This document shows, in pieces, positions 1 through 44,305 of a stretch of 44,305 nt of DNA (position 1 is its first letter; every line of letters begins with the position of its first letter). Where the stretch lies: positions 1 to 44,305 of the forward strand of contig JALOTJ010000010.1 in assembly GCA_025457965.1 (NCBI GenBank), written 5' to 3'. The position numbers and the translations under genes were made by a program. The stretch comes from Spirochaetota bacterium. Lineage in GTDB: Bacteria > Spirochaetota > UBA4802 > UBA5368. The notes under the pieces were generated by a model. That model saw only the letters and a program-made list of their open reading frames with translations, was not told the origin of the DNA and did not search any database.

Positions 1-100
1 GCACCCCTTGCACGCTGGTTTCAAGGCACGAATCAACACAAATCCCCACTTATCCCCACAAGAGCACCACAATGTGACATAATTGTCAAGAAAAAAAATA

Positions 101-115
101 TATACCGGGGGTATA
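101..115. promoter_or_regulatory. Short palindrome TATACC-GGG-GGTATA, possible operator
   Basis: 6-bp inverted repeat with GGG spacer in AT-rich intergenic DNA at the window edge. Confidence 0.3.
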
Positions 116-176
116 CAGGCGTTTTTTTAAACATTCAATGGGCGTGAAGGGGAAAACCGGGTCCGCACCCGAGGAA

Positions 177-749
177 TCAGAACTTTTCGTTGATGAATAT
201 CCAGGGGACCACATTGGCCCAGAGGGCAATGGCAGTCACCTCGCCCTGGTTGGTCATTCGGTGGCGTTTGTAACTCTCGAAACTTATACTGTCACCGGGC
301 TGGATAACGTAGTTGTTGTCTTCGATCTCGATTGAGAGCTCACCCTTCAGCAAATAACCGCACTCCAGCCCTTCATGCTCGTACATGCGCTCGCCCGAGG
401 AGCTTCCGGGAGGAAACTCGATGATGATGACCTCCATATCCTGCGCCCCGGGCGTAAGCAGGCTGTAGCGCACGTTGCCCTCGGTGATGATCTTCTTGTG
501 GGTGCCCTTTTTAATGATCGGAGAGGCGGGGTTTTTCGAATCGTACTCGAAGAGGAGGCCTATGGGGATTTCGAAGACATCGGCGATGGACTTGAGAGTG
601 GAAAGCGACGGATTGGCCTTCCCCCGTTCGATCTGGCTTATCAGGCTCGGGGTCGCATGAATCATGTCCGCCAGCTTTTTGAGGGTGATCTCGTTCTTCT
701 TGCGGTAATGCTGTATTTTTTTCCCGATATTGAGTACGAGTTCGTCCAT
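177..749 (-). CDS. XRE-family transcriptional regulator with C-terminal cupin domain
   Basis: N-terminal HTH (KKLADMIHATPSLISQIERGKANPSLSTLKSIADVF) plus cupin (GYLLKGELSIEIEDNNYVIQPGDSISFESYKRHR). Confidence 0.9.
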   Translation of the reverse strand: MDELVLNIGKKIQHYRKKNEITLKKLADMIHATPSLISQIERGKANPSLSTLKSIADVFEIPIGLLFEYDSKNPASPIIKKGTHKKIITEGNVRYSLLTPGAQDMEVIIIEFPPGSSSGERMYEHEGLECGYLLKGELSIEIEDNNYVIQPGDSISFESYKRHRMTNQGEVTAIALWANVVPWIFINEKF

Positions 750-1032
750 TAAACCTCTTTAACCCTGTTGATCATGATCCGCCTTCCCGCGGCGCCGCCT
801 GCCGGAACCCGGTCGACAGTGGTGCATCCGACTTAAAATACGGAATTATTCATAGCATAAATTATCAAATTTAAGTACATTTTTTTGTATTCTAACAAAG
901 GGTGTTGAAATTTCAATAAAAAAATGAACACCGCGACGAAACGGGTCGATGCGGATATGGCATGAAGGATGTTTTATCCGCCGGTATTTTTTTCTTGACG
1001 GTGTCCTCCGTGCTTATTAGGTGTACGTATAG

Positions 1033-1103
1033 GCGGGTGTAATTCAGTGGTAGAATTTCAGCCTTCCAAGCTGATAGCGTGGGTTCGATTCCCATCACCC
1101 GCT
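1033..1103 (+). tRNA. tRNA-Gly(TCC)
   Basis: Acceptor GCGGGTG/CACCCGC, anticodon loop CTTCCAA, T-arm GGGTTCGATTCCC. Confidence 0.93.
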
Positions 1104-1106
1104 CAT

Positions 1107-1139
1107 AAAAGAACCCCGGCAGTCCCGGGGTTCTTTTAT
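1107..1139. terminator. Bidirectional intrinsic terminator
   Basis: AAAAGAACCCCGG-CAGT-CCCGGGGTTCTTTT hairpin directly after tRNA-Gly, facing the 3' end of the acylase gene. Confidence 0.85.
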
Positions 1140-1205
1140 TGCCACTCCCAACCGCTCCCCGGATATGGGGGTTCGGCCCGAAAAGCGGTGCATCGGCCGG
1201 CCGGT

Positions 1206-3800
1206 CTACGGCTTGAGCACCAGCGTATACTTGGCGGCCTTATCCACCTGCGGCCTGGTCCAGAGCATGGGCCGGTACGCCCCCTTGCGCCACGAATCGA
1301 TCATATCACCGTACCACGGGCTTTTCGGGTGCCCGCTCTGGCCGGTCGAGTTGATGCTTACGTTCCCGCCGAAGTCGCCCATGTCGACTATCATGCGCAT
1401 GGAGGGGATCATCACCACGGAAAAATCACCCGTGCCTGCGTCCCACATGTTGTTGTTCACGCACTCGGTCGAGCCGCCGACCGGCACGGGACCCCGGTTG
1501 ACCATTTTTTCGAGCAATCCGATTTTACTGGCGCCCAGGGGGGTGCTGACGAACGTGGCCCTGTGCAGATCGCTCCATCTCCACTTCGCTCGGTTTTTCC
1601 CGAGGGCGGCGACGGCGGCCTCGTACCCCTCCCTGAACGAGCGGACGAGCACCTCGTCTCTCGTCTCGATTTTATTTTTGGTCGTGGAATCGTCCCACCA
1701 CGCGTCATCCGGATTCGCGAGCAGAAGCTTCATGGCCCACATCTCCTTGTCGGCGGCGTCCGACTTCGCGACGTCTCCCAGCTTGTCCTGAAAGACCAGG
1801 CCGGTCAGCCTCTTCCAGAACATGGCATACAGCACGGCCTGCGGGCTCTCCTCGCCGAAACGCCGGTCCCATTGCATCAGCCAGTCCCTTGCCGCGGCTA
1901 GATCGCCGTTGCTCAATTCCAGCTTCTTGATATAGGGAAGCACCTCGGCAGCGCTCAGGTTCACGTCATCATTCTGCATGGCCCGGTACGTGGCCGGGGT
2001 ATGCGGGGCGCTCTGCCGCAGCATTTCATTGATTCGCTGGGCTCGATATCCGTAAACCCACTTGTTATACCTGCTGCCGAAGTTCGCGTTTACCGCGCCG
2101 CCCAGGCGCGCATTGAGGGCGGCGTAGTATTCCGGCGGGGCCACCTCCTGGTTCGCGGCGACCATGAATCCCCGCGCCGGATTGAACGCCCGCGGCAGGA
2201 GGTCGTAGGGTATGTATCCCTTCCATTCATATTCGGAACCCCAGCCCGGCGTGGGGACCTGGCCGGCTAGGCCAGCGGGGCGTATGGGTATTCTGCCGGG
2301 CATCTGGAAACCGATGTTGCCCTTCGTATCGGCGTACACGATGCTCTGCGAGGGGGCGTCCCAGTCCTTCAGCGCGGCGCGAAATTCGTTCCAGTTCCTC
2401 GCTTTATTGAGGCCGATGATGGCAAGCGCGATCCGACCGGGCTCGAGCGCGGTCCATTTAAGCGCGCGCGGGTCCTCGTTATTGAATCCGGCAAGCGTGC
2501 CGGTTTCGGGGTCGTACCTGTTGTCGTTGATGATCGGGCCCAGGTGCGTTACACGCACGGTGATCTCGATGGAAGGCTTTCCGTTGCCGAACACGATGCT
2601 TTCCTTTCGAACGGTCATATCGCGCCACGCGCCGTTCCACCGGTACTGCAGCGGGTTTTTAGGGTTAACCTTTATCATGTACTGGTCGTTGACGTCGGGA
2701 TAGACATTGGTGGTGCCCCAGGAGATGTCGGCGTTGTGGCCGATGACTACGCCCGGGTTGGTCGAAAAGGTGAATCCCTGAACGTCAAAGGGACGCCCCG
2801 TACCGTCGTCCGCGGCGTGGAGGGCCACCTCATACCATATTGAAGGCATCTGGATACCGAGGTGTGGATCGTTTGCCAGGAGGGCCCGGCCGCTCTTCGT
2901 CATCTTTCCCGTGGCTACCCAGCTGTTGCTTCCCACGCCGTCATGACCGCCGCCCATCCAGCTGAAGTCCGGAGCACCGTCATCCGAAATCGGTATGCCG
3001 GCGGCATGCGCCGAAGAAAAGTGCTTTTCGCCCTTGAGATGCGTCGCGACCGTTCCGCCGAACAGGGCTTTAATATCTTCCCCGGTCAGGGTGGTAGGTT
3101 TTTCCGTGACCGGCCAGGGCGGTATCAACCACATTTCCGCCATCTTCGCCCCGAGTTTTTCGTAAAGCCGTGTGCGCAATATCTCCGGATCCCGCCGGAG
3201 ACCGAGGTCCCATGCCATAATTTTCGAAAACATCAGCGAATCGATCGGCGTCCACGGCTTTATGGTGAATTTCACCCCGGTCAGCCCCAGCAGGGCGTAA
3301 TTAACCGAAAGTTTTCGCGGGCTTTTACCCGCTATGTACGCATTGACGCCGGCGGCGAACGCGTCCAGCGGCGCGCGCTCGGCGGGCGTATAGCTTTCGT
3401 ATTCACGTTTACAGACCCCGTAAAGGCCGAGGGAACGAAGATAGATATCGGACGAGACCAGGGCGGACTTTTTGCCCGTAAGCTCTTCTATCCTGCCGGC
3501 GCAGGTTTTACGGTAAAATTCCATCTGCCACCAGCGGTCCTGCGCCTGTACGTAGCCCTGCGCGAAGGAAACATCATGCATGTTTTTCGCGTAGATGTGC
3601 GGTACGCCGTGCGAGTCCCTGAGAATCTCCACCCGGTCTTTAAGGCCCTTCACCGAGAACTCGCCGTCGATCTGTGGAAGCGGCGCGCGTGCGATGATCT
3701 GATAATAGATAAATCCGCCGCCGAAGAGCAGCACGAAGACCGCAAGAAGGGCCAGACCTGTGATTTTTACCACTTTGCCGAATGAACCCTGGAGCTTCAC
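1206..3800 (-). CDS. Penicillin acylase family protein (Ntn-hydrolase)
   Basis: VEILRDSHGVPHIYAKNMHDVSFAQGYVQAQDRWWQMEFYR and nucleophile region GSNSWVATGKMTKSGRALLANDPHLG; N-terminal TM/signal. Confidence 0.93.
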   Translation of the reverse strand: MKLQGSFGKVVKITGLALLAVFVLLFGGGFIYYQIIARAPLPQIDGEFSVKGLKDRVEILRDSHGVPHIYAKNMHDVSFAQGYVQAQDRWWQMEFYRKTCAGRIEELTGKKSALVSSDIYLRSLGLYGVCKREYESYTPAERAPLDAFAAGVNAYIAGKSPRKLSVNYALLGLTGVKFTIKPWTPIDSLMFSKIMAWDLGLRRDPEILRTRLYEKLGAKMAEMWLIPPWPVTEKPTTLTGEDIKALFGGTVATHLKGEKHFSSAHAAGIPISDDGAPDFSWMGGGHDGVGSNSWVATGKMTKSGRALLANDPHLGIQMPSIWYEVALHAADDGTGRPFDVQGFTFSTNPGVVIGHNADISWGTTNVYPDVNDQYMIKVNPKNPLQYRWNGAWRDMTVRKESIVFGNGKPSIEITVRVTHLGPIINDNRYDPETGTLAGFNNEDPRALKWTALEPGRIALAIIGLNKARNWNEFRAALKDWDAPSQSIVYADTKGNIGFQMPGRIPIRPAGLAGQVPTPGWGSEYEWKGYIPYDLLPRAFNPARGFMVAANQEVAPPEYYAALNARLGGAVNANFGSRYNKWVYGYRAQRINEMLRQSAPHTPATYRAMQNDDVNLSAAEVLPYIKKLELSNGDLAAARDWLMQWDRRFGEESPQAVLYAMFWKRLTGLVFQDKLGDVAKSDAADKEMWAMKLLLANPDDAWWDDSTTKNKIETRDEVLVRSFREGYEAAVAALGKNRAKWRWSDLHRATFVSTPLGASKIGLLEKMVNRGPVPVGGSTECVNNNMWDAGTGDFSVVMIPSMRMIVDMGDFGGNVSINSTGQSGHPKSPWYGDMIDSWRKGAYRPMLWTRPQVDKAAKYTLVLKP

Positions 3801-3918
3801 GAAGACCTCCTATGATACGGAATGTTTATATTTTCTACACACTATAACGCCCGGGCTGTATTGTCAAGAGCGGGATGGGGGGCACGGGAGCGCACGTACA
3901 TACGGCATCGAGACGCAC

Positions 3919-3956
3919 CATGCATAGAGACGCACGGCCGTGCGTCTCTATGCATG
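3919..3956. repeat. Perfect 38-bp palindrome, REP-like
   Basis: CATGCATAGAGACGCACGG | CCGTGCGTCTCTATGCATG, 19-bp arms with no loop; preceded by a further GAGACGCAC direct copy at 3910-3918. Confidence 0.9.
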
Positions 3957-3993
3957 ACGATGACGACTACGATGACGATGACGACGATGATAT
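3957..3993. repeat. GATGAC/GACGAT microsatellite-like tract
   Basis: acgatgacgactacgatgacgatgacgacgatgatatc; reads as poly-Ser on the minus strand in the ancestral transposase frame. Confidence 0.85.
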
Positions 3994-4533
3994 CGCCGGT
4001 CCGGTATTACGTCTGTCCAGGCCCCATCACGATGGATTCAGCGCGATATACCGTCGTATCCTGTTCAATTCGTCGGCGTTACGGAGTATATGGTCATGAA
4101 ATCGGGGCTGCCATCCAAGCCATGGATGCCCGGCCGAACGGATTGCAATGGTTGCGGACGATTTAAAACCCGCCACGAACGACGATACGGACCTGGGTGA
4201 TCGACGGGGCATTGGTGGTTTTTCATAATCGGATGGGTTCGACGGGGGGACATCATCACCATTGTCATAGATCACGATAACGGCATGGATATGGTCGGGC
4301 ATGATACAATATATTTCGCATGTTAATTCGCTGCGCAATTTAAACGATCTTTACCATTCATATCGCACCAATTCACCGATCCCGGATAGACGCATTTCCC
4401 CTTTGCATACCACTCCAAAAGCCCTGGCGCGGTTTTTAGAACACAGCGTTATGAAATAATATCCCTTCCGGGAATAGTCCCACCCCGGAAGCCGGGCTGA
4501 TTCAACACGATATCGATTCTTGTAAAGCGTCAT
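3967..4533 (-). pseudogene. REP-associated tyrosine transposase (RAYT, Y1/HUH family) with two in-frame nonsense codons
   Basis: LPGWDYSRKGYYFITLCSKNRARAFG...GELVRYEW-*(TAA 4351-4353)-RSFKLRSELTCEIYCIMPDHIHAVIVI...NRIRRYIALNPS-*(TGA 4027-4029)-WGLDRRN; all parts in the same frame; SD GGAGGG before ATG at 4533. Confidence 0.85.
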
Positions 4534-4681
4534 TTTCCCTCCGGTTTTCACGTACCGACATCCCGTATAACTAATACGTTTGGAACCAGGGAAAAGTTAA
4601 AAGATTTCTAATAGCAAAGGGGAAATTGATAATCTGCAATATGTGGACCGAACCAAGACGGCCACACCACACCAGGCGTGG

Positions 4682-4701
4682 AAACGCATCGCCGTGCGTC
4701 T
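4682..4701. repeat. Imperfect palindrome related to the 3919-3956 repeat
   Basis: AAACGCATCG|CCGTGCGTCT shares the exact 10-mer CCGTGCGTCT with 3938-3947; arms pair at 7 of 10 positions. Confidence 0.5.
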
Positions 4702-4722
4702 GCCGGATACGTCACCATGCAA

Positions 4723-6219
4723 TCACATCCCGGCTCTTTCGCTCGGCGCAAGCCTCCTCCACACAAAATACACCGGCAGCCCCAGCAGCACGATTCCCAG
4801 CCCGGGCCAGGTATACAGCGGCTTGTAAATGAGCAGGTCCACGGCGATCGCGCCGAGCGCCAGGATATAGAGCGCCTGAACAACGGGGTAGCCGAAGGCC
4901 CGGTAGGGGCGCTCGGCATCGGGCATTTTTTTCCTCAGTACGAATACGCCGCCCACCGTAATCATGTAGAATACCAGCACCACGAAGATGACGTAGTCGA
5001 GCAGGTCACCGTAGCTGCCGCTGAGACAGAGAACGCATGCCCAGACCGCCTGCATTACGAGCGCCGCGGCCGGTACGGCCTTCTTGTTAAGAGATCCCGC
5101 CTTTTTAAAGAAGAGGCCGTCGCGGGCCATCGCGTAATAGACGCGCGCGCCGGCGAGGATGAGCCCGTTGTTACAGCCGAAGGTCGAAATCATCACGAGC
5201 ACCGCCATGACGGCGGCCGCCGAGTCGCCAAGCCCCGTGGACGCGGCCGCGGTCGCCACGCGATCGTTCGCGGCAAACTGGATGCCCTGCCCCGCGACGT
5301 CAGCAGCCCCGGGCACACCGTCGAGCGGCAGCACCATGAGGTAGGCGATATTGGCAAGCATGTACAGCACGATGACGACGCCGGTGCCCATCAGCAGACT
5401 GAGCGGAATGGTTCTCCGGGGATTCTTAACCTCGGCGGCGGTGAAGGTGATGTTGTTCCAGGCATCGCTCGAGAAGATGGCGCCCACCATCGAAATACCG
5501 ATCGCGGCCAGGAGCGCCGTTCCCGAAAGCGCCTCGATCGAGATGATTTCCCCGTCCAGGACGCGCACCATGTGGGCGTCCCAGAATATGGCCATGTTCC
5601 GCGCGGCCACATCAGGGTCGCTGCCGATGAATATTCCGAGTACGATAAGCCCGACGAGGGCAACGACCTTCGCCAGCGTGAAGACGTCCTGCACGATCTT
5701 GCCCCCGCGGATGCCCCGCGTGTTCATATACGTAAGGAGCAGGATGCTCGCGATCGCCACGCACTGCGCGGCCGACACGCTGAAACCGCCTAAGCGGATA
5801 AGCTTCACCCCCTCGCCGAGCGAGGGAATGACCACCGCCGTGAACTTGGCGAAGGCCATGCCGACCGCCGATATGGTCCCTGCCTGGATCACCATGAAAA
5901 GCGACCAGCCGTAGAGAAATGCCACCAGCGGATTGTAGGCCTCGCGGATGAACACGTACTGCCCTCCAGCCCAGGGCATGAGCCCGACCAGTTCCCCGAA
6001 GCTGAGCGCGCCGACGACGGTGATGAGCCCGGCGATGAGCCAGACAAGGAGGAGATATGCAGGCGAGCCCACGTTGCGCGCGATGTCGGCGCTCACGATG
6101 AAAATGCCCGATCCGATCATCGAACCCATGACCAGGAGGGTGGCATCGAACAGCCTGAGTTCGCGCCTGAATTCCACGCCGCCGTTTTTCGCCTCGCCGG
6201 TTGCCTGTGCCGCCTTCAT
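4723..6219 (-). CDS. APC-family amino acid permease
   Basis: About 12 hydrophobic segments; N-terminal LRLFDATLLVMGSMIGSGIFIVSADIARNVGSPAYLLLVWLIAGLITVVGALSFGEL. Confidence 0.93.
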   Translation of the reverse strand: MKAAQATGEAKNGGVEFRRELRLFDATLLVMGSMIGSGIFIVSADIARNVGSPAYLLLVWLIAGLITVVGALSFGELVGLMPWAGGQYVFIREAYNPLVAFLYGWSLFMVIQAGTISAVGMAFAKFTAVVIPSLGEGVKLIRLGGFSVSAAQCVAIASILLLTYMNTRGIRGGKIVQDVFTLAKVVALVGLIVLGIFIGSDPDVAARNMAIFWDAHMVRVLDGEIISIEALSGTALLAAIGISMVGAIFSSDAWNNITFTAAEVKNPRRTIPLSLLMGTGVVIVLYMLANIAYLMVLPLDGVPGAADVAGQGIQFAANDRVATAAASTGLGDSAAAVMAVLVMISTFGCNNGLILAGARVYYAMARDGLFFKKAGSLNKKAVPAAALVMQAVWACVLCLSGSYGDLLDYVIFVVLVFYMITVGGVFVLRKKMPDAERPYRAFGYPVVQALYILALGAIAVDLLIYKPLYTWPGLGIVLLGLPVYFVWRRLAPSERAGM

Positions 6220-6285
6220 ACGCCCTCCATGTATAAACGGACCGCCCCTGAAGACGGACCTTCATCCGCTCTGAAGGCGGCGCTC

Positions 6286-7092
6286 CTATCGCGACAGGAG
6301 GCCCGCGTCCAGGACGAATTGCGCGCCGGTGACGTAGCGCGCCTTTTCGCTCGCCAGGTACACGACCATGTGCGCCACGTCTTCGGGTTCGACCCATGGC
6401 ACGGGGAGGAGATTCCCGGCCGAGCGTTCGGCGATTTCGATCGGCGTCGCGCCTTCCAGGAATGCGAGCCCGTCGTTCATCGGTGTATTGACGCCGGTCG
6501 GATGTATGCTCACGACGCGGACGTTGTGGGGAGCGAGCTCGATTGCCCACGACTTGGTGAGACCGATCATGCCCCACTTGGACGCGGCGTAGTGCGAGAG
6601 CCTGTTACCGCCGCGCAGTCCCATCACCGACGAGTTGTTGATGATGACGCCCGAACGCGCCCGTATCATGTGCGGGATGACGCGACGCGCCACGAGCCAC
6701 GATCCTTTAAGGTTGATGTCGATCATGGCGTCCCATTCGAGCTCGGTCATCTCGTGCACCGGCGCGTAGGCGCAGATGCCGGCGTTGTTGAAGAGGATGT
6801 CGATCTTCCCGAATACCTCGATCGTCGTCCCGACCGCTGAGGCGATCGCCGGGTCGTCGCGGACGTCCCCGGCGAACACGAGGGCTTTGCGGCCGAGCGA
6901 TTCGACCTCCTTCTTCAGCGACTCGAGCTCTTCGCCCGTACCGAACTCGTAGGCGGGATACTCTATTTTCTTCGCTACATCGTAACCGACGATGTCGGCT
7001 CCCTCGCGCGCGAGCGCGAGCGCGGCCGCGCGCCCCTGCCCGTGCGCGGCCCCGGTTATGAAAGCGACCCTGTTTTCAACGTCCCCCGCCAT
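6286..7092 (-). CDS. SDR-family oxidoreductase, mycofactocin-coupled-like subfamily
   Basis: FITGAAHGQGRAAALALAREGADIVGYD, NNAGI, YAASK, SIHPTGVNTPM; insertion YPAYEFGTGEELESLKKEVESLGR. Start set at ATG 7092 (MAGDVENR). Confidence 0.9.
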   Translation of the reverse strand: MAGDVENRVAFITGAAHGQGRAAALALAREGADIVGYDVAKKIEYPAYEFGTGEELESLKKEVESLGRKALVFAGDVRDDPAIASAVGTTIEVFGKIDILFNNAGICAYAPVHEMTELEWDAMIDINLKGSWLVARRVIPHMIRARSGVIINNSSVMGLRGGNRLSHYAASKWGMIGLTKSWAIELAPHNVRVVSIHPTGVNTPMNDGLAFLEGATPIEIAERSAGNLLPVPWVEPEDVAHMVVYLASEKARYVTGAQFVLDAGLLSR

Positions 7093-7093
7093 T

Positions 7094-7645
7094 TCAGTCC
7101 TCCCTGTCGTGTTTGCCCCGGTAGGGGTACAGCACCTCGTCGAGCGGCACCTTCGCAACCGTGTTAAACAGGTTCGTGGCGTACATTATGCCCGCAAAGG
7201 CGACGATGAGCACTATCTGCTCCTGCGTAAATTTCTCTTTGAGCCCGGCATAAATGTCGCCGGTAATCGCATGCGGATCCACCGCGATCTGCCGGCCCAG
7301 CTCCATCAGAAGGCGCTCCACATCACTCAGATTCGGATTGTCCGGGTCCTCGCCGCTGTCCACCAGTATTTTGCGGAAAAAGAGCGAACAGATAAGGCAG
7401 TTGTTGCCGTTCGAGATTGTGTACGAAAAGAGCGAAAGCGCCCTCTCCCCGATAAAGGGTACGATGAGGTCCCTGAGCGTGTACCACTCCATGTAGGCAT
7501 TGAAGGCCGGCACCGAATGCAGGAGGGTGCGCTTCATATTGGTGATGCGCCCGTGGCGGGCGATCTGGTCGTCGTACTCGCGGCGGACCTCCTCGCTCGA
7601 GGTTTCATAATCGGTCATCGATATATAGCTCACGGTATGCTCCAT
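7094..7645 (-). CDS. Carboxymuconolactone decarboxylase / AhpD-like protein
   Basis: ISNGNNCLICSLFFRKIL (CxxC in an AhpD-like context), all-helical 183 aa; stop adjoins the SDR start. Confidence 0.65.
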   Translation of the reverse strand: MEHTVSYISMTDYETSSEEVRREYDDQIARHGRITNMKRTLLHSVPAFNAYMEWYTLRDLIVPFIGERALSLFSYTISNGNNCLICSLFFRKILVDSGEDPDNPNLSDVERLLMELGRQIAVDPHAITGDIYAGLKEKFTQEQIVLIVAFAGIMYATNLFNTVAKVPLDEVLYPYRGKHDRED

Positions 7646-7783
7646 GCCGCGGGTGATTTCGATACGCGCAGGGTTTTCGTTATCATCCGGCCCGCGGGAT
7701 GTCCAGTCATTTAACTAATTACTCATCCTCTCCAGTCATAAGTTGTTTGACGACGGGTCAAGACGCCTGTACCCTGCCTGCTC

Positions 7784-10714
7784 ATGAAATCCTTCACAAG
7801 TGCGACATGCCTCCTCCTCGTACTCCTCGCGTACCCGGCGGCCCGCGGAGCGGTGATGTTCGAACCTGCCCTCGAATGGCGCTCGATCAAAACCGAACAC
7901 TTCCGCATTCACTACCACCGGGGTCTCGAGGCCGAGGCGGCCGCCATGGCACTGAAGGCCGAGGAGCTGCACCGGGAGATCGCCCCGCTGCACCGCTGGA
8001 CGCCCTTTTTCCGGACGGATATCGTGATGGTGGACAGCACGGACGACGCCAACGGCTTTTCGACGCCCTACCCCTTTAATCGCATCCAGCTGTACACGGC
8101 CCGGCCGCGGCCGGACTCGTCCCTTTGCAACTATGACGACTGGCAGAATCTGCTTTTCACCCACGAATACACGCATACGCTGAACCTCGACGCCATAAGC
8201 GGGCTTCCCTCGATTACGCGTTATACCCTGGGAAGGGTGTGTTTTCCGAATATTTTCCTGCCCATGTGGATGCTCGAGGGTAATGCGGTCTATTACGAGT
8301 CGCGCCGTGCCCCGGGAGCGCCGTTCGCCCCGGGCAGGAACAACAGCACCTATACCGACATGGTGATGCGCACCGCGTTCGCCGAAAACCGCTTTATGTC
8401 CATTACGGCATCGTCGCACTTCCCGCGGCGGTGGCCCATGGGCCACACGCCCTATCTCTACGGCGGGCTCTTCGTCGATTTTCTCGAGAAGAAATACGGC
8501 AGAAACAGCTTCTCCCTGGTGATGAAGGAGAACACCGACAACATCATCCCCTATCTGGTGAACAAGAACGCAAACGATGTGTACGGGGACAGCTTTATTT
8601 CGCTCTGGAAGGAATGGGAACGCTACCTCGATGTCCGGTACCGCCGGCAGCTTGAAAGCATCCGGGCCGCGGGAACCACGCCCCTGCGGCCGGTTACGGA
8701 CAGCGGGTATCTGACATCGTACCCGCGCTTCTCCCGCGACGGCGCCTTTGTCTATTATGTACGCTCCACGGCCAGGGAAAAAACGGCGCTCATGCGCCAT
8801 ACCGCCGCGAACGGAAACAATCAGGAACTCTGCGAGGTACACGACCCCGGTTCGATGAGCATAACCGACAGCGCGGTATACCTTTCGGACCCCGAGTACT
8901 ATCGCTCGTTCTCGCTTTTCAACGAGGCTTTCGTTTACGACGGGAAACAGTATCTCAGGATTACGAAGGCCCTTCGCGGCGAGTACCTTGACCTGTCGCG
9001 CGACGGCCGGATTGCGGTGTTTGTACGGCAGGAACGTGCGCGCTACGCACTGGTGATCTCGGACTCTTCCTTCGCGGTACATGAGCGCGTCATCGACGGG
9101 AGCGATGTGCAGATCGCCTATACGCGGATTTCACCCGACGGCAGGCGTGTTGTCTTCACCATCAAGGACCATAACGGCCACGCCGACCTGGCGCTCTTCA
9201 ACCGTTCCGACGGGAGGTTCACCCGCATTACCTCCGATGCGCATAACGACATCTGCCCCACCTGGCACCCGGACGGCAGGCGCGTGATATTTTCGTCCGA
9301 CCGCGACGGGGTGTATAATCTTTATGAGATGGATACCGCCACGGGGGCCATCACGCGGCTCAGCAATCTTACCGGCGGGGCCTTTCACCCCGACGTGTCG
9401 CCCGATGGCACTACGATCGCCTTTGCCGCGTACGGCGCGGGCGGTTTCAATATAGCGGTGATGGAATATCCGCGGGCCGCGGCCCCGAAGGAACGGACAA
9501 CTCCCGTCCCTCTGCCTGACGATTTCTTTACGGCCGAAAACCGGAAGAAAGCGGCCCCTGTGCAGGGTGCGCCATATACGCCCCTGCATTCGGTCCTGCC
9601 CCCGTTCTGGCTGCCGATTTTCGGTACCACCGAACTTTATGACGACAAATATGACCAGCTCTACGGCTTTTACATTCCGGGCAATGATACGCTCTATCGT
9701 CACTTCTATTCATTCAGTGCCTATATCTATAACATTCAGCGCCGCGCCGTCGTGGATCTAAACTACCTTTACGCCGGATTCTATCCGAATTTCCTGTTCC
9801 GCTACGAGAACGAGGCGCTGTTCTACGGCGAGGACCGCTTCCCCTGGTCAGATGACCTGCCCTTCGGCGTTAAACGGACGCTGGGGCGGGCAGTCGCCGG
9901 CGGCATCGAGGTGCCGTTTGTTCGCTTCCTGTACGCCCACAGCCTGCTACTGTCATACCGGTACGAGGAAGATATAACGGACGTTTCCGCCCCGTTCGGC
10001 GGAAACGTCGAACGCTTCAGGGACCGGCTGGCCCATGCAAGCGCCACATGGACCTATTCCGGGGCTCACGAATACCCCTATTCAATAAGCGAAGAAGATG
10101 GTATGGATTTCGCCGTCATAGCCGATATATATAATGAAGCGATCGGTTCCGATCTCTCATTCTCAAAGGTCCGTGCCGAGTTTTCACGGTATCAGGCCGG
10201 AATCGCCCGCAGCAACGTGCTGATGGTTCGACTGCGTGGCGGCGCTTCATTCAACAACCCGGCGCACCTTTCGCCGTACACGCTGGGCAGATTTGAGAAG
10301 GGAAAAACCGGCCCACCGGCCTCGGACGAAGACGAGTTCGGTCTGCGGGGCTACCCGGCCGGAGCGCTGTACGCCGACAGGTTCGCCTCAGGCACCCTGG
10401 AATACCGCTTGCCGGTGTTCCAGCACGAGGGCGGCTTCCGAATGCTGCCTTTATATTTCCGCGACCTTTCGGCGCGTGTTTTTCTGGAATACGGCAACGC
10501 CTGGAACGGCAGTGCCGATATGGGGGAATTCAGGCCGGCAGCCGGGGCGGAGACCCATATAAGGATTACGGCCGGTTATATGATGGATCTGCGCGCCTTT
10601 ATCGGATATGCCCGTGGTTTCGGGCGGCTCGGCGAAGACCAGGTTTACTTCGGGGCCTACGGGTTTTTCGAGGGAGCGTTTAAAAATATTTACCGTCGAT
10701 TCTCGTACCTATAA
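7784..10714 (+). CDS. Secreted/outer-membrane protein: peptidase-MA-like gluzincin + TolB-like beta-propeller + C-terminal surface-antigen-like beta-barrel
   Basis: Signal peptide MKSFTSATCLLLVLLAYPAARG; LLFTHEYTHTLNLDAI...MWMLEGNAVYYES; repeated 'SPDGRRVVFTIKDHNGHADLALFN', 'HPDGRRVIFSSDRDGVYNLYEMD'; C-terminal FGLRGYPAGALYADRFASGTLEYRLP and terminal aromatic strand. Confidence 0.82.
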   Translation: MKSFTSATCLLLVLLAYPAARGAVMFEPALEWRSIKTEHFRIHYHRGLEAEAAAMALKAEELHREIAPLHRWTPFFRTDIVMVDSTDDANGFSTPYPFNRIQLYTARPRPDSSLCNYDDWQNLLFTHEYTHTLNLDAISGLPSITRYTLGRVCFPNIFLPMWMLEGNAVYYESRRAPGAPFAPGRNNSTYTDMVMRTAFAENRFMSITASSHFPRRWPMGHTPYLYGGLFVDFLEKKYGRNSFSLVMKENTDNIIPYLVNKNANDVYGDSFISLWKEWERYLDVRYRRQLESIRAAGTTPLRPVTDSGYLTSYPRFSRDGAFVYYVRSTAREKTALMRHTAANGNNQELCEVHDPGSMSITDSAVYLSDPEYYRSFSLFNEAFVYDGKQYLRITKALRGEYLDLSRDGRIAVFVRQERARYALVISDSSFAVHERVIDGSDVQIAYTRISPDGRRVVFTIKDHNGHADLALFNRSDGRFTRITSDAHNDICPTWHPDGRRVIFSSDRDGVYNLYEMDTATGAITRLSNLTGGAFHPDVSPDGTTIAFAAYGAGGFNIAVMEYPRAAAPKERTTPVPLPDDFFTAENRKKAAPVQGAPYTPLHSVLPPFWLPIFGTTELYDDKYDQLYGFYIPGNDTLYRHFYSFSAYIYNIQRRAVVDLNYLYAGFYPNFLFRYENEALFYGEDRFPWSDDLPFGVKRTLGRAVAGGIEVPFVRFLYAHSLLLSYRYEEDITDVSAPFGGNVERFRDRLAHASATWTYSGAHEYPYSISEEDGMDFAVIADIYNEAIGSDLSFSKVRAEFSRYQAGIARSNVLMVRLRGGASFNNPAHLSPYTLGRFEKGKTGPPASDEDEFGLRGYPAGALYADRFASGTLEYRLPVFQHEGGFRMLPLYFRDLSARVFLEYGNAWNGSADMGEFRPAAGAETHIRITAGYMMDLRAFIGYARGFGRLGEDQVYFGAYGFFEGAFKNIYRRFSYL

Positions 10715-10729
10715 AAAAAAGTGCTTTAT

Positions 10730-10750
10730 TAAATGAACCATGTTCATTTA
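10730..10750. promoter_or_regulatory. Perfect inverted repeat TAAATGAAC-CAT-GTTCATTTA, TetR-type-like operator
   Basis: 9-bp arms, 3-bp spacer, overlaps a TATAGT -10-like hexamer at 10749-10754 upstream of the HATPase-HDOD gene. Confidence 0.5.
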
Positions 10751-10863
10751 TAGTACGTATCTGATAATTAGCAGGGATGCAGCGGTGCCGCGGCATCTGC
10801 GGCATGCGACGACCGTTTGGCTGGATACAGATAAACCAATCAGTTTGTGATGAGGAGCGGGCC

Positions 10864-12369
10864 TTGGAAGGGACCATCGAAAATCAGGTCGTATTAAATC
10901 CTCCCAATTTCAAAGAAGCGATACGGAACGGGGAGGACTTCTATATTCAGTTTTCGCTTATGAGTCCTCTGGTTGAGGAGCACCTGATCAAGGTGCTTCA
11001 CCGCGAGCTCGAAAACTACGATATCCTGTACATGAAGGATATGCTGCTCACCGTCCTCAAAGAACTCATCAATAATGCCGTCAAGGCCAACGCCAAAAGG
11101 CTCTTTTTCAGGAAGAAAGGCCTGGATATACGAAAAAAAGAAGAGTATCGATCGGGCATGGACACTTTTAAAGAGGAGGTTTTTTCGGAAGAATCATCGA
11201 TATTGAAAGAACTGCCGGAGGCCAAGCTGGTCGTGCGCGTCTTCTTCAAGGTCCTTCCCGAGAACCTCCGCATAAGCATCATCAACAATATCCCCATACT
11301 CGAAGAAGAGCTCGTTAAAATCGAGTCGAGGGTCAAAAAGGCCTACTCCTACAGGGACATCTCGGACGCGTTCGACGACGTCCTCGACGATTCCGAGGGC
11401 GCCGGCCTCGGTCTCACCATGGCGCTCATCCTCTTTAAAAACATCGGCCTGCCGCCGGAGACCTTCAGCATATCGACCGACGGCAAACTTACCATAGCCA
11501 AAATCAACATTCCCAGGCGTACCGACGCGGGCGAGTTCAGCGTAAAGATCGCCGAGAGCATTTTACAGGAACTGGAGAACATCCCCTCGTTCCCGGAAAA
11601 TATCATAGAGATCCAGCGCCTCTGCGCCAATCCCGACTCGACCATACGGGAGATAGCCGACAGCATAAAGCGCGATCCGGGTCTCACGACGGCGCTTTTA
11701 AAGCTCTCAAACTCCGCCGGCTATATCACCATCAAAAAAATAGAGACGATCGAGGAGGCGGTTAAGATAATCGGGACCAAGGGTATTAACATGCTCCTTG
11801 TCGCCACCGGCGTTCAGAAAGTGCTCGACTCCCGTTACAAGAAATACGAGACCATCTGGAAAAACTCCTATAAAACCGCCTTCTACGCCCAGCGAATCGC
11901 CATGCAGATCAAGCACAGCAAGATGAGTGAATTCGCCTATCTCGCCGCGCTCCTCTGCGACATCGGCAGGATCGTCCTGCTTTCCATAGGCCCGGAAAAG
12001 ATCAACCGGCTCGCCGAAATCACCGGGAACAGGAACCTCGCGGAGACGGCCGTCATCGAGGAGATAACACTCGGGGTGAGCCACAGCACGCTGGGAAGCC
12101 TCATCTGCAAAAAATGGAAGTTCAATGACGCGCTGGTAAAGGCCATCGAGTACCACCACCGTCCGCACATGGCGCCCGAGCGTTTCCGCGATCTGGCATA
12201 TACGGTCTATCTTTCCTACATTTTCAACGAGATAGAGAACCGTAATTGTCGGTTTGAGATCGTCGACGAGGATGTGCTGGAATATTTCAACCTTAACAAC
12301 AAGAAAAACTTCGAAATGCTCCACAAGGTCCTAAAGGAAGCCTACGAGGCGAATACCGCCGCCCGCTGA
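10864..12369 (+). CDS. HATPase (GHKL)-HDOD fusion signalling protein
   Basis: N-box ELINNAVKANAKR, G-box DSEGAGLGLTMALILFKNIGL, HDOD LENIPSFPENIIEIQRLCANPDSTIREIADSIKRDPGLTTALLKLSNSA; TTG start at 10864 with GAGGAG upstream (longer ORF from 10777 possible). Confidence 0.82.
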   Translation: MEGTIENQVVLNPPNFKEAIRNGEDFYIQFSLMSPLVEEHLIKVLHRELENYDILYMKDMLLTVLKELINNAVKANAKRLFFRKKGLDIRKKEEYRSGMDTFKEEVFSEESSILKELPEAKLVVRVFFKVLPENLRISIINNIPILEEELVKIESRVKKAYSYRDISDAFDDVLDDSEGAGLGLTMALILFKNIGLPPETFSISTDGKLTIAKINIPRRTDAGEFSVKIAESILQELENIPSFPENIIEIQRLCANPDSTIREIADSIKRDPGLTTALLKLSNSAGYITIKKIETIEEAVKIIGTKGINMLLVATGVQKVLDSRYKKYETIWKNSYKTAFYAQRIAMQIKHSKMSEFAYLAALLCDIGRIVLLSIGPEKINRLAEITGNRNLAETAVIEEITLGVSHSTLGSLICKKWKFNDALVKAIEYHHRPHMAPERFRDLAYTVYLSYIFNEIENRNCRFEIVDEDVLEYFNLNNKKNFEMLHKVLKEAYEANTAAR

Positions 12370-12451
12370 CCGCAGATCAAAGCCTAAAAAGAATTGACTA
12401 ATTTCCGCACCTGTCGCGTATTAAGCGAAGGTTTGGACAGGGGGACCATGC

Positions 12452-13345
12452 ATGTATTTTCAGGATATAATTGCCGGGCTGAATGAATACTGGGCCCGGA
12501 AGGGCTGCATCATCATTCAGGGATACGATCTTGAGGTCGGCGCCGGCACCTTCAACCCCGCGACCTTCCTGCGCGCCCTGGGGCCCGAGCCCTGGAACGT
12601 CGCCTATGTCGAGCCCTCGAGGCGTCCCACGGACGGCCGTTACGGCGACAATCCCAACCGCCTGCAGCATTATTACCAGTACCAGGTCATACTCAAACCC
12701 TCACCGCTCAACGTCCAGGACCTCTACCTGGATTCACTGCGCCACCTGGGAATAAGGCTCGAAGAGCATGACGTCCGCTTCGTCGAGGACGACTGGGAAT
12801 CGCCAACCCTCGGTGCGTCAGGGCTTGGCTGGGAGGTCTGGCTTGACGGCATGGAGATCACCCAGTTCACCTATTTCCAGCAGTGCGGAAGTTTCGAGCT
12901 TGATCCGATCCCGGTCGAGCTGACCTACGGGCTCGAGCGTATCTGCATGTATATTCAGGGGGTCGACAGCGTATTCGACATCAAATGGAACGAGAATGTC
13001 CTTTACCGCGACGTACATTACCGCAGCGAACTGGAATTCTCGCATTATAATTTCAACATCGCATCGGTGGACCTTCATTTCAAGCTGTTTGACCTGTTCG
13101 AAAAGGAATGCCTTTCCATTCTCGAATATAAAGATTTACCGCTGGTGCTTCCGGCCTACGATTGCGTGCTTAAGTGTTCGCACATATTCAACATGCTCGA
13201 TGCCCGCGGCGCGATATCCGTCACCGAACGCGTCGGCTACATCACCAGGGTCCGCAACATCGCGCGGCGCTGCGCCGAACGCTACCTCCAGATACGGGAA
13301 GAGCTCGGTTTCCCCCTGCTTAAAAACGGGGCCGCGCGGGTCTAG
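12452..13345 (+). CDS. glyQ: Glycyl-tRNA synthetase alpha subunit
   Basis: [84 protein letters not shown]. Confidence 0.97.
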
Positions 13346-13351
13346 ACGGCG

Positions 13352-14338
13352 ATGCACCGGGGATTTGCCAATCTCGAGAGCTTCCTGTCCCGGCACGGCA
13401 GGTTCATCATTTCCACGCACGAAAGTCCCGACGGCGACGGACTCGGCGCCGAGATCGGCTTTCGCGAGTTACTCACCTTAATGGGCAGGGAGTCACTCAT
13501 ACTGAACTCGGACCCGGTCCCCGACAAGTTCCAGTTCATCGACCCCGAACACGAAATCATTGTATATGGCGATTCCACCGTGCTCCCGTACCCGCTCGAG
13601 GAATACGCCGTTTTCGTCCTGGATACCAACGATTTCGACAACGTGGGCTCCATCTTCGCAAAGCTCAGGGACAGGGTTAAAGAGGTCTTTATCATCGACC
13701 ACCACGAGGGCGGCAGGGACAAACTTGAATCAAATTTTATCAAGGTCGAAGCTTCATCCACCTGCGAGATCATCTACAGCCTCTTCGCCTATTTCGGCAT
13801 GACACCGAGCTCCAAGTCCGCCCAGGCCATTTACGCCGGCATGCTCTTCGATACCGGCTCGTTCCGCTATCCCAAGACCACGCCCGAAACCTTCAGAATC
13901 GCCGGTCACCTCGTTGAACTCGGCGCCGACCCGTTCAAATCGTACGAGCACATATACGAAAATAATTCCCTGGCCAGCTTTGCCCTGCGCGCGATGATCC
14001 TTTCAACGATGGAGGTGCATCACGGTGGCAGGCTTATCGCGATGAAGCTTACGCCGGACATGATAGACAGGTCGGGGGCGAGCTTCTCGGAAGGCGAGCT
14101 TGCGATCAACATGCCGCTCACCGTGCACGGAGTCGTCGCCAGCATACTGGTAAAGCAGGATTCGAGCGGCCCCGTAAAGGTGAGCCTGCGCACCAAGGGC
14201 GATTACGACGTGGCGGAAATCGCTATAGCGAACGGCGGCGGCGGGCATAAGAACGCAGCGGGTTACAAGTCCGGCCGCCCGTTCGAGGAAACCTTCCTCA
14301 GGGCAATCGGAGACATGGACAGGTTTTTCAGGGACTAG
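13352..14338 (+). CDS. DHH-family phosphoesterase (NrnA-like nanoRNase/pAp phosphatase)
   Basis: ISTHESPDGDGLGAEIGF, VLDTNDFDNVG, FIIDHHEGG, YAGMLFDTGSFRYPKTTPET, C-terminal GGGGHKNAAGYKS. Confidence 0.92.
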   Translation: MHRGFANLESFLSRHGRFIISTHESPDGDGLGAEIGFRELLTLMGRESLILNSDPVPDKFQFIDPEHEIIVYGDSTVLPYPLEEYAVFVLDTNDFDNVGSIFAKLRDRVKEVFIIDHHEGGRDKLESNFIKVEASSTCEIIYSLFAYFGMTPSSKSAQAIYAGMLFDTGSFRYPKTTPETFRIAGHLVELGADPFKSYEHIYENNSLASFALRAMILSTMEVHHGGRLIAMKLTPDMIDRSGASFSEGELAINMPLTVHGVVASILVKQDSSGPVKVSLRTKGDYDVAEIAIANGGGGHKNAAGYKSGRPFEETFLRAIGDMDRFFRD

Positions 14339-15273
14339 AGCAGGCCGATCAGCTTTCCAATCTTACGGGCATCAATGCCCGTAAGCCTTCTGCGTATCGA
14401 AGCCTCATCGTCTCCGCGACCAAAGTGAATCGTAAGCGACACCTCTCCCCCTTCGAAATACGGCGGGATGCCCACCGAACAGCCTCCGCGTTCTATCTCC
14501 GAGGCAATAAGAACGGCCTTCTCCTTCATCTCCGAATAGGCGGGATATCTCAGGGAATACACGGCTTCATGCAAAAGCTGTTCGTCCCTCCGGCGGTCCC
14601 CTGATTCCGGCACCGGCATCCCGAGCACGGTCGAGAGCGTTCCGTCCCTTCTCAGGATGTCCGACATCATCTCAATGAGGTCCCTGAAGATATTGATGCG
14701 GATGCCCGCGTCATCGATCCTGCCGGCCAGAAACTCGTGTGCCTCGGCCGGGAGTCCCAGGAGGCCTTTAATCACCTTGAAGCCGACGTCGCGAAGATCG
14801 ATGTAGTCCCTCAGGCGCCCGGGAAGCCTCATTACTGACCCGGCCATTTCGGCCGAAGAGAACTCCGCGGGAACCTCGAGGCCGTGCCGGACCGTCCGCG
14901 AAAGTTCCTCTTCCCCGAGCCCCAGCGTTCGGAGTATGGCCGCCATCCTCATCCTGCCCACGGGCCCCGCCTCGTTACGGGCGCATTTCAGCACCGCACG
15001 GTCCCTGTAGGCAATTGGATTGATCACATCCACGACAACCGCGTTGAAGTTTTCGACACCGGCACGCTCGAGCGCGGCAAGGCGGTTGTGGCCGAAAACC
15101 GGAACCAGGCGCCCGGCCTCCCGAAGAAGGACCGGACTTTCAAGCAGGCCGAAGCGTTCTATTGATTTCACAAGCCCCTCGAGGGGGAGCTTCCTCGACA
15201 CCCGGTAGGTGGTGCTCGGAAGATCGACCCCGGCCAGGGAAACGGGACGGACGGCGCCGAAAACGCTCGCCAT
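14335..15273 (-). CDS. ParB/Srx-like N-terminal domain protein
   Basis: LPLEGLVKSIERFGLLESPVLLREAGRLVPVFGHNRLAALERAGVENFNAVVVD. Confidence 0.7.
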   Translation of the reverse strand: MASVFGAVRPVSLAGVDLPSTTYRVSRKLPLEGLVKSIERFGLLESPVLLREAGRLVPVFGHNRLAALERAGVENFNAVVVDVINPIAYRDRAVLKCARNEAGPVGRMRMAAILRTLGLGEEELSRTVRHGLEVPAEFSSAEMAGSVMRLPGRLRDYIDLRDVGFKVIKGLLGLPAEAHEFLAGRIDDAGIRINIFRDLIEMMSDILRRDGTLSTVLGMPVPESGDRRRDEQLLHEAVYSLRYPAYSEMKEKAVLIASEIERGGCSVGIPPYFEGGEVSLTIHFGRGDDEASIRRRLTGIDARKIGKLIGLL

Positions 15274-15275
15274 GT

Positions 15276-16844
15276 TCAGAGGATTCCCCTCAGGTATTCA
15301 TCGAGCTCGCCTGGATACACCACCATGACCTTCTGCAGTTTTCCGAGGTTGTTTTTGGCGGGCTCGGTCAGGTCGACGGTGGTGACAAAAATGCCCTGTT
15401 TGGCCTTGATATCGTTTATGGCCTGGGCGAAATTTCGAAGCGGTATCTCACCCACCATGGTCTTGGACCAGCGCCTGACCCAGATGAGCACCTTTTCCTT
15501 CGTGGCGTTGGAGGTGGCCATAAAATCGACACCGTCCGCTTCACGGTATGTCTGCAGTATCTGGTCTACCCGGTAGCCCATCTTCGTGACCACCCTGCTC
15601 GCCATAATGCGGAAATTCTCGGTATCAAGTTTCAGGAGTTTTTCGAGCCTGTCTCCGGAGCCCGCCGCCAGGCGCACCTCGCTTTCAACCTCGCGTGCGA
15701 CGCCGATGCGCGTCGTGACCATGATGTTTTTAATATCCAGGGATCTGTCGCTCTTCAATCCGCAGATCTCCCATATAAAACCCGCCGGGAATGCGCCGGT
15801 GCTCCAGTCATCTATCCTGTCCATCACCGAGGCCTCAAAGTCGTCGCGGGACTGCCGGTACCCGCCGTCCATTTCCCTTCGCAGCATGGTCACCAGACGG
15901 TTGATCTCGTTATAGGTCTTGTCGATCTGGTACAGCTCGTTCCAGTATTCATAGGCCTTGTTGACCTGTTCGGCTTTGATACACGCGTATCCAAGGTCGT
16001 ACAGAGCGAGCATTATCTCGCCCTGCGACTCGTTCTCGCGGGCGGTGTGCAGCAGGTCCTCAAAGCCCTTTACCGCCTCGTCGTTCTTTTTCGACTGCAC
16101 GAGAAGGAAGGCGAGGAGCCGTTTTGCCACGTATCGCACCTCGAACTCCTGGGCCCTGTCGGCGATCGCCGAGGCATGGGGAATTGCCTGCTTGAAGTCC
16201 CTCTTCCGCTGGAGAGCGAACGCCATGGCCAGGTTCGCCGCGTCTGAATTCGGACGCAGGGCGAGGGCGGACTTGAAATAATTGATGGCCTCGCCGGTCT
16301 TCTGGTTCTGATAGCTCGTAATACCGGCCCCGAACAACACCTCGAAATCCTCTCTGCTGATCTTGACCAGGCGGTCGAAATACTTCTGGGCGAAATCGAA
16401 CTCCTCCTGCCCGAGGGCGATAAAAGCGACATGATAGAGCGCCTCGGCGTCGGCCGGGTAGACACCGAGTATTTCGAGATATCCGCGGAAGGCCTTCTCG
16501 ACATCATCCCGCAGATAGTAGGCATGGGCGAGTTTTTTTTGAACGTCCAGCGGCTCTATTTCGTAGGTAAACTTGCCGATTCTCAGCAATTCCTCGAACT
16601 GGATTATGGCCTGGTCTATCTCGTCCAGTTTCATGTAAAGTCCGGCCAGCCTGTAGTGCGCCGTCGGGTCGTCGGGACGGTTTTCCAGCACCTTCCGGTA
16701 TTCTATTACCGATTCCTTCAGCATGCCCTGCTTTTCAAACAGCTCGGCCCTTCGAACCGGATCAAATTTCGGCCGGATATAGACAAGGTAATACCCGACC
16801 GCACCCAGGCCGCCGAGGATGATAAGGATGAAGGTAATAAGCAT
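15276..16844 (-). CDS. Membrane-anchored TPR protein with C-terminal Mrr-like (PD-(D/E)XK fold) domain, copy B
   Basis: N-terminal TM MLITFILIILGGLGAVGYYLVYIRP, multiple TPRs (YRKVLENRPDDPTAHYRLAGLYMKLDEIDQAI), C-terminal ENFRIMASRVVTKMGYRVDQILQTYREADGVDFMATS...KQGIFVTTVDLTEPAKNNL; start moved to 16844. Confidence 0.75.
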   Translation of the reverse strand: MLITFILIILGGLGAVGYYLVYIRPKFDPVRRAELFEKQGMLKESVIEYRKVLENRPDDPTAHYRLAGLYMKLDEIDQAIIQFEELLRIGKFTYEIEPLDVQKKLAHAYYLRDDVEKAFRGYLEILGVYPADAEALYHVAFIALGQEEFDFAQKYFDRLVKISREDFEVLFGAGITSYQNQKTGEAINYFKSALALRPNSDAANLAMAFALQRKRDFKQAIPHASAIADRAQEFEVRYVAKRLLAFLLVQSKKNDEAVKGFEDLLHTARENESQGEIMLALYDLGYACIKAEQVNKAYEYWNELYQIDKTYNEINRLVTMLRREMDGGYRQSRDDFEASVMDRIDDWSTGAFPAGFIWEICGLKSDRSLDIKNIMVTTRIGVAREVESEVRLAAGSGDRLEKLLKLDTENFRIMASRVVTKMGYRVDQILQTYREADGVDFMATSNATKEKVLIWVRRWSKTMVGEIPLRNFAQAINDIKAKQGIFVTTVDLTEPAKNNLGKLQKVMVVYPGELDEYLRGIL

Positions 16845-16870
16845 TTTCCAGGTACCCGTTACCGCCCGGC

Positions 16871-19126
16871 TTAGCGAAAAAATTTCACGATGGTAGGCCA
16901 GCCGTTGATCGTTACGGCGTTGCCGAAGTCCTTCTTGATGACAAAATCGCTCTCCTGCCTGATCTTCGCCCTGAATGGCAGGTTGATCATGATCTCGGGC
17001 GGGACGAATTTCGGCAGATCGATGAACCTGTACTGCACCTCGCTCCCCGAGGAGACGACCTTGAAGCTTATCGGGCCGAAGCGCGACGGGGCATCCTGTA
17101 CCACGATCTCCGAGCCCGGGCGAAACCACTCCTCACGCGGCGCCGGCAGCACATCCAGCCGGTTCTCAAAGTCCATAAACAGCATGTTGCGCATCGTCAG
17201 GGCGAACGCCGCCATCGCCTCGACCGAATCGCCGTCACCCATTATACCGGCCCCCGAACCGGGGTGAAGTATCTCCTGTAAACAGAAGCGCTTCCCACCC
17301 CTTCTCATAAATTCGCTTATAAGCCCGTGATACCGCATATCGCGGCAAAAGATGAGGTTCGAGGCGAACAGGAGGGACAGCACCGTATCCCAGCCACCGA
17401 GCGCCCGTACATAGAGCGGCACGCCGCCGTACAGTTCCGCCAATCCGCTGACCATTGTGCCGAGTTCGTCCGTGGAGAGTTCCTCTATCCTGTATGGATA
17501 GCCGGCCGCGGCCATGTATCCGGCCGCCCCGCCGCCGTCCAGGCGCTCGTCGGGATTACCGGACACGGCCTTTCCTTCTCCCCCGGGAAACAATGTACGG
17601 ACCTCCGCGGCTATGATGCCACCCAGCCGCTTCGCCTCTTTCGAGAACCTGTTTTCATCGCCGAAAAGTCCCATACAGCGCGCGAGATAGGAATACTGGC
17701 GAAGGGCGTTGCAGATCAACACGAGGTCGTAGACGTGAGGCGAAGCCGTGAGATAAAAGCCGAGGGAGTTGCCTCCCTCACGGCGAGAGACCGATTTAAC
17801 CCCGCTGGCATAATCGCACAGTGATCCGGCCGCTGTTTTCAGCGCCGCATAACCCTTCCGGAGGTAATCCAGATCGCGCGAGTGGATGAAGCAGTCCGCG
17901 AACGCCGAAACAAGGTAGGCGACGCCGATATTCCGCTTAAACGACGGCTCGACGACCCCCTCAAAACGCGGCATGATCGAGCGGATTATTCCCTCGGCTT
18001 CCGAATGGTACCCCATCCGGTTGCACGCGCAGACCATAAGGCACGAGCGCTTCATCGCCACCGAATCAAAATCGCGTCTTCCCGCTCCGGTCTCGCGGTT
18101 GATCGCGTTGAGCAGGGAAAGCTTGGACGCGTAAAGCCAGCGCACGACCGGTTCTTCCGGGAAGGAAAGTTTAATCCCGCTTTTTATTCTGAGGCCGGCG
18201 AAAGCGCCGAATTCCTCGGCAGCGCGCGCGTAATTAAACCGCGAAGGGGCTATCGCGTTCCTCCGCGAAAGGCTGACCCGGAGGTGGATCTTCCGCGAGC
18301 CCTTCTGGAGAACGTACCCGAGCGCGAGCGTGGCCATGCCGAACTCGCACGAGGCCTTAAGCGCGTCCCGCGAGCCGGCGACCGGGGTCAGGTCACCGGA
18401 CAGGCCGGAACCGTTCGTAACGAAATCAGGCCTGGCCTCCATCACCGCGCGTTCTGAACCGTCGATCCTCACCGTTCTCGAGTCCTTTCTGTATTCGATC
18501 TCGCCGACCGTACCCAGTAGGGTTGTGTCATACGGTCGAAACACCAGCAGCAGGAGTGCGCCATCGGACTTTTTAGGCAAGAAGGACTCGAGCGCGACAA
18601 CGGCCTCGTCAACGCCCGTGCGCGCGCCGAACACCGTCTGGGTCAGGCCGAATTCCTTTTCCTTCCATCCGGTTTTTATGATGGAGGTAAGGGGGTCCCG
18701 TTCCTGCTCAATCCCGCCGGCAAGATCCTGGGGTCTGAAAACACGTTGCCCGATAACGACCCAGGTTTCCACCGACCATCCCGCGTAGGTTGGAGAGAGC
18801 ATGCCTGACGTATCGATCCGCAATGCATCGCTCGAGAGAAGGTTGGTAAAATACAACCAGTCCCTGTTGGAGTGATTGGCGAGCTGGGGCGGCAGTATGC
18901 CGCTCCCCGATCGGGATGCCCCGTCCGCAAGCCGGTTTACCCAGTACGGCCAGCGGTACGATGAAAACCTCTGAAAGAGAAGATAATTACGAATGCCCGT
19001 GCCGATTCCCGCCGTCATCGAGACGAGCTTGTCGCGGTCGATGAAAGCGGGAATGTCACCCGCGAAGCCCCCGCCGACGGCACTGTGGGGCTTTTCGCGC
19101 ATCCGGAAAATCCCATTAATGCTCAT
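16871..19126 (-). CDS. Six-hairpin-glycosidase-like / glucanotransferase-like protein of unknown specificity
   Basis: 751 aa with N-terminal beta-rich region then all-helical toroid-like region (RRDFDSVAMKRSCLMVCACNRMGYHSEAEGIIRSIM); fold-level inference only. Confidence 0.45.
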   Translation of the reverse strand: MSINGIFRMREKPHSAVGGGFAGDIPAFIDRDKLVSMTAGIGTGIRNYLLFQRFSSYRWPYWVNRLADGASRSGSGILPPQLANHSNRDWLYFTNLLSSDALRIDTSGMLSPTYAGWSVETWVVIGQRVFRPQDLAGGIEQERDPLTSIIKTGWKEKEFGLTQTVFGARTGVDEAVVALESFLPKKSDGALLLLVFRPYDTTLLGTVGEIEYRKDSRTVRIDGSERAVMEARPDFVTNGSGLSGDLTPVAGSRDALKASCEFGMATLALGYVLQKGSRKIHLRVSLSRRNAIAPSRFNYARAAEEFGAFAGLRIKSGIKLSFPEEPVVRWLYASKLSLLNAINRETGAGRRDFDSVAMKRSCLMVCACNRMGYHSEAEGIIRSIMPRFEGVVEPSFKRNIGVAYLVSAFADCFIHSRDLDYLRKGYAALKTAAGSLCDYASGVKSVSRREGGNSLGFYLTASPHVYDLVLICNALRQYSYLARCMGLFGDENRFSKEAKRLGGIIAAEVRTLFPGGEGKAVSGNPDERLDGGGAAGYMAAAGYPYRIEELSTDELGTMVSGLAELYGGVPLYVRALGGWDTVLSLLFASNLIFCRDMRYHGLISEFMRRGGKRFCLQEILHPGSGAGIMGDGDSVEAMAAFALTMRNMLFMDFENRLDVLPAPREEWFRPGSEIVVQDAPSRFGPISFKVVSSGSEVQYRFIDLPKFVPPEIMINLPFRAKIRQESDFVIKKDFGNAVTINGWPTIVKFFR

Positions 19127-19142
19127 TTGAATGAACCCCGGT

Positions 19143-19478
19143 TCAGAAATGCCTGAGCGCCTCTTCCTCCGTTTCGTACACTTCGAACATATCCATGAGC
19201 TCCACGACCTCGAATATCTTCTTGACCGCGTTATTCATGTTGCAGAGTTCAAGCTTGCGTTTGGATTCCTTGAGCACCCTCATGGTGGAAACGAAGATCC
19301 TCAGGCCCGAACTGCTCATATATTCAACCTGTCCCAGGTTGAGAAGCAGGCTGCACTGCGCTTCCTGCTCGATTATCCTGTTGATTTCCTTCTCCACATC
19401 GGCGGACACATGGACATCAAGTTTCCCGTGCAGGTAAATTACGATGACGTTATCGACTTTTCTGGTTTTAAGATCCAT
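19143..19478 (-). CDS. STAS-domain anti-sigma factor antagonist
   Basis: VIVIYLHGKLDVHVSADVEKEINRIIEQEAQCSLLLNLGQVEYMSSSGLRIFVSTMRVLKESKRKLELCNMNNAVKKIFEVVELMDMFEVYETEEEAL. Confidence 0.93.
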   Translation of the reverse strand: MDLKTRKVDNVIVIYLHGKLDVHVSADVEKEINRIIEQEAQCSLLLNLGQVEYMSSSGLRIFVSTMRVLKESKRKLELCNMNNAVKKIFEVVELMDMFEVYETEEEALRHF

Positions 19479-19588
19479 TTATTCCTCCCCGATTTTAGCC
19501 GTTACGCCGCGAAACCGGAACAATCCGGACTCCCCGGATGCAGGACCGGGGTGCGTTTTTCCGGCTTTCGTGATCCCCGGCAATCAGC

Positions 19589-20035
19589 TCACTCTTCGCC
19601 TGAACGGGCGGACTTTCTCGTAATCGCGAGCGCCGCCGCCGTAATGACAAGCACAAACAAAAACATCACCCCCAGCGCCACCGCCAGCGTATGCTGAAAG
19701 GCAAGCCCGTTTTTGATAAGAACCCATGACGCCAGAAGCGGAAATAAAATTCCCGTAAAATAAACCAGCCCCCTGTACCTGAGCGGGTCAAAGAGCGGCA
19801 GTACCATCGATGCTCCCGCTGAAAACACCATCGCCGCAAAGCCCCGTGTGACAAAATAAAGGGGAGCGACGAAGGCGTCGTATTTGATCTGATTAAACCA
19901 GTCCTCGGCCAGCGGCAGACCCAGGAGGGATCCGACGAAAAGCGGCGACAGATAAAATGCGATGCCGGCGGTGATATACAACACACCGCTGACCAGAATG
20001 ACCACCTGCAGGATGTTCGTCAGCTTCGAACGCAT
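19589..20035 (-). CDS. Small integral membrane protein, four predicted TM segments
   Basis: Hydrophobic segments LQVVILVSGVLYITAGIAFYL, GFAAMVFSAGASMVLPLF, GLVYFTGILFPLLASWVLI, LAVALGVMFLFVLVITAAALAI. Confidence 0.65.
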   Translation of the reverse strand: MRSKLTNILQVVILVSGVLYITAGIAFYLSPLFVGSLLGLPLAEDWFNQIKYDAFVAPLYFVTRGFAAMVFSAGASMVLPLFDPLRYRGLVYFTGILFPLLASWVLIKNGLAFQHTLAVALGVMFLFVLVITAAALAITRKSARSGEE

Positions 20036-20101
20036 CGATCTCTCCTTAGTCTGTTTTCCGCACCGGATACGGCGCCCCGAGGGCCGGCCATTCCGTTAAT
20101 G

Positions 20102-21928
20102 TTACAGTCCGTGTTCCTTCAACAATTTATTCGAGAGCTCGTCCGAAAGTTCCAGTATTTTTTTCAAATTATACTCGCTTTCGTCGATTTCAATTACGAT
20201 GTTTTTCGATGTAATTCCGCCAGGACGGCCTTCCGGCAGTAAAAGAGAGCAATGGTCCAGATAACGGTCGTAAAACTTTAAAACCCGCCTGTCGCGGAAG
20301 CGGAGCCTGCCCCGGTTTCGCACCGATACCGAGAGAACCTCGTCAACGTCGGTACGGAGCAGTTCCTCGGGGCGCACCCTTCTCCGCGGGAAGCCGGAGT
20401 GATACAGACCCCCGGCAATCCCCACGGACTCGCAGACCGGATGGAGCATAAACGAGGCCGCCATGCATTCCGCGAGGCCGCCCGTACTGAAGACGCGAAC
20501 CCCCTCCCCGCGCTCGTCCGCCAGCATGGCAGTGGGCAGGCTCCTGAGCATCTCGATGCGGGCCGAACCGGCCAGTTCGCGGGCATGGCGGGCCGCTCCA
20601 GCGCTCTTGATGATGAACTCATCGGGAAAGGTGATGCCGAGCATGGCGTTGATGCGTTCCTCCGAGAAAAAAGACTCCACCGCTTTAAGAAAGGATTCGT
20701 CATCCTCCATAAGCGCGTAAAGAGCAGCGAGACAGTAGCTCATGCCGGAAGAATAAAGAAGGTCGACTTTCCTGCCGGCACGCTGGTAGGCCGCGAGAAA
20801 ACCCGCGTAGGCCACGGAATCGGCGAGTCTCGTTTCAAGCACCATGCCGCGCTTCCTGCCCCGTATGAACTCCATGAACTCCGCGGCGTTCTCGCCGCCG
20901 GTGAGCTCCTTCAGGGTTTCGTGCGCGGGGGCCTTTTTCGTAACGCCAAGGTCCTCGAGAATAATGCCGCCCTCGAACGAACGCGTGGAGCGCGCGTGGA
21001 AGGCGTTGAGCGTGTACAGTACCCGCTGCCCATCGCGAAGGCCCGAGTCGAGCAGCGGATAGAGCGCCCTCCGTTCCTTCGGGCTCGTTACAATCGGGAA
21101 GATGACATCGGACAATTCGAAGACCCTGTCGCGCAGTTCGTCGTCGCGCCCGGACAGGTCTATGACGATAAACCGGTATTCCCGCGACAGCGCGAAGAGG
21201 ATAGGCGAGAGTATTTCCGGGTTGACCCTGACCCTGGAGCCAAAGGCGATGTTCATGAGAGAGAGGTTGTCGTCGACCGATTCGATACGCTCATCAATGA
21301 ACAAATCGGCGGCGAGGTCCTCCTCGTCCTTCTGGGATACGGCCGTGGTGATCTTTCTTTCAAAGATATTGAACACCGAGTCGCCGGTATACGATACGTC
21401 GAGAATTATCGTCTTCCCCTCGCGTGCGCAGCAAAGGCCGAGAAAAGACGAGAGCAGGGACTTCCCCGAAGCTTCCGTCCGGCCGAACACCGTTATAATC
21501 CGCGCCGCCCTGCCACCGTACTTCTTTGCCACGGACGAGAGCTCGAATCCCATCGCGCCGACGGTGCGCAGATATCCGCGCATGGCCTTGTAGGAATTGA
21601 GGAAAAAACGGTAGACGCTTTTAACCTCGAACACAAAGAGAGATGAATCAACGAGCGCCCGCACCTGCCCGCGGTGTCGGTTCTGCGTAAAGGGGATGTC
21701 GCCGAAGAACGAGCCCGGCGCCATGCAGACGACCTCGCCCCGTCCGGGGGCTTCCATCTCGAAGAGCCCCGTTATCACCACGCCGAGGGAGTTGTCTCTG
21801 CCGGGATCGAAAATCTTTCCGCGCTGAACGTTAACGATTCGCCCGGCGCCGCGCAGACGTCCGATTTCCTCGTCCCTGCAATGGCGGAAGAGGGGAATGT
21901 CGCTCAGGATATGATCGATAAAATCCAT
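20102..21928 (-). CDS. NTE-like protein: cyclic-nucleotide-binding domain + MinD/ParA-like NTPase + degenerate patatin-like domain
   Basis: cNMP: RGKIFDPGRDNSLGVVITGLFEME...APGSFFGDIPF; MinD-like: ITVFGRTEASGKSLLSSFLGLCCAREGKTIILDVSY and FIVIDLSGRDDELRDRVFELSDVIFPIVTSP; patatin-like: GMVLETRLADSVAYAGFLAAYQRAGRKVDLLYSSGMSYCLAALYAL. Confidence 0.75.
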   Translation of the reverse strand: MDFIDHILSDIPLFRHCRDEEIGRLRGAGRIVNVQRGKIFDPGRDNSLGVVITGLFEMEAPGRGEVVCMAPGSFFGDIPFTQNRHRGQVRALVDSSLFVFEVKSVYRFFLNSYKAMRGYLRTVGAMGFELSSVAKKYGGRAARIITVFGRTEASGKSLLSSFLGLCCAREGKTIILDVSYTGDSVFNIFERKITTAVSQKDEEDLAADLFIDERIESVDDNLSLMNIAFGSRVRVNPEILSPILFALSREYRFIVIDLSGRDDELRDRVFELSDVIFPIVTSPKERRALYPLLDSGLRDGQRVLYTLNAFHARSTRSFEGGIILEDLGVTKKAPAHETLKELTGGENAAEFMEFIRGRKRGMVLETRLADSVAYAGFLAAYQRAGRKVDLLYSSGMSYCLAALYALMEDDESFLKAVESFFSEERINAMLGITFPDEFIIKSAGAARHARELAGSARIEMLRSLPTAMLADERGEGVRVFSTGGLAECMAASFMLHPVCESVGIAGGLYHSGFPRRRVRPEELLRTDVDEVLSVSVRNRGRLRFRDRRVLKFYDRYLDHCSLLLPEGRPGGITSKNIVIEIDESEYNLKKILELSDELSNKLLKEHGL

Positions 21929-21943
21929 TCGCCGTTTCGCTTT

Positions 21944-23302
21944 TCAGGCTTCGGCGGATTTCAACAGCCGGACAATATCGGCCTTGCCGAGAAGATCGAT
22001 GGGCCGCGTACTCGCGAATTCGGCCGCCATCTGCGAGTAATCGCCGGTGCTGACGACTATGACGCGCGTGGCATTGCGCGGCTTCATGCTTTCGTGGAGT
22101 TTCCTTAGCAGCTTGTCCGACACCGTTTCGGTCGTGCGCAGGATGCGCACGATCCTGTTGCTCATGCGGGTGTTACGCCATTTCCCTTCGGTCTCGGTGG
22201 CGAGGATGTCTATCTCGGAATCGCTGATTATCTCTATGTCCATGACGGTAAGCCCCAGCGATTCGGCTATCTTTCTGCAGGTGTGCTCGAACTGGGCGAG
22301 CCCCGCTATCATGAAGTCCTTGACACGGTCGTCCTGCCTGAAGTCCGAATACGCGCGCAGCTTTTCCTGAACATCGCGGAAATTCTTGTTCACCGAGGCG
22401 ATCTGCTCCCAGTTTGAGATCGCCGACTGCAGATCGCGCACGTTTTCCTGCGACGAGGCCAGGAAGTAACGCAGGTTGAGTTCGGTATCGCTCCCCCGCT
22501 TGGCATACTTGATCCCCCGCTCGAACTCGATTATCGCTTTGGGGAAAAGCTCTTTCTCGTGATAGCAGGTGCCCTTGGCCAGAAAGCACTTTACTTTTAT
22601 GTCCTCGCTCTTCTGAGCGGTCTCGAATTCCTTGATCGCCCACTCGTAGTCGCCGACCTGCCGGAGGACCAGGCCGAGGAAATAATGGGCCTTGAAGTTA
22701 CCCTGGTCTATCTTGATTGCCTCGAGGAACATCTGCTTGGCCTCGTTATAGGAGGCGTTGCGGTAAAGCACCTGGCCAAGGTAATAATATGACATGTCGT
22801 GTCGGTTGTTGTTGGCGATGCTTTTCTTGAAGTACGCGGCGGACCTGTCGATCGCCCCCGAGTCGAAAAGCATCATGCCGAGCTGAAAGAAATTTTCATA
22901 GTTTAAAGGGTCTATCTTTGTAAGAATGAGGTATTCCTTTTTGGCGTCCTCGACGGCGTTACGCTCCCTGAATATCCTGGCGAGCTTCGAGCGCACGTTC
23001 ACCTCGTTCACCTTGTCATCGAAGCGCGAGATCTTGAGCACCTGGCGGTATTCGAGGATTGCGAACTGCGGGTTGTTTTCCCTGATATACGCTTCAGCCA
23101 GAAGGTAATGCGCATAAGCGTTGCGGTCGTCCTTTTCAAGTATCGCGTTCAGCTTTTTGATTGCGAGTTTCGTCTGCCCAATCTCGATCATCTTGGCTAT
23201 TTCTTCGATCTTGCGGGGAAAAATGTAGGTGCTGAAGATGTAAAGGCCGAAAATGCTGAGCATTATGAAAAAGACAAATATTATTACATAGGTCACTATC
23301 AT
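21944..23302 (-). CDS. Membrane-anchored TPR protein with C-terminal Mrr-like domain, copy A
   Basis: N-terminal TM VIIFVFFIMLSIFGLYIFSTYIF; multiple TPRs; C-terminal FEHTCRKIAESLGLTVMDIEIISDSEIDILATETEGKW...TRVIVVSTGDYSQMAAEFA. Confidence 0.72.
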   Translation of the reverse strand: MIVTYVIIFVFFIMLSIFGLYIFSTYIFPRKIEEIAKMIEIGQTKLAIKKLNAILEKDDRNAYAHYLLAEAYIRENNPQFAILEYRQVLKISRFDDKVNEVNVRSKLARIFRERNAVEDAKKEYLILTKIDPLNYENFFQLGMMLFDSGAIDRSAAYFKKSIANNNRHDMSYYYLGQVLYRNASYNEAKQMFLEAIKIDQGNFKAHYFLGLVLRQVGDYEWAIKEFETAQKSEDIKVKCFLAKGTCYHEKELFPKAIIEFERGIKYAKRGSDTELNLRYFLASSQENVRDLQSAISNWEQIASVNKNFRDVQEKLRAYSDFRQDDRVKDFMIAGLAQFEHTCRKIAESLGLTVMDIEIISDSEIDILATETEGKWRNTRMSNRIVRILRTTETVSDKLLRKLHESMKPRNATRVIVVSTGDYSQMAAEFASTRPIDLLGKADIVRLLKSAEA

Positions 23303-23338
23303 CGTCTTTATCTATACCCCGGCTGTTTCGGTCGACAT

Positions 23339-23695
23339 TCAGGCGTCACGGCGCTGCTCGCGAAGAAGCCTGTTCTGCTCCTCGAGCGCGCTGATTTTGG
23401 AAAAGGCTTCCATAAGCTCCGACCTGCCGAGCTGGGAGACGCTTTCCTGCGCACGGGCCGTCTCGGTCGCGAGCTTCAACTCCACACGCGAGTATTCCAC
23501 TATATTTTCGTACATCGAGATAATCTTCTGCGCGTTATCGAGCTCCATTTCGTTGAGCTTGAGGACATTTTCATAACCGCTTACCATTTTCCGGTAGTGT
23601 TCAAGCTCGCCCTTCAGGTCTTCAATCTCCTTTTTCAGGCCTGCCACGTCCTCGCTCATCGTCACACCTCGATGTCCTGTTAATAGGTTCGGCAC
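23339..23695 (-). CDS. Small coiled-coil protein
   Basis: VAGLKKEIEDLKGELEHYRKMVSGYENVLKLNEMELDNAQKIISMYE heptad pattern; same directon as the TPR gene. Confidence 0.6.
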   Translation of the reverse strand: MPNLLTGHRGVTMSEDVAGLKKEIEDLKGELEHYRKMVSGYENVLKLNEMELDNAQKIISMYENIVEYSRVELKLATETARAQESVSQLGRSELMEAFSKISALEEQNRLLREQRRDA

Positions 23696-23759
23696 GTATC
23701 CGTCGATTGTTCATCGTTTTCCGGCCCGCGGCCCAGGCGCCGTTGCCAAGAAATTAATA

Positions 23760-23789
23760 TTGACAAATGCCCCACCACCGGCCCATTAT
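23760..23789 (+). promoter_or_regulatory. Sigma70-like promoter for tRNA-Ala
   Basis: TTGACA (23760-23765), 18-bp spacer, CATTAT (23784-23789), 31 bp before tRNA. Confidence 0.6.
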
Positions 23790-23819
23790 CCTCAACGTTC
23801 AAAACGAACGGAAGCACCC

Positions 23820-23892
<73 letters not shown>

Positions 23893-23937
23893 CACCCTCC
23901 CGAGTATGATCACAATTCCGGCGCACTGTCAAGATAA

Positions 23938-25185
23938 TTACTTCCCGCCCGGGGTCCGTTCAATCCGGTGGATTACGAGGCCGCTGCGAAGCTTCGGCTC
24001 AAACCAGGTCGATTTGGGCGGCATGAGGCCCCCGTTGTCGGCGACTGCTATGAGCTCCTCTATCGATGTGGGATAAAGCGAAAAGGCCACGGCGAAACCC
24101 CCTTCCCGCACCAGCCTTTCGAGCTCGGCGAGCCCCCGCATCCCTCCAACAAAATCTATGCGCATATCCTTCCTTGGGTCGCCGATTCCAAGCAGTGGTT
24201 CGAGCACAGTGGTCTGTAAAACGGAGACGTCCAGACGCGCGACGATATCGCCCTCCGGCTGGAAGCGGGGGGCGAGGAGCATCCACCGCCCGCCGAGGTA
24301 CATGCAGAAGCGACGGGGCCCCGGCGGTGTTCCGGATGCGGTCTCTTCTATGGAGTAGCTCCGGCCGAGCCGTTCGAGAAATTCGTCGGCGCTCTGGCCG
24401 TTGAGATCGCGCACCACCCGATTGTACGGCAGGATTTTCAACTGGTCGTGAGGAAAGACAACGGCGAGAAAGCGGTTGTACTCCTCCTCGCCGGTATGGT
24501 TCGGATTGGCCTTCCGGCGCTCCAGGCCGACCTTGACCGCCGAGGCGGCCCGGTGATGACCGTCGGCGATATACACCGCCCGCGAATGTAAAAGCTCTTT
24601 AAACGAAGCGATGAGTCCGCCGTCATCTATGCGGCGAAGGATATGGCGTATGCCGTCTTCGGCGGTAAAATCGACCTCGGGGGCGGCTTCCAGCGCCCGG
24701 GTGAAAAGCGGCCGGCCAGCGCCGTTCTCGCGGTAGAAGGTGAAGACCAGTCCCGTCTGCGCGCTCAGGTTGTCAAGATGGCGCATCCTGTCGCGCTCCT
24801 TGTCCTCGCGGGTGAGCTCGTGCTTCTTTATCCGGTCTTCGAGGTAATCGTCGATTTCAAGACAGCCGACGATTCCAGTCTGCTCGCGTCCGCCCATGAC
24901 AAGGGTATACAGGTACAGGCCCGGCCTCTCATCGCCGCGCAGCACGCCATTGCCGATAAACCGTTCGAAGTTCTCCCGGGCCTTCGCGTAGACGCTGTCG
25001 TCGTACAGCGAAACGCCCGCGGGAAAATCGATCTCGGGCTTTGATATATGGAAAAAGCTGTGCGGCCTGTCTTTCGCGATCGCGCGCGCCTCCTCCGATG
25101 AAACCACGTCGTACGGCAGCTCAGCCACCTGCGGCGCGAGCGCCCTTTCCGGACGCAGACCCGCGAATTCCCGTATTCTTGCCAT
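23938..25185 (-). CDS. DUF1015 family protein
   Basis: ARIREFAGLRPERALAPQVAELPYDVVSSEEARAIAKDRPHSFFHISKPEIDFP; IKKHELTREDKERDRMRHLDNLSAQTGLVFTFY; YIADGHHRAASA; start at 25185. Confidence 0.9.
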   Translation of the reverse strand: MARIREFAGLRPERALAPQVAELPYDVVSSEEARAIAKDRPHSFFHISKPEIDFPAGVSLYDDSVYAKARENFERFIGNGVLRGDERPGLYLYTLVMGGREQTGIVGCLEIDDYLEDRIKKHELTREDKERDRMRHLDNLSAQTGLVFTFYRENGAGRPLFTRALEAAPEVDFTAEDGIRHILRRIDDGGLIASFKELLHSRAVYIADGHHRAASAVKVGLERRKANPNHTGEEEYNRFLAVVFPHDQLKILPYNRVVRDLNGQSADEFLERLGRSYSIEETASGTPPGPRRFCMYLGGRWMLLAPRFQPEGDIVARLDVSVLQTTVLEPLLGIGDPRKDMRIDFVGGMRGLAELERLVREGGFAVAFSLYPTSIEELIAVADNGGLMPPKSTWFEPKLRSGLVIHRIERTPGGK

Positions 25186-25471
25186 GTTTTTCAGGTTCTC
25201 CCGATTATATATGCCGTCCGACCGACCCGCCGGGGGATGGTGAGGTGCAGTTCGCGGGTCAATCCGCCATTCGTGGCGATAAATCCGCTGAACGACCACC
25301 GGTCTTTCGACTCGTTCTGTAATCCGGCAATTGTGCCGGTGCGAGGCTTTTTTTCAAGAAATAATTGGCGTGCGGACGCGCTCTGCCGGCGATATCCGTG
25401 TAACAATCCGGCGGCCCGGAACACCGAACAGGAGGCCGCCGTCGGGCCCATTCCCCTTCGAGAGAGGCTTC

Positions 25472-26188
25472 ATGGATTACGTCGGCATTATCTTCATAAT
25501 CGGGCTCGTCATACTGGTGCACGAGGCGGGGCACTTCGCGGCCGCGCGTCTTTCCGGGATTCCGATAGCGCTATTCTCGGTCGGATTCGGGCCGAAACTC
25601 ATCGCGTTCAGGCGCGGAGAGACCGAGTACCGGCTGTCGGCCGTCCCCCTGGGGGGGTACGTGCTTCCGGCGATCGAGGACGAAAATGAGTTCTTCGCGA
25701 TCCCCGTTTCCCGCCGCCTTGTTATGACGCTCGGCGGCCCGGCCGCGAACGTGGCGATGACGCTTGTGCTTCTGGGGATACTGAACGCCGCGGCCGGCGG
25801 CACCTCGTTTACCGGCACGTTTCTGAAGCCATTCGAACAGACGGCGGTGATGGGCCTGCGCATTCTCGACGCGTTCGGCCGGCTTTTCTCGGGCGGCGGC
25901 GAGTTATCCGGCATAGTCGGAATAGTGGCGCAGGGCACGGCGTTCGTCGGCGGAAGCGCCGTCAAGGCCGCGCAATTCGCGGCGGTGCTGAGCCTCAACC
26001 TGGCGATCTTCAACCTGCTGCCACTGCCCGCCCTGGACGGAGGAAAAGCGCTCCTCTATCTAATGGAGAAAGTGCATCCGTCGGCGGTAAAGGCCCACGT
26101 GCCGCTTGCTATCACCGGCTGGGTGCTCATACTGGGGCTCATGCTGTATACGACCTGGGCCGACGTGCTGCGCTACGCGGCCGGCTGA
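25472..26188 (+). CDS. M50-family site-2-type membrane metalloprotease, short form with no evident PDZ domain
   Basis: LVILVHEAGHFAAARLSGI, FSVGFGPKLIAFRRGETEYRLSAVPLGGYV, NLLPLPALDGGKALLYLME; start at ATG 25472 with GAGAGAGG. Confidence 0.9.
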   Translation: MDYVGIIFIIGLVILVHEAGHFAAARLSGIPIALFSVGFGPKLIAFRRGETEYRLSAVPLGGYVLPAIEDENEFFAIPVSRRLVMTLGGPAANVAMTLVLLGILNAAAGGTSFTGTFLKPFEQTAVMGLRILDAFGRLFSGGGELSGIVGIVAQGTAFVGGSAVKAAQFAAVLSLNLAIFNLLPLPALDGGKALLYLMEKVHPSAVKAHVPLAITGWVLILGLMLYTTWADVLRYAAG

Positions 26189-26214
26189 CCGACGGCGGGA
26201 CGAATCCGCGGCCT

Positions 26215-26700
26215 TTACTCGAAGGATTCCCCGTGCATGGTGGTAAACCGTTCTATACGGTAGCGCTTCTTTCCGGCCGGGATATCGATTTCGACCTCCT
26301 CACCCGCGCCCCTGTTATTCAGCGCCATACCAACGGGTGACGAAAGCGAGATCTTTCCCTCCGCGGGCTTCACCTCGTTCGGGGAAACGAAGGTGAACTC
26401 CATCACATCCTCGGATTCCAGGTCGAGAACCGTGACCGTCGAGCCGAACCCGATACGGTCTTTCGAGATGTCGGATACGCTGAGGTTGCTGAGCTGGCTG
26501 AGTTGACTGCTGAGCTGGGTGATGCGCGCGTTTAGAAATGACTGACGTTCCTTGGCGGCGTGGTACTCGGCGTTCTCCTTCAGATCGCCGTATGCGCGCG
26601 CTTCCGCGATCTTCTTGGGAAGCTCGACCTTGAATTCGTACTTGAGCTGTTCGAGCTCCTCGCGCATCTTCCGCTTTTTCAGTTCGATGTCATCACTCAT
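26215..26700 (-). CDS. greA: GreA/GreB-type transcription elongation factor
   Basis: EARAYGDLKENAEYHAAKERQSFLNARI, FGSTVTVLDLES, KISLSSPVGMALNNRGAGEEVEIDIPAGKKRYRIE. Confidence 0.93.
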   Translation of the reverse strand: MSDDIELKKRKMREELEQLKYEFKVELPKKIAEARAYGDLKENAEYHAAKERQSFLNARITQLSSQLSQLSNLSVSDISKDRIGFGSTVTVLDLESEDVMEFTFVSPNEVKPAEGKISLSSPVGMALNNRGAGEEVEIDIPAGKKRYRIERFTTMHGESFE

Positions 26701-26800
26701 TACGCCGCTCCTTTTTATTGTGATGGCCCACGGTCGTACGATTGTCCGGTCTTTGCGGATTAAAAGCCAGCCTTTTTTATGTCCCGGGCCCTCATCCCCG

Positions 26801-27250
26801 TCAACCGTCCGCCCCGCCGTCCCCGAGCACGCGAATCATCACCGGCTGGAATGACTTCGCGCGCGCAAGGATGGCCGAAACCGCCTTGACGATCCCGAAC
26901 GAGAGCGCGAAACCCCCGGCACCGAAGAGCGCGGCGGCGATATCCGCGTCCATCTTCAGACGCGGGGCGAGCAGCATTCCCGCGAACATCCCGGCGATGA
27001 GGGCGGCCACGGGAAACGCGTACAGGAGCAGGCTCATCCGTACGACCGCGCCCGGGGCGATCGCGAACTCGATGGTGTCACCCATTCGGCCCCCGGCGCG
27101 GTTTTCGATCCACAGCCGCCGCTTCGATTCACCCCCGATAAGCGAGCACGAACCGCGCGACGAGCATGCCGCGCAGGCCTCGCCCGCCGACGCCTCCACC
27201 AGCGCCATCTTCCCCCTGATCTCGACGATGATTCCGCACTCCATGTCCAT
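26801..27250 (-). CDS. RseC/MucC-like positive regulator of envelope stress response
   Basis: ECGIIVEIRGKMALVEASAGEACAACSSRGSCSLIGGESKRRLWIENRAGGRMGDTIEFAI followed by two TM segments. Confidence 0.85.
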   Translation of the reverse strand: MDMECGIIVEIRGKMALVEASAGEACAACSSRGSCSLIGGESKRRLWIENRAGGRMGDTIEFAIAPGAVVRMSLLLYAFPVAALIAGMFAGMLLAPRLKMDADIAAALFGAGGFALSFGIVKAVSAILARAKSFQPVMIRVLGDGGADG

Positions 27251-27270
27251 CCGTTTCCACCACCATTCGA

Positions 27271-27996
27271 TCAGGCGTGCGACAGGAACTCGCGCACGAA
27301 ACCGGGCGCCGGATCGTTCTGAATCTCAACGGGTGTCCCCTCCTGCTCGATCCTGCCTTCATTAATTATAACTATTTTCGTTGCCATTTCAAAGGCCTCG
27401 CGCTGGTCGTGCGTTACGTAGAGGATCGTTATTCCAAGCGCCCGGTGCAGGTCGCGGATCTCACGGCGCATCTCCGCGCGCAGACGGGCGTCCAGGTTCG
27501 AGAGCGGCTCGTCGAGGAGGAGCACCGGCGGCTCCATCACGAGGCCGCGCGCAAGCGCCGTGCGCTGCTGCTGCCCGCCGGAGAGCTGGTGCGGATAACG
27601 GCCTGCGAGCTCGTCCATATGCACCAGATCGAGCGTCTTCATCACTCCCTGCGCACGCCGTTTCCGGTCCATGCCGCGGACTTTAAGCGGGTATTCGACG
27701 TTCTCGAAAACGGTCATGTGCGGCCAGACGGCATACGACTGAAAGACCATGCCGAAACGGCGTTTTTCGGGCGGGATGTTGACGCCCGGCCCGTACAGCA
27801 CTGTTTCGCCGAGCACGATCTCCCCCGCCGAGGGTGTTTCGAGCCCCGCGATAAGACGAAGCAGGGTGGTCTTGCCGCAGCCGCTCGGCCCGAGGAGCGA
27901 AACGAACGAGCCGTCCGTTACGACGACATCCATCGGCGCGAGCACGTCCTTTTCGCCGAAGCGTTTTGCCACACCCTTGAGGCGAAGGTCGCTCAT
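27271..27996 (-). CDS. ABC transporter ATP-binding protein, Fe3+/FbpC type
   Basis: [53 protein letters not shown]. Confidence 0.93.
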
Positions 27997-29540
27997 TATC
28001 TACCCTCCAGAATTTCCTCGGCCTTACGGCCCCGCATAAAAAACGCACCCAGGAGCGCCGCGCTGAGCAGTATCCACGCAAGCGCCGCCGCCGACGGCTG
28101 GTCGGCATACTCCTGCAGCTGGAAGAGCACCGTGCCCATCGTCGCGCCGCCGGGCCCCGTGAGGAGCACGCTCATGGTGAGCTCGGTGAACATGGGAAGC
28201 GCCGTGAGAAACCAGGCGGCGATCACGGTCCGCGACAGAAGGGGGAACCAGATGGTACGGAGCAGGATGAAGGTCGTCGCTCCGCTCACAACGGCCGCCT
28301 CCTCGAGCGAGGGGTGCACCTGGCGGTAGGCGGCGGCGAGCATGCGCGCGCTTACCGCTGAGTACTTCAGGGCGTAGGCGAACCCCATCCAGAAGACCGG
28401 CGAGTCGAACGACAGGCCGAAGCGGCCCATGGCGGCCGCCGCCCAGGTCGAAACGAAAATCAATAAAATGGCGATCACGGTTCCCGGGGTCGAGAACGGC
28501 ACCCCCATGGCCTCGATGATCCAGCCGGCCGCGCGGCTTCCCCGGCGCACCGCGGCGAAGGCCAGCAAAAACCCTGCGCCGACCACGAACGTCGCGACCG
28601 AAATCGAGAGCGCTAGAGAATTGACGAGCGCCTCGCGGAACTCGGGAAGGTTAAGGACATACTCCAGGTTTCGCATGGTCCACGCGGACGGAGCGTAATC
28701 ACCCGCCACCGGCGCCATGGCCGAGAAGGCAAGCGCGCCCCAGGGGAGCGCCACGGCGGCGGCGAAAACGGTCCAGGTGACCGCGGTAAATGGAACGCGC
28801 CCTCTACCCAGGCGCACAAGCCCCGGGCGCGAAACACGCGAGCCCGTGATCGCGCCCCCGCGGCGGCGTTGCAGCGCGACGAGCCGGTTGGAGAGCACGA
28901 GCACCAGCATCGCCATGAAAAGGAGCAGCAGCGAGAGCCTGAGCCCCGCGGCAATGCCCGCCATACCCCCCAGCTTGAACTGCGAGTAGATGAGCGTGGT
29001 GAGCACGAACTGCCGCACCGGCATGCCGAGCATGGCGGGAACGCCGAAGGACGAGAGCGTATAGAGAAACGAAAGGCACATCCCGTTTACCATGGGCGGC
29101 CACAGCAGCGGAAAGCTGACGTCGCGGAAAACGCGCCAGGGCCTGGCGCCGCTCATGCGCGCGGCCTCCTCGAGTGAGGGGTCCATGCGCTCGAATCCGG
29201 CCTTGAGCTCCAGATACGGGAAGGCAAAGGCGACCGTACTCTCCACCAGCACCATCCCGTGGAACCCGTATACGCCGCTTTCGGGAAATATCTCCTTTAT
29301 GGCGCCGACGGCGGGATTGCCGAGCACGATCCAGGCCATCCCCAGCAGGTATGCCGGGATGGCGTAGGGCATGGAGAAGAGGCCCGAAAGCGCCCTGCCC
29401 CCGCCTATGTCCGAGCGCGTCACGAGCCAGGCCACGAGGCAGCCGGCGGCGCCGGAGATGAACGCAACGGCCAGGCTCAGCGAGAGCGAGCGCAGGAGCG
29501 CATCGATCACCGCCGCGTTGGAGATTCCGTCGGCGAACAT
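27996..29540 (-). CDS. ABC transporter permease, FbpB-like with duplicated permease domain
   Basis: 514 aa; two EAA-like loops: PSLEEAARMSGARPWRVFRDVSFPLLWP and PSLEEAAVVSGATTFILLRTIWFPLL. Confidence 0.93.
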   Translation of the reverse strand: MFADGISNAAVIDALLRSLSLSLAVAFISGAAGCLVAWLVTRSDIGGGRALSGLFSMPYAIPAYLLGMAWIVLGNPAVGAIKEIFPESGVYGFHGMVLVESTVAFAFPYLELKAGFERMDPSLEEAARMSGARPWRVFRDVSFPLLWPPMVNGMCLSFLYTLSSFGVPAMLGMPVRQFVLTTLIYSQFKLGGMAGIAAGLRLSLLLLFMAMLVLVLSNRLVALQRRRGGAITGSRVSRPGLVRLGRGRVPFTAVTWTVFAAAVALPWGALAFSAMAPVAGDYAPSAWTMRNLEYVLNLPEFREALVNSLALSISVATFVVGAGFLLAFAAVRRGSRAAGWIIEAMGVPFSTPGTVIAILLIFVSTWAAAAMGRFGLSFDSPVFWMGFAYALKYSAVSARMLAAAYRQVHPSLEEAAVVSGATTFILLRTIWFPLLSRTVIAAWFLTALPMFTELTMSVLLTGPGGATMGTVLFQLQEYADQPSAAALAWILLSAALLGAFFMRGRKAEEILEGR

Positions 29541-29541
29541 A

Positions 29542-30546
29542 TCAGCGGAGTACGGTCTCGGAAAATTTCGATTTGATCGCCGCGCGCTCTGCGTACATCT
29601 GCGCGAGGATTTCCGTCGACCAGGGCATCATGGTGGACCTGAGCTCCGCGTAGGAACGCGCATGATCGGGTGACGGCGCTGACTCGATCAGGGAATACAT
29701 GGACCCGCGAACTATTGCCTCCTGGGCCTCTTTCGTAAAGAACCAGTCATAGGCACGTTTCGCCATTTCGGGATTGCGCGAGTCGCGGAGAATGGCGATG
29801 GGACTCAGCACCGGGATGGTGCCGTCGGCGGGATACACGGGCCGGACCGGCGAGCCCTTGTCCCACGCCTTGAGCACGTTTTCCAGCAGCACGATCCCGA
29901 CCGGCCGCTCCCTGGTCTCTATGCGGGTGATAACGGAGCTGTTGCCTCCCGCGGCGATGATATCGTTAGCCCTGAGCTTCTCGAAATAATCCCAGCCGTA
30001 CAGCTTCTGTAACAGGGCTATTGCCGTGAAGCTGGAGCCCGACTCGAGCGGATTGGGCATGGAGATCAGCCGTTTGTAACGGGGATCGGCAAGGTCCTTC
30101 CAGGTCTTCGGCAGATCGGCTTCGTTGGTGAAATACCGCGAGTTATACCCGATCACCATCACCGGAAGCCTTACCCCGGCGAACGCCCCGTCCGGATCGA
30201 CGTAGATCGGCGGAATGGCCTTTGAGGCCGGGCTCGTATAGGGGAGAAGTTTTCCGTCCTGTTTTAGTTCATAATACCAGAACGGATCGCTGGTAAGGAT
30301 AAGGTCCGCCCGCGTCGCTCCCGCGGCGAGCTCGGCGTTCACCTTGCTGGCGATGTTCTCGCTTCCGCTCTGGAACCACAGTACCTCCACGTCGGATGGA
30401 AGCGCCTTCCGAAGCGGTTCGCGCATCGTTTCGATCACTTCCTTATAGATGCTGGTGTAAATCCATATCTTCTTTTTCCCGGAACATGACGTCAGCGCTA
30501 TGGTCGCGATGGCGATAACGATTGCTAGCGTCGTTGCTTTTTTCAT
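29542..30546 (-). CDS. ABC transporter substrate-binding lipoprotein, Fe3+-type
   Basis: Lipobox MKKATTLAIVIAIATIALTSCSGKK; IWIYTSIYKEVIETMREPLRKALPSDVEVLWFQSGSENIASKVNAELAAGATRADLILTSD; start at 30546. Confidence 0.9.
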   Translation of the reverse strand: MKKATTLAIVIAIATIALTSCSGKKKIWIYTSIYKEVIETMREPLRKALPSDVEVLWFQSGSENIASKVNAELAAGATRADLILTSDPFWYYELKQDGKLLPYTSPASKAIPPIYVDPDGAFAGVRLPVMVIGYNSRYFTNEADLPKTWKDLADPRYKRLISMPNPLESGSSFTAIALLQKLYGWDYFEKLRANDIIAAGGNSSVITRIETRERPVGIVLLENVLKAWDKGSPVRPVYPADGTIPVLSPIAILRDSRNPEMAKRAYDWFFTKEAQEAIVRGSMYSLIESAPSPDHARSYAELRSTMMPWSTEILAQMYAERAAIKSKFSETVLR

Positions 30547-30722
30547 GCACCGCCCCTCCGGTCTTTGATTACCTGTGAAACAGCCGAATATCCCGCGATT
30601 GAAGAGCCCTTCACCCGCCATGTGCCGGGTGCGGGCCGTCGCGCCCGGATTCAGTGGACACTCAATCGAAATCGACTTCGGATGCCACAATCCAATCCTC
30701 ACAATTTATTAATTGCAAGGAC

Positions 30723-32528
30723 TTAATTCCCCCACAGTGCGTCGCGCAGTCCCGAGGTGCGCCTTACCGGTGTCTCAACCGCCGAGGCCAGCACGTCGGC
30801 GGGCGACCATATCTCGAGCGATCGCCGGGCCCTGGTAACTCCCGTGTAAACCAGCTCCCTAGTGAGCACCGGCGAGGTTTTCTCCGGCATGATCAGCACC
30901 ACGCGGTCAAACTCGGAGCCCTGGCTCTTGTGGACCGTCATGGTGTAGACGGTTTCGTGTTCCGGGAGCAGGCGCGGCATGAGGGAGCGCGCCCCGCCAT
31001 CCCTCGAGGGAAACCATGCGCGCAGCCCGTCGGCCCCGTCGAGTATGACACCGATGTCACCGTTAAAGACCCCCAGGGAATAATCGTTTCGTGTTACCAT
31101 CACGGGGCGGCCGGCGTACCAGCGCTGGCGCGGATCGATGATCCCCTCGTCGCGGAGCATCAGTTCGGCCGAATCGTTCAGTCCCTCTACACCAAGCGCA
31201 CCGCGCCGAACGGCGCAGAGCAGGGCCTGTTCGCCCATGCGCGGAAACACTTCCAGCGGCTCGCATTCCGCGGCGATGGCCGCGAGGCCCTGCAGTGCGG
31301 TTTCGCGTAGCACGCGGCCGAGCGTTTCCGCGCCAACGTCCTCCCGTATCCTGACCTCGTCAACGCCCGAGCGCAGTATTCGCAGGACCTCGCCGGCGCT
31401 CCCCTCGCGCACCGCCCGGGCGAGGGCGCCGATTCCACCCGTTTCATCGAAGCGGTAGCTCTTTTTCAATACTACAATCGAATCGGCGACCGGCGGTACG
31501 TCCTCGCGCGACGCGGGCGGCGGATCCTTCGTCAGTCCGGCCAGAGCGGCCGCGAAGCGCTTCGAGTAATACTGCTCGGCGCCGGTGTTGCAGATGTCGC
31601 CCAGCACGGCCCCCGCCTCCACCGAAGATAGCTGATCGCGGTCGCCAAGCAGGATAAGCCGCGCGTCCGGCAGCAGGGCATCCGCAAGCTTCGCCATAAG
31701 CGGCAGGTCGGCCATGGACGACTCGTCCACGACGAGGACGTCGTATGGAAGCGGGTTGCCGGCGTTATGCCTGAAATAGGGCGTGCCCGGAAGGCTTTTG
31801 AGGAGTCGGTGCAGCGTAAGGGCCTCTGTCGGAATGCACTGTTTTACGGCGGGACCGCAGGGAAGTGCGTCCACTGATCCGCGCACGGCCTCCTGGAGCC
31901 GCACGGCCGCCTTGCCGGTCGGAGCCGCGAGCGCCGCGCGCATGCGTCGCCCCGATGCGAGGGCCTGCTCCGCGAGGAGCGCGAGTATCCGCACGACGGT
32001 GGACGTCTTGCCGGTTCCGGGACCGCCCGATATAACGACGAAAGACTTCATTACGGCGACGGCGGCCGCGAGGCGCTGCAGATCGGGCCCGCTGCCGGCG
32101 GTTCGGGTGAACATACGTTCGAGCCCTTCGCCGAGAAGCGCGGCATCGCAGTCATCGCGCGCGCGGGAGCTCATCCGCGTGATCGCCCCGGCAAGGGTGT
32201 TCTCGTATTTCCAGTAACGATGGAGATAGAGCCGCCCCTTCGCGTCGAGGATGAGCGGCCGGAATTCGCCCGGTGCGCCGACAACGGGAGATCTGCGGAG
32301 CGCTTCGATCCAGCGCCCGGGGTTTTCCGGGAGCAGTTCGGGCGGATACTCCGAAAGGCCTCCCCCCGCGGCGGCGGCAATGTCGAGGCATACGTCACCG
32401 GCGGCCGTCCGGTTGCTCGCCAGACGGGCCGCAATGGCCAGCAAAGTGCCGTCACCGCCGGCCAGACGGCACATGAGGCCGGCGAAGGCGTTATCATACG
32501 CGCTGAATATGTCTTCCCGCGGTATCAT
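30723..32528 (-). CDS. recD: Exodeoxyribonuclease V alpha subunit
   Basis: Walker A VISGGPGTGKTSTVVRILALL; VLVVDESSMADLPLMAKLADAL; C-terminal TVHKSQGSEFDRVVLIMP, LVYTGVTRARRSLEI. Confidence 0.95.
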   Translation of the reverse strand: MIPREDIFSAYDNAFAGLMCRLAGGDGTLLAIAARLASNRTAAGDVCLDIAAAAGGGLSEYPPELLPENPGRWIEALRRSPVVGAPGEFRPLILDAKGRLYLHRYWKYENTLAGAITRMSSRARDDCDAALLGEGLERMFTRTAGSGPDLQRLAAAVAVMKSFVVISGGPGTGKTSTVVRILALLAEQALASGRRMRAALAAPTGKAAVRLQEAVRGSVDALPCGPAVKQCIPTEALTLHRLLKSLPGTPYFRHNAGNPLPYDVLVVDESSMADLPLMAKLADALLPDARLILLGDRDQLSSVEAGAVLGDICNTGAEQYYSKRFAAALAGLTKDPPPASREDVPPVADSIVVLKKSYRFDETGGIGALARAVREGSAGEVLRILRSGVDEVRIREDVGAETLGRVLRETALQGLAAIAAECEPLEVFPRMGEQALLCAVRRGALGVEGLNDSAELMLRDEGIIDPRQRWYAGRPVMVTRNDYSLGVFNGDIGVILDGADGLRAWFPSRDGGARSLMPRLLPEHETVYTMTVHKSQGSEFDRVVLIMPEKTSPVLTRELVYTGVTRARRSLEIWSPADVLASAVETPVRRTSGLRDALWGN

Positions 32529-35500
32529 CGCACGGCCTCCCCTTCATCGAAATAGCGCCCGAGCGATTCGATCAGGCCGGCCGTCGGAAGGTCGAAGAAA
32601 ACCCCGGGGCGCGATGAGTCCGAAGGGTCCATGCCGCGGACAAAAAGATAAAAGACCCCGCCGAAATGACGGGCGTATTCGTATCCCTCAAGACGAAGCG
32701 CGAGATATCGATGCAGCGCGACGGCATACAGATGGTACTGGAGTATATAATGGTGCCGTGTCATCTCTCCGGCGATTCGGCCGGCCGAATAGTCCCGGGG
32801 CGAATCCCCCAGGTGGTTGGATTTCCAGTCAAGCAGGTAATAGCGGCCTCCGTGCGCGAACACCATGTCGATAAAACCGCGCAAGAACCCCTTCACCGGC
32901 CGGAAGCCGAGCCTCGCGATTGAGGCCGCGAAATCACCGACGAGGCCGCTCCCTCCCGCGCCTTCGAACACGCGGCCGATCCCCGCCGGGGTGACGCTTG
33001 CCAGCGGCAGGGTGAATTCGAGCTCATGCAGGCGGTCCGCCCGGCCAAGCGATTCCAGAAGGCAAACGCCGCCGTTAGCCCCGAGCGGAGCGCGCAGCAC
33101 CGACGAGGCCATGCCAAGGAGCGCATCGGTCCAGGCAGTATCGAAGCCATGCAGTTCGAGTTTCCCGCGGACCGTACGCTCCGACGCCGCCCGGTCACCG
33201 AGCGAGAAATCGATATCCTCGAACACCGAGTGGATGCAGCTTCCCGCGCGGGCGCCCCGCGGAAAGGCGAAGATGCTTCCCGGCTCCGGCCTCCCCGGCC
33301 CGGCCGGCCGCAGGTATTCGCGGTCGTAATCGCGCTCGGAGCCGGCGCCCTGCGCGAGCGCGCTGAAGCTCGTCACCCGCCGCCCGCCGGCGATGACGCT
33401 TCCAAAAGTTCTGCACCGCAGTTCCGGACCTTTCGCGCGCACCGGCCTGTAGACGCGCGCGCCTTCTACCGGGATCTCCGCAATCTCGAAACAACCGGGG
33501 AACGGCTCCGAGAGTGCTTTGAGCGCGCGCATCATCACGGCGTCGTCGAGGCTCTTTACATGGGCCGCGAGCTTCTTTTCCATATCGTCCCCGTCAAGAT
33601 CGCCGGGGTTATGGAACAGGTATGCGGGAGCCGATGCAAAACTGTTGTTGATGCGCCCCCATACCAGGTAACAGCGCCGCTTCGCCCGAGTTACGGCCAC
33701 GTAGAGGAGCCTGAGGTTTTCGGCGAGCTGTTCGCGGGACGCGGCCTGCCGGCCCTCCCCGCTTTCATCCTCCGCTCCGCCGATGTTGAATACGGGGCGG
33801 TTGCCGTGCGAGGGATCGTGATAGAGAAATGGATCGCCGATTTCCCGTGTATCCCAGGTGAACGGACAGAAGACCACGGGGAATTCGAGCCCCTTGCTCC
33901 GGTGCATCGTGATGAGCGTGACCGCGTTCTCGTCGGTCTCAAGTCGGAGCTGGTGCTCATCGGCGCCGTTGGGCTCGTCCGATCCGGCGATACTCCCGCA
34001 GAGCCACTTGATGATGCCGTCACCGCCCAATCGCTCCTCGCGCTGGGCCCGGTGCAGCAGCTCGGCCAGATGCAGGACATTGGTCAGCAGGCGCTCCCCG
34101 TCCGGCCTGCGGAGCAGGCGCTCGTGGACCCGCTCGCCGCGCAGGAGCGAGTGAAACATCCTCATGAATCCGTGCCGCTCCCATGTTTCGTGGTAACCGA
34201 AAAATCGTTCGATCTCCTTTTCCCACGCGCGCTCGTCGAGCGAGAGTCGAGCGATATCGTCTCCGGTCATCCCGATGATATCGGTCGCCAGGGCGGCGCG
34301 CAGAAGGCGAGCGCTCCCGGGATCGTTAACGGCGCGCAGTACGTGCAGTACCTCCGCCGCCTCGACCGACGCTAAGACGCTCTCGGTGCCATAGAGCACC
34401 GAGGGGATGCCGACCGCCCGCAGCGATTCCTGCATCTCACGCGCCTGGCGCCTGGTCCGGACCAGCACGGCGATGTCCCCGGGTGCGTACAGTCCTCCGG
34501 AAACCAGCTTCACCGTTTCCGACGCGATCGCGGAGACGGTCATCCCGCGCGCCAGTTCCTTGCTGACGGCCTTGCCTTCGACGGCCGAATGACGGGATGG
34601 GATGAACCAGATCCGCATCCCCGGCGAATCATCGGCGCCGTCGCCCTTCCGGGCAGAGACCGCCGAAACGGGAGTAAAGCCGATCTCGGGAAAAACGAAT
34701 GGATCGCGGACCCGCGAGAAAATCGCATTCACCGCACCGACCAGCTCCGGCGCCGAGCGACGGTTTACATCCATGGTGGCCTTCGTCCCCGCCGATGCGG
34801 CCGCCTTCATATAGGCGAATATGTCGGCCCCGCGAAACCCGTAGATCGCCTGTTTCGGATCACCGATCATGTAGAGCAGCGATTCGCCCGCACCGAAGAT
34901 CGTCGTGAAGATGGAATACTGGATCGGGTCGGTGTCCTGGAACTCGTCGATCAGCGCGGCGGCATATCGGCGCCGCACCGAGCGCGCGAGGGCCGAGCCG
35001 CCGCCTCCACGAAGGGCCTCGTGCATGCCCCGTATCAGATCGTCGAACGAGCGGACGGCACGCAGCTCCTTTCTGCGCTGAAGCTCGCGCCGTACATAGT
35101 CGAGAAATTCCTTTTTTAATGATATGAGATAGCCGTCGAAGCGACGGTGCGCCTCATCACGCAGGCTCAGAAATTCATCGCAGAGCGCCATGACGGGCGG
35201 AAGCGCAATGCTCCTGCCCTTCCTGACGGCCTTTTCGATCGATGCGGAGCGGAATTTATCCAGATCCTTTATGGCGAGCGGGAGCCCCCCTGCGACACAG
35301 GCATCCATCCGCTCCATTATCCGGTTTATGATCGTCTCTGAATACATGTTCGCCTTCAGCACCTCATCACGCATCGCTTCCAGCAGAAAGCCCTCGGCCT
35401 GTGAACGCTCCGCGCGCCACGATTCGCAAAAACGGGCGTACCCATCATCCAGGCGTCGTGCAATTTCGAGCATGCCGCCCTCGTCGATGCCGGCGGTTCC

Positions 35501-36151
35501 GCCCTCCAGAATATATTCCGGATCGAGCGGCCGCTTTCGCGCGAGAAGCGCGAAATACTCCGGCAAAACACCTCCGGCAGAGGAGAACTCGACAAAGGAC
35601 AGCGGCGCACCGTACAAGTTCTTACGGAAGAAGTCCGCCGCGATGTCGTCGATCATCTCCGAGTCGGCGGCCTCGAGCTCCGACTCGAAGAGCACGCCGC
35701 TCTCGAAGGCGTTCTCGAGCAGGGCGCGCTGGCAGAAGGAATGGATGGTGAAGATGGAGGCCTCGTCGAAATTCCGTATGGCGCGGGAAAGCCGCTCGCG
35801 CGCCTCCGAATCGGAGCCGAAGCGCTCCACGAGCGCGTTCTGCAGTGGATCGTCCGCGTATTTTTCCCTGATTTCGAGGAGGTCCCGTCCGCATCCCCCG
35901 CGGCAGTCCGGGTCGTCGAGCATGGAGAGCGTCGCCCGCAGGCGGCCGCGCAGGCGTTCGCGAAGCTCGCCCGTGGCCGCCACCGTGAAAGTGACAACAA
36001 GGATGTTCTCCACCTCGAGCGCCTTCTCGAGGATGAGGCGGAGATAGAGCCCGGAAATGGCGTAGGTCTTGCCCGTGCCGGCGCTCGCCTCGATCAGCAC
36101 GGTCCCGGAAAGAGGGCTTTCGATGATGTCGAAACGCGACGCGGCGCTCAT
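32525..36151 (-). CDS. recB: Exodeoxyribonuclease V beta subunit
   Basis: VLIEASAGTGKTYAISGLYLRLIL; LIDEFQDTDPIQYSIF; C-terminal nuclease GFLRGFIDMVFAHGGRYYLLDWKSNHLG. Confidence 0.96.
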   Translation of the reverse strand: MSAASRFDIIESPLSGTVLIEASAGTGKTYAISGLYLRLILEKALEVENILVVTFTVAATGELRERLRGRLRATLSMLDDPDCRGGCGRDLLEIREKYADDPLQNALVERFGSDSEARERLSRAIRNFDEASIFTIHSFCQRALLENAFESGVLFESELEAADSEMIDDIAADFFRKNLYGAPLSFVEFSSAGGVLPEYFALLARKRPLDPEYILEGGTAGIDEGGMLEIARRLDDGYARFCESWRAERSQAEGFLLEAMRDEVLKANMYSETIINRIMERMDACVAGGLPLAIKDLDKFRSASIEKAVRKGRSIALPPVMALCDEFLSLRDEAHRRFDGYLISLKKEFLDYVRRELQRRKELRAVRSFDDLIRGMHEALRGGGGSALARSVRRRYAAALIDEFQDTDPIQYSIFTTIFGAGESLLYMIGDPKQAIYGFRGADIFAYMKAAASAGTKATMDVNRRSAPELVGAVNAIFSRVRDPFVFPEIGFTPVSAVSARKGDGADDSPGMRIWFIPSRHSAVEGKAVSKELARGMTVSAIASETVKLVSGGLYAPGDIAVLVRTRRQAREMQESLRAVGIPSVLYGTESVLASVEAAEVLHVLRAVNDPGSARLLRAALATDIIGMTGDDIARLSLDERAWEKEIERFFGYHETWERHGFMRMFHSLLRGERVHERLLRRPDGERLLTNVLHLAELLHRAQREERLGGDGIIKWLCGSIAGSDEPNGADEHQLRLETDENAVTLITMHRSKGLEFPVVFCPFTWDTREIGDPFLYHDPSHGNRPVFNIGGAEDESGEGRQAASREQLAENLRLLYVAVTRAKRRCYLVWGRINNSFASAPAYLFHNPGDLDGDDMEKKLAAHVKSLDDAVMMRALKALSEPFPGCFEIAEIPVEGARVYRPVRAKGPELRCRTFGSVIAGGRRVTSFSALAQGAGSERDYDREYLRPAGPGRPEPGSIFAFPRGARAGSCIHSVFEDIDFSLGDRAASERTVRGKLELHGFDTAWTDALLGMASSVLRAPLGANGGVCLLESLGRADRLHELEFTLPLASVTPAGIGRVFEGAGGSGLVGDFAASIARLGFRPVKGFLRGFIDMVFAHGGRYYLLDWKSNHLGDSPRDYSAGRIAGEMTRHHYILQYHLYAVALHRYLALRLEGYEYARHFGGVFYLFVRGMDPSDSSRPGVFFDLPTAGLIESLGRYFDEGEAVR

Positions 36152-39100
36152 CGCTCCTCCTGAAATTTCAGCAGGGGATCGTACACGGTCCGCGCGAGCC
36201 GGATAAACTCGTCCTTAAAGAAGTCTTTGTGGAAAGGATCCATTTTGCGGAAACAGCGCTCGGTATAGGGATCGCTCAGATCGCCCCTTACGTAATAGTT
36301 ACCCTCAAACAAAGACCGCGCTTTGGCGAGCGCGTTGTCGACCGAGCGGCTTTTGGCGTATTCCTTCGCGAACGCGAGCGAGGCCTCGGGGAAAAACGGG
36401 ACGATGGTGCGGCGTCCCCTGCCGTATATTTCCGCAAGCTTCTTTAAATGCGCGCGGCACGCGCCGCCGTTCTTCATCTCGATAACGGCCGGCGCATCGT
36501 TGTTTCTTCCGACGAGATACAGGGCCGGATGCGCGGCGGCGTCCGCGCGGCAGGACGCCGCGCAGTGCACGATCCACGCGCGAATCCGGTCGGTCGCTTT
36601 AATTGATGCGTAGCGGTGATGGACGATCCCTCCCGGGAAGACGCGGTCGATCCTGCCGGCAAGCGTACGCCCTTCGATCCGCAGTTCAAGATCGAACGGC
36701 GGAAGCTTCTCGCCTCCACGCAGGCCGGCGACGGCGCGCGCGAACGAGCGAACGCCGGGGAGCATCCGGCGGAACGCATGCTCCCCGAGTGAGCCGTGCG
36801 GCAGCATCCCCATCGCCCGAAACGCCTCGTAGAGTCCGGCCGGATCCGCGCCGCGGAGCGCCTCGTCGACCATGCGCGCCGCGAGCGTGTACGAGTCGAG
36901 ACCATCGAGGGCGAAGGATTCGCTGTCGCCGGGGATCTCTCCGGGAGTATCGAGCCATATCCCGAGCGTCCGGTTGAGCAGATGGCGCGCCGGGTTTTGA
37001 AAAAAGTCCAGGAGGTCCGAAAGCTGAATTGCGGTGTCGGTGCCCTCCGCCGTCTCACCCGTTATGAACGGGCCGTATTCCGACGCCTCGCCGTTAAAGC
37101 TTTCGGCCGCGGAACACAGCTCCGAGGCGTAGCTGTACATCTTGCGGTCGCCGGAGAAATAAGCCGGGCTGAATAACTGCAAGCGGTGTTCGGTGAGCAT
37201 GTCCGAGCGGAGCGAGCCGGCATCATCGGACACGGGCGCATATCCCTGTTCGATGTAATCGAGCAGTTCGCTTACGAGCACCGAGGGCGGGATGGATTTG
37301 TTGTCGGTGATGCTCCGCCCCACATAGCTGATGAAGAGCCGGTCACGCGCCGACATGAGAGCCTCGAGAAATATATAGCGGTCGTCGTTACGGCGCGAAC
37401 GGTCTCCTGGCCGGTATGCTTTCTTCATCAAATTAAATCCCGCCTCGATGTCCCTGCGCGGATAGGCGCCGTCGCTCATGCCGACCATGCAGATCACGCG
37501 GAACGGGATGCTTCGCATCGGAAGCATGGCGCAAACGGTCACGCCGCCCGAGAGGAAGGCGCCGTGCGCCTTCTCCTCCCTGAGCGAACCATCCAGCCAT
37601 GAGCGCACCACCGGGAAGCCGACGGCATCGGAGAAGTCCGCTTGCGTCGTCTCTTCCGCAAGGCGCGTTATAACGCGACGAAGCGACGCGAGATCGCCGA
37701 CTGTGTCGTCGCCCTCCTCGAAAAAGCGGTCGATGAGCGAGAGCAGATGGCCCGCCCATTCGCCCGGGGTACGTGGAAGCGCCAGCGAGCGCGCCGCATC
37801 GAACAATCCTTCGAGCAGACCGACCAGCCCGCCGAGCACCGCGGTGTCGCCTCCCTCTATGGGATCGTAGGGCAGGATGCCTTCGAACAGGCGCGCTTCG
37901 TCGTTCGTCATGGCGCTGCCGAGTACCATGCGGTCCAGCCCGTGACGCCAGGTGTTCTCCTCCATGGGAGGAAGCTTCTCGGCCCTGTCGCACCGGTCGG
38001 CGGCGTCGATGCCCCAGCGGATGCGGGTTTCCTCCACCCAGCGGCGGATGGTCTCGCGGTCGGACGGCCCCATGCCGTGCCGCGCGAGGATGGAGTCGTT
38101 TTCCATGATATCGAGCACCTGTCCCGCGGTGAAGCGGCTTCCGTACAGGTCGAGTATCGCAAGAAAAGCCCCCGCCGCGCCGTTTTCCGAACGAAGGCTG
38201 CGGTCGGCGACGGAATAGGGTATGCGCAGGTCCTCGCTCCTCGGGGCGCCGAAGACCGCCTCGAAAAACGGGCCGTAGGTCTCGATATCCGGCGTCATTA
38301 TGATCACATCGTGCGGTTCCATGTCGGGTTGCTTTTCGAACAGGTCGAGCAGGTAATCGTACAGCGTCTCCACCTCCCGCATCGGGCTGTGGCATGAATG
38401 CATGCTGATCGATTCGTCGCCCGGGGGGATCCGTCGTCTTTCCGCATGCATGCCGTCGTCTCCCTGCACGGGGGAGCCGCGATCGATGAGCTCCCGTATG
38501 TCTTCCTGGATGCCGGCCAGCAGCGTCGGGACGTCCCGGGTTACGGCGTCGGGGTAATCATCGATAAAGTCCACGGACTCGTCGGCATCCAACAGCACCC
38601 TGAACAGAAAATCGCGCCCTACCCGGCCCATCGAGGCGAGCAGGCCGTTGCCCGGGAACAGGTGGCGGTCCGCGGCGGGAATCCCGCCCTTAAGCCGCCG
38701 CGCGATCCGCACCTGTTCCCGCGCCGAGGCGATGTCACCCCAGTAATGGCGCGATGGATTGAGGACAAAAAAATTTATCTCGACGTTCCGTGAAAGGGCG
38801 TACAACACGCGTACGTACAGCGGCGGAAGCGTGGCGATCCCGAAAAGCGATATCCGCGACGGCAGGGAGCGCAGGCGCTCCGGCGTGAGCGAATCGATTT
38901 CGGCAAAGAGGCGCGCCGCCAGCGCGGCGTGGTGCACGGAGCGTTTCTCCGCGAAAAGGCGCCGCCACAGGTCCGCCTGCCAGCGCTCGTCGCCGTCTTC
39001 CTCCGGAACGGGGCCGCCCTCCCATCCGAGTACCATCTCGGGCCGGTGCACCACGTACTGGTCGAAAACCCCGGCGATCCGCTCGGCGAGCTGGCGGCGT

Positions 39101-39468
39101 TTGAGTTCGTTCGTTCCGTCCCCCAGGTAGGAGTTGAGCGACTCGTATCCGGAGAGGCGGGCGCATTCGGGCAGCAGCCCCATGATGCGCCACGAGAGCA
39201 CTTCGCGGCTGAACGGCTCTCCGGGTACGCCCTGCCCCGCCAGGCTTTCGAATATACGCTCGATCATGACGGTTGGAAACACGTACTCGAAGTTGGCCCA
39301 CACACCGAGTCGCCCGGCCAGGCGCTGTGAAAGCCAGCGCCCCATGCCCACGCTCATTACTACCATGACTTCTTTTTCGAAGGGAGAGCGCAGCGGACGT
39401 GCAACCCGGGAGGACAGGTTTTCGGCAAGCGTCTCAAGCCTGCCGGAGGTGTACACGTTGAATGACAT
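36148..39468 (-). CDS. recC: Exodeoxyribonuclease V gamma subunit
   Basis: MSFNVYTSGRLETLAENLSSRV...EKEVMVVMSVGMGRWLSQRLA; HSCHSPMREVETLYDYLLDLFEKQPDMEPHDVIIMTPDIETYGPFFEAVFG; start set at 39468. Confidence 0.94.
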   Translation of the reverse strand: MSFNVYTSGRLETLAENLSSRVARPLRSPFEKEVMVVMSVGMGRWLSQRLAGRLGVWANFEYVFPTVMIERIFESLAGQGVPGEPFSREVLSWRIMGLLPECARLSGYESLNSYLGDGTNELKRRQLAERIAGVFDQYVVHRPEMVLGWEGGPVPEEDGDERWQADLWRRLFAEKRSVHHAALAARLFAEIDSLTPERLRSLPSRISLFGIATLPPLYVRVLYALSRNVEINFFVLNPSRHYWGDIASAREQVRIARRLKGGIPAADRHLFPGNGLLASMGRVGRDFLFRVLLDADESVDFIDDYPDAVTRDVPTLLAGIQEDIRELIDRGSPVQGDDGMHAERRRIPPGDESISMHSCHSPMREVETLYDYLLDLFEKQPDMEPHDVIIMTPDIETYGPFFEAVFGAPRSEDLRIPYSVADRSLRSENGAAGAFLAILDLYGSRFTAGQVLDIMENDSILARHGMGPSDRETIRRWVEETRIRWGIDAADRCDRAEKLPPMEENTWRHGLDRMVLGSAMTNDEARLFEGILPYDPIEGGDTAVLGGLVGLLEGLFDAARSLALPRTPGEWAGHLLSLIDRFFEEGDDTVGDLASLRRVITRLAEETTQADFSDAVGFPVVRSWLDGSLREEKAHGAFLSGGVTVCAMLPMRSIPFRVICMVGMSDGAYPRRDIEAGFNLMKKAYRPGDRSRRNDDRYIFLEALMSARDRLFISYVGRSITDNKSIPPSVLVSELLDYIEQGYAPVSDDAGSLRSDMLTEHRLQLFSPAYFSGDRKMYSYASELCSAAESFNGEASEYGPFITGETAEGTDTAIQLSDLLDFFQNPARHLLNRTLGIWLDTPGEIPGDSESFALDGLDSYTLAARMVDEALRGADPAGLYEAFRAMGMLPHGSLGEHAFRRMLPGVRSFARAVAGLRGGEKLPPFDLELRIEGRTLAGRIDRVFPGGIVHHRYASIKATDRIRAWIVHCAASCRADAAAHPALYLVGRNNDAPAVIEMKNGGACRAHLKKLAEIYGRGRRTIVPFFPEASLAFAKEYAKSRSVDNALAKARSLFEGNYYVRGDLSDPYTERCFRKMDPFHKDFFKDEFIRLARTVYDPLLKFQEER

Positions 39469-39496
39469 ATCGGGGCGCCTTCCGGACCGTACTGCC

Positions 39497-39997
39497 TCAG
39501 CGGCTCGTCTCGAACAGAAGGTTTTCGATGAAACGTCCGACCCCGGCCGCGTCGTTCCGGGCGAAATGAGGGAGGCCCCCGGGGACCGGCATGTCGCTTG
39601 CCACCGCGACGATGTTCCCTGTGCCGGAGTCGAAAAGCGGCGCCTCGGTGGAGTCCCCCACCACCTCAACCTTGAAGACGTCCGCCTCCTTGTCCCCTTC
39701 CACCAAAACGATATCATAGTGACCGAAATACCGGAGGGCGAGCTCCACCGATCCGGATGGACACCCGAGCCGCTCGACCAGTGCACATTCCCGGTCGTTG
39801 GTGATCGCGACTCCGCCGCAGCCGGCGGCGCGGTACCGCCAGGTGTCCTTGCCGGGATGATCGATATCGAAGTCGTGGCGCAGGTGTTTAATAATTGCTA
39901 TTTTATGGCCCCTTTCATTGAAATGACCTATGAGCTTTTCAATCAGCGTGGTTTTACCCGAACCGGAACGGCCCACGATCGATACGATGAATGGCAT
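39497..39997 (-). CDS. mobB: Molybdopterin-guanine dinucleotide biosynthesis protein B
   Basis: MPFIVSIVGRSGSGKTTLIEKLIGHFNERGHKIAIIKHLRHDFDIDHPGKDTWRYRAAG. Confidence 0.93.
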   Translation of the reverse strand: MPFIVSIVGRSGSGKTTLIEKLIGHFNERGHKIAIIKHLRHDFDIDHPGKDTWRYRAAGCGGVAITNDRECALVERLGCPSGSVELALRYFGHYDIVLVEGDKEADVFKVEVVGDSTEAPLFDSGTGNIVAVASDMPVPGGLPHFARNDAAGVGRFIENLLFETSR

Positions 39998-40090
39998 CTT
40001 TTCCCCTCCGAAGACACAGGGACCCCGGATGCGCGACAGCGCCCGGAGACATAATAATAGTACAGGCCCGATCGCGCCTGTCAAGCGAAT

Positions 40091-40675
40091 ATGCCGCCGC
40101 TCATAGACACCATCAACGCGTTCATCATCGCCGGCGGCAAGAGCAGGCGGTTCGGACGCGACAAGGCGCTATTCCCGGTCGAGGGCATTCCCCTTCTCGA
40201 GCGGGTGCTGTCGGTCCTCAGGGAGGTCTTTGCCGAAATCGCCATAATCGCCGACGATAACGACCGTTTTTCGGGACTCGGCATTCCCTGTCGTACCGAT
40301 ATCGTGAAGGGCTGGGGGCCCCTCGGCGGCATATACACGGCGCTGCACCACTCGCGTCCCGGCGGCTGCTTTGTCGTCGCCTGCGATATGCCGTTTCTTT
40401 CAGTGCCGCTCATTCGGGACATGTCGAAGCTTATGGAAGGAAACGACGTGGTGATCCCCTTTCTCAACGGCAATTACGAGGCCCTGCACGCGTTTTATTC
40501 ACCGAATTGTCTTCCGGCCGCCCGCCGGAGCATCGACCGGGGGGAACGCAGGGTGGTACACTTTTTCGATGAGGTGGTGGTGCGGCGCGTGGAATCCGGC
40601 TGGATAACACCGATCGCCGACCCGGCGCGCGTATTCATCAACATAAACTACCTCGACGATCTCAAAAAGTTTTAA
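40091..40675 (+). CDS. mobA: Molybdenum cofactor guanylyltransferase
   Basis: AFIIAGGKSRRFGRDKALFPVEGIPLLERVLSVL; KGWGPLGGIYTALHHS; VVACDMPFLSVPLI. Confidence 0.93.
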   Translation: MPPLIDTINAFIIAGGKSRRFGRDKALFPVEGIPLLERVLSVLREVFAEIAIIADDNDRFSGLGIPCRTDIVKGWGPLGGIYTALHHSRPGGCFVVACDMPFLSVPLIRDMSKLMEGNDVVIPFLNGNYEALHAFYSPNCLPAARRSIDRGERRVVHFFDEVVVRRVESGWITPIADPARVFININYLDDLKKF

Positions 40676-40816
40676 TTGACGTGGCCCGCGACGCCTGCTA
40701 CGCTCGGCTATATTCTTGAAACAATCCGGAGTTCCACCGACGGGAGATCCGCGTTACCGGCTGGAAACCATTATATTCACCGTATCAAACCCGGAGAACA
40801 TCGAGATGGAGGGGCC

Positions 40817-41395
40817 ATGGCAGCGGGAGAAGTGAGAGTCGGAGAAAGGATCAAGGAAATGCGGGAATCGCAGGGCCTTACGCTTAAAGACGTCGCGGAC
40901 CGAACGGGCTTCTCCACGGCGTATCTCTCGCAGCTGGAGAACCATCTCATATCGCCTCCGCTCGGCGCGATCACCACCATTGCGCGCGCGCTGGACATCG
41001 AAATCGGCCGCCTCTTCGATCAGGTGGGCAAGTCCCCCTTTACCATCGTGCGCAGGAACGAGCGACAGCCCACCTCGCGCGTCGCGTCCAAGGAGGGGGT
41101 CCGCTACGGTTATTCGTACGAGTCCCTGGCCCCCGATAAAATCAACCGCCACATGGAGCCGTTTATCGTAACACTGGAGCCGATCGAAAAGAAAGGCGCG
41201 GCCTACAGCCACGAGGGCGAGGAATTCCTTTTCGTGATCGATGGCAGGGTTGAGGTCCAGCTCGGCGAGTTCACCGACGTGCTGGAGCCGGGCGATACCA
41301 TCTACTACGATTCGACCACGCCCCACCGCGTGGCCTGCGTCGGCGACACGCCCGCCCGGATCCTGGCCGTCATCTACGCGCAGCAGCACGCCTGA
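40817..41395 (+). CDS. XRE-family regulator with C-terminal cupin domain (second in window)
   Basis: RIKEMRESQGLTLKDVADRTGFSTAYLSQLENHLISPPLGAITTIARAL; cupin EFLFVIDGRVEVQLGEFTDVLEPGDTIYYDSTTPHRV; start at 40817. Confidence 0.92.
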   Translation: MAAGEVRVGERIKEMRESQGLTLKDVADRTGFSTAYLSQLENHLISPPLGAITTIARALDIEIGRLFDQVGKSPFTIVRRNERQPTSRVASKEGVRYGYSYESLAPDKINRHMEPFIVTLEPIEKKGAAYSHEGEEFLFVIDGRVEVQLGEFTDVLEPGDTIYYDSTTPHRVACVGDTPARILAVIYAQQHA

Positions 41396-41540
41396 CGCTC
41401 GGCGGGCCCGAGGGGGCCGGGAACGGGGTGATTCTCCTCGTTTTTTACACCGGCGAAACACTTGCCGCAATTACTCCTTGATTCCGGCATTGTTTCGCGC
41501 TATGGTTGTATCCCTGTGCAGGATCCAGAGGGTGTGATGT

Positions 41541-41574
41541 GAGATCGCCTTGTCGCTACGCTCCTGGCGATTTC
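41541..41574. repeat. Imperfect inverted repeat resembling dispersed intergenic 'GAGATtGC...CGCTACGCTCCT...GCaATtTC' elements
   Basis: GAGATCGCC-TTGTCGCTACGCTCCT-GGCGATTTC upstream of purF. Confidence 0.45.
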
Positions 41575-41708
41575 AGTATTGAGCTTCTGGATTATAATTC
41601 GCACCCGGATCCTGAAGACACACTAAGGGAATAAAGTGCTTTACACCATACGGAAGGCTCGTAGAGTATTCCCGTCTTAAAAACCATCGCGCGGCAGATA
41701 ACCCGATT

Positions 41709-43160
41709 ATGAACATCACCGACCATTCGTGCTCCCTGCACGGCATCCGACCCGAGGATGAGTGCGGGGTTTTCGGTATTTACGGCACCGAACGGGCCGC
41801 CAACCTGACCTATCTCGGCCTTTACGCACTCCAGCACCGCGGCCAGGAATCGGCGGGAATCGCCTCGAGCGACGATGAGCATATCTACCGCTACGCCGGG
41901 ATGGGCAAGGTGGTCGACATCTTCAAGGAAGAGCATATCGAAAGCCTCCTCGGGCACATGGCCATCGGCCATAACCGCTACTCGACAACCGGGAGCTCCT
42001 TTCTGCGCAACGCACAGCCCTTTCGCGCGGACTCAATCCTCGGACCGATCGTCCTTTCCCATAACGGCAACCTGGTAAACGCCGGCGCTCTCCGCTTCGC
42101 GCTGGAACGCGAAGGATCGATATTCCAGACATCCATCGACACCGAGGTGATCGTGCACCTTATGGCGCGTTCCGGCATGAGCGATTTCCTGGAGGCGCTG
42201 ATCTATGCGCTGCGACAGACAAAGGGAGCGTATTCACTGCTGGTCATGAACAGAAACCACCTCTATGCCGTCCGCGATCCTCACGGCTTCAGGCCGCTCG
42301 TGCTCGGAAAGCTGGACGACGCCTGGGTGGTGACCTCTGAGACCTGCGCGCTGGACATCATCGACGCACAATACGTGCGCGAGGTGCAGCCGGGCGAGTT
42401 GCTCGAGATTACGGCCGGCGGCGTGAAGTCATACTTCCCCTTCGAACGCAAGAAGCAGTCGCTGTGCGTCTTCGAGTATATCTATTTTTCGAGGCCCGAC
42501 TCGATCATTTTCGGCAACTCCGTTCACGAAATGCGCATCCAGCTGGGGCGCATGCTCGCCAAACAGTCCGGCGTCGAGGCCGACATAACGGTGCCGATCC
42601 CCGACTCATCCATCTGCGCGGCGCTCGGTTACGCGCGCGAATCCGGCATTCTCTATGAAAAGGGCATGATCCGCAGCCACTATATCGGCCGCACCTTCAT
42701 CGAGCCCTCGCAGAAGATCCGCGACTTCGGCGCGAAGATCAAGTACAACATCGTGCGTCCCGTCATCGACGGCAAGCGCATCGTGGTCGTCGACGACTCG
42801 ATCATGCGCGGCACCACCATGCGCAAGATCATAAAGATGTTCAGAAGCGGCGGCGCGCGCGAGGTGCACGTGCGCATCTCGGCGCCGCCCACCCGCTTCC
42901 CCTGCTTCTACGGCATCGACATCCCGACCCGGAGCGAGCTGATCGCATCGTCGCATTCCATCGAGGAGATCCGCAAGTACCTGAGGGTCGATTCGATCGA
43001 GTACATGACCGTGGAGTCGCTGCTGGCTGCAATCGACCGCCCCGAGCTCAGGTTTTGCACCGCCTGCTTCGACGGCAACTACCCGGTGGATTTCGAGCAC
43101 AGCGAGGACGAGAGGCAGAAGTACCTGTTCGAAGACCTTGCAACGAACGAATATTATTGA
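41709..43160 (+). CDS. purF: Amidophosphoribosyltransferase
   Basis: ECGVFGIYGTERAANLTYLGLYALQHRGQESAGIA; IGHNRYSTTGSS; PRT motif KRIVVVDDSIMRGTTMRKI. Confidence 0.97.
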   Translation: MNITDHSCSLHGIRPEDECGVFGIYGTERAANLTYLGLYALQHRGQESAGIASSDDEHIYRYAGMGKVVDIFKEEHIESLLGHMAIGHNRYSTTGSSFLRNAQPFRADSILGPIVLSHNGNLVNAGALRFALEREGSIFQTSIDTEVIVHLMARSGMSDFLEALIYALRQTKGAYSLLVMNRNHLYAVRDPHGFRPLVLGKLDDAWVVTSETCALDIIDAQYVREVQPGELLEITAGGVKSYFPFERKKQSLCVFEYIYFSRPDSIIFGNSVHEMRIQLGRMLAKQSGVEADITVPIPDSSICAALGYARESGILYEKGMIRSHYIGRTFIEPSQKIRDFGAKIKYNIVRPVIDGKRIVVVDDSIMRGTTMRKIIKMFRSGGAREVHVRISAPPTRFPCFYGIDIPTRSELIASSHSIEEIRKYLRVDSIEYMTVESLLAAIDRPELRFCTACFDGNYPVDFEHSEDERQKYLFEDLATNEYY

Positions 43161-43188
43161 GAGACGGGCTGACGCGCGATCCGAAACG

Positions 43189-43214
43189 AAGGCGCTTATA
43201 TATCGGCGCCTTTT
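43189..43214 (+). terminator. Intrinsic terminator after purF
   Basis: AAGGCGC-TTATATATCG-GCGCCTTTT. Confidence 0.75.
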
Positions 43215-43273
43215 GTTCGCATGCCAAAAATACTTGACAGAAGCTTCCCTTTTGCGTTGTGGTAATGGTACCC

Positions 43274-43346
43274 AGGTCACTAGCTCAATTGGTAGAGCAT
43301 CGGTCTCCAAAACCGGCGGTTGGGGGTTCGAGTCCCTCGTGGCCTG
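43274..43346 (+). tRNA. tRNA-Trp(CCA)
   Basis: Acceptor AGGTCAC/GTGGCCT, anticodon loop CTCCAAA, T-arm GGGGGTTCGAGTCCCTC. Confidence 0.93.
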
Positions 43347-43354
43347 CAGCAAAG

Positions 43355-43385
43355 AAAAGGCGCGCAATTCTCAGCGCGCCTTTTC
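43355..43385. terminator. Intrinsic terminator between tRNA-Trp and purC (convergent)
   Basis: AAAAGGCGCGC-AATTCTCA-GCGCGCCTTTT. Confidence 0.85.
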
Positions 43386-43414
43386 GTTTTCATTACCAAG
43401 CATTATCGCGATAA

Positions 43415-44251
43415 CTACACCAGGTACACCTTCTGCAGTTCCGCCGCGGTGAGCTGGTTTTTTGCGATAATCGTGCGCTTGCCGCCGGCGAACTTCGTCT
43501 CGATGCACTTCGCGTGGATCGCGCAGTCGCCGCGCGCGTCGGGCGCGTAGCCGCGGCAGACCCTCAGCACGTCGGGCGATATTTCGTCGATGAGGAGTAT
43601 TCTCCCGTCGCCGCCCTTCAGGCGCCCGAGCTCGAACTTGCCGTCGATGACGTGCAGCCCGCGCGAGGCCATGTCCTGCGTCACCACGGCGGCGATTTCG
43701 GTGACCAGCGATTTGACCTGTTCGATCTCGGCGCGCGTCATGACGCCAATGTCCTCGAGCGACTCGAAGGTGATGAGGATGTCGGTGTCGCCCTTGGTCC
43801 ACGCCTCGACAAGGCAGCCAAGCTTTCTGCACGGTTTTATAAAGGGATAGCGCCTCCAGAAGCTCCCCTGCCCGTTGTTCCGCCAGGTGAATTCCAGGTT
43901 CGCCAGGGGTGCCGAGCCATTGTATTCGGGGGCCTCCTCCGCGAGGCTGATGGGCACGGCCGGCTCCACGATCATTTCGTTGTCGCCATTAGACGCGATG
44001 TAATGCGAAGCGATGCCTTTGTCCTTCAACAGCTTGAAAAAGTGCGTGGCGAAGCCGCACGCCACGGCGCCCTTGCCCGGGATTTCCCCGACAACGACGT
44101 CGTATCCGGGATCGAATACCGGTTTCCCGTTTTCCATATACCCGGTACCCCGGTCGGTGAACACCATCCGGTATTTTCCGGCGTACTGCCCTTCGGCTAT
44201 TTCGTACACGTCTTTGGATTTACCGCGGTAAACAAGCTTTTCCTTTGTCAT
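43415..44251 (-). CDS. purC: Phosphoribosylaminoimidazole-succinocarboxamide synthase
   Basis: LVYRGKSKDVYEI, FTDRGTGYMENGKPVFDPG, LLIDEISPDVLRV, IDGKFELGRL. Confidence 0.88.
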   Translation of the reverse strand: MTKEKLVYRGKSKDVYEIAEGQYAGKYRMVFTDRGTGYMENGKPVFDPGYDVVVGEIPGKGAVACGFATHFFKLLKDKGIASHYIASNGDNEMIVEPAVPISLAEEAPEYNGSAPLANLEFTWRNNGQGSFWRRYPFIKPCRKLGCLVEAWTKGDTDILITFESLEDIGVMTRAEIEQVKSLVTEIAAVVTQDMASRGLHVIDGKFELGRLKGGDGRILLIDEISPDVLRVCRGYAPDARGDCAIHAKCIETKFAGGKRTIIAKNQLTAAELQKVYLV

Positions 44252-44305
44252 GGCTCTGCTGGTCTCTCCTGCTCTATTTCTCCGCCCCGGCGCCCGCGGC
44301 GCCGC

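What the first reader, a model, noticed from the sequence alone, without database searches (positions are those of the whole stretch)
20102..20850. Patatin-like domain that appears to have lost every catalytic motif (NTE-family pseudoenzyme)
Aligning by eye to patatins: the oxyanion region 'LVLxGGGARGLAHIGVLKALEEAG' reads MVLETRLADSVAYAGFLAAYQRAG. The nucleophile region 'DLIxGTSMGxxxGALYA' reads DLLYSSGMSYCLAALYA, so nucleophile Ser becomes Gly. The 'LADAVRASxxIPGxFxPVxxDGxxYxDGG' block reads LAECMAASFMLHPVCESVGIAGGLYHSGF, so catalytic Asp becomes Ser. Fold landmarks persist while the dyad and the Gly-rich loop do not. NTE-type proteins (cNMP plus patatin) are known; a bacterial catalytically dead version beside STAS and TPR genes would be a regulatory repurposing.
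Basis: partly seen in the sequence, partly recalled or inferred. Interest (0 to 1): 0.7.

Follow-up and report, generated by a model that had tools for sequence, protein, structure and literature searches.

The report
Catalytically dead NTE-like patatin in spirochaetes
A spirochaete protein built like the nerve-toxin target enzyme NTE (nucleotide-sensor-like domain, P-loop domain, patatin lipase fold) has lost the lipase active site in every relative examined, yet is kept by selection in a fixed seven-gene neighbourhood with other apparently dead enzymes, so it probably works as a signalling or scaffold part rather than an enzyme.

Summary
Evidence for the fold: hhalign 98.8% against intact spirochaete NTE-type proteins; profile hit to PlpD, E 2.7e-7; AlphaFold pLDDT 90.6, best PDB match PlpD, E 3.6e-12.

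It is not a single decayed copy. Orthologs occur in 44 of 46 sampled genomes of the order. Among 41 aligned sequences the catalytic Asp is never Asp (Ser 36, Ala 4, Asn 1), the Gly-rich oxyanion loop is gone, and GxSxG never occurs. The nucleophile position itself varies (Ser 22, Gly 13, Ala 4, Cys 1, Phe 1), so Ser-to-Gly applies only to some. Close relatives show dN/dS of about 0.1.

The gene lies in a conserved order: TPR-Mrr A, pseudo-NTE, membrane protein, STAS, large unknown, TPR-Mrr B, ParB-like. Both Mrr domains appear by eye to lack the catalytic Lys. Homologues beside TPR-Mrr A in other lineages have lost the P-loop as well.

Best reading: a non-catalytic scaffold/sensor subunit in a membrane-linked signalling complex. 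Loss of the motifs is shown; function is inferred.

The parts
20102..21928 (-). pseudo-NTE gene, 608 aa (cNMP-like + P-loop + pseudopatatin)
   Evidence: orthologs in 44 of 46 sampled genomes of the order; AlphaFold full model pLDDT 88.6
21554..21928 (-). cNMP-binding-like domain, residues about 1-125; the Glu and Arg that hold the nucleotide are not conserved
   Evidence: PF00027 24.9 bits, E 1.9e-5, below the 27.5-bit cut-off; 37/41 orthologs hit; column counts
20894..21511 (-). MinD/ParA-like P-loop domain, residues about 140-345
   Evidence: profile hits PF-32 3k9g, E 8.7e-12; Foldseek 3ea0 E about 1e-6; AAA_31 in 6/41 members
21458..21484 (-). Walker A GRTEASGKS (residues 149-157); Lys kept in 34/41 orthologs
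20105..20875 (-). pseudopatatin domain, residues 352-608
20819..20848 (-). position of the Gly-rich oxyanion loop (residues 361-370); the GGGxR motif is absent
   Evidence: columns 365, 366, 367, 370 have G/G/G/R in 2, 0, 11 and 2 of 41
20738..20752 (-). nucleophile elbow SSGMS (residues 393-397) in place of GxSxG; nucleophile position is Gly395
   Evidence: helix starts at this residue in the model
20390..20398 (-). SGF (residues 511-513) in place of catalytic DG[GA]; Asp position is Ser511
   Evidence: D in 0/41
21944..23302 (-). TPR-Mrr A: N-terminal TM helix, TPRs, Mrr-like domain apparently lacking the catalytic Lys
   Evidence: adjacent upstream in 20/20 genomes
19589..20035 (-). small multi-TM protein without a Pfam family
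   Evidence: 17/20
19143..19478 (-). STAS protein with a conserved SSGL (phosphorylatable-type) motif
   Evidence: PF01740 E 1.3e-21; SSGL in 17/17
16871..19126 (-). 751-aa conserved protein, possibly six-hairpin-glycosidase-like; identity weak
15276..16844 (-). TPR-Mrr B: TM helix, TPRs, Mrr-like domain with V/F-R-R-W where QxK is expected; start re-set from orthologs
14335..15273 (-). ParB/Spo0J-like protein (distinct from the chromosomal ParB elsewhere in the genome)
   Evidence: profile hits ParB 4umk E 4.4e-10; PF02195 in 9/16; separate ParB on contig 9

Best explanation
The gene encodes an NTE-architecture pseudoenzyme. The patatin fold is retained as a non-catalytic protein- or lipid-binding module, and the protein acts as a cytoplasmic scaffold/sensor subunit that docks on the membrane-anchored TPR-Mrr A protein and, with the STAS protein, takes part in a membrane-linked signalling (partner-switch type) complex. 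Shown here: the fold, the family-wide absence of the catalytic motifs, purifying selection, and the fixed gene neighbourhood. Inferred: physical docking, the signalling role, and nucleotide (ATP) switching by the P-loop domain in the lineages that keep it.
For: Patatin fold. Catalytic Asp 0/41, GGGxR lost, GxSxG 0/41. dN/dS about 0.1 in the patatin domain, like the other two domains. TPR-Mrr A directly upstream (gap -4 to 47 nt) in 20/20 genomes, and the full seven-gene order in 13 of 20. Homologues beside TPR-Mrr A in families f22, f38, f41 and f46, also without catalytic residues where inspected. STAS SSGL 17/17. TPR-Mrr A is beside a GAF-SpoIIE phosphatase, the usual partner of STAS anti-sigma antagonists, in other lineages. 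The genome keeps two other, intact patatins.
Against: No experiment. 22/41 orthologs keep Ser at the nucleophile position. Plant pPLAIII patatins have an altered GXGXG box and are still described as active in lipid metabolism (PMC4253999). NTE-invariant positions outside the active site are also poorly kept (27% against 20% at catalytic positions, p 0.13), so preferential loss of catalysis is not shown statistically. No direct evidence of interaction with TPR or STAS proteins.
Confidence: 0.6

Rival explanations
1. The P-loop domain is the working part: an ATP-dependent ParA/MinD-like switch that works with the operon's ParB-like protein in positioning or segregation, the pseudopatatin being an adaptor.
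For: Walker A Lys 34/41, Asp177 and Asp257 41/41; ParB-like gene in the same operon; AF model matches a ParA family ATPase.
Against: The signature Lys of the deviant Walker A (KGGxGK) is absent (Lys 4/41 at column 151); Walker A Lys is lost in 7/41 and in all four homologues inspected outside the order; the ParB-like gene was not found at family f5 loci or with the far homologues, though several of those stretches are short.
Confidence: 0.2
2. It is a cryptic hydrolase with rearranged catalytic residues (for example an SxSxG nucleophile with a migrated acid).
For: Ser at the nucleophile position in 22/41 and a conserved Ser511; pPLAIII precedent; pseudoenzymes with migrated residues are documented (PMC10211241).
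Against: The nucleophile position is Gly, Ala, Cys or Phe in 19/41; the Gly-rich oxyanion loop is lost; no Asp at the DGG position in any; the only invariant residues of the domain are Pro, Arg, Glu and Gly, none a usual nucleophile.
Confidence: 0.13
3. A decaying gene without function.
For: Loss of catalytic motifs; shorter homologues in some other lineages (419-476 aa).
Against: Open full-length frame in nearly all genomes of the order, dN/dS about 0.1, fixed neighbourhood.
Confidence: 0.02

Closest known systems
NTE-type patatins (PNPLA6/7 and bacterial cNMP-patatin proteins)
   Same: cNMP domain, middle domain and C-terminal patatin in one chain; hhalign aligns 532 columns end to end with intact spirochaete members, 99.5%, E 2e-22
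   Different: GGGxR, GxSxG and DGG all absent; the P-loop is better preserved than in the intact spirochaete NTE-type proteins aligned here
PlpD of Pseudomonas (5fya)
   Same: best structural and profile match of the patatin domain
   Different: PlpD is an active secreted lipase (own knowledge); this protein has no evident signal peptide or TM helix and lacks the dyad
Plant pPLAIII patatins
   Same: altered esterase box without the nucleophile Ser (GXGXG)
   Different: pPLAIII are treated as lipid-metabolising enzymes; here the Asp and oxyanion loop are lost too
MinD/ParA ATPases (PF-32, 3ea0)
   Same: middle domain fold and Walker A
   Different: no signature Lys; placed between cNMP and patatin domains

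Membership tests
NTE-type patatin phospholipases | patatin fold | tested here: met
NTE-type patatin phospholipases | N-terminal cNMP-binding domain | tested here: met
   PF00027 E 1.9e-5 but below the curated cut-off for this sequence; 37/41 orthologs; Foldseek
NTE-type patatin phospholipases | GxSxG nucleophile motif | tested here: not met
   0/41; first Gly never present
NTE-type patatin phospholipases | DG[GA] catalytic Asp | tested here: not met
   0/41 Asp
NTE-type patatin phospholipases | GGGxR oxyanion loop | tested here: not met
NTE-type patatin phospholipases | esterase activity | not testable with these tools
   needs a bench assay
MinD/ParA ATPases | deviant Walker A with signature Lys (KGGxGK[ST]) | tested here: not met
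   GK[ST] Lys kept in 34/41 but signature Lys only in 4/41
MinD/ParA ATPases | fold | tested here: met
cyclic-nucleotide receptors | phosphate-binding cassette Glu and Arg | tested here: not met
   column 77 Glu 7/41; Arg at 86 in 19/41; exact alignment of the Arg uncertain

The most novel reading that the evidence does not exclude
A spirochaete signalling or envelope complex assembled largely from dead enzymes (pseudo-NTE plus two membrane-anchored TPR pseudo-nucleases) with STAS and ParB-like partners, in which the patatin fold serves as a non-catalytic lipid- or protein-sensing module.
Probability: 0.35. Interest if true: 0.75.

Novelty: new variant of a known kind. Interest (0 to 1): 0.58.

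Why it matters
Patatin/NTE pseudoenzymes conserved across a bacterial clade did not turn up in the literature searched here (open-licence papers only). The family gives natural sequences in which the NTE domains have lost their expected ligand or catalytic residues to different degrees while the architecture is kept, so it can separate the scaffold role of NTE-type proteins from their lipase role. TPR-Mrr A, its constant partner here, matches strongly in 247 of 395 spirochaete genomes searched and has no assigned function that I found.

Tried and rejected
Single degenerate copy or pseudogene: rejected. Chance resemblance to patatin: rejected. The 222-251 aa proteins next to TPR-Mrr A in other families as shortened pseudo-NTEs: rejected, no profile similarity, and the two tested by Pfam are calcineurin-like phosphoesterases. 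Preferential loss of catalytic over other NTE-invariant positions: tested, not significant. Phylogeny: intact patatins fall together on one side of the unrooted tree (98% support) from all pseudo sequences, compatible with one loss, but rooting and the nearest intact sister are unresolved; midpoint rooting was misleading. Phmmer hits of the full protein to PDB PdxS (E about 0.2) are chance. Literature searches for patatin pseudoenzymes and for TP0095 found nothing relevant.

Full report
What is there. The minus-strand ORF 20102-21928 encodes 608 aa. The quoted motif-like peptides are present at the stated place. Pfam sees only a sub-threshold cNMP domain in the single sequence, and patatin at E 0.21 in the isolated C-terminus. 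The genome is a spirochaete MAG: the nearest named records are 'Spirochaetes bacterium' MAGs at 86 and 79% identity.

Patatin identity. In a sample of 395 genomes of the phylum, 44 of 46 genomes of the same order have a match, mostly full length. Forty-one full-length sequences, 21-92% identical to the window protein, were aligned (A1, A2). Seventeen of the 41 hit PF01734 directly. The domain profile hits PlpD. Hhalign against seven intact spirochaete cNMP-patatin proteins gives 98.8% for the domain and 99.5% end to end. The AlphaFold domain model (pLDDT 90.6) matches PlpD, CapE, CapV, patatin, iPLA2 and others in Foldseek. In the model a strand ends just before residue 395 and a helix begins there, as at a nucleophile elbow.

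Catalytic motifs. Column counts over 41 sequences: Asp of DGG is Ser 36, Ala 4, Asn 1; the last Gly of DGG is Tyr, Phe or Met; first Gly of GxSxG 0/41; nucleophile position Ser 22, Gly 13, Ala 4, Cys 1, Phe 1; GGGxR essentially gone. The intact spirochaete proteins aligned beside them keep these motifs. The dyad is therefore broken in every ortholog, but the strict Ser-to-Gly change applies only to this genus and some others. Residues kept from NTE-type patatins include Pro435, Glu459, Gly483 (41/41) and Arg525 (40/41). Overall retention of NTE-invariant positions is low (27%), and catalytic positions (20%) are not significantly worse (p 0.13); the zero counts for the Asp and the first Gly are the firm part.

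Selection. Nei-Gojobori dN/dS among five genomes of the genus is 0.09-0.11 for the patatin domain and 0.07-0.13 for its motif-bearing core, similar to the other domains. The gene is maintained.

The other domains. Between the cNMP and patatin parts is a MinD/ParA-like P-loop domain: profile hit to PF-32 (E 8.7e-12), Foldseek hit to a ParA ATPase. The GK[ST] Lys is kept in 34/41 and two Asp in 41/41, but not the signature Lys. The cNMP cassette lacks a conserved Glu and Arg. So one of the three domains may still bind its expected ligand.

Neighbourhood. In 20 genomes spanning the order, the upstream gene is always a membrane-anchored TPR-Mrr protein (A), with a gap of -4 to 47 nt. In 13 of the 20 the full order is TPR-Mrr A, pseudo-NTE, small membrane protein, STAS, 751-aa unknown, TPR-Mrr B, ParB-like; two more lack only the 751-aa gene. 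At the three family f5 loci only A and the pseudo-NTE were found; two of those lie near contig ends. The Mrr-like domains of A and B lack, by eye in the alignment, the Lys of the Q/E-x-K motif; no intact Mrr was aligned as a control, so this is a reading and not a test. The ParB-like protein matches ParB structures (E 4.4e-10) and is not the genome's ordinary ParB. STAS keeps SSGL in 17/17.

Beyond the order. TPR-Mrr A matches in 247 of 395 genomes of the phylum at E<=1e-60. Its downstream neighbour is a divergent pseudo-NTE homologue in families f22, f38, f41 and f46. L125 of f41 was not in the model and scored 2.3e-91. In the four inspected (L117-L120) the Walker A, Walker B Asp, GxSxG and DGG are all gone. 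Elsewhere the neighbour differs: a calcineurin-like phosphoesterase in the two cases tested, or a GAF-SpoIIE phosphatase in family f34. SpoIIE phosphatases act on STAS proteins in partner-switch systems (general knowledge), which is why I place the pseudo-NTE in such a pathway; this is guilt by association.

Mechanism. Most likely the patatin domain is a non-catalytic binding module and the protein a subunit of a TPR-anchored signalling complex. Shown: fold, loss of motifs, selection, neighbourhood. Inferred: docking, signalling, any ATP switching.

Novelty. I found no described patatin pseudoenzyme family of bacteria in the open-licence literature searched; subscription papers are not covered. 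Loss of the Ser box alone is known in plant pPLAIII. I file it as a new variant of a known kind.

Noticed in passing
window 21947-23302 and 15279-16844: Two TM-TPR-Mrr proteins whose Mrr domains appear to lack the catalytic Lys; A is found in 247 of 395 spirochaete genomes at E<=1e-60.
   Followed up: partly
window 14335-15273: Operon ParB-like protein without a significant single-sequence Pfam hit, distinct from the chromosomal ParB on contig 9.
   Followed up: partly
window 16871-19126: 751-aa protein with over 40 invariant residues in 15 orthologs and no clear family; one ortholog weakly hits a six-hairpin glycosidase model (E 5.5e-4).
   Followed up: partly
L127, L129, L140: In family f34 the gene after TPR-Mrr A is a large GAF-SpoIIE-HATPase protein.
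   Followed up: partly
window 15276-17129: The longest ORF starts about 95 codons too early; orthologs start at the Met at 16844.
   Followed up: yes
L122, L123, L124: Pseudo-NTE homologues of 419-476 aa that look shortened relative to the 560-610 aa forms.
   Followed up: no
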